Shown here: piece by piece, positions 1 to 64,000 of the stretch | Position numbering within the stretch: position 1 is the first letter of the stretch | How the letters are laid out: the number at the start of each line of letters is the position of its first letter | NCBI RefSeq assembly: GCF_018101125.2 | Contig: NZ_JAELVF020000001.1 | Span: 124,001 to 188,000, forward strand | Direction of reading: 5' to 3' | Length of the DNA: 64,000 bases | From: Streptomyces tardus | GTDB lineage: Bacteria > Actinomycetota > Actinomycetes > Streptomycetales > Streptomycetaceae | Notes under the pieces: model-generated | Database searches by the model: none | What the model saw: only the letters and a program-made list of their open reading frames with translations | Told to the model about the DNA's origin: nothing | Translations under genes and position numbers: made by a program

Positions 1-2775
1 CTCCAGCGAACGGCCCTCCAACTGCTCGACCCGCAGCCGCTTCTCCGCGCCGAGCACCTCCCCGCGGTGGACCGAGTCGGTCAGCTTGTCCAGCTCGGAC
101 TTCAGCTCCCTGCCGCGGTGCCGCTCGGCGGCGAGTTCACGCTCCCGTTCGGCCTTGTCCGCCTCGGCCCCCGCACGCTCCTCCTGCGCCCGCCCGAACG
201 ACAGCTCCACATGCGCGAGCAGTTGCCCGGCCCCGGAGGCGACCGCGGTGGCCACCTCCGCCTCGTACCGCATCCGTGCCCGCCGGCGTTCCGCCCTGGC
301 CCGGGCCTCCCGCTCGGTGCGGGCCGCGCGGTCCAGCGAATCGGCGCGACCGGCGAGCGCCCGTACGCGCTCTTCGTGGGTACGCAGCTGGAGTCGCGCT
401 TCCATCTCGGTCTGCCGGGCGTTGGCTCCGTCGGCCGCGAGCCGATCGCGCACCGCGGTGTCCGGCTCTTCCTGCTCCTCCGCCAACTCCTCGGCCACCG
501 CGAGGCGTTCGGCCAGCTCCGCAGCCTGCTCGGTGGCGCCCTCCAGGGCCTGCTGCGCCTTGTCGACAGCGGTGGCGCACCGCTCCGCCTCGTCCTGCGC
601 CCCTCGGGCCTGCCCACCCAGCCGTCCCAGCTGTCCGGCCACCCTGGAACGCTCCCGGTCCGCCGCGCTGCCCGCCGCCGCCAGCTCCTCGACCCCGGCC
701 GCGCAGGCCTCCCGCCGATCGGAGGCGAGCTGCTGGGCCGTACGCAATTCCTCGCAGCGCGCAGCGAGCCGCGCCAGCTCTGCGGCTGCCTCGTCCACCG
801 CGGCCCGGGTCTCCAGCATGCTCGGTGCCCCGGCCGAACCACCGTGTGCGAAGTTCGCGGCCAGCAGGTCACCCTCGGCGGTGACCGCGGTCAACTCCGG
901 GCGTCCGGCCACCAGTTCCTCGGCGTCTTCCAGTGTGCGCACGACCACGACATCGCGCAGCAAACGCCGGAGCGCGGGCAGCAGTTCCTCGGGCGCCGCC
1001 ACCAACGAGGCCGCCCGGAGCAGGCCGTCCTCCTCGGCCGGTGGCTGCGGCTCGGGCGCCCCTTCCAGCAGCAGCGCCGCCCGACCGCCGTCGTGCTTGC
1101 GCAGCAGCCGCAACGCCTCGGCCGCCGTCGCCGTGCCGCCGACCGCCAGAGCGTCCGCGGCGGCACCGAGGGCCGCGGCGACAGGCACCTCGTATCCGGG
1201 GGAAACGGTGAGGAGTTCGGTCGCCGGACCGATCAGACCTCCCAGCCGGCCGCGCAAGTCGAGCAGCGTCTCGGTGCCGTCCTTGCGGCGCAGCCCGAGC
1301 GCCAACGCGTCGTGGCGGGCGGACGTCGCGGCCCGTTCGCGGTCGGTCGCGGTGAGCTGTTCGCGCGCCTCGCCCAACGCCGCCTCGGCAGCGGCCAACT
1401 CCTCCTTGGCCGCGGCGAGCCGTTCGGCGGACTCCTCGCTGCCGCCCGCGAGCCCCTCCACCTCCGCGCGCAGAACCTCGAACTCCTCCTGTGCGGCGCT
1501 CGCCCGCGCGGAGGCCTCCTCCCGCGCCTGGCCCAGCCGCTCGATCTCGGCCTGCGCGGAAGCAGCCCGCGATCGGGCGGCGCCGGCCTGCGCGGCGAGC
1601 CTGGCCAGCTGCTCCCGCTGTTCGGCCACCGCGCGAGCGGCGTCCTTGATACGGCGCTCCTCCTCCGCGAGCGAACCCTCCAACCGGCTCCGGTGCTCCA
1701 CCGTGTCGTCCAGCGCGACGGCGGCGGCCTCCAGTGCCGCCTCCAGCTCGGCCTCCTGCTCGCGCACCCTGGCCGCCTCGCGCTCCAGCTCCTCGGGATC
1801 ACGTCCACGGCGCTCCTCTGCGGGAGCGGCGGCGGAGCTCTTCACCCTCGCGTCGGCCAACGAGACGGTGCCGCGCACCCGTTCGGCGAGCTGGGAGAGC
1901 TCGTACCAGGTCTGCTGCGCGCTCTCCAGCCGCGGGGTGAGCAACCGCACCCGCTGCTCCAGCTCGTTCTCGCTGCGCTGGGCCCGGCTCAGGGCACTCT
2001 CCGCCTCTTCCCTGCGTTCCTTGAGCGCGGCCTCGTCGGCGAGCTCGGCCTGCAGCGCACCGCGCAGCGTCACCAGGTCGTCGGCGAGCAACCGCAGCCG
2101 CGCGTCGCGGAGATCCGCCTGGATGACCGCGGCCCGCCGCGCCACCGCGGCCTGACGGCCGAGCGGCTTGAGCTGGCGGCGCAGTTCGTCCGTGAGGTCC
2201 TGCACCCGCGCGAAGTTGGCCTGCATCGCGTCCAGCTTCCGCAGCGCCTTCTCTTTGCGCTTGCGGTGCTTGAGGACGCCCGCCGCCTCCTCGATGAAGG
2301 CGCGGCGGCCCATCGGGTCGGCATGCAGCACCGAGTCCAACTGGCCCTGGCCGACGATGACATGCATCTCCCGGCCGATGCCGGAGTCCGACAGCAGCTC
2401 CTGGAGGTCGAGCAGACGGCAGGTGTCACCGTTGAGTTGGTACTCGCTGCCGCCGTTGCGGAACATGATCCGGGTGAGCGTCACCTCGGAGTAGTCGATC
2501 GGGAGAGCGCCGTCGCTGTTGTCGATGGTCAGCGAGACCTCGGCACGACCGAGCGGCGAACGCCCCGTGGTACCGGCGAAGATGACGTCCTCCATCTTGC
2601 CGCCGCGCAGGGACTTGGCGCCCTGTTCGCCCATGACCCAGGACAGTGCGTCGACGACGTTGGACTTGCCGGAGCCGTTCGGCCCCACCACGCAGGTGAT
2701 GCCGGGCTCGAAGCGCAGCGTCGTGGCAGAGGCGAAGGACTTGAACCCTCGCAGGGTCAGGCTCTTGAGGTGCAC
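1..2775 (-). CDS. smc: Chromosome segregation ATPase SMC, N-terminal part (runs off the window edge)
   Basis: SMC condensin core subunit, which with ScpA/ScpB compacts and segregates the nucleoid. The frame starts at a GTG at 2775 and reads through 925 codons to the window edge without a stop, so the C-terminal head is missing. Residues 1-40 contain the Walker A loop GPNGSGKSNVVDALSW, followed by the conserved MGEQGAKSLRGGKMEDVIF and IGREMHVIVGQGQLD. Residues from about 170 to 480 are an Ala/Glu/Arg-rich coiled coil. The flexible hinge lies near residues 510-650, with the return coiled coil after it. No strong ribosome site precedes the GTG. The family is usually about 1,180-1,200 aa, so about 260 aa lie outside the window. 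Confidence 0.96.
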   Translation of the reverse strand, partial: MHLKSLTLRGFKSFASATTLRFEPGITCVVGPNGSGKSNVVDALSWVMGEQGAKSLRGGKMEDVIFAGTTGRSPLGRAEVSLTIDNSDGALPIDYSEVTLTRIMFRNGGSEYQLNGDTCRLLDLQELLSDSGIGREMHVIVGQGQLDSVLHADPMGRRAFIEEAAGVLKHRKRKEKALRKLDAMQANFARVQDLTDELRRQLKPLGRQAAVARRAAVIQADLRDARLRLLADDLVTLRGALQAELADEAALKERREEAESALSRAQRSENELEQRVRLLTPRLESAQQTWYELSQLAERVRGTVSLADARVKSSAAAPAEERRGRDPEELEREAARVREQEAELEAALEAAAVALDDTVEHRSRLEGSLAEEERRIKDAARAVAEQREQLARLAAQAGAARSRAASAQAEIERLGQAREEASARASAAQEEFEVLRAEVEGLAGGSEESAERLAAAKEELAAAEAALGEAREQLTATDRERAATSARHDALALGLRRKDGTETLLDLRGRLGGLIGPATELLTVSPGYEVPVAAALGAAADALAVGGTATAAEALRLLRKHDGGRAALLLEGAPEPQPPAEEDGLLRAASLVAAPEELLPALRRLLRDVVVVRTLEDAEELVAGRPELTAVTAEGDLLAANFAHGGSAGAPSMLETRAAVDEAAAELARLAARCEELRTAQQLASDRREACAAGVEELAAAGSAADRERSRVAGQLGRLGGQARGAQDEAERCATAVDKAQQALEGATEQAAELAERLAVAEELAEEQEEPDTAVRDRLAADGANARQTEMEARLQLRTHEERVRALAGRADSLDRAARTEREARARAERRRARMRYEAEVATAVASGAGQLLAHVELSFGRAQEERAGAEADKAERERELAAERHRGRELKSELDKLTDSVHRGEVLGAEKRLRVEQLEGRSLE

Positions 2776-2873
2776 GGCGAGTGACTTTACCGGGGTAGTG
2801 CGGTTTCACCTCTGAGGGCGTGGGGCACATCAGACGGTAACCGGAGACCGACGGACGGGGGACGACATGACGA

Positions 2874-2893
2874 AGGGACGCCGAAGCGTCCCT
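2874..2893 (-). terminator. Hairpin with CGAA loop between smc and the 68-aa gene
   Basis: Perfect 8-bp stem closed by a CGAA tetraloop, 71 nt past the stop of the 68-aa gene and about 100 nt upstream of the smc start. It probably limits read-through into smc. There is no T run. Confidence 0.4.
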
Positions 2894-2941
2894 CGCGGTG
2901 CTGCACTTGATGGGCCTGTGGTCCACCCTCGCGTAACTGGA

Positions 2942-2957
2942 CGGCCCCGCAGGGCCG
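2942..2957 (-). terminator. Short GC hairpin just after the 68-aa gene
   Basis: CGGCCC / GGGCCG stem with a CGCA loop, beginning 7 nt downstream of the stop of the 68-aa gene on the minus strand. It is a probable terminator for that gene, perhaps acting together with the hairpin at 2874-2893. Confidence 0.4.
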
Positions 2958-2963
2958 AACCGG

Positions 2964-3170
2964 TCAGGTGAGAGCAGGCTCGCCCTTGGTTACGTCGATG
3001 CTGTCAAGCAGCGAGTCGCCGTGACGCGCGGCTACAGACAGTGCGTCGTTCTCGGCCTGCATCCGTACGAGCTCGGATTCCAGGTCCTGAACACGCTGCT
3101 GCAGCCGTCGCATCTCGGCGAGGACTCGGGGGTCTGAGCCGCCGACGTATCCGAGAAGCGCCTTTGCCAT
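2964..3170 (-). CDS. Small coiled-coil protein conserved near smc in Streptomyces (68 aa)
   Basis: 68-aa protein of unknown function. The start at 3170 is chosen because GGAGG lies about 9 nt upstream. It begins MAKALLGYVGGSDPRVLAEM, continues as a heptad-like helix (residues 15-48, rich in Leu/Glu/Arg) and ends in an acidic tail. I recall similar short proteins at this position in other Streptomyces, but no function is known to me. The helix suggests oligomerisation or a protein-binding adaptor. Whether it has anything to do with SMC is only a guess from position. Confidence 0.75.
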   Translation of the reverse strand: MAKALLGYVGGSDPRVLAEMRRLQQRVQDLESELVRMQAENDALSVAARHGDSLLDSIDVTKGEPALT

Positions 3171-3535
3171 GATGGATGGTCCTCCACAGTGACGTGACCG
3201 ACCGTGTCGGTGATGGTCGCTAGCGATGAGCACACCAAAATGCCTGTGTCCAGATTTCTGGGTTTTCAGGGTCAAACAACCAAGGTGCGCCGAGAAACCA
3301 GCGTCTCACCAAAAGTTTTGACGGTCAACACGATCACACGCCGTGAGCACGGGCGGCTCTGCTCTGAACGGTCGGCCCATGGCACCAAACCATGCACGTC
3401 CCGGAGCTGCGGCCCGCAGGGCGGGGTAGATCACTTCCGCCGCAGCCTTGCATGTCAATGCCACGATTGGCAACCGGTATCGGGGAAGAGTTCCAGGTCA
3501 CCGACCACGCTTCGGCGACGAGCCCGATCTGCGAC
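3171..3535. other. Gene-free 365-bp interval between the 68-aa gene and acyP
   Basis: No coding frame here is convincing. The stretch is less GC-rich than its surroundings. On the minus strand it holds TTGACC near 3310-3325, which could be a -35 box for the 68-aa gene, but I cannot find a convincing -10 partner. Its left end (3171-3290) is the leader of the 68-aa gene. Confidence 0.5.
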
Positions 3536-3898
3536 TCAGCGAATCTCGAAGGGCGGGTAGCCGCCGCGAGGCGCCGACCAGATCTCCGTGACGCCGTCGA
3601 CGCGCCCCGGCGTGTCGCCCGTGCGAAGCCAATCGAGGAGTGCGTCACAGTCGCGCCGCTGCCCCTCGGCCACCACCTGGACCCGGCCGTCCTCCAGGTT
3701 GGAGACGAAGCCGTTCAGGCCGCCGACCCCCAGGGCCCTCGCCCGGGTGAACCAGCGGAAGCCGACGCCCTGGACCCGACCGCGCACCCACGCCGTCATC
3801 CGTACCGCGCCCCCGGCGCTCTCCGGGGTCGCGGATCCACCGACGGCGCCCTCCGGCGTCACGCCCTCCCGCGGCGCCCACCCTTCGCCTTCACTCAT
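3536..3898 (-). CDS. acyP: Acylphosphatase
   Basis: Hydrolyses carboxyl-phosphate bonds of acyl phosphates in the cytoplasm. The signature [13 protein letters not shown] supplies the catalytic Arg, and [17 protein letters not shown] supplies the catalytic Asn. The C-terminus YPPFEIR is typical. I chose the ATG at 3898 (AAGGAGG about 11 nt upstream), giving 120 aa; a GTG at 3907 is also in frame. The usual length is about 93 aa. The extra 25 residues are a Gly/Glu/Ala-rich insertion between the start and the core. The neighbours smc and mutM give no pathway link. Confidence 0.92.
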
Positions 3899-4024
3899 CC
3901 TTCTCACGCCCTCCTTCCGGAGCCGGCCGGGCCACCGCTTCGACCCTCTCCGCCGGTTATGTGCAGTGCTCCTTGTGCAGGCGGCGCGCTTTCAGCGCCA
4001 TTCGGACAATTCCCGTAAACGATC

Positions 4025-4052
4025 TTCAAGCCGCCCGGACATGCTCTACAGT
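4025..4052 (+). promoter_or_regulatory. Candidate promoter of the CAP-domain gene
   Basis: TTCAAG (4025-4030) and TACAGT (4047-4052) are separated by 16 nt, about 75 nt upstream of the ATG at 4129. A perfect TCACCC-ATTC-GGGTGA inverted repeat (4071-4086) follows, inside the presumed 5' leader. Pattern match only. Confidence 0.3.
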
Positions 4053-4128
4053 CACCCGACAACAGCGGACTCACCCATTCGGGTGACGTCCCGCGGACCC
4101 CTTCGCCGAGATGTGAGGACAGCAGCCG

Positions 4129-5037
4129 ATGGGACGCCACCGACGGGCAGGACTCGCCGCGAGCACATCGAGCACCTCGAACGAGGGGTCGCAGGGCAGC
4201 CGCCGCAAGCGCCGGGGCGCGCCGATGCGCACCGGACTGCTGGGCGCGACCGGAGCGCTGGCCCTCGGCGCGGTCGCGGTCGCCTCCGGCATGGTGCCGG
4301 GCGTCGGCAGCGATTTCCCGTTCAAGGACGACGAGGCCAGCACCCGGGTACAGGCCGACTCCGCACCCGAACTCGAGCTTCAGGGCCCGCCCCTGGAACG
4401 GGACGACGACAGCCCTGCCGGCCGTGACGACAAGCGGTCCGCCTCCCCCGACCCGAAGGCGTCCGAGGACGGCGACGCCTCCGAGGACAAGGACGGCAAG
4501 GAGAAGAAGGCGAGCGACAAGGCTTCGGACAAGCCCTCCTCCTCGCCGAGCACCTCGCCCAGGAGCACTCCTTCGAGCACTCCGTCGCCCTCCCCGAGCA
4601 CGCCGGACCGCACCACGCCGCCGACTCCCACACGTCCGCCCTCCGCCCCGGACAACCACTCCCCCTCCGAGGCCGAGGTGCTGAACCTCGTCAACCAGGA
4701 GCGCGCCAGGGCGGGCTGCCAGCCCGTGACTGCCGACACCGAACTCGCCTCGCTCGCCCGCGACCACAGCGGGGACATGGACGAGCGGGACTACTTCTCG
4801 CACACCGACCCCGACGGGAACACCCCGTGGGACCGTGCCGCCGCGCGCGGCATAACGAACCTCGGCGCCGAGAACATAGCCCGCGGTCAGGCCGACGCCA
4901 GAGCGGTCATGGACTCCTGGATGAACAGCCCCGGCCACCGCGCCAACATCCTGAACTGCGACTACAAGACCCTGGGCGTCGGTGCGCACGAGGCGCCCGG
5001 CGGCCCCTGGTGGACCCAGGCGTTCGGTTTCTGAGCC
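4129..5037 (+). CDS. Secreted or surface CAP-domain (SCP/PR1, YkwD-like) protein
   Basis: 302-codon reading frame including the stop. Residues 1-32 are Arg-rich, and a hydrophobic segment (about 34-54, ending at MVPGVGSDF) is a signal anchor or signal peptide. Residues 75-175 form a long acidic then Ser/Thr/Pro-rich linker typical of a cell-wall spacer. The C-terminal CAP domain starts at EAEVLNLVNQERARAGC and carries LARDHSGDMDERDYFSHT, GENIARGQ, SWMNSPGHRANIL and the C-terminal WWTQAFGF. The His/Glu residues of the CAP cavity are present. The biochemical role of bacterial YkwD-type CAP proteins is unclear; an extracytoplasmic binding role is likely. It is transcribed towards mutM. Confidence 0.9.
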
Positions 5038-5183
5038 GTCCCCGCGGGCCGCCGCCCGGTGTCCGCAGCGCAGACCGCGGCTCGACGGTGCGCCGTACCA
5101 CCCGGCGCGGTACGCGCGAGGCCTCCCGTGCACACGGTTCCGGCTGCTCCGCGCGGCCCGCGGACACCGCGCGCGTACCGGGA

Positions 5184-6062
5184 TCACGCGGCTTCGGTGG
5201 AACGCGGAGGCCGCTGGCAGCGCGGGCAGAAGTAGCTCGACCGGTTCATCCAGGCCCGCCGCCGCACGGGCGTGCCGCAGCGTCGGCACGGCTCGTCCTC
5301 GCGGCCGTACGCGTCCAGGGCGCGGTCGAAGTAGCCGCTCTCGCCGTTGACGTTCACATAGAGGCTGTCGAAGCTCGTCCCGCCCTCCGCGAGCGCGGCG
5401 AGCATCACCTCCCGCACGTGTCCCAGCAGTTCGGCGGTCCTCGGACGGGTCAGCGCCGCGGTCGGGCGGTCGTAGTGCAGCCGGCTGCGCCAGAGCGCCT
5501 CGTCGGCGTAGATGTTGCCCACACCACTGATCAGCGACTGGTCCAGGAGGGCCCGCTTGACCGTGGTGCGCTTGGCCCGCAGTGCGCCGCCGAAGGCGGT
5601 CTCGTCGAAGAGCGGGTCGAGCGGATCGCGGGCGATGTGCGCGATCACGTCGGGCAGTCCGTCGGCCGTGAGCGGGTGGAGCGAGAGTCCGCCGAAGGTG
5701 CGCTGGTCCACGAACCGCAGTTCGGTGCCGAGTTCGTCGGCGAATCCGACCCTGATGCGCAGATGGCGCTCGTCCTCGGTGGCAGACGGCTGCACCAGCA
5801 GCTGACCGCTCATCCCCAGATGGGCGAGGACCGCGAAGTCCGGGCCGTCCGTCCCGCTGTCCAGCGGCAGCCACAGGTACTTGCCCCGCCGGCGTACCTC
5901 CGCGATGCGGCTGCCGCTCAGCCGGGCGGCGAAGTCGGCCCCGCCGGCCTCGTGGCGCCGCACGGCACGAGGATGGAGCACGGCGACCTCGCGGACCGTA
6001 CGACCGGCAACCCAGCGCTCCAGTCCGCGCCGGACCACCTCCACCTCGGGGAGCTCTGGCAT
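5184..6062 (-). CDS. mutM: Formamidopyrimidine-DNA glycosylase
   Basis: Base-excision repair enzyme that removes 8-oxoguanine and formamidopyrimidines and has AP-lyase activity. The protein starts [14 protein letters not shown] after Met; the N-terminal Pro is the catalytic nucleophile and the Glu next to it is conserved. RRRGKYLWL holds the conserved Lys, [12 protein letters not shown] is the helix-two-turn-helix, and the C-terminal zinc finger is CRRCGT...CPRCQ. The start at 6062 is fixed by the invariant N-terminus; a GAGGAG lies about 13 nt upstream. At 292 aa the length is normal. It belongs to the conserved rpmF-rnc-mutM-smc neighbourhood. Confidence 0.97.
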
Positions 6063-6100
6063 CGGTCTCTCAACTCCTCGGCAGTGCCCGGCGCTTGACG

Positions 6101-6142
6101 GCTGCGGGCTGCGGGCTGCGGGCTGCGGGCTGCGGGCTGCGG
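6101..6142. repeat. Six perfect tandem copies of the heptamer GCTGCGG
   Basis: Between the mutM start and the rnc stop. The six units are exact and contiguous. The period of 7 is not a multiple of 3 and the tract lies outside any coding frame I accept. It is a likely slippage-prone microsatellite and could vary in length between strains. Confidence 0.9.
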
Positions 6143-6228
6143 TGGGCAAAGCAGGACGCGGTGAGCGGGGACGAAGAACGCGCCCCACCGCACAGTGCAC
6201 ATGCGGTGAGGCGCGCGGTGGTACTGCT

Positions 6229-7050
6229 TCAGCCGGCGTCGACGGCGCTGTCCGACGGCGGCTGCTCGCGCGCCGCCTCGTCGGCCGTGGCGCGGATTCC
6301 CCGCCACGCCGCCTCCGCCGCCTGCTGTTCGGCTTCCTTCTTGCTGCGGCCGGTGCCGGTGCCGTACGCGACACCACCGACGCGGGCAGCAGCCGTGAAG
6401 GTCTTCTCGTGGTCGGGTCCGCTCTCGGTCACCACGTACTCGGGAACACCCAGGCCCTCGGCAGCGGTCAGCTCCTGAAGACTGGTCTTCCAGTCGAGGC
6501 CCGCGCCGAGGCTCGACGACTTCACGATCAGCGGATCGAAGAGCCGGTGGATCAGCGCGTCCGCGGCCTGAAGGCCCTGGTCCAGGTAGACCGCGCCGAT
6601 CACGGCTTCGAGGGTGTCGGCCAGGATGGATGCCTTGTTCCGTCCGCCGGTCCCCTCCTCACCGCGCCCGAGGCGGATGAACGCACCCAGATCGAGCCCG
6701 CGTGCGACCTCGGCGAGCGCCCTGGAATTCACCACAGCCGCTCGCAACTTGGCGAGCTGCCCCTCCGGCAGGTCCGGATGGTTGCGGTAGAGAGTGTCGG
6801 TCACCACCAGGCCGAGCACGGAGTCCCCGAGGAACTCCAGCCGCTCGTTGGTCGGCAGACCGCCGTTCTCGTACGCGTAGCTGCGGTGGGTGAGCGCACG
6901 CACCAGAAGGGCGGACTCAAGGTGGTACCCGAGCCGCCCTTCCAGAACCGAGGGGGAGGAAGCGTCCGTCCCCGCGGACCCCAGGTCCGCCGCTGCCCTG
7001 CCACCCCCGGATGCCCGGGATGCGGTGTCCGGCGTGCCGGCGTCTGACAT
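6229..7050 (-). CDS. rnc: Ribonuclease III
   Basis: Double-strand-specific endoribonuclease for rRNA and mRNA processing; the family member in S. coelicolor (AbsB) also affects antibiotic production. Residues about 30-160 form the RNase III domain with the signature [15 protein letters not shown]. The catalytic acidic region is [13 protein letters not shown]. The C-terminal dsRNA-binding domain contains [15 protein letters not shown] and [16 protein letters not shown]. Start: the ATG at 7050 has GGGTGA upstream; a GTG at 7062 is also possible. It follows rpmF closely on the same strand, so the two are probably cotranscribed. Confidence 0.96.
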
Positions 7051-7069
7051 GGAGTCTGTCACCCGCCGA

Positions 7070-7243
7070 TCAGACCTCGAGGACCTGACGCTTGTTGTAC
7101 GTGCCGCAGCTGGGGCACGCGATGTGCTGAAGCCTCGGCTCCTGGCAACGCTCGCACTTCACCAGGGTGGGGGCCGCAGCCTTCCACTGCGACCGGCGGT
7201 GGCGCGTGTTGCTGCGCGACATCTTCCGCTTCGGAACAGCCAC
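7070..7243 (-). CDS. rpmF: 50S ribosomal protein L32
   Basis: 57-aa ribosomal protein beginning [18 protein letters not shown], the L32 signature. It has a CERC...CPSC zinc-ribbon of four cysteines and ends [13 protein letters not shown] start. It begins 2 nt after the stop of the DUF177 gene and ends 7 nt before the alternative GTG start of rnc at 7062, so DUF177-rpmF-rnc is one transcription unit. DUF177-rpmF adjacency is widespread in bacteria. Confidence 0.97.
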
Positions 7244-7245
7244 GG

Positions 7246-7944
7246 CTACTTCTCCTGCTTCTCGCCGACGTCGCGTACGACGCCGTCATGGTCGTCCTTC
7301 TCGCCGTCCCGGATGGTGCCGGCGAGTCCCTGCAAAGCCGCCCAACGAATGTCGACGGCGTCTTCGTGGTGGTGGTCCGGGTCGTCCGCGAGGCGCGCAC
7401 CGCACTCGGCGCACAGCCCCGGACAGCCTTCCTGGCACACCGGCTGCATCGGCAGTGACAGAACCACCGCGTCGCGCAGCACCGGTTCGAGATCGAACAG
7501 GTCGTTCTCGAGGAAGAACATCTCCTCGGCGTCCTCGTCCTCGGCGTCGTCGCCGGTATCCGCGGGGCGGCTCCGGTCGTCGGCGTCGGGGTAGGAGAAC
7601 AACTCCTGGAACTCCGCCTCGCACTGCTGCTCCAGCGGCTCCAGACACCTTACGCACTCCCCCTTCAGCGGTGCACGGCCGGTGCCTGTGACGAGCACAC
7701 CCTCCATGACCGCCTCCAGTCGGAGGTCGATCTCCACCTCGGCGCCGAGCGGCACCCCGATGACCTCGATACCGAGGTTCTTCGGGGCCTCCACCGTGCG
7801 GGAGAGCCGCTTGTGCACGCCGGGCCTCCGCCCCAGCTCACGTGTGTCGAACACGAGAGGGGCACGGTGATCCAGGGCGGCGTTCAGGGCTTCCTGCTTT
7901 CTGTGAAGTGTGAGGTGGTGCTGCGGTCCACCCACGGCACGCAC
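7246..7944 (-). CDS. DUF177 / YceD-family protein
   Basis: YceD-family (DUF177) protein, linked in bacteria to rpmF and to large ribosomal subunit or 23S rRNA accumulation. Key features are [15 protein letters not shown] near the N-terminus, [12 protein letters not shown] and [15 protein letters not shown], which make the typical paired-cysteine pattern, and the end region [10 protein letters not shown]. An acidic Asp/Glu insert precedes [19 protein letters not shown]. The start is uncertain: GTG at 7944 or 7935. Homologues begin nearer [10 protein letters not shown], where only a CTG preceded by GGAAG is available. Confidence 0.88.
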
Positions 7945-8089
7945 GTCGCCGGTGGAAGCCGGGGGCTTCGGGCCGACGGACGGCTGACGCGCCAGGGCAG
8001 CCGAGAGCCGCGGACATACACGCGGCCGAAGAGCCAGGGTACTGGAAGGGATCCGATCGGCCCAATCCGGTTCCCGGCTCCTCCGCCGG

Positions 8090-9544
8090 CTACTCCCGGC
8101 CCTGCTCGTAGCGGCGCAGCTGCTCCAGGTCGATCATGCTGGTGTCGAAAAAGCTGGTCTCGTCCAGGGCGGCGGGAGAGCCGTGCTGCTGGCCCTGCCC
8201 GTGCTGTTGACCGTGCCCGTGCCGGTCGGGCTGCGGGTAGTACTCGCCGGACTGCTGCGGGGCGTACGGGTCGGGCGCGGGGGCGTACATGCCCTGGTCC
8301 TGATAGCCGTGCGGGGCGCCGGGGTCACCGTAGGGGGACGGATCGCCGAGCTGATCGCCGTAGCCGTACTGGCCCTGAGTCTCGTAGGCGGGGGGAGCGT
8401 CGTACTGGTTCGGCCAGCCCTCCGGCCGGTAGCCCTGCGGGTCCCGGTACGGGTCGTGCTGCGACGCGTACCCGGGGTCCTGGTAGCTCTGCACGGCGTA
8501 CTGATCCTGGTGGCCCTGCGCGGCGTACTGGTCCTGGTGGCCGGTGGGTGCGTAGTAGTCCGGCGTGGGCATGCCTTGGCCGTCGGTTCCTCCCGGGGGC
8601 ATCCGGTCCGCGGGGTGACCGTACGGGCTCGGCGCGCCGGGCGGGAGGGCCGCGGGCTGCTCGGTGTAGTCCGCGCAGGGCTGCGGCGGGTACGCGGCGG
8701 GCTGCGGCGGGTACGCGGCGGGCTGCGGCGCCGGGTACCCGGCGGAACCGCCGCCGGGCCGGGCCGGAGCAGGCGGCCGGACCGAAGTGGGCGCCGCAGC
8801 CTCGGAGTTGTCGACCAGCCCGGCCAGGTACTCCTCGTCGGTGCCCCGCAGCCGGTTGTCCGGCGCCGCGTCGGGCTGGGCGGCCATGTGTGCGGCGAGA
8901 TCATCGATGGGCTGGTGGCCGGTGAGCTTCTGCCGCCCGCGCCCGACTGCCTGGAGCGTCTTGGCGAGCACTGCCTCGAAGGCGCGGAACTGCGCCTCGA
9001 TGTACTCCTCCGCCTGCTGTTTGCGCGTCTCCGGGTCCTGGGCTCGGGCGTCCGGCGACTCCTCGAACTCCTCGCCCCCGGGACCGTCGTGCGGGGCCGG
9101 GGCGCGGCCCAGCAGCTTGTCGCGCCCGCGGTCGACCGCGCCGATGGTCTTGCTGAGGACGACCTCGAAGTTGGCGAGCTTGCTGTCGACGTAGTCGTCG
9201 GCCTCGACCCTGATCTCCTCGGACTCCCTGCGCGCCTCGGTGAGGATGCGGTCGCTCTCCTGCTCCGCGAGCCGGGCGACCTCGGTCTGCGAGATCAGCG
9301 AGGCGCGTTCGCGGTGCGCCTCGTCGATGATCCGCCTGGCCTCCTGCTGCGCCTCGGCGACCACCTGCTCCCGCCCTCCCAGGACTTCCTGGGCCTGAGC
9401 GAGCGAGCCGGGCAACGCCTCACGCACCTCGCCGAGCATGTCGAGCAGGTCCGCGCGGTTGACCACGCAGGAGGCCGACATGGGCATGGAACGGGCGCCT
9501 TCGACGGTCGCGACGATGTCGTCGAGTCTCTGCTGTACGTCCAC
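8090..9544 (-). CDS. DivIVA/ATP-synthase-B-like coiled-coil protein with a Gln/Pro/Tyr-rich tail
   Basis: 484-aa protein. The N-terminal part VDVQQRLDDIV...SMPMSASCVVNR is the conserved start of a Streptomyces DivIVA-like family, so I use the GTG at 9544; a longer frame to 9595 exists. Residues about 40-130 are a long Ala/Glu/Arg coiled coil. The segment ANFEVVLSKTIGAVDRGRDK is echoed about 75 residues later by RAFEAVLAKTLQAVGRGRQK, an internal duplication. The last about 230 residues are low-complexity with repeated YPPQPAA and HQDQYA units. DivIVA-type proteins mark poles and hyphal tips; a structural or scaffold role in growth is an inference. The neighbours coaD and rsmD are housekeeping. 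Confidence 0.8.
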   Translation of the reverse strand: MDVQQRLDDIVATVEGARSMPMSASCVVNRADLLDMLGEVREALPGSLAQAQEVLGGREQVVAEAQQEARRIIDEAHRERASLISQTEVARLAEQESDRILTEARRESEEIRVEADDYVDSKLANFEVVLSKTIGAVDRGRDKLLGRAPAPHDGPGGEEFEESPDARAQDPETRKQQAEEYIEAQFRAFEAVLAKTLQAVGRGRQKLTGHQPIDDLAAHMAAQPDAAPDNRLRGTDEEYLAGLVDNSEAAAPTSVRPPAPARPGGGSAGYPAPQPAAYPPQPAAYPPQPCADYTEQPAALPPGAPSPYGHPADRMPPGGTDGQGMPTPDYYAPTGHQDQYAAQGHQDQYAVQSYQDPGYASQHDPYRDPQGYRPEGWPNQYDAPPAYETQGQYGYGDQLGDPSPYGDPGAPHGYQDQGMYAPAPDPYAPQQSGEYYPQPDRHGHGQQHGQGQQHGSPAALDETSFFDTSMIDLEQLRRYEQGRE

Positions 9545-9640
9545 GGGGGTGACTGTACGGGCAGCCGCGCCCGACGCGACAGCCGCTGCGCACAACGGAC
9601 GCCCGGGGAGGAACGCCGCACAAGTCCCCCGCGCCGGCTG

Positions 9641-10120
9641 CTACTTGCCGGCCAGCCGCTCCGACAACGCCCGGTGGACGGACTGCGGCAGCAGGTGGGA
9701 CACGTCACCGCCCCAGGCGGCGACCTCCTTGACCAGGCTCGAGGAGAGGAAGCTGTACGTCGGGTTCGTCGGCACGAAGAGGGTCTCGATACCGGAGAGG
9801 CCGATGTTCATCTGAGCCATCTGCAGTTCGTAGTCGAAGTCGCTGACGGCGCGCAGGCCCTTGACGATCGCCGGGATGTCGCGCTGCTTGCAGAAGTCGA
9901 CCAGCAGGCCGTGGAAGGACTCCACCTCGACGTTGCCGTACTCGGCGGTGACCTCGCGGATCATCTCGATCCGCTCGTCGACGGTGAAGAGTCCCTTCTT
10001 GCTCTTGTTGATCATGACGGCGACGTGAACGACGTCATACAGCTTCGAAGCCCGGGCGATGATGTCCAGATGGCCATTGGTGACGGGGTCGAAGGACCCC
10101 GGACAGACGGCACGGCGCAC
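9641..10120 (-). CDS. coaD: Phosphopantetheine adenylyltransferase
   Basis: Fourth step of CoA synthesis: ATP plus 4'-phosphopantetheine gives dephospho-CoA and PPi. The nucleotidyltransferase motif [13 protein letters not shown] (H-x-G-H-like) is at residues 8-20, and the second signature is [13 protein letters not shown]. The GTG at 10120 is preferred (GAGGAAAA just upstream; gives 159 aa, the family length). An upstream GTG at 10150 overlapping the rsmD stop would add 10 residues. It lies directly downstream of rsmD, a common pairing. Confidence 0.96.
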
Positions 10121-10146
10121 TGTTTTTTCCTCGCTCTCCGAACGGC

Positions 10147-10773
10147 TCACTGCACATCGGCTTCGTCGTCGACAGCGTCGGTGACTTCCTCGACCGCGTC
10201 GTCAACTTCGTCGGCCGCGCGACCGTACCAAAAGGTTCCCTCGCCGTAGCGGCGGGAGCGCAGCGGCCGAAAGCCGCTCGGCCAGCCGAAATCGCCGCCC
10301 CTGGTGCTGCGCTCCACGGTGACCAGCGCCCTCGGCGACAGCCAGCCCCCGCGACGCAGTGTGAGCAGGATCTCGCCGAGCTCGGCGTCGCCGACGGCGT
10401 ACGGCGGGTCGAGGAACGCCACGTCGTACGGCTCCAGGGGCGCGGGGCCGCCCACGATCTGCTCGGCGCGCCCGGTGCGCACCTCGGCGCCGCGCAGCCC
10501 CAGCGTGCGGATGTTGTCCTTGATGGTCCTCGCCGCGCGTGCGTCCGCCTCCACCAGCAGGGCCGCGACCGCGCCCCGCGAGAGTGCCTCCAGGGCGACC
10601 GCGCCGGATCCGCCGTACAGGTCGAGCACCCGTACACCTGCCCAGGAGCCCAACCGCGCCTCCCAGCTGGAGAACAGCCCCTCCCGCGCGCGGTCCGAGG
10701 TGGGCCTGGTGCCGTTGCCCGGCGGTACGGACAGGCGGCGGCCACCGGCGGTGCCGGCGATCACACGGGGCAT
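10147..10773 (-). CDS. rsmD: 16S rRNA (guanine966-N2)-methyltransferase
   Basis: SAM-dependent methylation of G966 in 16S rRNA. It starts [14 protein letters not shown] (residues 1-14) and carries the SAM-binding motif [14 protein letters not shown] and the catalytic DPPYAV. The ATG at 10773 matches the family start; the frame extends upstream but is not conserved there. The last about 20 residues are acidic (Asp/Glu/Val). It sits just upstream of coaD on the same strand. Confidence 0.95.
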
Positions 10774-10847
10774 GGAGAGGCGCCTTCGGTCGGTGGACGG
10801 GCGGGACGGGCACCCGCGGGCGCCCACCGACGATTATGGCCCTGCGG

Positions 10848-12023
10848 TCACTCCGCGGCGCCGCACAGGGCGCGGTCGATCATCGGCACGAAGGCGTCGC
10901 GATGCATCTCCTCGTAGAGATGGTCGCCGTTGCCGGTCGCGGCGACGGTGACCGCGCGGTCGCCGTCCTCGGTGACGCCGCCCCGGGTCGAGGTGCCGAG
11001 GACGTCACCGAAGTGCGTCCAGTAGTGGCCGCCGCAGGAGAGGTCGAAGCGCATCAGACCGAGCCCGTACCGCATTCCCAGCTCCTCCAGCATCGGCTGG
11101 CCCGTCACCTTCACCGTGCGCTGCATCTCGTGCAGCTCGGCGGGGCGCAGGAGTTCGCCGTCCAGGAGCGCGCGGAGGAAGCGGTTGACGTCCGAGGGGG
11201 TGCTGACCAGCGAGCCCTCGCCGTCCATGTGGCGCACGACGCGGTCGGTGGTGTCGGTCCATCGGCCGCCCTCGGCGAACTGGCGGTAGGACCTCATGTG
11301 CGCACCCGGGAGGTACGGGGTGTTGCCGGGGGCGTAGGTGTCGGTGAGGGCGAGCGGGATGGTGATGCGGCGGCTGAGCTCCTGGTCCCAGGTGTTCCCG
11401 GTGACCTTCTCGACGAGCAGCACGGCGAGTGCGTAGTTGGTGTTGGAGTACTCCCACCCGGTGCCCGGCCTGCTGCTGGGCGGGTGCTTCATCGCCAGGT
11501 CCACCGCGTGGCGCGGGGAGTGAAAGTCGAACCGGTGCTTCGTGTACTCGGCCTCGCTCTCGCCACCCGGCAGGTCGAAGGTCTGGGGCAGTCCGCTGGT
11601 GTGCTGGAGCAGCCGGCGGACCGTGATGCGGCGTCCGTCGTTGCCGTTGCCCCGTACGACGCCGGGCAAGTGGCTCTCGACGGTGTCCTCCAGTCCGATC
11701 CTGCCCTCGCCCACCAGCTGCAGGACGAGGGTGGCGGTGAAGGTCTTGGAGGCGCTGCCGATCCGCACCGGCGAACGCGGCGGCGGCGGTGCGTCGCTGC
11801 CCAGAGCCGCGCGACCGCTGCGCACCCGGGCGCTGCCGCCGTCGTGCCGCAGCTCGGCGAGGACCCCGATGGCGCCGGCGTCGCGCACCGCATCGGCGTC
11901 CCGCTGCAGCGCGCCGCCCGGCGAGACGCCCGCGCCGGCGTCGCTCACCAGCAACGCCGCGGCCGTCGAAGCGACCACCAGCGCAGTACCTACGATCCCC
12001 GCACGACCGTGTGTGAGCCGCAT
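10848..12023 (-). CDS. Secreted serine hydrolase (beta-lactamase / D-Ala-D-Ala carboxypeptidase class C fold)
   Basis: 391 aa. An N-terminal signal peptide (residues 1-31, hydrophobic GIVGTALVVASTAAALLV) sends it out of the cell. The penicillin-binding fold motifs are SASKTF (S-x-x-K, near residue 90) and YSNTNY (Y-x-N). The third motif reads HFGD rather than the usual HTG or KTG. GGRRITVRRLLQHTSGLP is typical of this family. A strong AGGGGG lies before the ATG. Possible roles are peptidoglycan trimming or an esterase; the substrate cannot be told from sequence. Confidence 0.88.
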   Translation of the reverse strand: MRLTHGRAGIVGTALVVASTAAALLVSDAGAGVSPGGALQRDADAVRDAGAIGVLAELRHDGGSARVRSGRAALGSDAPPPPRSPVRIGSASKTFTATLVLQLVGEGRIGLEDTVESHLPGVVRGNGNDGRRITVRRLLQHTSGLPQTFDLPGGESEAEYTKHRFDFHSPRHAVDLAMKHPPSSRPGTGWEYSNTNYALAVLLVEKVTGNTWDQELSRRITIPLALTDTYAPGNTPYLPGAHMRSYRQFAEGGRWTDTTDRVVRHMDGEGSLVSTPSDVNRFLRALLDGELLRPAELHEMQRTVKVTGQPMLEELGMRYGLGLMRFDLSCGGHYWTHFGDVLGTSTRGGVTEDGDRAVTVAATGNGDHLYEEMHRDAFVPMIDRALCGAAE

Positions 12024-12129
12024 GTTCTTCCCCCTTCTCGGCTGTGCGACTCAGCCTCTCCGCGCCGGGGCACCGTCCGCCACGGTGCATGCCCCCGCAT
12101 CCGCACTGGGGTCAACCCCCTTGCGGGCG

Positions 12130-12195
12130 CGGGGAGTTCGCCCCTCTCGCCGGAGAGTTCCCCCCTCTTGCCGACGCGGGAGTTCACCCCTTGTC
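12130..12195. repeat. Three imperfect copies of a GGAGTTC-x-CCCCT unit downstream of recG
   Basis: Copies begin near 12133, 12154 and 12179, spaced 21-25 nt. The last overlaps the recG stop region. Each half can pair weakly with the next, so this tract may form the end structure of the recG transcript. Its function is not clear. Confidence 0.45.
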
Positions 12196-14433
12196 GAGGT
12201 ACTCCTCCCGCTCCTCGTCGAGCAGCGCGTCCAGCGCCGTGCGCAACTCGGGGTACGCCTCCAGAGTCGGATCGGCGGCGACCACCGCGGTCGCTTCCCT
12301 CCGCGCCTCGGCGATGACGTCCTCGTCCTCGATCACTGTGAGCATCCTCAGGCTCGACCGCACACCCGACTGGGCCTGCCCTAGCACATCACCCTCCCGG
12401 CGCTGCTCCAGGTCGATCCGGGAGAGCTCGAAGCCGTCCAGTGTCTGCGCGACGGCTGCCAGCCTGGCGCGCGCCGGACTCGCCTCGGGCATCTCGCTCA
12501 CCAGCAGACAGAGCCCTGCTGCGGCGCCTCGTCCCACCCGGCCGCGCAGCTGGTGGAGCTGAGAGACGCCGAAGCGGTCCGCGTCCATGATCACCATGAC
12601 GGTGGCGTTCGGGACGTTCACCCCGACCTCGATGACCGTGGTGGCCACCAGCACGTCGACCTCACCCGCCGCGAAGCGACGCATCACGTCGTCCTTCGCC
12701 TCCGGGTGCATACGACCGTGCAGGACCTCCACCCGCAGCCCCGCCAGCGGGCCGCTCAACTGCTCGGCCAACTCCAGCACCGCGACCGGCGGGCGCCGCT
12801 CCTCGCCCGACTCCTCCGCGCCGTCCGCGACCTCCTCGCCGCCACCCTCCGAACCGCCCCGATGTCCGGCCTTCGTCGGCTTCTCGCCGTCCTTCTCATC
12901 CCCGATCCGGGGGCACACGACGTATGCCTGGTGGCCCGCCCCGACCTCTTCGCGGACCCGCTCCCAGGCGCGCGCGAGGAAGTGCGGTTTGTCGGCGGCC
13001 GGTACGACATGGGTGACGATCGGCGACCGGCCCGCGGGCAGCTGGTCGAGCACCGAGGTCTCCAGATCACCGAAGACCGTCATGGCCACGGTCCGCGGGA
13101 TCGGGGTCGCCGTCATCACCAGCAGATGCGGCGGCTGTCTTCCCTTGGACCGCAGGGCATCGCGCTGCTCGACCCCGAAGCGGTGCTGCTCGTCCACGAC
13201 GACCAGCCCGAGGTCGAAGAAGCCCACCCGGTCCTCGATCAGGGCGTGGGTGCCGATCACGATGCCTGCCTCCCCGGTGGCGAGGTCCAGCAGCGCCTGG
13301 CGTCTGGCCGCGGCGCCCATGGACCCGGTCAGCAGCACCACCTTGGTGCCGTGCTCGGAGCCGCCGAGTATGCCCGCCTCGGCCAGATCCCCCATCATCT
13401 CGACGATCGAGCGGTGGTGCTGCTGGGCGAGGACCTCGGTCGGGGCCAGCATCGCCGCCTGACCGCCCGCGTCCACCACGGTGAGCATCGCCCGGAGCGC
13501 CACCATCGTCTTGCCCGAGCCCACCTCCCCCTGGAGCAGCCGGTGCATCGGGTGGCTGCCCGCCAGCTCCTCGAAGATCTCGCCGCTGACCCGGTGCTGC
13601 CCCTCCGTCAGGGTGAACGGCAGCCTGGCGTCGAAGGCGCTGAGCAGACCGTCGGCGCGGGCGAGCCGCGGCAGCGCAGGCAGCTGCTGCTCCGCGAACC
13701 TGCGGCGGGCCAGAGCGACTTGGAGCACGAACGCCTCGTCCCATTTCAGCCGGGCGCGGGCATCTGCGACCTCCGCCCAGGTGCACGGCCGGTGCACCGC
13801 ACGCAGCGCCTGCGACAACGGGATCAGCCCCTGCGACTCGCGCAGCGAGGCGGGCAGCGCGTCCGCCAGGCCCTCCCAGCCCATCGCCTCCCACGAGTCG
13901 AGGACCGTGCCCACCGCCTGCTCGATCTGCCAGGAGCTCAGCTGGCGGCAGGCGGGGTAGAGCGGCAGCAGCTCGCCGGCGAACCGCTCGACGGTGTCCC
14001 GGCCGCTCTCGGCGTCGAGCAGCTTGTAGTCGGGGTGCGCGAGCTGGAGCTTGCGGTTGAACACCGAGACCTTGCCGGCGAACATGCCGCGGCTGCCCGG
14101 CAGAAGCTTCTTCTCGTGCGCGAAGGCTCCGCGCCCGAAGAAGACCAGCTGGAGCCGCCCGCTGCCGTCGGTCAGCGTGACCTCCAGACGCTGGCCTCTG
14201 CCGTTGTTGAACCGCAGCATGCGGGCGTCGGCGACCTGGGCGACGACCGTGACGTGCTCGTCCAGCGGCAGCTCGGCGAGTCTGGTCAGCTCACCGCGCT
14301 CGGCATAGCGGCGGGGGTAGTGGTGGAGCAGGTCACCGACGGTGTGCAGACCGAGGTGCTCGCCGAGGACCTTGGCGGTGCTGCCGCCCACGACCTTGTG
14401 CAGGGGATCAGCCAGTACGGACACGGGGTCCAT
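12184..14433 (-). CDS. recG: ATP-dependent DNA helicase RecG
   Basis: Branch-migration helicase for stalled forks and recombination intermediates. The N-terminal wedge/OB region begins VGDLLHHYPRRYAERGEL. Walker A is LLQGEVGSGKTMVAL, the DEAD-type box is VVVDEQHRFGVEQR, and later motifs are ATPIPRT, ATTVIEVGVNVPNATVM and QLHQLRGRVGRG. A Gly/Glu-rich insertion of about 45 residues (around codons 500-545) lies between helicase lobes and looks like a lineage-specific loop. I use the ATG at 14433 (749 aa); a GTG 15 nt upstream is also possible. No clear ribosome site. Confidence 0.96.
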   Translation of the reverse strand: MDPVSVLADPLHKVVGGSTAKVLGEHLGLHTVGDLLHHYPRRYAERGELTRLAELPLDEHVTVVAQVADARMLRFNNGRGQRLEVTLTDGSGRLQLVFFGRGAFAHEKKLLPGSRGMFAGKVSVFNRKLQLAHPDYKLLDAESGRDTVERFAGELLPLYPACRQLSSWQIEQAVGTVLDSWEAMGWEGLADALPASLRESQGLIPLSQALRAVHRPCTWAEVADARARLKWDEAFVLQVALARRRFAEQQLPALPRLARADGLLSAFDARLPFTLTEGQHRVSGEIFEELAGSHPMHRLLQGEVGSGKTMVALRAMLTVVDAGGQAAMLAPTEVLAQQHHRSIVEMMGDLAEAGILGGSEHGTKVVLLTGSMGAAARRQALLDLATGEAGIVIGTHALIEDRVGFFDLGLVVVDEQHRFGVEQRDALRSKGRQPPHLLVMTATPIPRTVAMTVFGDLETSVLDQLPAGRSPIVTHVVPAADKPHFLARAWERVREEVGAGHQAYVVCPRIGDEKDGEKPTKAGHRGGSEGGGEEVADGAEESGEERRPPVAVLELAEQLSGPLAGLRVEVLHGRMHPEAKDDVMRRFAAGEVDVLVATTVIEVGVNVPNATVMVIMDADRFGVSQLHQLRGRVGRGAAAGLCLLVSEMPEASPARARLAAVAQTLDGFELSRIDLEQRREGDVLGQAQSGVRSSLRMLTVIEDEDVIAEARREATAVVAADPTLEAYPELRTALDALLDEEREEYLDKG

Positions 14434-14511
14434 CTTGGCGTACGCCACTGACAGTCGGGACGAGCCGCCGCGGGCCGGGCGTGCACGGACACCGCTGAAT
14501 CCGCAGGAGCG

Positions 14512-16203
<1,692 letters not shown>

Positions 16204-16612
16204 GGGTCTCGGACCTCCTGGCGGACTGAACTGCTGGACGCGGGGGCACTTCTCGTCCCGTCAGTCTGCCCGCAAGGTCGCCGTCGCACGGCAGTGCGTC
16301 GAAATCCGGCAGCAGATCGGACGCGGCGGGGCGCGGCGGCGAACCCGGGTGCGTCGGTGCGCGCGAGCGGGCTTCGTCCGCCGGCCGGTGGAGCACCCGT
16401 CCGGGCGTCCGTACGCGTCCGGTGGCGGGCCCGGGTACGGGTCACCGGACCTGATTTCGGTGTTGGGAGCTCGCCGTTGTATGCTGCTCCGGTTGCCTGA
16501 CACCGTTCAGGCTTTCCACCCCGGGGCTGTTGGTCTCTCCCGATCATCGGGAAGAGTTCTCGGCCGCGCTCGGAATTCACCGTACGTGCATCTGAAGTCT
16601 TTGGAGTGACCC
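16204..16612. other. Divergent regulatory interval between the DhaL gene and rpmB (409 bp)
   Basis: No gene seen. It must contain the promoter of rpmB (plus) and of the DhaL-recG unit (minus). On the plus strand TATGCT at 16480-16485 is a possible -10 for rpmB but no good -35 lies 16-18 nt before it. A small inverted repeat CCTGA-6-TCAGG follows at 16496-16511. Confidence 0.45.
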
Positions 16613-16798
16613 GTGGCTGCCAACTGCGACGTCTGCGGCAAGGGGCCGGGCTTCGGCAACAGCATCTCCCACTCGCACCGCCGCACCCCGCGTCGCTGGA
16701 ACCCCAACATCCAGCGCGTGCGTGCCGTGGTCGGTCGGACGCCGAAGCGCCTCAACGTCTGCACCTCGTGCATCAAGGCCGGCAAGGTCTCGCGCTGA
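16613..16798 (+). CDS. rpmB: 50S ribosomal protein L28 (zinc-type)
   Basis: 61-aa L28. [20 protein letters not shown] at the start and [12 protein letters not shown] at the end give the C-x-x-C pairs of the zinc-binding (C+) form. GTG start with TTTGGAGTGA upstream. Streptomyces can carry a zinc-free L28 paralogue elsewhere under zinc control; the copy here is the cysteine-containing one. Single-gene unit, closed by a strong hairpin. Confidence 0.97.
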
Positions 16799-16831
16799 AG
16801 CGGTTTCCGCAGCGCAGCCTCTCCGGTCGCC

Positions 16832-16866
16832 GAAGAGCCGGTCCACCTCGAGTGGACCGGCTCTTC
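16832..16866 (+). terminator. Bidirectional terminator between rpmB and thiD
   Basis: Perfect 15-bp stem (16832-16846 with 16852-16866) and 5-nt loop, 34 nt after the rpmB stop, followed by GTCATTT. It lies between convergent genes, so it can serve both. Confidence 0.85.
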
Positions 16867-16922
16867 GTCATTTCCGCCGCCGCCGGACGCGGCCCCGCCG
16901 GGCGGGCCGGCGGGGAACCGCT

Positions 16923-18718
<1,796 letters not shown>

Positions 18719-19100
18719 CCGTCTGCCCTTTCGGCTGTGTGGCGCGCGACTTGGTGCGCGAGATGTGCGGTGGTCACGATGGGTGCGGCGGTCGTCGCGG
18801 TTGCGTCGTCCGCCGCAGGGGCGACCGCGGGCGGAGCAACCACCGTGTGGTGCCGGCTTCCGGTCTCCCACGGCTCGGCGCGGCGGCGTGGTGCGGGTCG
18901 CAGCGGACTCGTACCGCTCGGGGCGGGTACGCCGTCGGCACACCCGTACGGGCCGGCGGCGCCGACCGCCGGTGCGCGCGCCGGTCGTACGCAAACCCGC
19001 CCCGGTTCACGGCGGGGAGACACTCGCCGCTGGTGGCGGCGACGCGATAACGTGGCGTCCCTTCTCCACCCATGGTCCGTGAAGCCGCCCTGGAGGCCCC
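18719..19100. other. Gene-free divergent interval between thiL and the RAM-domain gene (382 bp)
   Basis: No convincing coding frame on either strand; the open frames are Arg/Pro-rich. It should hold the promoters of thiL-thiD and of the RAM-domain gene. I could not pick reliable -35/-10 boxes. Confidence 0.5.
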
Positions 19101-19334
19101 GTGGTACAGGCGTACATCCTGATCCAGACCGAGGTCGGCAAAGCCTCGACCGTCGCCGAGACGATCGCCGAGGTGCCGGGTGTGGTCAAGGCGGAGGACG
19201 TCACCGGGCCCTACGACGTCATCGTGCGTGCCCGGGCGGAGTCGGTGGACGAGCTCGGCCGTCTGGTCGTCGCCAAGATCCAGCAGGTGAACGGCATCAC
19301 CCGCACGCTGACCTGCCCGGTCGTCCATCTGTAG
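19101..19334 (+). CDS. Stand-alone RAM-domain protein (Lrp/AsnC ligand-binding half only)
   Basis: 77 aa: an alpha-beta RAM fold without any helix-turn-helix. It starts VQAYILIQTEVGKAS and holds VVKAEDVTGPYDVIVR and INGITRTLTC. GTG start with CTGGAGGCCCC directly upstream. Stand-alone RAM proteins form oligomers that bind amino acids and can modulate full-length Lrp regulators or enzymes. Its partner is unknown. Confidence 0.9.
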   Translation: MVQAYILIQTEVGKASTVAETIAEVPGVVKAEDVTGPYDVIVRARAESVDELGRLVVAKIQQVNGITRTLTCPVVHL

Positions 19335-19864
19335 CTCCCCGCGTGTTCGCCCGGTGAGCTCCCTCTCGCCGGATGGCCTGCCTGCCGCATTCGCCGGCCC
19401 GTGCGAGGCGGGCGGTCGGTCCGCTTTCCACGACCCGCGGACGGGGCGGTACGCGGTCCGCGTCGCCCCCGGAGCAGGCGGTCGCGAGACCGCCCCGCCG
19501 GTTCGTACGGGTGGCGGGCGCCGCGGTCGCGGCACCGACGCACACCGGCTCGGCAGTTGGGCCTCGGTGTCGCTGTACGGCTGCCCTTCGGCGGCCACGA
19601 CTCGCGCCCGGCAGTGAGACTACAACCCCCGACCGGCACTCGCCCCCAAGTCCCCGCGCGAACGCGGTCCCCCGGGGGCTCGCGCCGGTGTGACTCCGCC
19701 CGCGCGCCGCCTAAAGCCGCACGCCCCCGGCCCGTGCACAGCGCGCACCCGGCCCCGAGTACGGGCGATGCGCAGCCCGTTCGCCGCTCGTGCGCAGACC
19801 GTACCCAGCCGTGCGCAGGCCGGAACCGGACCGCCCCAGCAGCGGACGGGGCAGCGGACCGGGT
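19335..19864. other. 530-bp interval without a recognised gene between the RAM gene and ddl
   Basis: Open frames exist on both strands, but their translations are Arg/Pro/Ala-rich shadows with no family resemblance and no good start sites. In related genomes I recall a DUF3515 lipoprotein gene next to ddl; I do not see it here. The interval might be a decayed remnant, but I cannot align it to anything. Confidence 0.5.
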
Positions 19865-21010
19865 TCAGCGCAGACCGGTGGAACGGTGCAGCGCAGCCTG
19901 CAGCAGACGGTCGACCAGCTCCGAGTAGCCCACTCCGGTCGCCCCCCACATCTGCGGGTACATCGAAGTGGGGGTGAAGCCTGGCATCGTGTTGACCTCG
20001 TTGATCACGTACTCCCCGTTGTCCAACAGGAAGAAGTCCGCGCGCACCAGGCCCTCGCAGGAGACCGCCTCGAAGGCGTCCACCGCGAGCCGGCGCACCT
20101 CCGCCGTCTGCTCCTCGCTCAGCGGAGCCGGGATGACACCCGGCGCGGCATCGATGTACTTCGCCTCGAAGTCGTAGAAGTCGTGCTGTCCGGGCGGCGG
20201 GATCTCCGCAGGGACACTGGCGCGCGGCCCGTCGCCGAACTCCAGGACACCGCACTCGATTTCGCGGCCGTGCAGCATCGACTCCACCAGGACCTTCGGG
20301 TCGTGGCGCCGCGCCTCCTCCACCGCCTCGTCCAGGCCGGTGACGTCCTCCACCTTGGTGATGCCCATCGACGAACCGGCGCGGGCGGGCTTCACGAAGA
20401 CCGGCCAGCCGTGGTCGCCGGCGAAGTCGACGACCTTCTTGCGCGCCGCCGCCCGGTCCTGCTCCCACTCACGGGGCCTGAGCACCGTGTAAGGCCCCAC
20501 CGGCAGCCCGTAGGAGGTGAAGACGCGCTTCATGTACTCCTTGTCCATGCTGACGGCGCTGGAGAGCACACCGGCACCGACGTACGGCACTCCGGAGAGC
20601 TCCAACATCCCCTGGAGCGTGCCGTCTTCGCCATAGGGACCGTGCAGCACGGGGAAGACGACGTCGACGTCGCCGAGCTCCTCGGGCACGGCACCCGGCT
20701 CGCAGGCGAGCACCTCGCGGCCGGTCGGCTCCAGCGGCAGCAGCACCTTGCCGCTGCCCTGGGTCGGCAGGCGGTCGACGTCCGGCAGCTTGCCGCCGCC
20801 GATGGCCATTCCGGCGGGGTCGTCAACGGCCCGCACCCAGCGGCCGTCCCTCGTGATGCCGATCGGCAGCACGTCGTACTTGTCCCGATCGATGGCGTTG
20901 AGTACCGCGCCCGCGGTGACGACGGAGATCCCGTGCTCTGAGCTGCGCCCGCCGAAGACAACGGCGACGCGCGGCTTGGACGGCTGACTGGAGGCGTTAG
21001 ACGTGCTCAT
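19865..21010 (-). CDS. ddl: D-alanine--D-alanine ligase
   Basis: Makes the D-Ala-D-Ala dipeptide for peptidoglycan. ATP-grasp enzyme, 381 aa. VAVVFGGRSSEHGISVVTAG is near the N-terminus (long-form family), with VFPVLHGPYGEDGTLQG, KPARAGSSMGITKV, EGLVRADFF and EVNTMPGFT downstream. The ATG at 21010 starts MSTSNASSQP; an upstream GTG would add 14 residues. The ribosome site is poor. It follows gpsA and plsC on the same strand, an envelope-precursor cluster. Confidence 0.96.
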   Translation of the reverse strand: MSTSNASSQPSKPRVAVVFGGRSSEHGISVVTAGAVLNAIDRDKYDVLPIGITRDGRWVRAVDDPAGMAIGGGKLPDVDRLPTQGSGKVLLPLEPTGREVLACEPGAVPEELGDVDVVFPVLHGPYGEDGTLQGMLELSGVPYVGAGVLSSAVSMDKEYMKRVFTSYGLPVGPYTVLRPREWEQDRAAARKKVVDFAGDHGWPVFVKPARAGSSMGITKVEDVTGLDEAVEEARRHDPKVLVESMLHGREIECGVLEFGDGPRASVPAEIPPPGQHDFYDFEAKYIDAAPGVIPAPLSEEQTAEVRRLAVDAFEAVSCEGLVRADFFLLDNGEYVINEVNTMPGFTPTSMYPQMWGATGVGYSELVDRLLQAALHRSTGLR

Positions 21011-21168
21011 CGCCTCGAGATTACCGCCCCGCCGGGCCTCTTCGGCAGTCACGGCACGGGAACCGGAACCGGGCGCACCGCGAAGTCCGCGTCGCAGCGG
21101 CTCGCGACCCGGCCGCGAGCCGCGAACGGCGGATCCGTTGCGCGAACTGCCGCTCGTACGGTTCGGGC

Positions 21169-22170
21169 TCAGCGCACCTCGGCCTTGGCCGAACGCGACA
21201 TCAGATCCTTCAGCGCGGCCTTCGGCGACTTGCCCTCGTGGACGATGCTCACCACCGTCTCGGTGATCGGCATGTCCACCCCGTGCCGCTGCGCCAGATC
21301 CAGCACGGACTCACAGGACTTGACGCCCTCCGCCGTCTGCCGGGTGACCGCGATCGTCTCCTCCAGGGTCATCCCGCGGCCGAGGTTGGTGCCGAAGGTG
21401 TTGTTTCTCGACAACGGCGAGGAACACGTCGCGACCAAGTCGCCCATCCCCGCCAATCCGGCGAACGTCGCGGGATCCGCACCGAGCACGAGTCCCAGCC
21501 GAGTGGTCTCGGCCAGCCCTCGCGTGATCAGCGAACCCTTGGCGTTGTCGCCCAGCCCCATGCCGGTGGCGATTCCCACCGCAAGGCCGATCACGTTCTT
21601 CACCGCACCGCCGAGCTCGCACCCCACCACGTCGGTGTTCGTGTACGGCCTGAAGTACGGGGTGTGGCACGCAGCCTGGATCCGCTTGGCCACGCTCTCG
21701 TCCTGACAGGCAACGACCGAGGCGGCGGGCTGGCGAACGGCGATCTCCTTGGCGAGGTTGGGACCGGAGAGCACCGCGATGCGCCTCGGGTCGGCCCCCG
21801 CGCTCTCCGCGACGACCTCACTCATCCGCTTCGCCGTACCCAGCTCGATGCCCTTCATCAGGGAGACCAGCACGGTGTCGGCGGGCAGTTCGCCCGACCA
21901 CAGCGCGAGGTTGCCGCGCAGGGTCTGGGAGGGCACCGCGAGGACGGTGAACTCGGCCTCGTGGGCGGCCTCCGCCGGGTCGGTGGTGGCTCGCAGGTTC
22001 TCGGGGAGCTCAATACCGGGGAGGTAGTCGGGGTTCGTGCGCTCCGAGTTGACCGCCTCGGCGATCTCGCCGCGGCGCCCCCACATCATCACGTCGCACC
22101 CCGCGTCCGCGAGCACCATCGCGAACGCCGTCCCCCAGGAACCGCTGCCGAATACGGCCGCCTTCGTCAC
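21169..22170 (-). CDS. gpsA: Glycerol-3-phosphate dehydrogenase (NAD(P)+)
   Basis: Reduces dihydroxyacetone phosphate to sn-glycerol-3-phosphate for phospholipid synthesis. The N-terminal Rossmann motif is AVFGSGSWGTAFAMVLAD, with GCELGGAVKNVIGLAVGIA (substrate-site Lys) and GLAGMGDLVATCSSPLSRN. 333 aa. The GTG start overlaps the plsC stop as GTGA, so translation is coupled to the acyltransferase that uses its product. Confidence 0.97.
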   Translation of the reverse strand: MTKAAVFGSGSWGTAFAMVLADAGCDVMMWGRRGEIAEAVNSERTNPDYLPGIELPENLRATTDPAEAAHEAEFTVLAVPSQTLRGNLALWSGELPADTVLVSLMKGIELGTAKRMSEVVAESAGADPRRIAVLSGPNLAKEIAVRQPAASVVACQDESVAKRIQAACHTPYFRPYTNTDVVGCELGGAVKNVIGLAVGIATGMGLGDNAKGSLITRGLAETTRLGLVLGADPATFAGLAGMGDLVATCSSPLSRNNTFGTNLGRGMTLEETIAVTRQTAEGVKSCESVLDLAQRHGVDMPITETVVSIVHEGKSPKAALKDLMSRSAKAEVR

Positions 22171-23048
22171 GCCTTCTCCTCCTCGGAGGTCCTGCTCCGG
22201 TGTCTGCTGTTCTTGTCGCTGTCGCTGTCATTGTCGCCACCGTCGCTGCGACTGCCGTCGCTGCCCGGCTCCCGGCGCCGTCCGACGCCCCATGCGTCCA
22301 CGTCTTCCGGAGCGGTGCCGCCGTGCTGTTCCGCCGCCTCGGCCCGGTGGACCGACAAACGCTTCGCGGGCGCGGGTTCACCGCGGATGTCCGCCAGTTG
22401 CCGGGTGATCGCCTCCATGATCAGGTCGGTCACCTCGCGCAGTACCTCGGCCGTCGGCTCCACGCCGCAGAACGCGGAGAGGTCGACCGGTGGACCGGCC
22501 TTGACCTGCAACGTCCTGCGGGGAAACAGGTATACGCGCCTGCTCTTCGCATAAGGCGGCACAACCTCGTGCGCACCCCACTGCGCGACCGGAATCACCG
22601 GCGCCCCGGTTCGGAGCGCAACGCGCGCAGCCCCGGTTTTGCCGTCCATCGGCCACAGGTCGGAGTCTCGGGTGAGCGTCCCCTCCGGATAGAACACCAC
22701 TCCCTGACCACGGTCGATGGCCTCGACCGCGGCGCGAAAGGCGCCTATGGCACTGGCAGTCTCGCGGTAGACGGGGATCTGGCCCGTTCTGCGCATCATG
22801 CTGCCGACGAAGCCTCTGCCGAAAAGGTTGACCTTCGCAAGGAAGCGAGGCATCCGTCCCGCGTTGTACTGATAGTGGGCGTAGGAGAGCGGGTCGAGAT
22901 ACGAGTTGTGATTCACGACAGCGATAAAGCCGCCCTCGGCCGGAATATGCTCCATTCCCCGCCAGACACGCTTGAAGAGAAGGTTCATCGGCGGCTTCAC
23001 CAAAGCCGCGGCAAAGCGGAACCAGAAGCCGATTCTCCGGCGGGCCAC
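22167..23048 (-). CDS. plsC: 1-acyl-sn-glycerol-3-phosphate acyltransferase
   Basis: Adds the second acyl chain to form phosphatidic acid. The H-x4-D motif is VVNHNSYLDPL, and the glycerol-phosphate site is VVFYPEGTLTRD. APVIPVAQWGAHEV follows. The GTG at 23048 is chosen because AGGAG precedes it and homologues start at this ARRRIGFW region. 293 aa. The last about 45 residues are Ser/Asp/Arg-rich and disordered. Coupled to gpsA downstream. Confidence 0.93.
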   Translation of the reverse strand: MARRRIGFWFRFAAALVKPPMNLLFKRVWRGMEHIPAEGGFIAVVNHNSYLDPLSYAHYQYNAGRMPRFLAKVNLFGRGFVGSMMRRTGQIPVYRETASAIGAFRAAVEAIDRGQGVVFYPEGTLTRDSDLWPMDGKTGAARVALRTGAPVIPVAQWGAHEVVPPYAKSRRVYLFPRRTLQVKAGPPVDLSAFCGVEPTAEVLREVTDLIMEAITRQLADIRGEPAPAKRLSVHRAEAAEQHGGTAPEDVDAWGVGRRREPGSDGSRSDGGDNDSDSDKNSRHRSRTSEEEKA

Positions 23049-23179
23049 CCGAACACCATCTCCTCTTGAGGTTGCGCTTCCGCTGCCACCGAACGGGTCG
23101 AGGACAACCGCACAAGTGTGGCGCTCCGACCCCACGCTGTCGACCTCACGGTAACGCCGGGCGCCGGACGCGGGTAAGA

Positions 23180-23848
23180 ATGGGCGCGATGCTTCGTGAC
23201 GCACAGGCGGGGGTCGCGACCGGCTGGACTCTGATCGTCCCCCTCAAGCCACTGACCAGGGCGAAGTCCAGACTCTCGACCGCCGCTGACGAGGTGCTGC
23301 GCCCTGCGCTCGCCCTCGCGTTCGCGCTCGACACCGTCTCAGCCGCTTTGAAGTGCCCGGAGGTCGCAGCTGTGACGGTGGTCACCGACGACGAGCTGGC
23401 GGGCCGTGAACTCGCCGCGCTGGGCGCCCGGGTGGAACCTGACACCCCACGACTCGGCCTCAACGCCGCTCTCTCCCACGGCGCGTACGCCGTACGCTCC
23501 CGCACGCCGAGGGCGCCGCTCGCCACGCTCAACGCGGACCTCCCCGCCCTGCGTCCCGCGGAGCTCGGCCGGGTACTGAACGCCGCCGCACAGGCGCCGC
23601 GCTCGTTCCTCACCGACGCGGCGGGCAGCGGCACCACGCTGCTGTCGGCCGCTTCCGGCGAGCCCCTCGTGCCGGCGTTCGGCGCGAACTCGCGGCTGTC
23701 GCACCTCGCCTCGGGCGCGCGGGAGCTGGACCTGACGGATGTGGCGAGCGTGCGTCACGACGTGGACACCGGAGAGGACCTCACCGCAGCCCTCGCTCTG
23801 GGCGTCGGGCCGCACACGCTCAGAACGTCTGGAGCGTCACCACGGTGA
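23180..23848 (+). CDS. cofC: 2-phospho-L-lactate guanylyltransferase (coenzyme F420 synthesis)
   Basis: Transfers a nucleotide onto phospholactate or phosphoenolpyruvate in F420 synthesis. The CofC/FbiD family pattern is LIVPLKPLTRAKSRLS, then VVTDDELAGRELAALGAR and LNADLPALRPAELGR, a GT-A nucleotidyltransferase fold. 222 aa from the ATG at 23180; an ATG at 23189 is equally possible. It is divergent from plsC. Its 3' end overlaps the next, convergent gene by 29 nt. Confidence 0.88.
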   Translation: MGAMLRDAQAGVATGWTLIVPLKPLTRAKSRLSTAADEVLRPALALAFALDTVSAALKCPEVAAVTVVTDDELAGRELAALGARVEPDTPRLGLNAALSHGAYAVRSRTPRAPLATLNADLPALRPAELGRVLNAAAQAPRSFLTDAAGSGTTLLSAASGEPLVPAFGANSRLSHLASGARELDLTDVASVRHDVDTGEDLTAALALGVGPHTLRTSGASPR

Positions 23849-24041
23849 CACGCCCCCGTACGGCCTCCCTGGCGGGAGCGTCGTCGTCCTCGACCTCGAT
23901 ACGCACGCGCTGCCCCGGGCGCAGCAACAGAAGGCCCCCGGCGTCGAAAGCGGCTGCATCGAAGGAAACCGGGGTGCCGTCGTCGAGCAGCACACTGCCG
24001 GAACGGGTGTGCGCGTCGAAGGTGTACGCGGTGGCCTGCAT
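23820..24041 (-). CDS. Small conserved OB-fold-like protein (73 aa)
   Basis: Short protein MQATAYTFDAHTRSG..., with SVLLDDGTPVSFDAAAFDAGG and LRPGQRVRIEVEDD. The pattern of short beta strands resembles a cold-shock-like fold, but the RNP motifs of CspA are absent. I recall similar proteins next to cofC/hup in Streptomyces; no function is known to me. Its 3' end overlaps cofC by 29 nt on the opposite strand. No clear ribosome site precedes the ATG. Confidence 0.75.
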   Translation of the reverse strand: MQATAYTFDAHTRSGSVLLDDGTPVSFDAAAFDAGGLLLLRPGQRVRIEVEDDDAPAREAVRGRVTVVTLQTF

Positions 24042-24336
24042 GCAAAGAGCCTAGCCGCAGGCCGGGCCCGGCAGACGCCCCGTCCCACCGGGCGGGCGGG
24101 GCAGGGACAGAAGGCGGACTGACAGACCGACAATCCGCTCGACAGCCGGCCGCCCGACGTTCCGGCGCTTCCGTCTGGCAGCACACGCCCCACTGTTCAC
24201 GTAGCTGCGCACCCGACGCAGTCCTGCACAGCCCGGCACAGAGCGCCGCAACCGCGACGCTACCTGAGGTGGTGCGGACACACCGCGGGCCGGGCCCCCC
24301 GGCGGGGAGTCCGACCCGGCGATGACGAGTTGGCGG

Positions 24337-24966
24337 TCACCGCTTGCGCGCGGTGACCTTCTTCGCAGTGGTCTTGCGCGCACTGGCCTTGCGAGCCGGA
24401 GCCTTCTTGGCCGTGCTCTTCTTGGCCGGAGCCTTCTTGGCGGTGGCCTTCTTGGCAGTCGTCTTCTTGGCCGTGGTCTTCTTGGCCGGAGACTTCTTGG
24501 CGGTCGCCTTCTTGGCGGTGGTCTTCTTGGCAGTCGTCTTCTTCGCCGCGGCCTTGCGGGCAGTGCTGGTGGTCTTCTTCGCCGCCGCCTTCTTCGCCGC
24601 CTTCTTGGCGGCGGCCTTCTTGGTGGAAGTACCGCCGGAGAGGGTGCCCTTGGGTGCCTTCTTCACCGCGACATCGTTCTTCGGGAGCTTCTTGGTACCG
24701 CTGACCAGGTCCTTGAATCCCTGCCCCGCACGGAATCGCGGCACGGAGGTCTTCTTGACCCGCACCCGCTCTCCGGTCTGCGGGTTCCGGGCGTAGCGGG
24801 CAGGGCGGTCGACCTTCTCGAACGAGCCGAAGCCCGTGACCGAGACGCGGTCACCTGAGCACACCGCACGCACGATCGCGTCCAGTACGACATCGACCGC
24901 CTCAGCTGCCTGCTGACGGCCGCCCAGCTGGTCTTGGATTGCTTCAACGAGCTGCGCCTTGTTCAC
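24337..24966 (-). CDS. hupS: HU-family nucleoid protein with a lysine-rich tail
   Basis: DNA-binding architectural protein. Residues 1-92 are a complete HU domain (NKAQLVEAIQDQL, VSVTGFGSFEKVDRPARYARN, VPRFRAGQGFKDLV). Residues about 110-209 are an H1-like Lys/Ala/Thr tail built of KKTTA/KKATA pentapeptides, encoded by a 15-bp-period DNA repeat. The GTG at 24966 has GGGGAAGAC directly upstream. The S. coelicolor orthologue HupS acts in spore nucleoid compaction. Confidence 0.96.
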   Translation of the reverse strand: MNKAQLVEAIQDQLGGRQQAAEAVDVVLDAIVRAVCSGDRVSVTGFGSFEKVDRPARYARNPQTGERVRVKKTSVPRFRAGQGFKDLVSGTKKLPKNDVAVKKAPKGTLSGGTSTKKAAAKKAAKKAAAKKTTSTARKAAAKKTTAKKTTAKKATAKKSPAKKTTAKKTTAKKATAKKAPAKKSTAKKAPARKASARKTTAKKVTARKR

Positions 24967-25090
24967 GTCTTCCCCTTCGGAGACATTGCCGGAACGAATG
25001 TGTTCAAGCTTTTTCGCACGGTAGGCAGATATACACAGCAAATCAAACACGAAACGGGCATATCACCCTAGTGCCGCAACGAACTGCCGG

Positions 25091-25324
25091 TTACGCAGAG
25101 GGGAAGCGGCCTCTCGCAATCTCCTCGAGCTCCTTCATCAGCCGATCAAGTCGCCGAGATGCCGCGGCAAGATCGTGCTTCGACGCGGCCGTGATGACCA
25201 GCAGCCTCCGGACAAGCACCTCCCGTTCACGGTCCGGGAGATGCAGCCTGCACACCTTGCGGTGCGCCTCCTTCAAGCCGGCGGCGACGGCGTCGTACAA
25301 CTCGAGTTGACTGTCGCCTTCCAT
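25091..25324 (-). CDS. Conserved hypothetical helical protein (77 aa)
   Basis: Helical protein beginning MEGDSQLELYDAVAAGLKEAHRK and ending MKELEEIARGRFPSA, rich in Leu/Glu/Arg and without Cys pairs apart from a single Cys near residue 25. I recall it between hup and leuD in Streptomyces. No functional motif is seen. The ATG at 25324 lacks a good ribosome site. Confidence 0.7.
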   Translation of the reverse strand: MEGDSQLELYDAVAAGLKEAHRKVCRLHLPDREREVLVRRLLVITAASKHDLAAASRRLDRLMKELEEIARGRFPSA

Positions 25325-25484
25325 GCACCGATTGTGTCATCTAGGGCGAGTTGTCGCCTCAGGAGGGGACCAACACCGCCTCCGACCACAGAGTCGGAGC
25401 GGGAGGACGCCAGCCGATTACGCGCCAACTCACTCTGTTTTCAGACTAGTTCAAGCCAGGGCGCGATTAGTGGAGCGACACGCG

Positions 25485-25519
25485 ACAGCGCCCCCGACCG
25501 CGACGGTCGGGGGCGCTGT
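25485..25519 (-). terminator. Terminator of the leuC-leuD operon
   Basis: Perfect 16-bp G/C-rich stem with a 3-nt CGA loop, 40 nt downstream of the leuD stop on the minus strand. Confidence 0.85.
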
Positions 25520-25558
25520 GGTTGGCGCGGGGTGAGACCCAGTGCAGCTGCTCAGGTC

Positions 25559-26152
25559 TCACACAGTCTGTGTTCTCGGCTTGTGCACAGGCCGGTTGGC
25601 CTCGTACTCGGCGATGGAGTCGGCCTCCCGCAGCGTGAGGCTGATGTCGTCCAGCCCCTCGAGCAGGCGCCAGCGCGCGTTCTCGTCCAGCTCGAAGGCC
25701 GCGTCAACACCCGGCGCAAGGACCTTGCGCTCCACCAGATCGACGGTGACCTCCACCGTCGGGTCGGCCTCGGTCAGCTCCCAGAGTCTCTCCACCGTCT
25801 CCGGCGGCAGAACTACCGTGAGCAGGCCGTTCTTGAGGGAATTGCCGCGGAAGATGTCGGCGAAGCGCGAAGAGATGACGGCCTTGAAGCCGTAGTTCTG
25901 GAGGGCCCACACGGCGTGCTCCCGCGAGGAGCCGGTGCCGAAGTCCGAACCGGCCACGAGAACGGTCGCACCGCTGTGCGCGGGCTGGTTCAGCACGAAC
26001 TCCGGGTCCTTGCGCCAGGCTTCGAAGAGGCCGTCCTCGAAGCCGTCCCGGGTGACCTTCTTCAGCCAGTGGGCGGGGATGATCTGGTCGGTGTCGACGT
26101 TGCTGCGGCGCAGCGGAACGACCCGGCCGGTGTGCGTGGTGAAGGCTTCCAT
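25559..26152 (-). CDS. leuD: 3-isopropylmalate dehydratase, small subunit
   Basis: Leucine pathway isomerase subunit pairing with LeuC. It contains [18 protein letters not shown] and the hallmark [19 protein letters not shown]. 197 aa, family length. Only 6 nt separate it from the end of leuC, so the two are cotranscribed. Confidence 0.97.
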
Positions 26153-26158
26153 GGCGGT

Positions 26159-27589
26159 TCAGACTCCCGCGGGCGTGGCGTCGGACAGTGCGGACAGGTC
26201 GGAGGGAGCGGCGAGGTGCCCGAGGACCGCAGTGGCCGCGGCCACCTGCGGTGAGACCAGATGGGTACGACCGCCCTTGCCCTGCCTGCCTTCGAAGTTG
26301 CGGTTGGAGGTCGAGGCCGAACGCTCGCCGGGGGCCAGCTGGTCGGGGTTCATCCCCAGACACATGGAGCAACCCGCATGGCGCCACTCGGCGCCCGCCG
26401 CCGTGAACACCTTGTCCAGTCCTTCCGCCACCGCTTCGAGCGACACCCGGACGGAGCCCGGCACCACCAGCATCCGGATGCTGTCCGCGACCGTTCGACC
26501 CTGCAACACCTCGGCGGCAGCCCGGAGATCCTCGATACGGCCGTTCGTGCAGGAACCGACGAAGACGGTGTCCACCGCCACGTCCCGCAGAGGCTGCCCG
26601 GCCGAGAGTCCCATGTACTCCAGGGCCTTCTCCGCCGCCAGGCGTTCACCGGCGTCCTCGAAGGTGGCCGGGTCCGGCACGGAGGCGCTGAGCGGCGCAC
26701 CCTGACCGGGGTTGGTGCCCCAGGTGACGAACGGTGCGAGCTCGCCGGCCTCGATGACCACCTCCTGGTCGAAGACCGCGTCGGCGTCGGTGCGCAGCGT
26801 CTTCCAGTACTCCACCGCGGCGTCCCAGTCCTCGCCCTGAGGGGCGTTCTCACGGCCGCGCAGATAGGCGAAGGTGGTCTCGTCGGGCGCGATCATGCCG
26901 GCCCTGGCGCCCGCCTCGATCGACATGTTGCAGATCGTCATGCGCGCCTCCATCGACAACTTCTCGATGGCCTCGCCGCGGTACTCCAGCACATAGCCCT
27001 GACCGCCGCCGGTACCGATCCTGGCGATGACCGCCAGGATCAGGTCCTTGGCCGTCACGCCTTCGGGCAGCTCCCCGTTGACGGTGATCGCCATGGTCCG
27101 GAACGGCGACATCGGCAGCGTCTGGGTGGCGAGCACGTGCTCCACCTGACTGGTGCCGATCCCGAACGCGAGGGCGCCGAACGCGCCGTGCGTGGAGGTG
27201 TGGCTGTCGCCGCAGACCACCGTGGTGCCCGGCTGGGTGAGTCCCAACTGCGGGCCCACCACGTGGACGACACCCTGCTCGACGTCGCCGAGCGGATGGA
27301 GCCGGACACCGAAGTCCGCGCAGTTCTTCCGCAGGGTCTCCAGCTGAATGCGGGAGACCGGATCGGCGATCGGCTTGTCGATGTCCAGCGTCGGAGTGTT
27401 GTGGTCCTCGGTGGCCAGCGTGAGATCGGTGCGACGAACCGTCCTGTTGCTCTTCCGCAATCCGTCGAAAGCCTGTGGACTGGTGACCTCGTGCAGCAGG
27501 TGGAGGTCGATGTAGAGGAGGTCAGGCTCACCCTCGGCTCGCCGGACGACGTGGTCGTCCCAGACCTTCTCTGCGAGTGTCCGTCCCAT
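26159..27589 (-). CDS. leuC: 3-isopropylmalate dehydratase, large subunit
   Basis: Aconitase-type [4Fe-4S] isomerase. [15 protein letters not shown] is at the start, with [34 protein letters not shown] and [17 protein letters not shown] holding the three cluster cysteines. 476 aa. The ATG at 27589 has GGAGGGAAAACG upstream. The operon is transcribed away from ndgR, whose product is a known regulator of leuCD in Streptomyces. Confidence 0.97.
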
Positions 27590-27750
27590 CGTTTTCCCTC
27601 CGGCCGGCAGCTCTGCCAACCACATGTAGAGACCTTCGCCCCACCCAAACCCCCTCGTAATCACGCCGGGTGGTGGCCGTCACTCAAGCCTGGCGCTTTC
27701 TTCCCGAAATTGAGCTTGCGTTTCGTAATGTGAGACGTGAGTATCGACGC
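27590..27750. promoter_or_regulatory. leuC / ndgR divergent control region
   Basis: 161 bp between divergent starts. CGAAA (27705-27709) and TTTCG (27721-27725) form an inverted repeat spaced by 11 nt, and TTGAGC (27710-27715) could be a -35 for ndgR. NdgR is known to bind near leuC in Streptomyces. The exact operator here is a guess. Confidence 0.4.
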
Positions 27751-28476
27751 ATGGACAACTCTAGTGGCGCCTCAAGCGGTGTGGGCGTTCTCGACAAAGC
27801 AGCTCTCGTACTGAGCGCTCTGGAGTCCGGTCCGGCAACACTCGCCGGACTGGTCGGAGCGACTGGACTGGCGCGCCCGACCGCTCACCGCTTGGCGGTC
27901 GCACTCGAGCACCACCGCCTCGTCGCCCGGGACATGCAGGGGCGGTTCATCCTCGGACCGCGACTCTCCGAGCTCGCCGCAGCAGCAGGAGAGGACCGTC
28001 TGCTCGCCTCCGCCGGCCCCGTGCTCACTCACCTCCGGGACGTCACCGGGGAGAGCGCGCAGCTCTACCGACGCCAGGGCGACATGCGCATCTGTGTCGC
28101 TGCGGCGGAGCGCCTATCCGGCCTTCGGGACACCGTGCCCGTCGGCTCGACGCTTCCGATGAAAGCCGGCTCGGCAGCCCAGGTACTGATGGCGTGGGAG
28201 GAGCCGGAGCGGCTGCACCGCGGCCTCCAGGGCGCCCGCTTCACCGCGACCGCGCTCTCGGGCGTACGGCGCCGGGGCTGGGCCCAGTCGGTCGGCGAGC
28301 GGGAGCCGGGGGTCGCTTCGGTCTCCGCACCCGTCCGGGGGCCATCCAATCGCGTCGTCGCCTCGGTGTCCGTCTCCGGGCCGGTCGAGCGACTGACCCG
28401 CCACCCGGGCCGCATGCACGCCCAGGCCATCCTCGAGGCCGCCAACCGACTCTCGGAGTCGCTGCGCCGAGGCTGA
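27751..28476 (+). CDS. ndgR: IclR-family regulator NdgR
   Basis: 241 aa. The N-terminal winged helix-turn-helix is LDKAALVLSALESGPATLAGLV...GLARPTAHRLAVALEHHRL. The C-terminal IclR effector domain starts at SELAAAAGEDRLLASAGPVL. In Streptomyces NdgR regulates leuCD and other amino acid genes; divergence from leuC here supports that. The ATG at 27751 fits the family start. The ribosome site is weak. Confidence 0.93.
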   Translation: MDNSSGASSGVGVLDKAALVLSALESGPATLAGLVGATGLARPTAHRLAVALEHHRLVARDMQGRFILGPRLSELAAAAGEDRLLASAGPVLTHLRDVTGESAQLYRRQGDMRICVAAAERLSGLRDTVPVGSTLPMKAGSAAQVLMAWEEPERLHRGLQGARFTATALSGVRRRGWAQSVGEREPGVASVSAPVRGPSNRVVASVSVSGPVERLTRHPGRMHAQAILEAANRLSESLRRG

Positions 28477-28533
28477 CGCTCCCCCGATTCCCACCCAGCC
28501 GCGCCGACGAACACTGACAGCGTCGTCAGCTCG

Positions 28534-28733
28534 TCAGCCGGCCACACGCATCCGCGCCGCCCGCATCCGCCCGGCCGCCGTCTCGCCACGCCGCCCGACA
28601 GGTATGACGCCGAGCGCCCCACCCAGCCCGGAGCGCGGCATGTTCAGGTACACCGCCTCATGGGCACCGGCAGGCACCACATACGTCTCGTACCAGAAGC
28701 CGACCCGGCCCTCCTCGATCGCGACGCTCACAG
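28534..28733 (-). pseudogene. C-terminal remnant of a DUF4188 (monooxygenase-like) gene
   Basis: The last about 57 codons read RVGFWYETYVVPAGAHEAVY, then LNMPRSGLGGALGVIPVGRR, the hallmark C-terminus of DUF4188 proteins (normally about 150-170 aa). Upstream of about codon 102 of the open frame the sequence loses any resemblance, and no matching N-terminal part is seen on either strand up to the MerR gene. It could alternatively be a very short intact gene from the GTG at 28731. The next gene is a divergent MerR regulator, an association I recall for DUF4188 genes. Confidence 0.55.
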
Positions 28734-28800
28734 CAATCTCCCCACCGGGCCCCAAGCCCTCGCCGAACTCGCTGCATCGACACCCATTGGAGAGCGGCGC

Positions 28801-28816
28801 TATCCATGATTGGATA
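28801..28816. promoter_or_regulatory. Palindrome TATCCA-TGAT-TGGATA upstream of the MerR gene
   Basis: Perfect 6-bp inverted repeat with a 4-bp centre in an AT-richer stretch, about 140 nt before the MerR start and about 70 nt from the DUF4188 remnant. It is a plausible operator for the regulator. Confidence 0.45.
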
Positions 28817-28957
28817 CTGGCACTCACCAAAGCGAAGCGCAAGAGGGCATCCGAGAAATCTCGGCTCCTGCTCGGTGACCGGTCCCGCGGCGAGCGCCGG
28901 ACCGCGCAAGGACCGTGGGAGCGCGGAGCGCGCCCGCGAGAGTCGAAGGGATCGGCA

Positions 28958-29599
28958 GTGCGGCTGGCGGAGTTGAGCGAGCGCAGCGGCGTTCCCCTCG
29001 CGACGATCAAGTACTACTTGCGGGAAGGCCTGCTGCCGCCCGGAGAGCGAATCAGCGCCACCCAGGCCCGATACGGCGAGGAGCACCTGCGCAGACTCGG
29101 CCTGGCGCGGGCGCTGATACAGGTCGGCCGGGTCCCCGTCGCCACCGCGCGGGAAGTCCTTCGGGCCGTGGACGACGAATCGCTGGACCTCAGCCGCCGG
29201 CTGGGCACCGCGGTGAGCTCACTGCCGCCGGTGGTGCGGGAGGAGAAGGCCGAGCCCGTCTCGACGTCCGCGCAGCAGCGCGCACGCGAGCTGCTGACCG
29301 CACTCGGCTGGGAAGATCCGCACCCAAACGATCCGTCCCACCTCTCGCTCGTCTCGGCGATCACAGCCCTGGAGAGCCTCGGCTACCCGTGCGAGGTCGC
29401 GCACCTGCTCCCGTACGGCCGCCTGGCGAGCGAGCTGGCAACCAGCGACATGGACCTCATGGCCGAGTTCGAGGGCACGACTCGGCTGGAAGCCGCCGTG
29501 GCTCTCACCGTGCTCTACGAGCCGGTGCTGCTCAGTCTGCGTCGGCTGGCACACGCGAGAGAGGCCGACAGTCGCTACCGCGAGCCCGAGGGCGGGTAG
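28958..29599 (+). CDS. MerR-family transcriptional regulator
   Basis: 213 aa. The N-terminal MerR helix-turn-helix is VRLAELSERSGVPLATIKYYLREGLLPPG, then RYGEEHLRRLGLARALIQVGRVPVATARE. Residues 85-213 are an all-helical region unlike small-ligand MerR effector domains, with no cysteine metal site. The GTG at 28958 has GAAGGG upstream. It is divergent from the DUF4188 remnant, which was probably its target. Effector unknown. Confidence 0.88.
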   Translation: MRLAELSERSGVPLATIKYYLREGLLPPGERISATQARYGEEHLRRLGLARALIQVGRVPVATAREVLRAVDDESLDLSRRLGTAVSSLPPVVREEKAEPVSTSAQQRARELLTALGWEDPHPNDPSHLSLVSAITALESLGYPCEVAHLLPYGRLASELATSDMDLMAEFEGTTRLEAAVALTVLYEPVLLSLRRLAHAREADSRYREPEGG

Positions 29600-29784
29600 A
29601 TCCCACGCCGACCGCAGGGGCAGGGGGAGGCGCCACAGTGCAGCGCCGGACAGGCGCCCGACGCTGCGCGGAGCCTGCCCGTCAAAGCCGCGAGAAACAG
29701 GCCGACGTTCGTGAACCGTCGCGCATCTGAGCCGGAAAGTCCGAGAAACAGCCGACATCTCCGGAAGCGCCGCGAAACAGAGAA

Positions 29785-29812
29785 GGCCCGCCATCCCTGA
29801 GGATGTCGGGCC
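29785..29812 (-). terminator. Terminator of the tRNA-Gln/tRNA-Glu operon
   Basis: 12-bp stem with one mismatch and CTGA loop, beginning 16 nt past the tRNA-Glu 3' end, followed on the minus strand by TTCTCTGTTTC. Two copies of a CGAGAAACAG-type sequence lie beyond it (near 29690 and 29750). Confidence 0.7.
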
Positions 29813-29828
29813 CCGCTCGGTGATCGAG

Positions 29829-29901
29829 TACCCCCGACCGGATTCGAACCGGCGCTACCGCCTTGAGAGGGCGGCGTGCTAGGCCGCTACACAACGGGGG
29901 C
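29829..29901 (-). tRNA. tRNA-Glu, anticodon CTC
   Basis: Full cloverleaf on the minus strand: acceptor GCCCCCG pairs with CGGGGGT (G-U at the end), the anticodon loop CTCTCAA gives CTC, and the T arm is GCCGG-TTCGAAT-CCGGT. 73 nt, CCA not encoded. It is 26 nt downstream of tRNA-Gln in the same transcript. Confidence 0.96.
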
Positions 29902-29927
29902 CTTCGATCTTCTGAGCGAAGATCGTG

Positions 29928-29999
29928 CTGGGCTACCAGGACTCGAACCTAGACTAACTGAACCAGAATCAGTCGTGCTGCCAATTACACCATAGCCCA
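29928..29999 (-). tRNA. tRNA-Gln, anticodon CTG
   Basis: Cloverleaf on the minus strand: acceptor TGGGCTA pairs with TAGCCCA, the anticodon stem ACTGA/TCAGT encloses TTCTGGT (CTG), and the T loop is TTCGAGT. 72 nt, CCA not encoded. It is the first tRNA of the pair. Confidence 0.96.
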
Positions 30000-30655
30000 C
30001 TGGGAATCAAGCCCTTCCGGGCCTTCTGTCCGAGTGTGCGCTTCCCGGTTTCGGCTTTCGGCCTGTCCCGTTCGGCGACAGGAAGAACATTACCCGATGG
30101 TGGACGGTGCTCCAAAACGGGTATCCACGCAGCCCGTCACCGCCGGTGAAAGCGCCGGCCCGGACTGCTCCGCCGAGTCCGGCCCAGCCGGAGCCGGGGA
30201 CCCACCTGAGCACCACCGGGGTGAATCGGGCGCAGGCGCGAGCCGAGCCCGTAGGGCAGCCTTCCGACGCCCGAACCCGACAGCTAACCCGGTAGGCGGT
30301 CCACGGAAGGAGTTGCGGATCGTGGCCCCACGACACCGCCCCCACCCCCCGCACCCCCTCCCCGCTCCGTCAACGCGGCTGCACCGAAGCTGGTTTGCCC
30401 CTTCCCGAAGGCCTACCGGGAAGCAACGAAACGGCCGACTCCAGGGCGGTCGCACGGGCCGCTGCCGACACACCCGTGGGCCGCCGGAGCGACGGGGTCC
30501 CAGAGCGCCGCGCAGCCGTTCCGCGACCCCGAAACCGTCCAGGGGGAGAGCGCTGCTGAGCCCGACCGCCCCGATGCGGAGCCGGCACTGAACAGCAGAG
30601 GGGAGGGCGTCGGCACAGCCCCGAAGCCATGCTCGCACCCTCCCCCAGCGTGACG
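30000..30655. other. 656-bp interval between the tRNA operon and gltX
   Basis: Its left end holds the tRNA promoter. The rest contains open frames on both strands that are Arg/Pro-rich and resemble nothing I know. I see no gene here. Confidence 0.5.
30087..30115 (-). promoter_or_regulatory. Promoter of the tRNA-Gln/tRNA-Glu operon
   Basis: On the minus strand TTGGAG (30110-30115) and TAATGT (30087-30092) are exactly 17 nt apart, a good sigma-70-type (HrdB) promoter, about 90 nt before tRNA-Gln. Confidence 0.6.
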
Positions 30656-32173
30656 TCAGTCCTGCTGCTCCAGCCGCGCCAGGGCGGCATCGATCCGGAC
30701 CAGCGAAGGCTCACGGCCGAGCACTTCGAGTGATTCGAAGAGCGGCAGCCCCACCGTGCGACCGGTGACGGCGACCCGAACCGGTGCCTGGGCCTTGCCC
30801 AGCTTCATCCCGTGCTGCTCGCCGGCCGCCAGCACCGCGTCCTTCAACGACTCGGCGTCCCAAGCGGCTTCGGCGAGGCCTGCACGGGCGGTCCGCAGCA
30901 GGTCCGCGGCGCCCGGCTTCATCGCCTTCTTCCAGGATGCCTCGTCCGACACCGGCTCCTCGAGAAAGAGGAAGTCGACGTTCTGGGTGATGTCCGAAAG
31001 CACCGTGAGACGAGTCTGGGCGAGCGGAGCGAGCTCGACGAACGCCGACTCGTCGAACGACTCCGGCTTCCACGGGGCGTGCGGAGCGCGCAGCCAGGGT
31101 CGGCACGCCTCGACGAAGTCCTCAACGGACAGCTCACGCAGGTGCGTTGCGTTGATCGCCTCGCACTTCTTGAGGTCGAACCGGGCCGGGTTCGCGTTCA
31201 CCGCGGTGATCTCGAAGGCCGAGACCATCTCGTCCATCGTGAAGATGTCCCGGTCCTCGGCGAGCGACCAGCCGAGCAGCGAGAGGTAGTTGAGCAGGCC
31301 GGCAGGCAGGAAGCCCCGCTCCCGGTAGAGATTGAGCGAGGCCTGCGGGTCGCGCTTCGAGAGCTTCTTGTTGCCCTCCCCCATCACATACGGCAGGTGC
31401 CCGAAGAGCGGGGTGCTGCCGTTGCCGACGCCCAGCTCGGCGAGCGCCCGGTAGAGCGCGATCTGCCGGGGCGTGGAGGAGAGCAGATCCTCGCCGCGCA
31501 GGACGTGGGTGATCTCCATCAGCGCGTCGTCGACCGGATTGACCAGCGTGTACAACGGAGCGCCGTTTGCTCGCACGATCCCGAAGTCCGGGACGTTCTC
31601 CGGACTGAAGGTCAGCTCGCCGCGCACCAGGTCCTGGAAGGTGATCGACTCGTCCGGCATCCGGAAGCGGACGATCGCGGTGCGTCCCTCGGCCTCGTAC
31701 GCGGCCCGCTGCTCGGCGCTGAGGTCGCGGCACTTGCCGTCGTACCCGGAGGGCTTGCCGGCGGCGCGGGCTGCCTCTCGACGGGCCTCCAGCTCCTCCC
31801 CGGTGCAGTAGCAGCGGTAGGCGTGCCCGGCTTCCTGAAGGCGCTCGGCGACGTCGCGGTAGAGGTCCATGCGCTCGGACTGCCGGTACGGCGCGTGCGG
31901 GCCGCCGACCTCTGGGCCCTCGTCCCAGTCGAGGCCGAGCCAGCGCAGCGAGTCCAACAGCTGCTCGTAGGACTCCTCGGAGTCGCGCGAGGCGTCGGTG
32001 TCCTCGATGCGGAAGACGAGGGTGCCGCCGTGGTGCCGAGCGAACGCCCAGTTGAACAGGGCGGTGCGGATCAGCCCGACGTGCGGGTTGCCGGTCGGGG
32101 AGGGACAGAATCGCACGCGTACCGCGGATGCCGAATTCTGGTCCGTGGACGGTGAGTTGGGTGCGCTAGCCAC
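30656..32173 (-). CDS. gltX: Glutamyl-tRNA synthetase
   Basis: Charges tRNA-Glu. In actinobacteria that lack GlnRS it usually also charges tRNA-Gln for later amidation by GatCAB. Class I signatures: [20 protein letters not shown] (HIGH region) and [11 protein letters not shown] (KMSKS equivalent). 505 aa. The GTG at 32173 ([11 protein letters not shown] after it) overlaps the end of the upstream FAH-family gene by 8 nt, so the two are coupled. The tRNA-Gln and tRNA-Glu genes lie just downstream. Confidence 0.97.
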
Positions 32174-32948
32174 GCTTGACAACCTTGTTGGTGAGAGTGC
32201 CGATACCTTCGATGGTGACAGCGACCTCGTCACCCACATTCACCGGTCCGACGCCCGCCGGGGTGCCGGTGAGGACGACGTCCCCGGGCAGCAGCGTCAT
32301 CGCCTCGGTGATGTGCACGATCAGGTCCTCCACGGACCTGATCATCTCGCTGGTGCGCCCGAGCTGTCGCTGCTCGCCGTTGACGGTGCACATCACGGCC
32401 AGATCGCTCGGGTCCACCTCCGTCTCGACCCAGGGGCCGAGAGGGCAGGACCCGTCGAAACCCTTGGCGCGAGCCCACTGCGCCTCGCTGCGCTGGATGT
32501 CGCGCGCGGTGAGGTCGTTGGCGCAGGTGTAGCCGAGAACCACCTCGTGAACGCGCTCCCTGGGCACCTGGCTGCACATTCGGCCGATCACCACCGCCAG
32601 CTCGGCCTCGTGGTGCACCTCCGAGGAGAAGGCGGGGTAACCGACCGGGTCGCCCGGGCCTGCGACGGAGGTGGAGGGCTTGAAGAACGCCACCGGAGTG
32701 TCGGGCACCTCCTGGCCCAACTCCCGTGCGTGCTCGGCGTAGTTGCGCCCGATGGCCACCACCTTGCTCGGCAGCGTCGGGGAGAGCAGCCGCACCTTGT
32801 CCAGTGGGATCTTCTGGCCCGAGCGTTCGAACTCGGCGAAAGGATGGCCCTTGATGATGTCGAGGACGGGGCCGCCCTCGGTGTTGGCATCTCCCTCCAG
32901 GACGCCGAAACCGACGGTTCCGTCCAGGGAGAATCTGGCGATGCGCAC
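32166..32948 (-). CDS. Fumarylacetoacetate-hydrolase-family protein
   Basis: 260 aa, FAH C-terminal fold (acylpyruvate hydrolase / oxaloacetate decarboxylase type). It starts [36 protein letters not shown] and [15 protein letters not shown] provide the metal-binding acidic residues, and [13 protein letters not shown] follows. GTG start at 32948. The substrate is not determinable. It overlaps gltX by 8 nt and starts just beyond the cvn1 terminator. Confidence 0.9.
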
Positions 32949-33017
32949 GGCTTGCCTGCCCCTAACTGAGGTGCTGCACACAGCACTGACCGCTGAAAAC
33001 TGACACTCCAGCGTATC

Positions 33018-33065
33018 GGGCCCGCAGGGCACCGGGACTCAAGTGTTCCGGCACCCTGCGGGCCC
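33018..33065 (-). terminator. Terminator of the first conservon
   Basis: GGGCCCGCAGGG / CCCTGCGGGCCC stem with a small CA/CA internal mismatch, then a CCGG/CCGG stem and a 12-nt loop, 36 nt past the cvnD1 stop. Confidence 0.75.
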
Positions 33066-33100
33066 AAGGGTTCTGCGGCCGGCCTGCGAGGCCGGTGGCG

Positions 33101-33679
33101 TCAGCGCAGCCGCGCCATCAGCGCGTGCTCGACGAGCGTGATCAGACCGCTCTTGGCGTCCGCGCGGTGGCGGGCGTCGGTGGTGATGATCGGGGTGTCG
33201 GGTCCGATCTGCAGGGCCTCGCGAACCTCGTCCGGGCTGTACGGCTGGTGGCCGTCGAAGCCGTTGAGGGCGATCACGAACGGCAGCCCACTGTTCTCGA
33301 AGTAATCCACCGCCGGGAAACAGTCCGCCAACCGACGCGTGTCCACCAACACCACCGCACCGATCGCACCACGCACCAAGTCGTCCCACATGAACCAGAA
33401 ACGATCCTGACCCGGCGTACCGAACAAATACAGAATCAGGTCCTGGTCGAGGGTGATCCGACCGAAGTCCATCGCCACCGTCGTCGTGGTCTTGTCCCCG
33501 GTGTGGGTCAGATCGTCGATGCCCGCCGACGCCGACGTCATCACCGCCTCGGTACGCAACGGATTGATCTCCGACACGGCGCCCACGAAGGTCGTCTTGC
33601 CCACGCCGAACCCACCCGCCACCACGATCTTCGCGGAGGTGGTGGAGCGGGCCGCACCGCTAGAGCTTCCGAAGTCCAC
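33101..33679 (-). CDS. cvnD: Conservon small GTPase CvnD, copy 1
   Basis: 192-aa Ras/MglA-like GTP-binding protein of a conservon. G1 is VVAGGFGVGKTTFVGAV, G3 is FGTPGQDRFWFMWDDL, and the G4 position reads ALNGFDGH instead of canonical NKxD. The GTG at 33679 lies within the 3' end of cvnC, a 20-nt overlap. It differs from copy 2 at only 8 residues, mostly near the C-terminus. Conservons form membrane-associated heterocomplexes resembling eukaryotic G-protein-coupled signalling. Confidence 0.95.
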   Translation of the reverse strand: MDFGSSSGAARSTTSAKIVVAGGFGVGKTTFVGAVSEINPLRTEAVMTSASAGIDDLTHTGDKTTTTVAMDFGRITLDQDLILYLFGTPGQDRFWFMWDDLVRGAIGAVVLVDTRRLADCFPAVDYFENSGLPFVIALNGFDGHQPYSPDEVREALQIGPDTPIITTDARHRADAKSGLITLVEHALMARLR

Positions 33680-34280
33680 TGAGCACCCTTTCGAGCAGTG
33701 TCACGTCTGGCTGTCCACCGGCGGACTCGTCGCCGCCGGGCTGATGGATGGCGACTAGCCCGGCCTCGGCGAGGTCGGCGACGAGGATCCGGGCTACGCC
33801 GAGGGGAATGGAGAGGAGTGCCGAGATCTCGGCGACCGATTTGATCTCGTAGCACAGGCGGCAGATGCGCTGGTGCTCAGGGAGCTGGCCCTGGAGCTGC
33901 ATCGCGTCCGCCGTGGTGTGCACCAGCGCCTCGATGGCGAGCTGGTAGCGCGGCCGGGTGCGGCCACCGGTCATCGCGTACGGACGCACCAGCGGCGACT
34001 GCCCGCCGCTGCTGCCGCCGCTCTGCGCCGGTCGACTGCCCTGGCCGTTCTGGCTGTTCTGATTGTTCTGGCCGTTCTGGCCGAGCCGGCCATCCTGGCC
34101 CGCTGGCTCACCGGAACCGCCCTGGTACGACTGCCGGCCCCGCGGCGGCTCCTGTCGCTGCCTGGGCGGCGGTGTGGCCTGCTGGTGGCTCGGCGTCGAG
34201 GGGAAGTTGAAGCGCTGGTACTGCGGGTCACTCTGCGGCTGCTGTGCGCTGCCGAACGGACCGCCTGGGGGCGTTGTCAC
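33660..34280 (-). CDS. cvnC: Conservon DUF742 protein CvnC, copy 1
   Basis: 206 aa. The C-terminal DUF742 domain (from about residue 95) reads VRPYAMTGGRTRPRYQLAIE, then PEHQRICRLCYEIKSVAEIS and GVARILVADLAEAG, a winged-helix-like fold. The N-terminal part is a Gln/Asn/Gly/Pro-rich tail with NGQNNQNSQNGQ repeats, much longer than in copy 2. The GTG at 34280 has GGAGGAGAC directly upstream. It overlaps cvnD by 20 nt. Confidence 0.93.
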   Translation of the reverse strand: MTTPPGGPFGSAQQPQSDPQYQRFNFPSTPSHQQATPPPRQRQEPPRGRQSYQGGSGEPAGQDGRLGQNGQNNQNSQNGQGSRPAQSGGSSGGQSPLVRPYAMTGGRTRPRYQLAIEALVHTTADAMQLQGQLPEHQRICRLCYEIKSVAEISALLSIPLGVARILVADLAEAGLVAIHQPGGDESAGGQPDVTLLERVLSGLRKL

Positions 34281-34393
34281 GTCTCCTCCTCCGACTGCCG
34301 ATGAACGGGAGCGTCCCCCGTGAGGCGCTCCCAAGTGCCGTTCGCGTGACCGCACTTTAAGGTGCGAGGACGCAAGAAGCACTGGGTTGGTTG

Positions 34394-34807
34394 CTAGTTG
34401 AGAAGGCTTCCTTGCAGTTCCGAGCGGAGTTCCGGGGTCAGAACAGTGCCCGCCCGATCCACCAACAGCGCCATCTCATAACCGACAAGACCGATATCAG
34501 CCTCCGGATGAGCGAGAACAGCCAACGACGAACCATCCGAAACCGCCATAATGAAGAGGAAACCACGCTCCATCTCCACCACGGTCTGGTTCACCGCCCC
34601 ACCCTCGAAAATCCGCGAAGCCCCCTGCGTCAACGACGTCAGACCCGAAGCAACCGCCGCCAACTGATCGGCACGATCCCTCGGAAAACCCTCCGACATC
34701 GCCAGAAGAAGACCGTCGGCGGAAACCACCACCGTGTGCGACACCCCAGGGGTGTTCTCCACAAAATTGGTGATCAACCAGTTCAGGTTCTGCGCTGCCT
34801 GGCTCAT
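34394..34807 (-). CDS. cvnB: Conservon roadblock/LC7 protein CvnB, copy 1
   Basis: 137 aa, roadblock/LC7 fold. MSQAAQNLNWLITNFVENTPG starts the protein, then SHTVVVSADGLLLAMSEGF. Roadblock proteins act with small GTPases, here CvnD. The amino acid sequence is identical to copy 2. Start: ATG at 34807; a GTG 9 nt upstream lies directly after the cvnA stop, so translation is probably coupled. Its codons use far more T-ending third positions than its neighbours. Confidence 0.94.
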   Translation of the reverse strand: MSQAAQNLNWLITNFVENTPGVSHTVVVSADGLLLAMSEGFPRDRADQLAAVASGLTSLTQGASRIFEGGAVNQTVVEMERGFLFIMAVSDGSSLAVLAHPEADIGLVGYEMALLVDRAGTVLTPELRSELQGSLLN

Positions 34808-34817
34808 CGGGCTCACA

Positions 34818-37800
34818 CTAACGCTCCTGATCGTAGGTGCTGCCGGTGCTGGATCCCGGCTGGTCGGTCTGGCTTGCTCCCTGGCTGCCGGCCCGTCCCT
34901 GACGGACACCGCGGTGCAGGTTGCTGAGCCTGCCCCGGACGTCCTCGGGGGAACGGGACACCTGGGGGCCTCCCTGCAGGGTCTGCTCCGCGGTGCCCTC
35001 GACCAGATTGGCTCTGGGTACCCGGCGCGGCAGACCCGAGATGGTGACGCCCCCGGCCTTGGGGTGACGGACGCTTTCCGCCCGCTCCCAACGCTCGTCG
35101 TTCGTCGAGCGCCATTCGCCTTCGTCGGAACCGGACTCCCGCGGTGGCTCCGGGGCCGACTCCGGCTGGACCTGCGGTGCCTCGGGCTCTTCGAGGGACT
35201 CTTCGCCACTCTCCCGACGCGGCAGACCCGCGTTCGTCAAAGAGGGTGAAGTGTCCGACGAAGATCCCGGACGATCAAAGCCTACGCGCTCCCGACCGTC
35301 AGCGGGAGCGCCGGGGCCAGGTTCGCGCGCGGACCCGTCGGCGGCACCTGCTCCGCCAGACTGTACCCCGCCTTCGGGGACTCCTTGCGCAGCCCAACTT
35401 CCCGCACTCCAGGGGGCGTTGAGGCCCTCGCCCTGACGTGTGGAGCCACTGAGAAGGCCGGATCCGGCACGGAAGGCGGGGCTGCCCTGACCGAAGGCGT
35501 CGAAGGACTCTCCGGTGACCGGCCCGCCCGGCCTCTGACCCAGGGTTCGGCCGGGAACCCGGGTGTGCAGCCCGCGGGCCGTCAGCGGATCGGAGTCGTA
35601 ATGCCGCCCCTCCGGGCCCTGACCACCGTCCTGCCCCTGATCGAACCCCAGGCCCTGATCGAACCCCAGACCCTGGTGGGCGCCCTGCGAGCCGCCGCGG
35701 TCGCCGCTTCCGGGGCCGTGCGGCAGCCCGTCGCCGGAAGGCGGCGGAGGGAGCCCCCCACCGTGCTGCTGATCGCCGTACCCCTGGCCGTGCGCGTAGG
35801 TCTGGTCCGGCCCCTGCGGAGAGGTCTGGTCCGGCCCCTGCGCGTACGTCTGGTCCGGCTCGTACGCGTACGTCTGGTCCGGCTCGTACGGGGCGTACCC
35901 CCGGCCCTGCTCGTCCGGCGCGTACCCGCCGGGGTACGACTGCTCCGACGCGTACGGGCCGCTCTGCGCTCCGGCTCCGTACGACTCGCTGCCGAAGGCG
36001 TCCGACTGCCCGAAGGCTGCGAACGTCTCGCCCCGGCCGCCGCCGTCGCCCCCGGCCGGGGGCGAGCCCCGCCGCTGGGGCGGCGCGAAGGCGTCGTAGT
36101 GGTCCGGGTCGTCCTCGAGGCCGTCGCCGTACCCGCCGGGATCCGGGCCGTCGCCGCCGAGGACGCCCGCCCCGAAGGGGTCTCCCGCGCCGGGATCCAG
36201 TGCGGCCCTGCCGCCGTTCGCGAAGGGCGCCGCGGGTCCCCCCGCCTCCAGCGAAGCGGTATCGCCCGGCGCCTGCCCCCCGGCGACGTGCGGGCCTCCG
36301 ATCTGCGGGGGCGAACCGGCCGGGGACGACTGATCGGGAACGATGCGGGAGACGCTGAAGCCCTCCTCCACGTACCCCTGGCCGCCTCCACCGTGGGTGA
36401 TCGCCTCGGGCAGCATGACCAGCGACGTGGTGCCCGCCTGCTCACCGGAGGGCCGCAGCTGGACGCGGATGCTGTGGCGGTCGGCGAGCCGGCCGACCAC
36501 ATAGAGGCCCATCCGCTGCGAGATCGCCGCGTCCACCTTGGGCGGATCGGCCAGCTTGTGGTTGATGTCCGCGAAATCCTTGGCGGTGAGACCGATGCCC
36601 TTGTCGTGGATCTCGATCATCACCCGGCCGTCGGGAAGCCTCGTCGCCGTGACCCTGACCTTCGTCTGCGGCGAGGAGAAGGAGGTGGCGTTCTCCAGCA
36701 GCTCGGCGAGCAGGTGCACGAGGTCGGTGACGACCTGGCCGTGGATGTCGCTCTCCGGGACACCGGTGATCTCGATGCGCTCGTACGCCTCCACCTCCGA
36801 GGAGGCGGCGCGCATGACGTCCACCAGCGGTACCGGCTCGTTCCAGCGGCGCACCGAGTCCTCTCCGGCGAGGACCAGCAGATTCTCGCCGTTGCGGCGC
36901 ATACGGGTCGCCAGGTGGTCCAGCTTGAAGAGGTTCTCCAACTGGTCCGGGTCGGCCTCGTTGTTCTCCAGATCGGTGATCAGGCCGAGTTGGCGCTCGA
37001 TCAGGCCCTGATTGCGACTGGAGAGGTTGGTGAAGATCGCGTTGACGTTCCCGCGCAGCAGGGCCTGCTCGGCGGCCAGCCGCACAGCCTCACGGTGGAC
37101 CTGGTCGAAGGCGCGGGCGACTTCGCCGATCTCGTCCCGGCTGTCGATCGGGATCCGGCGCACATCGGTGTCGACCTTGCCCGGGTCCGTGCGCGAAAGC
37201 TGCTCGACCAGCGACGGCAGCCGCTGCTCGGCGACGTCGAAGGCGGCGTTGCGCAGGCGGTTCATGTTGCGGCTCATCGCACGGGCCATGAAACCGGCGA
37301 CCAGGAAGGCGATCAGCAGCGCGGCGAGCACGATGGCTCCGTTGATGATCGCCTCACGCTTGGCGTCTGCGGCGATGTCGCCGGCCTCGCTGACCGCCCG
37401 GTCGGCGAGATCGCGCTCGACGGTGCGGTACACGTCGAACTTGGCGGTGGCTGCGGTGTACCAGACCTCGGAGGTGACGCCGTCCTTGGCGAGCGCGGAG
37501 GGCGAGGCGCCGGTGGCGATGAGGTCGGTCATGGCCTGCATGCCGGGCGGCGCCACGACGTCCTCGTCCGCCTCCTCCGCCTTCGCCTTCTCCTCCTCGG
37601 CCTTCTTCTGCAGCCCTTCGAGGTCGGCGCGCAGTCGGGCGTTGTCCTCCTCGGTACCGGCGGCGAACGCCTCGGTGAGCGCGATGTTCTCCAGGTACGC
37701 GTACGAGCCGAAGGCGGTGACCTGCTCCTTCTTCGCCTCTTCGCCCGGCCCCGGCTTCACCAGCAGATGGGTGCCGATGGAGCGGGTGAGCGACTCCGCG

Positions 37801-38459
37801 GCCTTGGCGAGGGAGACGGCGTAGACGGTGCGGCCGTAGGAGGTGATGTTGCCGGAGTCGAGGCTGAGTTCGTTGGCGAGGTTCATCAGCGGGTGCTGCA
37901 CCTCGACGTAGCCCAGCTGCGTCTTCACACCACTCAGGGCCTTGGTGTAGGCGCCCTGCCTGAGCTCGTCGAGCTTGGGCTCCGCCTCGGCCACGCCGTC
38001 GAGCCGGTGCTGGAGGCTCGCGGTCTTCGGCGCCCGATCGGCGGCGGCGTGGAAAGCGTCGGCGGCCTCGTCGGTCGCCTTGCGCGACTCAACGACCTCG
38101 GCGGCGTCCTGCTCACCCTTGAGCAGCGGAGCGACGGTGCGATCTCGCTCGTCGAGGAGGGCGTGGCCGTACGCGGTGGCGGCGCGCACGAGCTCGGCGG
38201 TCTTCTCGGCGTCCTCGGCGGCGTTCAGAGTCTGGACGGAGTTGCGGACAGTCAGCCCGCCGAAGATCAGCGCCACCAGGACGGGGATCAGCAGAATCGC
38301 GTTGAGTCTGGTCGCCACGCGCCAGTTGCGCAGCGCGAACCGGCTGCCGCTGCCCTCCTCCTGCGCACCCGGAGGCTCGGCTGACGTCGCCGAACCGCGC
38401 GGCGGCGTGAAATTTCCCCGCGACTCCGGCGGCGGAGATGCCGTCTTGCTTCGCCTCAC
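34818..38459 (-). CDS. cvnA: Conservon sensor histidine-kinase-like protein CvnA, copy 1
   Basis: 1,213 aa. Transmembrane helices lie near residues 51-71 (LNAILLIPVLVALIFGG) and 370-391 (GAIVLAALLIAFLVAGF), with a large extracytoplasmic helical sensor (NIT-like) between them. HAMP-type linker RLPSLVEQLSR follows; FKLDHLATRMRRNGENLLVL and the ATP-binding region LLAELLENATSFSS, EIHDKGIGL and RMGLYVVGRLA come next. From about residue 690 the tail is Gly/Pro/Gln/Tyr-rich with PDQTYA and GLGFDQ repeats. The GTG at 38459 has GAGAGGG 9 nt upstream; a GTG at 38486 is possible. Signal unknown. Confidence 0.93.
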   Translation of the reverse strand: MRRSKTASPPPESRGNFTPPRGSATSAEPPGAQEEGSGSRFALRNWRVATRLNAILLIPVLVALIFGGLTVRNSVQTLNAAEDAEKTAELVRAATAYGHALLDERDRTVAPLLKGEQDAAEVVESRKATDEAADAFHAAADRAPKTASLQHRLDGVAEAEPKLDELRQGAYTKALSGVKTQLGYVEVQHPLMNLANELSLDSGNITSYGRTVYAVSLAKAAESLTRSIGTHLLVKPGPGEEAKKEQVTAFGSYAYLENIALTEAFAAGTEEDNARLRADLEGLQKKAEEEKAKAEEADEDVVAPPGMQAMTDLIATGASPSALAKDGVTSEVWYTAATAKFDVYRTVERDLADRAVSEAGDIAADAKREAIINGAIVLAALLIAFLVAGFMARAMSRNMNRLRNAAFDVAEQRLPSLVEQLSRTDPGKVDTDVRRIPIDSRDEIGEVARAFDQVHREAVRLAAEQALLRGNVNAIFTNLSSRNQGLIERQLGLITDLENNEADPDQLENLFKLDHLATRMRRNGENLLVLAGEDSVRRWNEPVPLVDVMRAASSEVEAYERIEITGVPESDIHGQVVTDLVHLLAELLENATSFSSPQTKVRVTATRLPDGRVMIEIHDKGIGLTAKDFADINHKLADPPKVDAAISQRMGLYVVGRLADRHSIRVQLRPSGEQAGTTSLVMLPEAITHGGGGQGYVEEGFSVSRIVPDQSSPAGSPPQIGGPHVAGGQAPGDTASLEAGGPAAPFANGGRAALDPGAGDPFGAGVLGGDGPDPGGYGDGLEDDPDHYDAFAPPQRRGSPPAGGDGGGRGETFAAFGQSDAFGSESYGAGAQSGPYASEQSYPGGYAPDEQGRGYAPYEPDQTYAYEPDQTYAQGPDQTSPQGPDQTYAHGQGYGDQQHGGGLPPPPSGDGLPHGPGSGDRGGSQGAHQGLGFDQGLGFDQGQDGGQGPEGRHYDSDPLTARGLHTRVPGRTLGQRPGGPVTGESFDAFGQGSPAFRAGSGLLSGSTRQGEGLNAPWSAGSWAAQGVPEGGVQSGGAGAADGSAREPGPGAPADGRERVGFDRPGSSSDTSPSLTNAGLPRRESGEESLEEPEAPQVQPESAPEPPRESGSDEGEWRSTNDERWERAESVRHPKAGGVTISGLPRRVPRANLVEGTAEQTLQGGPQVSRSPEDVRGRLSNLHRGVRQGRAGSQGASQTDQPGSSTGSTYDQER

Positions 38460-38716
38460 TCGACCAAACCCTCTCGGCGTCGGCACCGACTGCTTGTGGT
38501 GCCTTAACTACTGCTGAGTTCAGCGAATTCCAGCACGACCGACGGGCGCATTCCAAGCACTTGAAAGTGAGATGACCAGCACGTAGCGGAGAGACTCAAT
38601 AGGACATATCCCTTAATCTCCACCAAAGCGACCGAGCTTGGATGCAGAACGCAACGATTCACCCACTGTTCGTGTTCGGTGTGGGTGCTATCTCTGTCGA
38701 ACCGTTATGAACTCGC

Positions 38717-38753
38717 AGGACAGGGTGCATCGATCTGATGAACCCTGTCCTGT
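38717..38753 (-). terminator. Hairpin downstream of conservon 2
   Basis: 11-bp perfect stem (38717-38727 with 38743-38753) with a 15-nt loop, about 210 nt past the cvnD2 stop. It is a likely terminator for the second conservon, shielding the cvnA1 promoter. Confidence 0.5.
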
Positions 38754-38783
38754 GCTCCTGTGCTCCTGTGCTCCTGTGCTCCT
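38752..38783. repeat. Four tandem copies of the octamer TGTGCTCC
   Basis: Four exact contiguous units between the conservon 2 terminator hairpin and cvnD2. No coding role is seen. Confidence 0.85.
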
Positions 38784-38964
38784 GGCTCCCCGTGCTCTCC
38801 GCCCCCTGCGCGCCACGGTCTGCCGCCCGGCCCCCGCGGCTGATCGCTCGGGTGGGCACTTCGGCGGGGCCGACTGACGGGGCATCTGCGGGCAGGCAGC
38901 CGCACGGTTGCCGGTCTACGGCGCGCCCGCCCAAGCGGACGGGCCTGCCTCCGAGGCTGCGGGG

Positions 38965-39543
38965 TCAGCGCAGCCGGGCCAGCAGCGCGTGCTCCACCAG
39001 CTGGATCAGTGCGGTCTTGGCGTCCGCGCGGTGGCGGGCGTCGGTGACGATGATCGGAGCGTCGGGTCCGATCTGCAGGGCCTCGCGGACCTCGTCCGGG
39101 CTGTACGGCTGGTGGCCGTCGAAGCCGTTGAGGGCGATCACGAACGGCAGCCCACTGTTCTCGAAGTAATCCACCGCCGGGAAACAGTCCGCCAACCGAC
39201 GCGTGTCCACCAACACCACCGCACCGATCGCACCACGCACCAAGTCGTCCCACATGAACCAGAAACGATCCTGACCCGGCGTACCGAACAAATACAGAAT
39301 CAGGTCGTCGTCGAGGGTGATCCGACCGAAGTCCATCGCCACCGTCGTCGTGGTCTTGCCGCCGGTGTGGGTCAGATCGTCGATGCCCGCCGACGCCGAC
39401 GTCATCACCGCCTCGGTACGCAACGGATTGATCTCCGACACGGCGCCCACGAAGGTCGTCTTGCCCACGCCGAACCCACCCGCCACCACGATCTTCGCGG
39501 AGGTGGTGGAGCGGGCCGCACCGCTAGAGCTTCCGAAGTCCAC
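38965..39543 (-). CDS. cvnD: Conservon small GTPase CvnD, copy 2
   Basis: 192 aa, near-identical to copy 1: same G1 (GGFGVGKTTF), G3 (TPGQDRFWFMW) and the odd NGFD at G4. From 39100 to 39570 the DNA is almost the same as in copy 1 including synonymous sites; the C-terminal 40 codons are more diverged. The GTG at 39543 overlaps cvnC2 by 20 nt. Confidence 0.95.
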   Translation of the reverse strand: MDFGSSSGAARSTTSAKIVVAGGFGVGKTTFVGAVSEINPLRTEAVMTSASAGIDDLTHTGGKTTTTVAMDFGRITLDDDLILYLFGTPGQDRFWFMWDDLVRGAIGAVVLVDTRRLADCFPAVDYFENSGLPFVIALNGFDGHQPYSPDEVREALQIGPDAPIIVTDARHRADAKTALIQLVEHALLARLR

Positions 39544-39937
39544 TGAGCACCCTTTCAAGCAGAGTCACGTCCGGTGCGCCGCCCGGCTCACTGCCGCCGC
39601 CCGGCTGGTGGATGGCCACCATCCCGGCCTCGGCAAGGTCGGCGACAAGGATTCGGGCAACGCCCAGAGGTATGGCCAGCAGCGCGGACACCTCGGCGAC
39701 CGACTTCACCTCGTTGCAGAGGTGGCAGATGCGCTGGTGCTCGGGCAACAGGCCGGGCAGCTGGGTCGGGTCGGCACTGGTACTGACGAGCGCTTCGATC
39801 GCGAGCTGATAGCGCGGCCGGGTGCGGCCGCCCGTCATCGCGTACGGGCGCACCAGCGGCTGGTCGCCCTCGCCTTCGTACGGCGCGCTGTGATCAGCGG
39901 CTCCGTACGATCCGGGCGAGGGGGGCGGGGTGGTCAT
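39524..39937 (-). CDS. cvnC: Conservon DUF742 protein CvnC, copy 2
   Basis: 137 aa. It has a short N-terminal tail MTTPPPSPGSYGAADHSAPY and the same DUF742 core as copy 1 (VRPYAMTGGRTRPRYQLAIE; PEHQRICHLCNEVKSVAEVS; GVARILVADLAEAG). It lacks the long Asn/Gln tail of copy 1. Start ATG at 39937. It overlaps cvnD by 20 nt and lies 73 nt after cvnB. Confidence 0.93.
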   Translation of the reverse strand: MTTPPPSPGSYGAADHSAPYEGEGDQPLVRPYAMTGGRTRPRYQLAIEALVSTSADPTQLPGLLPEHQRICHLCNEVKSVAEVSALLAIPLGVARILVADLAEAGMVAIHQPGGGSEPGGAPDVTLLERVLSGLRKL

Positions 39938-40010
39938 GGCTCCTCCGGCGAAGCAGAAGGTCGACGAGACGGATGGGACGTGCTCGAGCTCAAGTACGGG
40001 GAGCTTGCGG

Positions 40011-40424
40011 TCAGTTGAGGAGGCTTCCTTGCAGTTCCGAGCGGAGTTCCGGGGTCAGAACAGTGCCCGCCCGATCCACCAACAGCGCCATCTCGTAACC
40101 GACAAGACCGATATCAGCCTCCGGATGAGCGAGAACAGCCAACGACGAACCATCCGAAACCGCCATAATGAAGAGGAAACCACGCTCCATCTCCACCACG
40201 GTCTGGTTCACCGCCCCACCCTCGAAAATCCGCGAAGCCCCCTGCGTCAACGACGTCAGACCCGAAGCAACCGCCGCCAACTGATCGGCACGATCCCTCG
40301 GAAAACCCTCCGACATCGCCAGAAGAAGACCGTCGGCGGAAACCACCACCGTGTGCGACACCCCAGGGGTGTTCTCCACAAAATTGGTGATCAACCAGTT
40401 CAGATTCTGCGCCGCCTGGCTCAT
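40011..40424 (-). CDS. cvnB: Conservon roadblock/LC7 protein CvnB, copy 2
   Basis: 137 aa, amino acid sequence identical to copy 1. Only a handful of silent differences separate the two genes over 414 nt. Roadblock fold, presumed regulator of CvnD. The ATG at 40424 follows the cvnA2 stop (40434) by 9 nt. It shares the T-rich third-codon bias of copy 1. Confidence 0.94.
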   Translation of the reverse strand: MSQAAQNLNWLITNFVENTPGVSHTVVVSADGLLLAMSEGFPRDRADQLAAVASGLTSLTQGASRIFEGGAVNQTVVEMERGFLFIMAVSDGSSLAVLAHPEADIGLVGYEMALLVDRAGTVLTPELRSELQGSLLN

Positions 40425-40433
40425 CGGACTCAA

Positions 40434-43400
40434 CTAACGCTCCTGCTGGTAGGTGGGGCGGTTGCCCCGGTCGTTGCTGCCGGGGGCCCCGCCGGCCTGA
40501 CGGCCCTGCGCGATCCCCCGACGGAGGTTGGTGAGGCGACCGCGCACCGCGTCGGGCGCGCGGGAAACCTGCGGCCCCGACACCTGCACGGACTGCTGCT
40601 GCGCGGCCCCCTCCACCAGGTTTGCCTTGGGAACCCGCCGAGGCAGGCCCGAGGTCGTGACGCCGCCGGCGGCGGGTGTACGCAGTCGTTCGGCTCTGCG
40701 CCACAGCTCGTCGTTGGCCGAGCCGTTGCCGACGGAGGCCTGGGGCTGCTGCCCGGTCTCCTCCGGCCCCGCCTGCCGCTGGGGTGCGATCGGTGAGGCC
40801 GCTCCGGACGGGCGCGTCTGCTGCGGGCCCGGCTCCGACGGGGCGGGCTCGACCGACTGCGGGTCGCGGCTGAACCAGTTCGTCTCCATCTGCTCGAAGA
40901 TGGGCGTACGGGTCTCCGCGGTGGCGGTCGCCGGAATCGGGATGTCCAGCTCGGTGGTGTCGTCGTGCACCGGCTGAGGCGCGTACCCGTGCGGCGAAAG
41001 CGGGTCCTGGCGCGCGTAGGAGTCGGGCTGCGGCGGCCCTGCCGGAGCACCGCCGTTGGTCCCGGGGCGACCGAAACCACCGTCGAACACCGACTCCTCG
41101 TGGCCGCGCGGCCGGTCGTCCGCGGCCCGTACCCGCTGCTGCTCGGCGGTGGCCTCACCACTGGCCCAGCTGGGGCGCTGGGCGCCACCGGCAGCTTCGT
41201 CGGAATGCTGCGGCTGAGCAGGACGGGCGTTCTGGGCGCGCTGGGGCAGCTGCGGGCGGCCCTGCGACGGCGCGGGAAGACCGGGACGCTCACCCGCTCC
41301 GGGCAGCGGAGCGGACTCCGCGTTCCGCGCGGTCTCCTGCCTCTGACTCTCGTCCGCCCCGCCGCGCTGCGGCAGCCTGGCCGGCAGCTCGCCTGCCGGC
41401 CCGCCGCGGGCGGGCAGCCGCGGCCTGTCCACGCCCTGGTCGGCCCTGGGCATCGCGGGCGCGGGGCCCGGGGCCGCGGGAGACGGCGTGGCGGGCGCCG
41501 GAGTGTTGCCGGCCGGACGGCCGCCGAACAGCGGCGCCGCCTGGCTCCCGCCGCCCTGACGCTGCGGCCCGCCGGGCCCGCCCGGGCCACCGGGACCACC
41601 ACCGAGCCGTCCCGCACCGGGCAGCGCGGGGCGCGCTCCGCCACCGCCGACCTGGCCGCGTGTGGGCAGTGCGCCGAGCCGGCTGGTGCCGGGGGTGCCG
41701 CCCTGTGGCTTCTGGAGCCGGGGCGCAGGCGCGCCGGCACCGCCGGGCCCGCCCTTGTCCCTGGCCACCTGGCCGCTCTGGGTGACGTCGACGGGCAGCA
41801 TGACCAGCGCCGTCGTACCACCGGAGTCCGAGGGACGGAGCTGGATGCGGATGCCGTGCCGCAGCGAGAGCCGGCCGACCACGAACAGGCCCATGCGACG
41901 AGAGACCGAAACATCCACGGTGGGCGGGCTGTTGAGCCGCTCGTTGATCGCGGAGAGGTCCTCGGGAGAGAGGCCGATGCCGGTGTCGTGGATCTCCACC
42001 AGCACCCGCCCGTCGGGCAGCGCGTGCCCGGTGACCTTCACCTTGGTCTGTGGCGAGGAGAACGAGGTGGCGTTCTCCAGCAGCTCGGCGAGCAGGTGCA
42101 CGAGGTCGTTGACCACGCGCCCGGCGACCTCGATGGTCGGCACCCCGCTCAACTCGATGCGCTCGTACTGCTCCACCTCGGATGCTGCGGCGCGCAGCAC
42201 GTCGACCAGCGGTACGGGACGGGTCCAGCGGCGCCCGGGCTCCTCGCCGGCGAGGACCAGCAGGTTCTCGCCGTTCCGGCGCATACGGGTCGCCAGGTGG
42301 TCCAGCTTGAACAGCGAGGCCAGCTGGTCGGGGTCGGCCTCGCGGGACTCGAGCTCGGAGATCAGCGAGAGCTGGCGCTGGATGAGCCCCTGGCTGCGGC
42401 GCGAGAGGTTGGTGAACATCGCGTTGACGTTGCCCCTCAGCAGGGCCTGCTCACCGGCGAGGCGCACGGCCTCGCGATGCACGTCGTCGAAGGCCGCGGC
42501 GACCCGGCCGATCTCGTCCCTGCTGTGCACGCCGACGGACTCGACGGTGGTGTCGACCTCCTGCGGGTCCGACTCCGAGAGCTGCTTGACCAGCTCGGGC
42601 AGCCGCCTGCGCGAGACCTCCTGCGCGGTGTCCTGGAGACGGCGCAACGATTTGACCATCGCGCGGGCCACCACGAAGGCGCCGATGAGCGAGATACCGA
42701 GGACCAGGACGATGAAGGCAATGTTGAGAATGACTTCCCGCTCCGCCTCCTTGCCCAGCTGACGGGCCTGCTGCTCCATCTCCGTCAGGAGAGTGGTCTC
42801 GATCTTCTCCATCTCGTCGATCTTCGTCCGGTCCTGGTCGTACCAGTCCATGTACGAGCGCTGGTCGGCCCTGATGCCGTCGGCGCTCTTGAAGACCCGG
42901 CTGGCGTACGCGTCCGCGGAGACGATATTGACGATTCCGCCGGTCAGAGACTTGATGAGCTGCTCCGCGCCGTCACCGTAGATCACCGTGAACCGCGCCA
43001 GAGCGGCGTCCTCGTTGTCCTTGGCGGTGCCGCCGAAACGGCGGTCGTTCTCCGAGAGCTTCGCACCGTCGGGGTTGGCCAGTCCGGCGCTGATGATCGC
43101 GCGCTGGATGGAGGCGTACTCCTTGGAAGTGGAGAACGCGGCCAGCGCCCGGGTGCTGTTGATCATGTCGGGGTTGCTGGTGGCCTGCGCCATGTCCTGC
43201 GAGAGCGTGAGCAGGGACTCGATGATGCGGTTGTAGTCGCTGACGGTCTCGGCGATCGCGTCGTCGTTCTCGTAGGAGCGGTCCCGGATGTCCTTCAGCA
43301 GGCCCAGCTGGCTGCCGATGCTCACGACCGTGGCCCGGACGCCGGCGAGCTCCTCGCTGTCGCCCGAGAACTCCTTGCTCTTCTCGTCGAAGGCCTTCTT

Positions 43401-43892
43401 CGCCTGGTCGCTGCGCTCCCTGGGGGCGGCGACCGCGTCGTCCTTGGCGTTGCCGTGCGCCGTCATCGGGCCCGCGGAGCGGTCGCGCTCCTCCTGGAGG
43501 GCGGCGGCCAGCGCGGTGGCCTGCTGCGTCATCTCCGTCAGCAGCTGCATGTTCTTGAGCTGCGCGGCCTCTTCGTTGGCGTCGACGACCCGGAAGGCAC
43601 CGAGGGCGGTCGCTGCGACGACCGGCAGTGTGAGGAGGGAGACGAGCCGGGTACTGATCCGCCAATTGCGCAGCAGAAGCCGGGAGCCCGCGCTGGGCTC
43701 CGCCTCGGCCGTGGCGCCGTCCTGGGGTTCCTCCTCGGCAGCGGCGCTCTCCGCGCCCGCACCGTCGAGGTTCCGCACGAGCGGTGACTGGTCGTCGTCC
43801 TGCGCACGCTGTGGAGCAGAGCCGCGGTCGTTGGACCCGCGCAGCTCCGAAGCCGCTGCAGCCTTGCTGTCCCTTTTGAAACGTCCCTGCAC
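40434..43892 (-). CDS. cvnA: Conservon sensor histidine-kinase-like protein CvnA, copy 2
   Basis: 1,152 aa from the GTG at 43892 (VQGRFKRDSKAAAAS; an open frame runs upstream to 44333 but is unlikely). TM1 RLVSLLTLPVVAATALGAF and TM2 LNIAFIVLVLGISLIGAFVVA flank a helical sensor domain different from copy 1. HAMP-like region, LFKLDHLATRMRRNGENLLV, LLAELLENATSFSS, EIHDTGIGLS and RMGLFVVGRLS follow as in copy 1. The C-terminal about 500 residues are Pro/Gly/Gln-rich. The kinase core is conserved between copies, while sensor and tail are not. Confidence 0.93.
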   Translation of the reverse strand: MQGRFKRDSKAAAASELRGSNDRGSAPQRAQDDDQSPLVRNLDGAGAESAAAEEEPQDGATAEAEPSAGSRLLLRNWRISTRLVSLLTLPVVAATALGAFRVVDANEEAAQLKNMQLLTEMTQQATALAAALQEERDRSAGPMTAHGNAKDDAVAAPRERSDQAKKAFDEKSKEFSGDSEELAGVRATVVSIGSQLGLLKDIRDRSYENDDAIAETVSDYNRIIESLLTLSQDMAQATSNPDMINSTRALAAFSTSKEYASIQRAIISAGLANPDGAKLSENDRRFGGTAKDNEDAALARFTVIYGDGAEQLIKSLTGGIVNIVSADAYASRVFKSADGIRADQRSYMDWYDQDRTKIDEMEKIETTLLTEMEQQARQLGKEAEREVILNIAFIVLVLGISLIGAFVVARAMVKSLRRLQDTAQEVSRRRLPELVKQLSESDPQEVDTTVESVGVHSRDEIGRVAAAFDDVHREAVRLAGEQALLRGNVNAMFTNLSRRSQGLIQRQLSLISELESREADPDQLASLFKLDHLATRMRRNGENLLVLAGEEPGRRWTRPVPLVDVLRAAASEVEQYERIELSGVPTIEVAGRVVNDLVHLLAELLENATSFSSPQTKVKVTGHALPDGRVLVEIHDTGIGLSPEDLSAINERLNSPPTVDVSVSRRMGLFVVGRLSLRHGIRIQLRPSDSGGTTALVMLPVDVTQSGQVARDKGGPGGAGAPAPRLQKPQGGTPGTSRLGALPTRGQVGGGGARPALPGAGRLGGGPGGPGGPGGPQRQGGGSQAAPLFGGRPAGNTPAPATPSPAAPGPAPAMPRADQGVDRPRLPARGGPAGELPARLPQRGGADESQRQETARNAESAPLPGAGERPGLPAPSQGRPQLPQRAQNARPAQPQHSDEAAGGAQRPSWASGEATAEQQRVRAADDRPRGHEESVFDGGFGRPGTNGGAPAGPPQPDSYARQDPLSPHGYAPQPVHDDTTELDIPIPATATAETRTPIFEQMETNWFSRDPQSVEPAPSEPGPQQTRPSGAASPIAPQRQAGPEETGQQPQASVGNGSANDELWRRAERLRTPAAGGVTTSGLPRRVPKANLVEGAAQQQSVQVSGPQVSRAPDAVRGRLTNLRRGIAQGRQAGGAPGSNDRGNRPTYQQER

Positions 43893-44432
43893 TAGCGTCG
43901 CAACCTCTGGACCGGGCGTCCCGCCGGAGTGCGGCAGGACGGTGTTGAGCCGGAAGCTTTCACAGGGCCTTCCGGCGGTCGTGAGTGACCTACGTGCTTC
44001 CCCAGGGCCGCCGCGCGGCGCTGCTCTGCGCCCCGTGCGCGCCGACTGATGTCCCACGGCGGTCCGTGGAATTCCAGCACAGTGCCGGATGTCCAACAAG
44101 GGCCGGGAATCGACCTGTGACATAGGTGACCCTGCGAGGTCACAGCGTGACATTAAGTCAATAGGAACCAGGAGCAATTCGGGCGTTTGCGACCGACCAG
44201 ACGGCACGGCAAGCTGCCCCGGCAGCGACACCGCTCGGCGTTCTGCGCGCATTGATATGGGGATGTCGCTTTGACCTCGCCGGGATACCGTCCGAAATGA
44301 CGTGAATGCCCGTGTGCAGGTGAGGAAGCTCACAGACGGGGATTCGTCCGCGCCGCCCGGCGAGCGGGAAAGCGGGCATATTCTCGAGATTTACAGCTCG
44401 CCCAGCATAGACAAGCGAAGGCATAACTCCCA
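43893..44432. other. Control region between cvnA2 and the 60-aa gene (540 bp)
   Basis: No gene I accept. An AT-richer part (44100-44180) carries repeated TGTGAC/GTGAC elements, a perfect inverted repeat and the TCAATAGGA motif (44158-44166) shared with conservon 1. TAGACA at 44408-44413 may be the -10 of the 60-aa gene. Confidence 0.5.
44126..44143. promoter_or_regulatory. Inverted repeat GTGACC-6-GGTCAC upstream of conservon 2
   Basis: Perfect 6-bp arms with a 6-bp spacer. A TGTGAC (44116-44121) and a GTGAC (44147-44151) copy lie close on either side. It is a candidate operator about 235 nt before cvnA2. Confidence 0.4.
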
Positions 44433-44615
44433 GTGAAGACGACCATGATCATGCGCAACACGGCCAACCCCCGGCGCACCACCTTGGCCCATCTCACCGA
44501 TGCCGACGAGCTCACCCCGCACCAGAGCCCGTACGAGGCCCCGGGTGTCGTACTGCCGGCCGCCACGGCCAACCCCGAGCGCACCATACTCATGGAGGCT
44601 CCGGCGGACAGCTGA
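44433..44615 (+). CDS. Small protein of unknown function (60 aa)
   Basis: Sequence starts VKTTMIMRNTANPRRTTLAHL and ends in PERTILMEAPADS; hydrophilic, no signal peptide, no cysteine. A GTG at 44433 has AAGG about 11 nt upstream; ATGs at 44445 and 44451 are alternatives. A 24-bp terminator hairpin follows 36 nt after the stop and TAGACA lies 20 nt before the start, so it has its own unit between cvnA2 and accE. I recognise no family. Confidence 0.55.
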   Translation: MKTTMIMRNTANPRRTTLAHLTDADELTPHQSPYEAPGVVLPAATANPERTILMEAPADS

Positions 44616-44650
44616 GAGCTCCTCGGCTCCGCGCCCCAGAGCTCGCGGAA

Positions 44651-44711
44651 CACGAAAGAGCGGTGTGCGACGGCCCCTTGCGGGGAAGCCGTCGCACACC
44701 GCTCTTTCGTG
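44651..44711. terminator. Strong bidirectional terminator between the 60-aa gene and accE
   Basis: Perfect 24-bp stem (44651-44674 with 44688-44711) and 13-nt loop, between two convergent genes. It is the longest exact hairpin in the window. Confidence 0.9.
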
Positions 44712-44723
44712 TGGTCCCGGTGC

Positions 44724-44933
44724 TCAGCCCTGCCAGCTGTGCGGTGCCCGGAAGCCGCGTGCACGCTCCAGCCGACGCCAGCCGGCGACGCTGCGGCGGT
44801 GCGGACCCTGCGGCTCGGTCGGCTGACCGTGCGCCGCCCTCGCGAGCAGCAGCGCCGTCACCGCGGCGAGCTCCTCGTCGCTCGCAGTGCCCTTTTCGAC
44901 CCGGACCAGGCTGGACGTCTGCTGAACGCTCAC
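44724..44933 (-). CDS. accE: Acyl-CoA carboxylase epsilon subunit
   Basis: 69 aa. The N-terminal part reads SSLVRVEKGTASDEELAAVTALL, then ARAAHGQPTE...SVAGWRRLERARGFRAPHSW, the small basic epsilon subunit that boosts activity of Streptomyces acetyl/propionyl-CoA carboxylase. GTG start at 44933. It lies just downstream of accB, as in S. coelicolor. Confidence 0.93.
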   Translation of the reverse strand: MSVQQTSSLVRVEKGTASDEELAAVTALLLARAAHGQPTEPQGPHRRSVAGWRRLERARGFRAPHSWQG

Positions 44934-45077
44934 TTCGGCTCTCCTTCGCGCGGCGGTGATGGTGCTCGGTGCTGCGACGCTCCGAGCGCCGCGGCGGTCA
45001 CTGCTCTCAGCTGTACAGCTGATCGCTGTTGGTGCTGATCGTTGTTGCCTGTTCCTGCGGGGTTGCCCCGGACGGGC

Positions 45078-46661
45078 TCACTGCGGCGGGTTGCCGTGCT
45101 TGCGGGACGGCAGATCCGCGTGCTTGCTGCGGAGCATCGCCAGCGAGTTGATGAGCACGTGCCGGGTCTGCGCCGGGTCGATCACGTCGTCCACCAGGCC
45201 GCGCTCGGCCGCGTAGTACGGGTGCATCAGCTCGGCCTTGTACGACTTGACCATCCGCGCCCTCATCGCGTCCGGATCATCGGCGGCGGCGATCTGCCGC
45301 CGGAAGATCACGTTGGCCGCGCCCTCCGCACCCATCACGGCGATCTCGTTCGTCGGCCAGGCGTAGGTGAGGTCGGCGCCGATGGACTGGGAGTCCATCA
45401 CGATGTACGCGCCGCCGTACGCCTTGCGCAGGACCACCGAGATACGAGGCACGGTGGCGTTGCAGTACGCGTAGAGCAGCTTGGCGCCGTGGCGGATGAT
45501 GCCGCCGTGCTCCTGGTCGACACCGGGCAGGAAGCCGGGCACGTCCAGCAGGGTCAGGATCGGAATGTTGAAGGCGTCGCACATCTGTACGAAACGCGCG
45601 GCCTTCTCCGAGGCGTGGATGTCCAACACCCCGGCCAGGGACTGCGGTTGGTTGGCGACGATGCCGACGACCTGGCCGTCCATCCGGGCCAGCGCGCAGA
45701 TGATGTTGGTGGCCCAGCGCTCGTGGATCTCCAGACAGTCGCCGTCGTCGACGAGCTCCTCGATCACCTTGTGCATGTCGTAGGGGCGGTTGCCGTCGGC
45801 CGGCACCAGCTCCAGCAGGGAGTCGCCGCTGCGGTCCGCCGGGTCCTCGCTCTCGACGACCGGCGGGTTCTCGCGGTTGTTCTGCGGCAGCATCGAGAGC
45901 AGGAAGCGCACCTCCTCCAGGCAAGACTCCTCGTCGTCGTAGGCGAAGTGCGCCACACCCGAGGTGCCGGCGTGGACGTCGGCGCCGCCCAGTCCGTTCT
46001 GCGAGATCTCCTCGCCCGTCACCGCCTGGACGACGTCCGGGCCGGTGATGAACATCTGCGAGGTGTCCCGCACCATGAAGACGAAATCGGTCAGCGCCGG
46101 GCTGTAGGCCGCACCGCCCGCGCAGGGGCCGAGCATGACCGAGATCTGCGGAATGACGCCCGAGGCGCGGGTGTTGCGCTGGAAGATGCCGCCGTAACCG
46201 GCGAGCGCGGAGACGCCCTCCTGGATACGGGCGCCCGCTCCGTCGTTGAGCGAGACCAGCGGTGCGCCGGCGGCGATCGCCATGTCCATCAGCTTGTGGA
46301 TCTTCTGCGCGTGCGCCTCGCCGAGCGCGCCGCCGAAGATGCGGAAGTCGTGGGCGTAGACGAACACGGTGCGGCCGTGGACGGTGCCCCAGCCGGTCAC
46401 CACACCGTCGGTGTACGGCTTCTTGTCCTCCAGGCCGAAACCGGTCGCCCGGTGCCTGCGCAGGGCCTCCACCTCGTGGAAGGAGTCCTCGTCCAGGAGC
46501 AGCGCGATCCGCTCCCGAACGGTCAGCTTCCCCTTGGCGTGCTGCGCCTGGGTGGCGCGCTCGCCGGGCCCAGCGACGGCCTGCGCGCGAATGGCGTGCA
46601 GCTCTGCGGTGCGGCCACGGGCGTCGATCGGGGCGGCGGTGTCCTGGGCGAGATCGGTCAT
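45078..46661 (-). CDS. accB: Acyl-CoA carboxylase carboxyltransferase (beta) subunit
   Basis: 527 aa. Crotonase-fold carboxyltransferase transferring CO2 from biotin to acetyl- or propionyl-CoA, giving malonyl- or methylmalonyl-CoA. It contains GAGARIQEGVSALAGYGGIF (oxyanion hole 1), YSPALTDFVFMV, FLPGVDQEHGGIIRHGAKLL and RKAYGGAYIVMDSQ (oxyanion hole 2). The biotinylated alpha subunit is encoded elsewhere. The ATG at 46661 has TAGGG upstream. Adjacent accE supports the acetyl/propionyl-CoA carboxylase assignment. Confidence 0.93.
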   Translation of the reverse strand: MTDLAQDTAAPIDARGRTAELHAIRAQAVAGPGERATQAQHAKGKLTVRERIALLLDEDSFHEVEALRRHRATGFGLEDKKPYTDGVVTGWGTVHGRTVFVYAHDFRIFGGALGEAHAQKIHKLMDMAIAAGAPLVSLNDGAGARIQEGVSALAGYGGIFQRNTRASGVIPQISVMLGPCAGGAAYSPALTDFVFMVRDTSQMFITGPDVVQAVTGEEISQNGLGGADVHAGTSGVAHFAYDDEESCLEEVRFLLSMLPQNNRENPPVVESEDPADRSGDSLLELVPADGNRPYDMHKVIEELVDDGDCLEIHERWATNIICALARMDGQVVGIVANQPQSLAGVLDIHASEKAARFVQMCDAFNIPILTLLDVPGFLPGVDQEHGGIIRHGAKLLYAYCNATVPRISVVLRKAYGGAYIVMDSQSIGADLTYAWPTNEIAVMGAEGAANVIFRRQIAAADDPDAMRARMVKSYKAELMHPYYAAERGLVDDVIDPAQTRHVLINSLAMLRSKHADLPSRKHGNPPQ

Positions 46662-47068
46662 GTACAGACCCTACGAAACAGGCCCGCCAAACGCCCTCGT
46701 CAGATTCGTACAGTCTCGGCCGGGCTTTCATGGCTGTGCTGCACAGAACCGCCGCGCGGGCAGGCATCCGATGCCGGACATCTGCGATTCGCTGTCATCT
46801 GCGCTGTAGGGGTTCCACAGCTGCTGCTCGCCGGGTCGTAACCCACGGTTCTGCCTGGTCGGGTACGCCGAGCGGGCTCGGTCCGCGCCCCGGGATACGG
46901 GGTGCGCACCGAGGGCCGGGCCGGGCCGCCGTACCTGCCTGGACGGACGGCCCTTTGTCCGAGCCCGACAAGCCGCTCGACCCCGCGCCCGGTACTCCCA
47001 GCCGCGGTACGGACTGACAAATGTCGTCTCCTCTCCCCGGCGACGCCCGCGACGCCCGGCCCCTGCGC
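46662..47068. other. Interval between accB and cimA (407 bp)
   Basis: Holds the accB promoter region near its left end and the end of the cimA transcript near its right. I see no gene or clear hairpin. Confidence 0.5.
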
Positions 47069-48697
47069 TCACTCGGTCGGCTCGACGCCGGCCTTCAGCA
47101 GCCCGTAGGTGTATGCGTCGTCGAGCGCCTGCCAGGAGGCGGCGATGACGTTCTCGGCGACGCCGACAGTGGACCACTCCGCACTTCCGTCGCTGGTGGA
47201 GATGAGGACCCGGGTCGTGGAGTTGGTTCCGTGCCTGCCCTCCAGGATGCGGACCTTGTAGTCGACCAGCTCCAGCCGCGCAAGCTGCGGGTAGACGCTC
47301 TCCAGCGCCACGCGCAGGGCGCGGTCCAGCGCGTTCACCGGGCCGTTCCCCTCCCCGGTGGCGACCGCGCGCTCGCCCTTCGCCCACACCCGTACGGTCG
47401 CCTCGTTGGCGTGCGAGCCGTCGGGGCGCTCCTCGGCGATGGCGCGCCAGGACTCCACCCTGAAGTAGCGCTTGGCTCCTCCGTGGCGGCTGCCGCCGCT
47501 CTCCGGGCTCGCGTGCACCTCGTCGCGCAGCAGCAGCTCGAAGGAGGCGTCGGCGGCCTCGTAGGTGTACCCCTTGAGCTCCTGTTCCTTGACCCGGGCG
47601 ACGACGCGGCCGACGAGGTCGCGGTCGCCGGTGAGGTCGTAGCCGAGCTCCTTGCCCTTGAGCTCCACGGAGGCGCGGCCGGCCATGTCGGAGACCAGCA
47701 TGCGCATCGAGTTGCCGACGAGCTCGGGGTCGGTGTGCTGGTAGAGGTCGGGGTCGACCTTGATCGCGGAGGCGTGGAGGCCGGCCTTGTGGGCGAAGGC
47801 GGAGACGCCGACGTACGGCTCGTGGGTGGAGGGGGTGAGGTTGACGACCTCTGCGATGGCGTGCGAGATGCGCGTCATCTCCGGCAGTGCGGCCGGCGGC
47901 ACGACGGTGCGGCCGTGCTTGAGCTGGAGCGCCGCGACGACCGGGAAGAGGTTGGCGTTGCCGACCCGCTCGCCGTAGCCGTTGGCCGTGCACTGGACGT
48001 GGGTGGCGCCGCCCTCGACCGCGGCGAGGGTGTTGGCGACCGCGCAGCCGGTGTCGTCCTGTGCGTGGATTCCCAGGCGGGCGCCGGTGTCCGCCAGCAC
48101 CTCGGCGACGACGCGGTGGACCTGGGAGGGCAGCATCCCCCCGTTGGTGTCGCACAGGACGACGACGTCGGCGCCGGCCCGGTGCGCGGTGGCGACGACC
48201 TCGGTGGCGTACGCGGGGTTGGCCCGGTGGCCGTCGAAGAAGTGCTCGCAGTCCACGAAGACCCGGCAGCCGCGCTCGCGGAGATAGGCGACCGTGTCCG
48301 CGACCATCGCCAGGTTCTCCTCCAACGTGGTCCGCAGCGCCAACTCCACATGACGGTCGTGGGACTTGGCGACGATGGTCACGACCGGGGCGCCGGAGTC
48401 CGCGAGCGCCACGACCTGCGGATCGTCCGCCGCGCGCGTACCGGCTCTGCGGGTGGCGCCGAAGGCGACCAGCTGGGCGTGCCGGAAGTCGATCTCCTGG
48501 CGGGCCCGTTGGAAGAACTCGGTGTCGCGCGGGTTGGCGCCGGGCCAGCCGCCCTCGATGAACCCGACGCCGAAGTCGTCGAGGTGGCGGGCGATGGTGA
48601 GCTTGTCCGCGACAGTGAGATTGATGCCCTCGCGCTGCGCGCCGTCGCGAAGCGTGGTGTCGAAGACGTGGAATGAGTCGGTGACGTCCGTGGTCAT
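47069..48697 (-). CDS. cimA: (R)-citramalate synthase
   Basis: Condenses pyruvate and acetyl-CoA to citramalate, giving 2-oxobutyrate for isoleucine independent of threonine. The N-terminal HMGL-like TIM barrel has FDTTLRDGAQREGINLT, FIEGGWPGANPRD and GIHAQDDTGCAVAN, and the C-terminal LeuA-like regulatory dimer domain starts near residue 420. 542 aa. It is distinguished from 2-isopropylmalate synthase by GGWPGANP and by overall length and composition. The ATG at 48697 has GGAGC upstream. It is preceded by a candidate attenuator. Confidence 0.93.
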   Translation of the reverse strand: MTTDVTDSFHVFDTTLRDGAQREGINLTVADKLTIARHLDDFGVGFIEGGWPGANPRDTEFFQRARQEIDFRHAQLVAFGATRRAGTRAADDPQVVALADSGAPVVTIVAKSHDRHVELALRTTLEENLAMVADTVAYLRERGCRVFVDCEHFFDGHRANPAYATEVVATAHRAGADVVVLCDTNGGMLPSQVHRVVAEVLADTGARLGIHAQDDTGCAVANTLAAVEGGATHVQCTANGYGERVGNANLFPVVAALQLKHGRTVVPPAALPEMTRISHAIAEVVNLTPSTHEPYVGVSAFAHKAGLHASAIKVDPDLYQHTDPELVGNSMRMLVSDMAGRASVELKGKELGYDLTGDRDLVGRVVARVKEQELKGYTYEAADASFELLLRDEVHASPESGGSRHGGAKRYFRVESWRAIAEERPDGSHANEATVRVWAKGERAVATGEGNGPVNALDRALRVALESVYPQLARLELVDYKVRILEGRHGTNSTTRVLISTSDGSAEWSTVGVAENVIAASWQALDDAYTYGLLKAGVEPTE

Positions 48698-48795
48698 GCT
48701 GCTCTGGCTCCTACGGATGAGAGTGGGACCGGAATAGATGGCTCCACTTGCCCCATCATCCCGCGCGCTTCCCGGTACGGCGAAGGTGGGCCGTA

Positions 48796-48829
48796 AAACG
48801 AAAAGACCCCTCGCGGGTGCGAGAGGTCT
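48796..48829 (-). terminator. Hairpin with T run upstream of cimA (candidate attenuator)
   Basis: On the minus strand an 11-bp stem with one mismatch (48819-48829 with 48804-48814) and a GGGT-type loop is followed by TTTTCGTTTT. This classic intrinsic terminator lies only about 107 nt before the cimA ATG and well after the separate ilvE terminator, so it probably attenuates cimA. Confidence 0.6.
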
Positions 48830-48879
48830 GCGCGCGGGTCTGGGGCACGGTGTCCGCTGCCGCCTGGGATTCCCGGCGG

Positions 48880-48921
48880 TCAGAGGTCACTGCGGACCGG
48901 CGCGCTGTCGCCAATAATCAT
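48880..48921 (-). CDS. Possible cimA leader peptide (13 aa)
   Basis: ATG ATT ATT GGC ... CTC TGA encodes MIIGDSAPVRSDL. Two adjacent ATT isoleucine codons are rare in this genome, which otherwise uses ATC. It ends 50 nt before the hairpin of the candidate attenuator. No ribosome site is visible before the ATG; an overlapping 6-codon GTG frame ends at this ATG. It could be fortuitous. Confidence 0.35.
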   Translation of the reverse strand: MIIGDSAPVRSDL

Positions 48922-49051
48922 GACGGTCGAAAGCACACGGGGATTCTTGCACACCGCACCCGCACCGGGGACGACGTCTCATCATCCGGAACGCGGCCGG
49001 GCCGGCGCGAGGCGGGCGCGGACGAGGAGCGGCACAGCCGGCCCCGAACGC

Positions 49052-49088
49052 GCGGGCTTCCCGGCACACCTGCTCCGGGAAAGCCCGC
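49052..49088 (-). terminator. Terminator of ilvE
   Basis: GCGGGCTT / AAGCCCGC outer stem with CCCGG / CCGGG inner stem (one bulge) and a 10-nt loop, 15 nt past the ilvE stop. Confidence 0.7.
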
Positions 49089-49103
49089 ACGGACGGATCG
49101 GGC

Positions 49104-50207
49104 TCAGCCCACCCGGTGCAGCCAGCCGTGCCGGTCCTCGATCGAACCGGACTGGAGGGCGAGCAGCGTCTCGCGGAGCTTGCGGGTCAGCTCGCCCGGC
49201 TCGCCGTCGCCGACCGTCCACTGCGCCCGAGCCGACTTCACGGTGCCGACCGGGGTGATGACGGCCGCCGTGCCGCAGGCGAAGACCTCCGAGATGCTGC
49301 CGTCGGCGTTCCCCCGCTGCCAGTCCTCGGTGGAGAGCTGGACCTCGCCGGTGGCGTAGCCGAGGTCCTCGGCGATGGTGAGGAGCGAGTGGCGGGTGAT
49401 GCCGGGCAGCAGCGTGCCGGTGAGGCGGGGCGTGACGATACGGGCGTCCGCACCCGAGCCCTGCACGAAGTACAGGTTCATCCCGCCCATCTCCTCGACG
49501 TACCGGTGCTCCACCGCGTCGAGCCAGACGACCTGGTCGCAGCCCTGCTGCGCGGCCTCGGCCTGCGCGACGAGCGAAGCGGCGTAGTTTCCGGCGCACT
49601 TGGCCTCGCCGGTGCCGCCGGGGGCGGCCCGGGTGTACTCCTCGGACAGCCACACCGAGACCGGCTTGATGCCGCCGGGGAAGTACGCGCCGGCCGGGGA
49701 GGCGATCACCATGAAGAGGTACTCGTTGGCCGGCTTCACCCCGAGCCCGACCTCGCTCGCGAACATGAACGGCCGCAGGTACAGCGACTCCTCACCCACT
49801 CCCGGGACCCACGACCGGTCCTGGCGCACCAGCAGCTCGCACGCCTCGATGAACGCCTCGACCGGCAGCTCCGGCATCGCCAGCCGCCGGGCGGAGCGCT
49901 GGAAGCGCTGGGCGTTGGCGTCCGGGCGGAAGAGCGCGACCGAACCGTCGGTCTGCCGGTACGCCTTGAGACCCTCGAAGATCGACTGCCCGTAGTGAAG
50001 CGTCATGTTGGCCGGGTCCATCCGCAGCGGTGCGTACGGCTCCAGCTGGGCGTCGTGCCAGCCTTTGCCCTCGCTCCACTTGATGGTGACCATGTGGTCG
50101 GTGAAGTGGCGTCCGAAGCCGGGGTTGGCGAGGATCGCCTCCCGCTCCGCATCCGGCAGCGGCTGCGCGGAGGGCTTGAGGTCGAATCCGATACGGGCCG
50201 TCGTCAT
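49104..50207 (-). CDS. ilvE: Branched-chain amino acid aminotransferase
   Basis: PLP aminotransferase for the last step of Val, Leu and Ile synthesis and the first of their breakdown. 367 aa, fold type IV. LRMDPANMTLHYGQSIFEGLK; the PLP lysine in GTGEAKCAGNYAAS; VEEMGGMNLYFV follow. The ATG at 50207 has AAGGAC at proper spacing. It lies downstream of leuB but is separated by a strong terminator, so it has its own promoter. Confidence 0.96.
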   Translation of the reverse strand: MTTARIGFDLKPSAQPLPDAEREAILANPGFGRHFTDHMVTIKWSEGKGWHDAQLEPYAPLRMDPANMTLHYGQSIFEGLKAYRQTDGSVALFRPDANAQRFQRSARRLAMPELPVEAFIEACELLVRQDRSWVPGVGEESLYLRPFMFASEVGLGVKPANEYLFMVIASPAGAYFPGGIKPVSVWLSEEYTRAAPGGTGEAKCAGNYAASLVAQAEAAQQGCDQVVWLDAVEHRYVEEMGGMNLYFVQGSGADARIVTPRLTGTLLPGITRHSLLTIAEDLGYATGEVQLSTEDWQRGNADGSISEVFACGTAAVITPVGTVKSARAQWTVGDGEPGELTRKLRETLLALQSGSIEDRHGWLHRVG

Positions 50208-50369
50208 GAGCGCGTCCTTCACTTCCGTGTTCCTGTGGACCGCTCACGTGTGTTCGGCGTCCGGGAGTCTCCTGTTGCCGCGGCCCGCGGTTCGATTATC
50301 GCGCGCCGGTGGTCGCATACGGGAGTGGGGTGGCGGTCCCGGGTCGATGGTCGCACCCAACCGCCGAAT

Positions 50370-50426
50370 AGCACAGCAGCCGGATGCGTACGCCCTCCCG
50401 GAGGGCGTGGTTCCGGCTGCTGTGCT
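50370..50426 (-). terminator. Two-part terminator between leuB and ilvE
   Basis: A 14-bp perfect outer stem (50370-50383 with 50413-50426) encloses a 7-bp inner hairpin CGCCCTC-CCG-GAGGGCG, about 58 nt after leuB. Confidence 0.85.
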
Positions 50427-50483
50427 GTGAGTGATACGTGATCTGTCGTCGATCAGTACGGGGTTCGCAGTACGGCGCCGGCG

Positions 50484-51527
50484 TCAGCCGGATACCCGTA
50501 CGGCGAGCGCGTCACCGATCTCGTCGGTGGTGCGCGTGCCGAGCGCGGCACGTTCGTGCAGGTCGGCCGTGACGGCCTCCTCGACCCGGGCTGCCTCGGC
50601 GGTCAGCCCCAGGTGCTGGAGCAGCAGCGCCACGGAGAGGATCGTCGCAGTCGGGTCGGCCTTGCCGGTGCCCGCGATGTCCGGCGCGGAACCGTGCACC
50701 GGCTCGAACATCGACGGGAACTCGCCGGTGGGGTTGATGTTGCCCGAGGCTGCGAGGCCGATGCCGCCGGTGATGGCTGCCGCGAGGTCGGTGAGGATGT
50801 CGCCGAAGAGGTTGTCGGTGACGATCACGTCGAACCGTGCGGGGTCGTTGACGAGGAAGATGGTCGCCGCGTCGACGTGCAGATAGTCGGTGGTGACCTC
50901 GGGGTACTCCCGGCCGACCCGGTCGAAGGTGTTCTTCCACAGGTGGCCCGCGTACACGAGCACGTTGTTCTTGTGGACCAGCGTGAGCTTCTTGCGCGGG
51001 CGGGCGTTCGCCCGCTCGTACGCGTCGCGCACGACCCGCTCGACGCCGTGTGCCGTGTTGAGGCTGACCTCGGTGGCGACCTCGGCGGGAGTGCCGGTGC
51101 GCAGACTGCCGCCGTTGCCGACGTACGGACCCTCGGTGCCCTCGCGGACGACCACGAAGTCGATCTCGGGGTCGCCGGCCAGCGGAGTCGGGGTGTTCGG
51201 AAGCAGTCTGGACGGCCGCAGGTTCACGAAGTGATCGAAGGCGAACCGGAGCCTGAGCAGCAGCCCCCGCTCCAGCACTCCGGAGGGGACGGACGGGTCG
51301 CCGATGGCGCCGAGCAGAATGGCGTCGTGCGCCTTCAGCCGCTCCAGCTCGGAGTCCGGCAGGGTCTCGCCGGTGGCGTGCCACCTGCGCGCCCCGAGAT
51401 CGTACTCCTCGGTCTCCAGCTTCACTTCCTGCGGAAGCACCGCACGGAGGACCTTGAGCCCCTGGGACACGACCTCGGTGCCGATGCCGTCGCCGGGAAT
51501 TACTGCGAGATTGATGCTGCGCGCCAT
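50484..51527 (-). CDS. leuB: 3-isopropylmalate dehydrogenase
   Basis: Third enzyme specific to leucine synthesis; oxidises and decarboxylates 3-isopropylmalate. It carries [29 protein letters not shown] and the NAD-site [18 protein letters not shown]. 347 aa, the actinobacterial form. The ATG at 51527 has TAGGG upstream. It ends at a strong terminator before ilvE. Confidence 0.96.
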
Positions 51528-51659
51528 GCGGCGACCCTACTCCTCGTCCCAGGTGGTGACACCGTGCGTCCGCGATACGGACGCACGGCGTCGGTGCTTG
51601 CGGACCTTGCGGTGCGGCGGGGCCGCGCCGGCATTACGCCGGCGACGTGCCGCGCGGCA

Positions 51660-51788
51660 TCAGTGGCCGGTGGAGCCGCCGTTGTCGCGACGGTCGAGCG
51701 CCCGCTGCAGCGCCGCCGCGGCGTTCTTGCGGTCGGCCTGGTCGGTACGGGCAACGCGGCGGGTACGACGACGGGTGGTGGCATCCAT
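51660..51788 (-). CDS. Very small Arg-rich protein (42 aa)
   Basis: MDATTRRRTRRVARTDQADR then KNAAAALQRALDRRDNGG. A strong AAGGAG lies 6-11 nt before the ATG at 51788, which makes real translation likely. The N-terminal half is basic, the C-terminal half helical and acidic. I recognise no family. It follows a 33-aa ORF and the HAD gene on the same strand. Confidence 0.6.
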   Translation of the reverse strand: MDATTRRRTRRVARTDQADRKNAAAALQRALDRRDNGGSTGH

Positions 51789-51873
51789 GAGGAGCTCCTT
51801 CAGCAGAAAGGACCGGAGAACTAGCGGTTCATTTCGTGCCGCAAAGGGGCGGGGGCGTGCGGTGCGGCAGGGG

Positions 51874-51975
51874 TCACCTGCGTGAGCACCGCGCCTCGAC
51901 CGCCAGTCGCTGGTGGAGCGAGCCATTCGGCTGTCTCCAAAGGTAGAAGCGAATCGCCGCGATGTCTCGCCACAT
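51874..51975 (-). CDS. Possible 33-aa peptide ORF
   Basis: MWRDIAAIRFYLWRQPNGSL then HQRLAVEARCSRR. AGGAAGG lies 6 nt before the ATG at 51975, and the start codon lies in the right arm of a 26-bp palindrome. The composition (Trp, Ile, Arg; one Cys) is unlike a shadow frame. It is separated by 14 nt from the HAD gene stop and by 85 nt from the 42-aa gene. Confidence 0.45.
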   Translation of the reverse strand: MWRDIAAIRFYLWRQPNGSLHQRLAVEARCSRR

Positions 51976-51996
51976 AGTTGGCCTTCCTACTATGTG
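51971..51996. promoter_or_regulatory. Palindrome CACATAGT-10-ACTATGTG
   Basis: Perfect 8-bp arms with a 10-bp spacer. On the minus strand the arms flank an AGGAAGG ribosome site, and the start codon of the 33-aa ORF lies in the second arm. The stop of the HAD gene lies in the first arm. Either a DNA operator or an mRNA hairpin that could mask the start codon. Confidence 0.6.
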
Positions 51997-52814
51997 AGAC
52001 GCGACCCCGGCTGACCTGCAGCGATCCCGGAGGCCTCGACGTGCCCCGCCGCGCCCGAAGGGGCCGTACGGGCGGAGAAGCCGTCCGCGAGCACCGCGGC
52101 AGCCCTCTGATCGGCGTCCAACTCCCCCAGCAGTGCGGGCAGTTCGGCAAGCGTCCCGATGCGTCGAACGCCCGCCGGCACAGGCTCGCGCGAGGACTCG
52201 CACCGGTCCAGCCAGATCCCGCTGAGGCCCGCCGCCGAGGCGGCGCCCGCATCGATGTCCAGCCGGTCGCCGACGTACGCCACCTCGTCCGGCTCCAGGC
52301 CGAGTGCAAGGCAGGCCGCCTCGAACGCCTCCGGCGCCGGCTTCGCACAGCCCAGCTCTGCGGAGCAGACCAGCACCTCGAAGCGATCCCTGATGCCCAG
52401 CCGACGCAGCTTGCGGTCCTGGTTCGCGGCGTAGGAGTTGGAGAGCACCCCCTGGCGCCAGGTGCGGGCCACCGTGTCCAGCGCGGGCAGCACGTCGGGG
52501 AAGAGCGCCCAGCACGCCTCGTACCGCTCGACGTAGCGGCCGAACCACTGGTCCGCCTCGGTGTCCGTGAGCGGCCCGCGCGCCACACCTCTGGCGCGTT
52601 CACGGCGGTGCGCGGCGAAGCTCAGCTCACCGGCGACGAAGCGGGCCCAGCACTCCCGCATCACCTCCTGCCAGTGGCCCAGCGCCGCGTCCGCCGAGCG
52701 GTAGCGCGGCAGCAGCTCCTCGGCGGCCAGATGTTCCAGGGCCGCGGCCCGGTCGCAGTTGGTGTAGTCGAAGAGGGTGTCGTCAACGTCCCACAGCACA
52801 GCGCGAATCGGCAT
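51990..52814 (-). CDS. HAD-superfamily hydrolase
   Basis: 274 aa. Motif I is VLWDVDDTLFDY (nucleophile DVDDT), motif II GVLSNSYAANQ, motif III near AKPAPEAF, motif IV VGDRLDIDAGAASAAG. This is the phosphoglycolate/nucleotide-phosphatase type with a helical cap at residues 20-90. The ATG at 52814 is the natural family start. It is divergent from a GNAT gene with 47 bp between starts. Substrate unknown. Confidence 0.9.
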   Translation of the reverse strand: MPIRAVLWDVDDTLFDYTNCDRAAALEHLAAEELLPRYRSADAALGHWQEVMRECWARFVAGELSFAAHRRERARGVARGPLTDTEADQWFGRYVERYEACWALFPDVLPALDTVARTWRQGVLSNSYAANQDRKLRRLGIRDRFEVLVCSAELGCAKPAPEAFEAACLALGLEPDEVAYVGDRLDIDAGAASAAGLSGIWLDRCESSREPVPAGVRRIGTLAELPALLGELDADQRAAAVLADGFSARTAPSGAAGHVEASGIAAGQPGSRLT

Positions 52815-52861
52815 GGAGGTCTGGCCGCCCTTCGTAAAGCAGATGCGTACGAGCTCCCCCT

Positions 52862-53386
52862 GTGATCGTATGCCTCGCCGTGACAGAGACAACCGCGTAC
52901 GACGACTTCTCCGGCGCATTGCGCGACCGGCTCGGCAGGACCGTGACGCTCGCCCCTGTGGACGAGGACAACTGGCGGGCGGTCGCCGATGTGCGCCCCC
53001 GCGACGACCAGCGGGGGCACGTGGCGGCACTGGCCGCGCGCTACGTGCTGCTCTCGCTGCGCGAGGAGGTGTGGAACTCCCTGGGAGTCCTGGCCGACGG
53101 CGAGGTGGTCGGGCACCTGATGTGGGGCCGGGACCCGACGGACGGCACGTACTGGATCGGTGGCGTGATGGTCGACGCCGAGTGCCAGGGGGACGGGGTC
53201 GGGCGTGCCGCGCTGCGGCTGCTGCTGCGCCTGCTCGCGGAGCGGCCCGACTGCCGGGAGATACGGCTCACCTACCACCCGGCGAACCGGGCGGCGGACC
53301 GGCTCTACCCATCGCTGGGCTTCGTCCCGACCGGCGAGTGGGAGGACGACGAACAAGTCGTCGTGCTCCGCCCGCACGATGGGTGA
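52862..53386 (+). CDS. GNAT-family N-acetyltransferase
   Basis: 174 aa with the acetyl-CoA site QGDGVGRAALRLLLR and the late motif PANRAADRLYPSLGFVPTGEW, like diamine/spermidine acetyltransferases. GTG start at 52862 or 52880; no clear ribosome site. It is divergent from the HAD gene and closed by a large hairpin before pruA. Substrate undetermined. Confidence 0.88.
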   Translation: MIVCLAVTETTAYDDFSGALRDRLGRTVTLAPVDEDNWRAVADVRPRDDQRGHVAALAARYVLLSLREEVWNSLGVLADGEVVGHLMWGRDPTDGTYWIGGVMVDAECQGDGVGRAALRLLLRLLAERPDCREIRLTYHPANRAADRLYPSLGFVPTGEWEDDEQVVVLRPHDG

Positions 53387-53456
53387 CGGCGAGAGCGGGC
53401 AGGCACGCCGGACAGACGCGCCGGGCAGGCGGAGGGCGGGCGAGGCGGCAAAAGGT

Positions 53457-53503
53457 GAGGCCCGCCGCCGCGCACGGGGGGGGTGCGCACGACGGCGGGC
53501 CTC
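53457..53503. terminator. Bidirectional terminator between the GNAT gene and pruA
   Basis: 11-bp outer stem (53457-53467 with 53493-53503) and an inner CGCAC/GTGCG stem with a G-run loop, between convergent genes. Confidence 0.75.
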
Positions 53504-53524
53504 GGAACGCACCGGGCCGGGGGG

Positions 53525-55156
53525 TCAGCCCATGTGCGGGTATCGGTAGTCGGTCGGCGCCACCATTGTCTCCTTGATGGCGCGCGGCGACATCCAGCGG
53601 ATCAGGTTGAACTTCGAGCCGGCCTTGTCGTTGGTGCCGGAGGCACGGCCGCCGCCGAAGGGCTGCTGGCCGACGATGGAACCGGTCGGCCGGTCGTTGA
53701 GGTAGAAGTTGCCCGCCGCGAAGCGCAGCTTCTCCGAGGTCCTGGCCAGTACGGCCCGGTCCTTGGCCAGCACGGCGCCGGTCAGCGCGTACGCCGAGAC
53801 GGACTCCATCTGGTCCACGACCCGGTCGTAGTCCTCGTCCTCGTAGACGTGGACGGCCATGATCGGGCCGAAGTACTCCTGCTTGAAGAGCTCGTCGTCC
53901 GGGTCGGAGCAGGTGATGACAGTCGGGCGGACGAAGTAGCCGACCGAGTCGTCACAGCTGCCGCCCGCGATGATCTCGCAGTTGGGGGCCTGCTTGGCGC
54001 GGTCGATCGCGGCCTTGTTCTTGGCGAAAGCCCGGTCGTCGATGACGGCGCCGACGAAGTTGCTGAGGTCCGAGACGTCACCCATGGTCAGGCTGTCGGT
54101 CTCGGTCGCCAGCTCGTCCCGCAGCCCGCTCTCCCAGATCGAACGCGGCACGTACGCGCGCGAGGCGGCCGAGCACTTCTGGCCCTGGTACTCGAAGGCG
54201 CCGCGGGTGATGGCGGTCTTCAGGATCGCCGGGTCGGCGGTGGGGTGGGCGACGATGAAGTCCTTGCCGCCGGTCTCGCCCACGATGCGCGGGTAGGAGC
54301 GGTAGCCGGAGATGTTGTTGCCGACCTGCTGCCAGAGGTACTGGAAGGTGGCAGTCGAACCGGTGAAGTGGACACCGGCCAACTCCGGGTGCGGCAGGGC
54401 CACTTCGGAGACGTCCTTGCCGTCGCCGGTGACCAGGTTGATGACGCCCTTGGGCAGCCCGGCCTCCTCCAGCAGCTCCATCAGCAGGATCGCCGAGTGG
54501 GTCTGGGTCGGGGACGGCTTCCAGACCACCACGTTGCCCATCAGCGCCGGCGCGGTCGGCAGGTTGCCGGCGATGGCGGTGAAGTTGAACGGCGTGATGG
54601 CGTAGACGAAGCCCTCCAGCGGACGGTGGTCCATCCGGTTCCAGATGCCGTGGGGCTGCATCGGGGGCTGCTCGGTGAGCAGCTCGCGGGCGAAGTGCAC
54701 GTTGAAGCGCCAGAAGTCGACCAGCTCGCAGGGGGCGTCGATCTCCGCCTGCTGCGCGGTCTTGGACTGGCCGAGCATCGTCGAGCCGGCGATCGTCTCG
54801 CGCCACGGACCGGAGAGCAGGTCGGCGGCCTTGAGCAGGATCGCCGCACGGTCGTCGAAGGACGTGGCGCGCCAGGCCGGGGCGGCGGCGAGCGCCGCGT
54901 CGATGGCGTCCTGGGCGTCCTTGCGGGTGGCGTTGGCGTACGTCCCGAGCACCGCGCGGTGGTTGTGCGGCTGTACGACGTCGAACCTCTCGCCACCGCC
55001 CATGCGCTTCTCGCCGTTGATCGTCATCGGGAGATCGATCGGGTTGTCCGCGAGCTCCTTGAGCTTGCGCTCCAGGCGGGCGCGCTCCGGGCTGCCGGGT
55101 GCGTAGGAGTGCACCGGCTCGTTGTACGGAGCGGGGACGTGGGTCACAGCGTCCAT
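53525..55156 (-). CDS. pruA: 1-pyrroline-5-carboxylate dehydrogenase
   Basis: Oxidises P5C/glutamate semialdehyde to glutamate in proline breakdown. ALDH fold, 543 aa. NAD/ALDH motifs are FTGSTATFQYLW, the Glu in PRIVGETGGKDF and the catalytic Cys in EYQGQKCSAASRAYV. The ATG at 55156 has GGAGACACGG before it. It lies 118 bp downstream of putA, same strand; one catabolic operon. Confidence 0.96.
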   Translation of the reverse strand: MDAVTHVPAPYNEPVHSYAPGSPERARLERKLKELADNPIDLPMTINGEKRMGGGERFDVVQPHNHRAVLGTYANATRKDAQDAIDAALAAAPAWRATSFDDRAAILLKAADLLSGPWRETIAGSTMLGQSKTAQQAEIDAPCELVDFWRFNVHFARELLTEQPPMQPHGIWNRMDHRPLEGFVYAITPFNFTAIAGNLPTAPALMGNVVVWKPSPTQTHSAILLMELLEEAGLPKGVINLVTGDGKDVSEVALPHPELAGVHFTGSTATFQYLWQQVGNNISGYRSYPRIVGETGGKDFIVAHPTADPAILKTAITRGAFEYQGQKCSAASRAYVPRSIWESGLRDELATETDSLTMGDVSDLSNFVGAVIDDRAFAKNKAAIDRAKQAPNCEIIAGGSCDDSVGYFVRPTVITCSDPDDELFKQEYFGPIMAVHVYEDEDYDRVVDQMESVSAYALTGAVLAKDRAVLARTSEKLRFAAGNFYLNDRPTGSIVGQQPFGGGRASGTNDKAGSKFNLIRWMSPRAIKETMVAPTDYRYPHMG

Positions 55157-55274
55157 GGTTGCCGTGTCTCCTTCGGGGTCGGGAAGGGGTGCGAGCAGAT
55201 CTTGCGCGGTCCCGGCGGGGCCAGTGTGGTGTCCCGGCGGGGATGTTCCGTTGTACGGGTGCGGGGCGCCCCGG

Positions 55275-56201
55275 TCAGCCCCTGCTGACCAGCGAGCGGA
55301 GGAAGAAGGCGAGGTTCGCCGGGCGCTCCGCGAGGCGTCGCATGAAGTATCCGTACCAGTCGGTGCCGTAGGGAATGTATGCGCGCATCCGGTGTCCCTC
55401 CGCGACGAGGCGGTCCTGCTCGGCCTCGCGGATCCCGTACAGCATCTGGAACTCGTACTCGCCGGGCTTGCGGCCGTGGCGGCGGGCGAGCTCCTCGGTG
55501 ATGGCGACCATCCGCGGGTCGTGCGAGCCGATCATGGGGTAGCCCTTGCCCGCCATGAGGATCTTCAGACAGCGGACGAACGCCAGATCGACCTCGCGCT
55601 TGTCCTGGTGGGCGACCTCGACGGGCTCGTTGTACGCGCCCTTGACCAGCCGCACCCGGGAGCCTTCCCCGGCGAGCGCGTAGCAGTCGTCCTCGGTCCG
55701 GAAGAGGTAGGACTGCACCACTGCGCCGGTCTCCGGGTGGCTGCGCCGCAGCTCGGAGAGGATCGCGAGGGTGGAGTCGACGGTGGTGTGGTCCTCCATG
55801 TCGAGGGTCACCGTGGTGCCGGCCTCGGCGGCGGCCTCGACCACCGGGACCACGTTGGCGAGGGCGAGCTCGTGCCCGCCCGGCAGCGCCTGCCCGAAGG
55901 CGGACAGCTTCACGGACATCTCGGCCCGCTCCCCCAGGCCCTCGGCGGCCAGCGCCTCGGTCAGGGCGAGGTAGGCGTCGCGGTTGCGCAGCGCCTCGGA
56001 GCGTTGGGTGATGTCCTCGCCCAGGAAGTCGATGGTGACCTCGATGCCGCGGTCGGCGAGCGTACGCACGGACTCCAGGCACTGGTCGAGGCTTTCGCCC
56101 GCGATATAGCGGTCGACCACGGGACGGGTGATCGGTGCGGCCGAGACCAGTCGGCGGATGCTGTCGCTGCGCGCGGCCGCGAGGAGCACGGGACCCAGCA
56201 C
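55275..56201 (-). CDS. putA: Proline dehydrogenase
   Basis: FAD enzyme for the first step of proline breakdown. 308 aa, the monofunctional actinobacterial form. IRRLVSAAPITRPVVDRYI, VTLDMEDHTTVDSTL and RVRLVKGAYNEPVEVA are PRODH motifs. The GTG at 56201 has GGAGG 6 nt upstream; the frame extends to 56234. It is upstream of pruA and divergent from a PucR-type regulator gene. Confidence 0.94.
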   Translation of the reverse strand: MLGPVLLAAARSDSIRRLVSAAPITRPVVDRYIAGESLDQCLESVRTLADRGIEVTIDFLGEDITQRSEALRNRDAYLALTEALAAEGLGERAEMSVKLSAFGQALPGGHELALANVVPVVEAAAEAGTTVTLDMEDHTTVDSTLAILSELRRSHPETGAVVQSYLFRTEDDCYALAGEGSRVRLVKGAYNEPVEVAHQDKREVDLAFVRCLKILMAGKGYPMIGSHDPRMVAITEELARRHGRKPGEYEFQMLYGIREAEQDRLVAEGHRMRAYIPYGTDWYGYFMRRLAERPANLAFFLRSLVSRG

Positions 56202-56382
56202 GGGGCACCTCCAGGATCGAGCGGGAACGGCCAAGGTCAGCCACCGTGAAACCTAAGGATCGCGCCGCCGGACTGCCATCGACAGCTGTCACGCATCCGT
56301 GTCCCCGATCTCAGACACCTGTATGAGAATGGGTCGAGCGGCACGGCGCGACGAAGCACCCCGGCAGGAAGAGACGCAGGCC

Positions 56383-57570
56383 ATGAGCGAGGATTTCCAG
56401 ACCCTGATCGACGAGGTGTCGGCGCTGCTCGGCACCCCCGCGACACTGGAAAACCGGGACTTCGAGCTCATCGCCTTCGGCGCGCACGAGAGCGCGGGCG
56501 ACGACGCAGAGCTCGTACAGGATCCGGTGCGCACCCGCACGATCATGCAGCGGCGGTCCACCGCGGCGGTGCGTGCCTGGTTCGAACGCTTCGGCATCAC
56601 CCGTGCCGCCGCCCCGGTGCGCATCCCGGCAGATCCCGCGGCCGGGGTGGTCAAGGGCCGGATCTGCCTGCCGGCCCGCCACAGCGGGGTCGTCCACGGC
56701 TATGTGTGGCTGCTCGACGAAGGTTCACCCACCCCCGACGACCCCCGACTGCTCGACGCCATGGACCTCGCCGCCCGGATCGGCGCACTGCTCGCCTCCC
56801 AGGCACGCACCGGCGCCCGACTCGGCGATTTGTTGCGGGCGGCGCTGACCGCCGCCGACCGCCAGGAGGCGGAGCAGGCGCGGGAGGAGCTGCGGCGCGC
56901 GCTCGGTTCGGTGGCGGACGGCCCGCTTGCGGCGCTGGCTGTCGGGCCGTGGCCGCCCGCCGCGGGAACCGCAAGCCCGGCGGCCGTACCGCAGGTCCCG
57001 GTGCTCGCCGTGCTTCCTGCCGCGCGGGAGCAGCCGCGGCTGGTCGCCGCGCTCGTACGGCTGCGTGCTCCGGGCGCGCTCGATGCGGCGCAGGGTGCGG
57101 CGCAGCGGCTGCTGCGAGCGGTGCAGACACCCGAACAGCCCGCGGCGGTACGGGCGTTCGCCGGCGTGAGCGCGCCCCGCCAGGGGCTCGGCGAGCTGGG
57201 CGCCCTCTGGCGCGAGGCACGTTCGGCGGCACGGGCGGCACGGGCGGAACCGCAGCTCGGCCCGGTGGCGCGCTGGGCCGAGCTCGGGGCGTACCGGATG
57301 CTCACCGCGCTGCCCACGGTCGGCGCCGTGGACCCCGCGGTGGCGCGGCTGCTGGAGCCCGCGCACCGCGAGATGGCCCGTACCGCCGAGGTCTATCTGG
57401 ACTGTGCGGGCCGGGCCGGACGTACCGCCGCACAGCTGGGGATACACCGGCAGACGCTGTACTACCGGCTCTCACGCGTCGAGCAGCTGACCGACCTGGA
57501 CCTGTCCGACGGCGAGGCGCGGCTGCTGCTCCACATGGCGCTCAAGTCGGCCCGGCTGCAACGCGGTTGA
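56383..57570 (+). CDS. PucR-type regulator, likely of the proline catabolic operon
   Basis: 395 aa. The N-terminal about 170 residues are a sensor-like region, the middle is Ala/Arg-rich, and the C-terminal helix-turn-helix (PucR C-terminal, HTH_30) is GRTAAQLGIHRQTLYYRLSRVEQLTDLDL. The ATG at 56383 has GGAAGAG 10-15 nt upstream. It is divergent from putA, so control of putA-pruA is likely; proline or P5C as effector is an inference. Confidence 0.88.
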   Translation: MSEDFQTLIDEVSALLGTPATLENRDFELIAFGAHESAGDDAELVQDPVRTRTIMQRRSTAAVRAWFERFGITRAAAPVRIPADPAAGVVKGRICLPARHSGVVHGYVWLLDEGSPTPDDPRLLDAMDLAARIGALLASQARTGARLGDLLRAALTAADRQEAEQAREELRRALGSVADGPLAALAVGPWPPAAGTASPAAVPQVPVLAVLPAAREQPRLVAALVRLRAPGALDAAQGAAQRLLRAVQTPEQPAAVRAFAGVSAPRQGLGELGALWREARSAARAARAEPQLGPVARWAELGAYRMLTALPTVGAVDPAVARLLEPAHREMARTAEVYLDCAGRAGRTAAQLGIHRQTLYYRLSRVEQLTDLDLSDGEARLLLHMALKSARLQRG

Positions 57571-57608
57571 GGGCCGCAGGCACGACCCGCCGGGTGCAGC
57601 GTGAAGAG

Positions 57609-58097
57609 TCAGCCGGGCAGGACGTCTTCGAGGGCGCGCACCAGCTCGGGAGCGTCGGGCTCGGTCTGCGGCGCGAACCGGGCGGCGACGGTCCCGTCCG
57701 GAGCGACCAGGAACTTCTCGAAGTTCCAGCGGATGTCGCCGGTGTGGCCCTCGGCGTCGGCCGCCGGGGTCAGCTCGGCGTAGAGCGGGTGCCGGTCCTC
57801 GCCGTTGACGTCCGTCTTCGCGGTCATCGGGAAGGTGGCGCCGTAGGTGGCGGAGCAGAAGGTGGCGATCTCCTCGGAGGTGCCCGGCTCCTGGCCCATG
57901 AACTGGTTGCACGGCACGCCGAGGACGGTGAACCTGCGGTCGGCGTAGGCCTGCTGGAGCTTCTCCAGCGCGGCGTACTGCGGGGTCAGACCGCACCGGG
58001 AGGCGACGTTGACGACCAGTACGGCCTTGCCCCGGTACTGGTCGAGGCGGGCGGGGCCGCCGGTGAGGGAATCGATCTCGACGTCGAAGACGGACAT
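57609..58097 (-). CDS. Glutathione peroxidase-like thiol peroxidase
   Basis: 162 aa. NVASRCGLTPQYAALEKLQ holds the peroxidatic Cys (not selenocysteine), VLGVPCNQFMGQEPG the Gln/Cys and RWNFEKFLVAPDG the Trp/Asn of the tetrad. The ATG at 58097 has AGGAGTGAC upstream. Since Streptomyces uses mycothiol, thioredoxin is the probable reductant. Confidence 0.94.
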   Translation of the reverse strand: MSVFDVEIDSLTGGPARLDQYRGKAVLVVNVASRCGLTPQYAALEKLQQAYADRRFTVLGVPCNQFMGQEPGTSEEIATFCSATYGATFPMTAKTDVNGEDRHPLYAELTPAADAEGHTGDIRWNFEKFLVAPDGTVAARFAPQTEPDAPELVRALEDVLPG

Positions 58098-58238
58098 GTC
58101 ACTCCTGGAGCGTACGAACGGGATCCGGTTCTGGTGCCTCGGTGCGACAGTAGCGCGCCGGCACACGGAACGCGGACGCCCGCCCAACCACCCGCTCCCC
58201 GCCCGGGGTTGGGGGCGCCCGTTCCGCCACGACACACG

Positions 58239-58274
58239 CCACCGCCCCGGTGCCTCTCGGCTCCGGGGCGGTGG
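58239..58274 (-). terminator. Terminator downstream of serA
   Basis: Perfect 12-bp stem (58239-58250 with 58263-58274) and 12-nt loop, 17 nt past the serA stop. Confidence 0.75.
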
Positions 58275-58291
58275 GCGGGATGTACGCGCGC

Positions 58292-59881
58292 CTAGCGGTC
58301 CAGGTTGACCACACGGGCGGAGGTGGCGCCGATCTCCTCGGCGATCTCGGCCAGCACCGGCTGCGGAATGTCATCGTCGACGGTGAGCGCGACGAGGGCC
58401 TCGCCGCCCTCCTCCGCACGGGAGACCTGCATCCCCGCGATGTTCAACCCGGCCTCGCCCAGCACTCGGCCGAGCGTGCCGACAACTCCCGGCCGGTCGG
58501 TGTAGCGCAGGAACGCCATGTGGTCGGCGAGGTTGAGGTCGATGTCGTGCTCGTTGACACCGACGATCTTCTGGCAGTGCTTGGGGCCGGTGAGCGTGCC
58601 GGAGACCGAGATCTCCTCGCCGCTGCCCAGGGTGCCGCGCACGATGACCAGGTTGCGGTGGTCCGGCGAGTCGCTGGAGGTGGTCAGCCGTACCTCGACG
58701 CCGCGCTCCTGCGCGAAGAGCGGAGCGTTGACGTAGGAGACCGTCTCGGCCACGACGTCCTCGAACACGCCCTTGAGCGCGGAGAGTTCGAGCACCTTCA
58801 CATCGTGCTGGGTGATCTCGCCGTACACCTCGACGTCGAGCCGGACCGCAACCTCGCCGCTGAGCGCGGTGAAGATCCGGCCGAGCCTCTCGGCGAGCGG
58901 GAGCCCGGGGCGTACGTCCTCGGCGATGACCCCGCCCTGGACGTTGACCGCGTCCGGCACCAGCTCACCGGCGAGCGCCAGGCGCACCGAACGCGCGACC
59001 GCGACACCGGCCTTCTCCTGCGCCTCGCCGGTGGACGCGCCGAGGTGCGGGGTGGCGACGACCTGGTCGAAGGCGAACAGCGGTGAGTCGGTGCAGGGCT
59101 CGGTGGCGTAGACGTCCAGGCCGGCACCGGCGACCCGGCCCTCCTTGAGCGCCGAGGCCAGCGCGTTCTCGTCGACGATGCCACCGCGGGCCGCGTTGAT
59201 GACGCGGACCGAGGGCTTGACCTTGGCGAGCGCCTCGTCACCGATCAGACCGAGCGTCTCCGGGGTCTTCGGCAGGTGCACGGTGATGAAGTCCGAGGCC
59301 TCCAGCAGCTCGTCGAGCGAGACGAGCTTGACACCCATCTGCGCGGCGCGCGCGGGCTGGACGTACGGGTCGTAGGCCACGACCTTCATGCCGAACGCGG
59401 ACATCCGCTGGGCGACCAGCACACCGATGCGGCCGAGGCCGACGACGCCGAGGACCTTCTCGGAGAGCTCGACGCCGGTGTACTTGCTGCGCTTCCACTC
59501 GCCGTCCTTGAGGGCGGCGTTGGCCTGCGGGATGTTGCGCGCGGTCGCCAGGATCAGCCCGCAGGCGAGCTCCGCGGCGGTGACGATGTTGGAGGTCGGC
59601 GCGTTGACGACCATGACGCCGGCCTTGGTGGCGGCGGCGACATCGACGTTGTCCAGGCCGACGCCGGCACGGGCGACCACCTTGAGGCGACGGGCGGCGG
59701 CGACGGCCTCCGCATCCACCTTGGTGGCGCTGCGGATCAGGATGGCGTCCACATCCGCGATGGCGGTGAGCAGCTCCGCTCGGTCGGCACCGTTGGTGTG
59801 CCGGATCTCGAAGTCGGGGCCGAGGGCGTCGATGGTGGCCGGGGAGAGCTCCTCGGCGATCAGAACTACAGGCTTGCTCAC
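58292..59881 (-). CDS. serA: D-3-phosphoglycerate dehydrogenase
   Basis: First step of serine synthesis. 529 aa, the long form: substrate/nucleotide domains with GVVGLGRIGVLVAQRM and INAARGGIVDENAL, then an intervening domain, and a C-terminal ACT domain RYTDRPGVVGTLGRVLGE for serine feedback. The GTG at 59881 fits the family; a GTG at 59899 with its own AGAGGA is also possible. It is separated from ilvC by a terminator. Confidence 0.96.
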   Translation of the reverse strand: MSKPVVLIAEELSPATIDALGPDFEIRHTNGADRAELLTAIADVDAILIRSATKVDAEAVAAARRLKVVARAGVGLDNVDVAAATKAGVMVVNAPTSNIVTAAELACGLILATARNIPQANAALKDGEWKRSKYTGVELSEKVLGVVGLGRIGVLVAQRMSAFGMKVVAYDPYVQPARAAQMGVKLVSLDELLEASDFITVHLPKTPETLGLIGDEALAKVKPSVRVINAARGGIVDENALASALKEGRVAGAGLDVYATEPCTDSPLFAFDQVVATPHLGASTGEAQEKAGVAVARSVRLALAGELVPDAVNVQGGVIAEDVRPGLPLAERLGRIFTALSGEVAVRLDVEVYGEITQHDVKVLELSALKGVFEDVVAETVSYVNAPLFAQERGVEVRLTTSSDSPDHRNLVIVRGTLGSGEEISVSGTLTGPKHCQKIVGVNEHDIDLNLADHMAFLRYTDRPGVVGTLGRVLGEAGLNIAGMQVSRAEEGGEALVALTVDDDIPQPVLAEIAEEIGATSARVVNLDR

Positions 59882-60018
59882 TTCGGTCTCAGTCCTCACT
59901 CAGTCCTCTGCGGACGGCCGCCGTCCCGACGGCCGAAGGCGGTGGAGGTTGGCAGCCGCGTGGAGACGCACGACGCTGTGGGCCTGTGACGCGCTTTACG
60001 GGGGCAGTGTAGTCAGCT

Positions 60019-60054
60019 GCGGCGGTCCGCGGAACGCATTCCGCGGACCGCCGC
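60019..60054 (-). terminator. Terminator of the ilvBNC operon
   Basis: Perfect 16-bp stem with a CGCA loop, 42 nt downstream of the ilvC stop. Confidence 0.85.
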
Positions 60055-60096
60055 ACGAACAGGCCACATGGCCGTGCGGGGCTTGACGTACGAGGC

Positions 60097-61798
<1,702 letters not shown>

Positions 61799-61822
61799 GT
61801 CGGTCTGCTCTCTCGCTCGCTG

Positions 61823-63679
61823 TCAGTCGTCGCTGTCGCCGAAGTCGGGGCGCACGCCCCGGGCGGCCATGACCTCGTCGTTGGAGGTGCCTGCCGCGAC
61901 CATCGGCCACACCATCGCGTCCTCGTGGACGATGAAGTCGATCACCACCGGACGGTCGTTGATGGCGTTCGCCTTCTCGATCACCGAGTCCAGGTCGTCC
62001 GGGCTCTCGCAGCGGATGCCGACGCAGCCCATGGCCTCGGCCAGCTTGACGAAGTCCGGGCAGCGGGTGCCCTGCGGCGGGGCCTCGGCGGCCTGATCCG
62101 CCCCCGGCCCGCTGTGCAGCACGGTGTTGGAGTAGCGCTGGTTGTAGAAGAGGGTCTGCCACTGGCGGACCATGCCCAGAGCGCCGTTGTTGATGATGGC
62201 GACCTTGATGGGGATGTTGTTCAGTGCGGCGGTGACCAGCTCCTGGTTGGTCATCTGGAAGCAGCCGTCGCCGTCGATCGCCCAGACCGTACGGTCCGGC
62301 GCGCCCGCCTTGGCGCCGAGCGCCGCGGGCACGGCGTATCCCATCGTGCCCAGGCCGCCGGAGTTCAGCCAGGTCGCCGGCTGCTCGTAGTTGATGAAGT
62401 GCGCCGCCCACATCTGGTGCTGGCCCACGCCCGCGGCGAAGATCGTGTCCCGCGGGGCGAGTTGGCCGATGCGCTGGATGACCTGCTGCGGGGAGAGCGA
62501 GCCGTCCTCCGGCTGGTCGTAGCCGAGCGGGTAGGTCTCGCGCCAGCGGTTGAGCAGCGCCCACCACTGCGTGTAGTCCGCCGGGCCGTCCGCCGCGTGG
62601 TCGGTCTGCACGGCGACCACGATGTCCGCGATGACCTCGCGGGCGTCGCCGACGATCGGGACGTCCGCCACCCGGTTCTTACCGATCTCCGCCGGGTCGA
62701 TGTCGGCGTGGATGACCTTGGCGTACGGGGCGAACGAGTCGAGCTTTCCGGTCACCCGGTCGTCGAACCGGGCACCGAGCGCGATGATCAGGTCCGACTT
62801 CTGCAGTGCGGTGACCGCCGCGACCGCGCCGTGCATACCCGGCATTCCGACGTGCTGCGGGTGGCTGTCGGGGAAGGCACCGAGCGCCATCAGCGTGGTG
62901 ACCACCGGCGCGCCGGTCAGCTCGGCCAGGACCTTCAGCTCCGCCGTGGCGTGCGCCTTCAGCACTCCGCCGCCGACGTAGAGGACCGGCCGACGGGCCT
63001 CGGAGATGAGCTTGGCCGCCTCGCGGATCTGCTTGGCGTGCGGCTTGGTGACCGGCCGGTACCCCGGCAGGTCCGGGGTGGGCGGCCAGCTGAAGGTCGT
63101 ACGGGCCTGGAGGGCGTCCTTGGCGATGTCGACCAGCACCGGGCCCGGGCGTCCCGAGGAGGCGATGTGGAAGGCCTCGGCGATCGTGCGGGGGATGTCG
63201 GCCGGGTCGGTGACCAGGAAGTTGTGCTTGGTGACCGGCATGGTGATGCCGCAGATGTCCGCTTCCTGGAAGGCATCCGTGCCGATCGCCCGGGACGCGA
63301 CCTGACCGGTGATCGCGACCAGCGGGACGGAGTCCATGTGCGCGTCCGCGATCGGGGTGACGAGGTTGGTGGCGCCGGGGCCCGAAGTGGCCATGCACAC
63401 ACCGACCTTGCCGGTGGCCTGCGCGTAGCCGGTGGCGGCGTGCCCTGCGCCCTGCTCGTGCCGGACGAGGACGTGACGGACCTTGGCCGAGTCCATCATC
63501 GGGTCGTAGGCGGGCAGGATCGCCCCGCCCGGAATGCCGAATACGGTCTCGGCGCCGACCTCCTCAAGAGAACGAATGAGGGACTGGGCGCCCGTGAGGT
63601 GCTCGAGGGGGGCGGACTGATGTCCGCCGCTACGGGCCCGCGGCTGCGGCCTCGGTGCCCCGGTGGCCTGCTCGGTCAT
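61823..63679 (-). CDS. ilvB: Acetolactate synthase large subunit
   Basis: TPP enzyme, first common step of Val/Leu/Ile synthesis. 618 aa. [35 protein letters not shown] (TPP Glu), [15 protein letters not shown] and [12 protein letters not shown] (TPP-Mg) are present. The ATG at 63679 has GGAAGAG upstream. First gene of ilvB-ilvN-(ilvC). Confidence 0.96.
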
Positions 63680-64000
63680 CGCTTTTCTCTTCCCGGCTGA
63701 GTGAGGGTGGTGACGCTTCGGTCCTGCGGTGTGCTGCGGTGTTCTCTGGTGCTCTTCGGTGCTCTGCGGTCGGGCGGTGTGCCTGGGCGCTGCGGTGGTG
63801 CGTGCCCGCCGGCGCTGCGGGGGACGCTGCCGCGATGGCTCCGCTGCTCCTGAACCGCCGGTGTGAAACCGTCGGTTCGGGCCACCGGTACCGGAACCCG
63901 CACTACGGGAGCTGTCGTTGCCGAGCTGCTCTCCCGAAACCGCCCACCGCGAAACCGCGGTGAGGCACAACTCCGGTACCGAGTGTCACGCACCGTACGG
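63680..64000. other. Upstream region of ilvB (321 bp to the window edge)
   Basis: No protein gene accepted. Near 63727-63775 there is a quasi-tandem tract with GTGCTCTGCGGT-like units. No T-run hairpin and no clear leader peptide with branched-chain codons is visible in the part shown. The promoter may lie at or beyond the edge. Confidence 0.5.

Follow-up and report, generated by a model that had tools for sequence, protein, structure and literature searches.

The window, a stretch of 64,000 nt from a host genome of 6.16 Mb, carries two full conservons arranged head to tail on the minus strand (33101-44333). Both units follow the gene order cvnA, cvnB, cvnC and cvnD, and all eight products contain the expected Pfam domains in order (NIT/HAMP/HATPase_c, Roadblock/LC7, DUF742 and ATP_bind_1), which agrees with the tandem same-strand arrangement recognised in the initial annotation. 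The corresponding proteins have been described as a sensor (CvnA), a roadblock regulator that is a GAP in mycobacteria (CvnB), a likely GEF (CvnC) and a GTPase (CvnD) (PMC8510531, PMC13343842). Unit 1 begins with cvnA1 (40434..44333), encoding a sensor kinase-like protein with NIT, HAMP and HATPase_c domains and given here as the longest open frame from a putative start; this frame reaches 44333 and not 43892, where the gene had been taken to begin. It is followed by cvnB1 (40011..40433; Robl_LC7), encoding a roadblock/LC7 protein, cvnC1 (39524..39937), encoding a DUF742 protein, and cvnD1 (38965..39543; PF03029), encoding a small Ras-like GTPase and overlapping the end of cvnC1 by 20 bases. 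Unit 2 consists of cvnA2 (34818..38486; sensor kinase-like, with NIT, HAMP and HATPase_c), cvnB2 (34394..34816; roadblock/LC7, Robl_LC7), cvnC2 (33660..34280), in which the DUF742 core is joined to a long Gln/Asn-rich N-terminal tail, and cvnD2 (33101..33679; small Ras-like GTPase, PF03029), all likewise on the minus strand.

Orthologues of the cvnA1 core occupy the same position in other genomes. The tandem conservons are followed in the same direction by genes that we take to be those named FAH and gltX. Comparison of eleven loci (L014, L032, L035, L049, L058, L059, L088, L134, L161, L165 and L166) revealed two arrangements, in which the pair is either co-directional with FAH-gltX, as in the window (30656-44333), or inverted relative to it, as in most sampled loci. 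A short tandem repeat (approximately AGCACAGG), spotted by eye, lies in the gap between the units at window positions 38745-38785.

Silent-site likeness of the two units and its timing

Four-fold silent identity between the window copies was 0.98 for cvnB and 0.95 for cvnD, against 0.64 for the cvnA core and 0.53 for cvnC, so that silent divergence of cvnB and cvnD was far below that of cvnA, the comparison on which the initial annotation had staked its account. The two cvnB genes differ at 6 of 420 bases, and a near-identical tract over cvnB1 (40020..40433, minus strand), delimited from the list of differing bases, contains one identical run of 308 bases; the CvnB proteins are identical, as had been stated, if the TTG and GTG starts are both read as Met, and otherwise differ at residue 1. 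For cvnD, 18 of 576 bases differ, giving the same 8 changes among 192 residues that were counted before. A second near-identical tract (39089..39556, minus strand) takes in the final bases of cvnC1 and cvnD1 up to roughly codon 152, and differs from unit 2 at only 4 of 468 bases, bearing out the earlier description of an almost base-for-base match; three of these differences alter codons 62 and 79, which thus lie as copy-specific codons inside the tract, and the remaining one, in codon 61, is silent. The reported divergence of CvnA was also recovered (111 of 320 core residues differ), while that of cvnC, formerly placed in the N-terminal tail, was found there and in the DUF742 core as well, with 32 residues differing over the aligned part.

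As a control, the tandem pair was compared with six further conservon loci in this genome (L003-L008), which cover part of its roadblock matches. Three of the six matched the window cvnD at 67.6-70.0% DNA identity, and none of them matched cvnB at E 1e-5. Third-position GC of cvnB (40011-40433 and 34394-34816) was 0.70, the lowest of 126 loci, and that of the cvnA core in the same genome was 0.93.

Among the matches listed, the named loci closest to the window by CvnB were those of Streptomyces sp. XM4193 (99%) and S. alkaliterrae (98%). In a first sample of 71 genomes for cvnB and 67 for cvnD, from which XM4193 was absent, the best silent identity of another genome to the window was 0.67 (cvnB) and 0.64 (cvnD); over all genomes compared, XM4193 excepted, it was at most 0.67 and 0.68, and for S. 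alkaliterrae it was 0.52-0.54 and 0.65-0.68. Selection on the protein alone is therefore insufficient to account for the matching silent sites, as the initial annotation had argued. XM4193 is a very close relative, with silent identities to the window of 0.98-0.99 for cvnB and 0.88-0.92 for cvnD. The window's cvnD1 and cvnD2 are nevertheless closer to each other (0.95) than to their counterparts in XM4193 (0.90 for cvnD1, 0.92 for cvnD2), the two XM4193 copies likewise share 0.95 of silent sites with each other, and silent patterns of cvnD between the two strains were concerted at 12 sites and orthologous at 3. These results indicated that cvnD was homogenised after the window and XM4193 lineages split, and hence that its conversion is recent. 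All four cvnB copies of both strains are 0.98-0.99 alike, so no date can be given for cvnB. An own paralogue closer at silent sites than the orthologue, the pattern of concerted evolution, was thus found, and with respect to XM4193 it holds for cvnD and not for cvnB; the proposal of recent gene conversion is supported as conversion for both genes and as recent for cvnD.

Recurrence across Streptomyces and related genera

To place the window among its relatives, 80 stretches from other genomes and 80 named loci were combined with it into a set of 161 loci, in which a number of genomes occur in duplicate (G111 and L099 are one example), as the loci came from two collections. The first set comprised 81 loci (80 genomes), with both copies within the coverage limits for cvnB in 71, cvnD in 67 and cvnA in 69; in the larger set both copies were present for cvnB in 141, cvnD in 136, cvnC in 141 and cvnA in 133. 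A tandem cvnB pair was found at 141 of the 161 loci, the other 20 including cut contigs, the one-unit outgroup G150 and G012.

Within-genome silent identity had a median of 0.84 for cvnD (67 genomes), compared with 0.60 between copy 1 and copy 2 of different genomes; the corresponding medians were 0.63 and 0.53 for cvnB and 0.64 and 0.62 for cvnA. The own paralogue was closer than every orthologue of both copies in 31 of 67 genomes for cvnD, 15 of 71 for cvnB and 1 of 69 for cvnA, and within-genome identity lay above the cross-comparison 95th percentile for cvnB in 35 genomes out of 71 and for cvnA in 12 out of 69, indicating that clear homogenisation of cvnB is confined to part of the genus.

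Gene trees gave a similar ranking. By Fitch parsimony the copy label changed once for cvnA (133 loci), 3 times for cvnC (141), 22 times for cvnB (141) and 50 times for cvnD (136), numbers that are rough because trees of short genes are noisy, although cvnA and cvnC from the same loci show almost no mixing; well-supported (≥0.9) sister pairs of own copies numbered 0, 1, 13 and 28, respectively. The single A1/A2 label change in 133 loci places the duplication before the divergence of the species compared, at a locus whose gene order they share, and the many changes for cvnB and cvnD indicated that homogenisation recurred independently in many lineages. In a site-pattern test on 126 loci, of which 9 near-identical ones were collapsed to give 58 non-overlapping genome pairs, concerted silent sites outnumbered orthologous ones in 38 pairs for cvnD, 15 for cvnB, 5 for cvnC and 1 for cvnA. 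Summed over the pairs, concerted, orthologous and crossed silent sites were 954, 502 and 80 for cvnD, 344, 1024 and 71 for cvnB, 91, 1031 and 46 for cvnC, and 144, 1548 and 110 for cvnA. These counts indicate widespread conversion of cvnD, and conversion of cvnB in the smaller share of pairs.

Donor direction at silent sites leaned towards cvnD copy 2 over copy 1 (964 versus 789), but the mostly unconverted cvnC leaned the same way (655 versus 446), and cvnA was even (1131 each way). GC-biased conversion was considered and is not invoked: homogenisation showed no consistent relation to GC3 over 126 loci (rho 0.19, p 0.03 for cvnB; rho -0.11, p 0.22 for cvnD), and GC3 of cvnB and cvnD is lower than that of the cvnA core.

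The comparison was extended to 20 further loci, 15 of them from other genera of the family. In 5 of these 15 (G440, G522, G426, G438 and G540), cvnB and cvnD both had a silent identity of at least 0.9 while that of cvnA was 0.74-0.78; other-genus loci showing no homogenisation include G498 (cvnB 0.69, cvnD 0.57), G435 (0.65, 0.61) and G427 (0.66, 0.63). Within-genome similarity of the kind proposed as a check is therefore present in many related genomes, and the pattern, once presented as distinct, is instead recurrent across the genus and parts of the family. Its restriction to cvnB and cvnD holds in the main, with the exception of a few genomes in which cvnC is homogenised too (G426, silent identity 0.93, and the locus L088).

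Copy-specific residues in CvnD

Conversion describes the silent sites of cvnD well, but the initial account had missed that certain amino-acid sites behave unlike neighbouring silent sites. When cvnD of the window was compared with that of S. alkaliterrae, silent sites were concerted at 39 positions and orthologous at 1, while replacement sites were concerted at 0 and orthologous at 8 (nominal Fisher p 2.4e-8, a value that linked sites make too strong). The orthologous replacement sites fall in codons 62, 79, 162, 177, 181 and 188, so that replacement differences are retained amid homogenised silent sites, as would be expected of selection against conversion. The same contrast appeared in independent pairs, with 671 concerted and 259 orthologous silent sites against 39 and 105 replacement sites over codons 19-144, and 112 and 59 against 22 and 60 over codons 55-81, where 9 pairs were for the contrast and 3 against. 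Part of this contrast is homoplasy, since the unconverted cvnA, used as a control, shows a weaker one (concerted fraction 0.09 at silent and 0.01 at replacement sites, silent being higher in 45 pairs and lower in 3).

Codon 79 is the clearest case: copy 2 encodes Gln in all 136 loci, and copy 1 encodes Asp or Glu in 30 of them. In these 30 loci silent identity dips over codons 55-81 (0.41, 0.64 and 0.71 per 9 codons, compared with 0.83, 0.74 and 0.88 in the remaining 106) and rises again to either side. Codon 62 lies directly before the invariant KTTTT, and codon 79 between KTTTT and GTPGQ (columns invariant in 30 sequences), a region that we take to be switch I and the hairpin after it. CvnD varies more in copy 1 than it does in copy 2 (mean divergence 0.054 versus 0.033). 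An AlphaFold model of CvnD (30 rows) had a mean pLDDT of 46.8 and was too poor for use, and a PDB search with CvnD returned one weak match, yeast Ypt7; with CvnB it matched four roadblock entries, including cvnB5 (3leq), with 9hef the best.

These observations suggest that selection against conversion probably maintains the copy-specific state of a few cvnD residues. The competing reading accepts conversion and holds that the residues survive by chance, through patchy tracts or a local block by mismatches; we regard it as somewhat less than an even prospect, yet one to be taken seriously. Heterology lowers recombination, homogenisation is generally weaker towards the ends of cvnD, and the replacement sites of codons 19-54, 6 orthologous and 4 concerted, are not numerous enough to decide. 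The two copies of XM4193 agree at codons 62 and 79, so any protection there is not absolute. Against survival by chance, the window tract around codons 62 and 79 differs at only 4 of 468 bases, not enough to prevent pairing, the concerted silent sites at codons 57, 66, 74 and 82 interleave with the two retained codons, and the Gln of copy 2 at codon 79 is kept throughout the sampled loci. Homogenised silent sites set against retained residues in this way point to candidate specificity sites in CvnD.

Proposed recombination between units and relation to known systems

The window units are very probably tandem conservons of the cvn1/cvn2 type, in which recurrent recombination between the units homogenises cvnB and cvnD and likely joins two sensors to nearly one switch. 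The duplication is old: cvnA1 and cvnA2 separate into two clean lineages in the loci sampled. Homologous recombination between the adjoining units would then repeatedly have copied cvnB and cvnD sequence from one to the other, mostly by gene conversion and occasionally by unequal crossing-over. The two genes could convert because their strongly constrained proteins keep DNA identity high enough for pairing, whereas cvnA, and cvnC in nearly all loci, may have diverged past the point of pairing or been kept different by selection.

A probable product of crossing-over is seen in G487, where a single contig holds the three-unit array A1-B-C1-D, A2-B-C1-D, A2-B-C2-D. The middle unit shares its A core with unit 3 and its C with unit 1, both at 100% DNA identity and in stretches without N, and the three cvnB copies are 0.98-0.99 alike at silent sites. 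This hybrid unit, in which sensor A2 is linked to the C1-D pair, is what an unequal crossover inside cvnB would be expected to yield.

Another route to similar copies would be tandem duplication of entire conservons, recent or repeated and independent from lineage to lineage, and tandem arrays can duplicate afresh, as the real third unit of G487 attests. It is very improbable as the general explanation, because the cvnA and cvnC genes of these units are ancient and nearly cleanly orthologous (1 and 3 label changes), the A1/A2 tree contains no within-genome sister pair in 133 loci, cvnB and cvnD alone are alike in most loci, and a tandem cvnB pair is present at 141 of 161. An extremely slim chance attaches to the reading that silent sites are constrained, whether by codon usage, RNA structure or overlapping signals, and that this keeps the copies alike without recombination: the proteins are highly conserved and the codon use of the window's cvnB is unusual (the lowest GC3 noted above), but other genomes, XM4193 apart, match the window copies far less than these match each other, so neither codon bias nor silent constraint can explain the match, and orthologues from other genomes reach a median four-fold identity of only about 0.54-0.62, hence silent sites are free to change between species. 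It is no less far-fetched that short reads collapsed the copies and one sequence was placed at both sites; contigs do often end inside cvnD at this locus, and the scaffold of G075 carries runs of N at the repeats of both units, but high cvnD identity also occurs in the one-contig genomes G208 (0.99) and G249 (0.97) and the two-contig G010 (0.99), high identity is found in G522 (four contigs), G426 (one) and G506 (three), and the window copies differ at 8 CvnD residues and have distinct flanks.

Recombination between the units would likely leave two different sensors feeding a nearly common adaptor and GTPase, with the handful of probably protected CvnD residues keeping some private wiring. Two inputs on nearly one switch is the simplest reading of a locus in which B and D are nearly common and A and C differ, judged from sequence comparison. 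We take the pair to be the same locus as cvn1/cvn2 of S. coelicolor, beside gltX. By gene number the latter are adjacent (SCO5544 is cvnA1 and SCO5540 is cvnA2; PMC9739842), and they share the gene order A-B-C-D with the window, so conservons and the adjoining cvnA1/cvnA2 pair are already known; the available text describes no homogenisation of their cvnB or cvnD, and S. coelicolor by name lies outside the present sample. In S. coelicolor, separate effects on antibiotics and aerial growth are reported for CvnA1 (PMC9739842), which means that the two units are not fully redundant. In the open-licence PMC text available on conservons, no functional evidence of common cvn1-cvn2 signalling was found.

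CvnD and CvnB are described as homologues of MglA and MglB and of mycobacterial MfpB and MfpD, in which MfpD is reported to be a GAP and MfpC a likely GEF for MfpB (PMC13343842, PMC4316618), and products acting as one signalling complex are described for Cvn9, Cvn8 and the Mfp system (PMC8510531, PMC13343842). A bolder proposal, which we put forward tentatively and think rather unlikely in full, is that the pair forms one signalling node with two inputs: conversion would keep CvnB and CvnD interchangeable for a common GTPase pool, residues 62 and 79 and some near the C-terminus, kept different by selection, would set partner preference, and crossing-over in cvnB would rewire sensors to new C-D pairs, as in G487.

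Long-lasting concerted evolution has been described for 26 prokaryotic genes, including tuf, amo/hao and psbA (PMC6053082), which resemble the present case in being synteny-conserved paralogues that are more alike within a genome than are orthologues between species, over a broad group. Neither cvnB nor cvnD is present in the two tables of that source as available, and the conservons differ from its genes in that homogenisation mainly affects two genes of a four-gene operon, those for a GTPase and the roadblock protein that partners it, and in that some amino-acid sites escape. In the available text of PMC4316618, adjoining duplicated conservons appear only where one has lost mglA, and the terms "gene conversion" and "concerted" occur 0 times. 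Within the open-licence PMC literature, as represented by the accessible parts of PMC8510531, PMC13343842, PMC2374992, PMC3123327, PMC4316618, PMC9739842 and PMC6053082, we found no report of concerted evolution or conversion in conservons. Homogenisation of silent sites within cvnD while several amino acids stay copy-specific is new here, as probably is the incomplete homogenisation of two neighbouring operons, across a genus and in parts of the family, with residues that are probably protected: two signalling genes have repeatedly been homogenised while their sensors diverged.

Homogenised repeats of this kind appear to break short-read assemblies, and short-read assemblies and gene trees of cvnB and cvnD at the tandem locus should be treated as unreliable. 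Ten genomes that gave no good full match to cvnB or cvnD were examined with the cvnA1 core; all ten hold A1-like and A2-like cores, on separate contigs in eight, so the apparent absences were not counted as losses. In G075 a single contig carries both units, and runs of N, which need not be assembly gaps, cover the cvnB start and the cvnD middle; in G455 an extra cvnB adjoins runs of N and was left out of the analysis. Stretches starting within or very near cvnD at a contig end were seen at L064-L067, L096, L106, L136, L142, L144, L146 and L152. G042 (L192, 2510-11151) holds both units on one contig without N, with cvnD whole in both and each cvnB present as a half (residues 1-78 and 55-140), which is either a tangled assembly or a real change. 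In G012 (L054 and L055), a single case, the units lie about 4 Mb apart, unit 1 is broken after cvnB and the cvnB copies have a silent identity of 0.80; a cvnD left over next to unit 2 encodes a protein only about 74% identical to that of the window.
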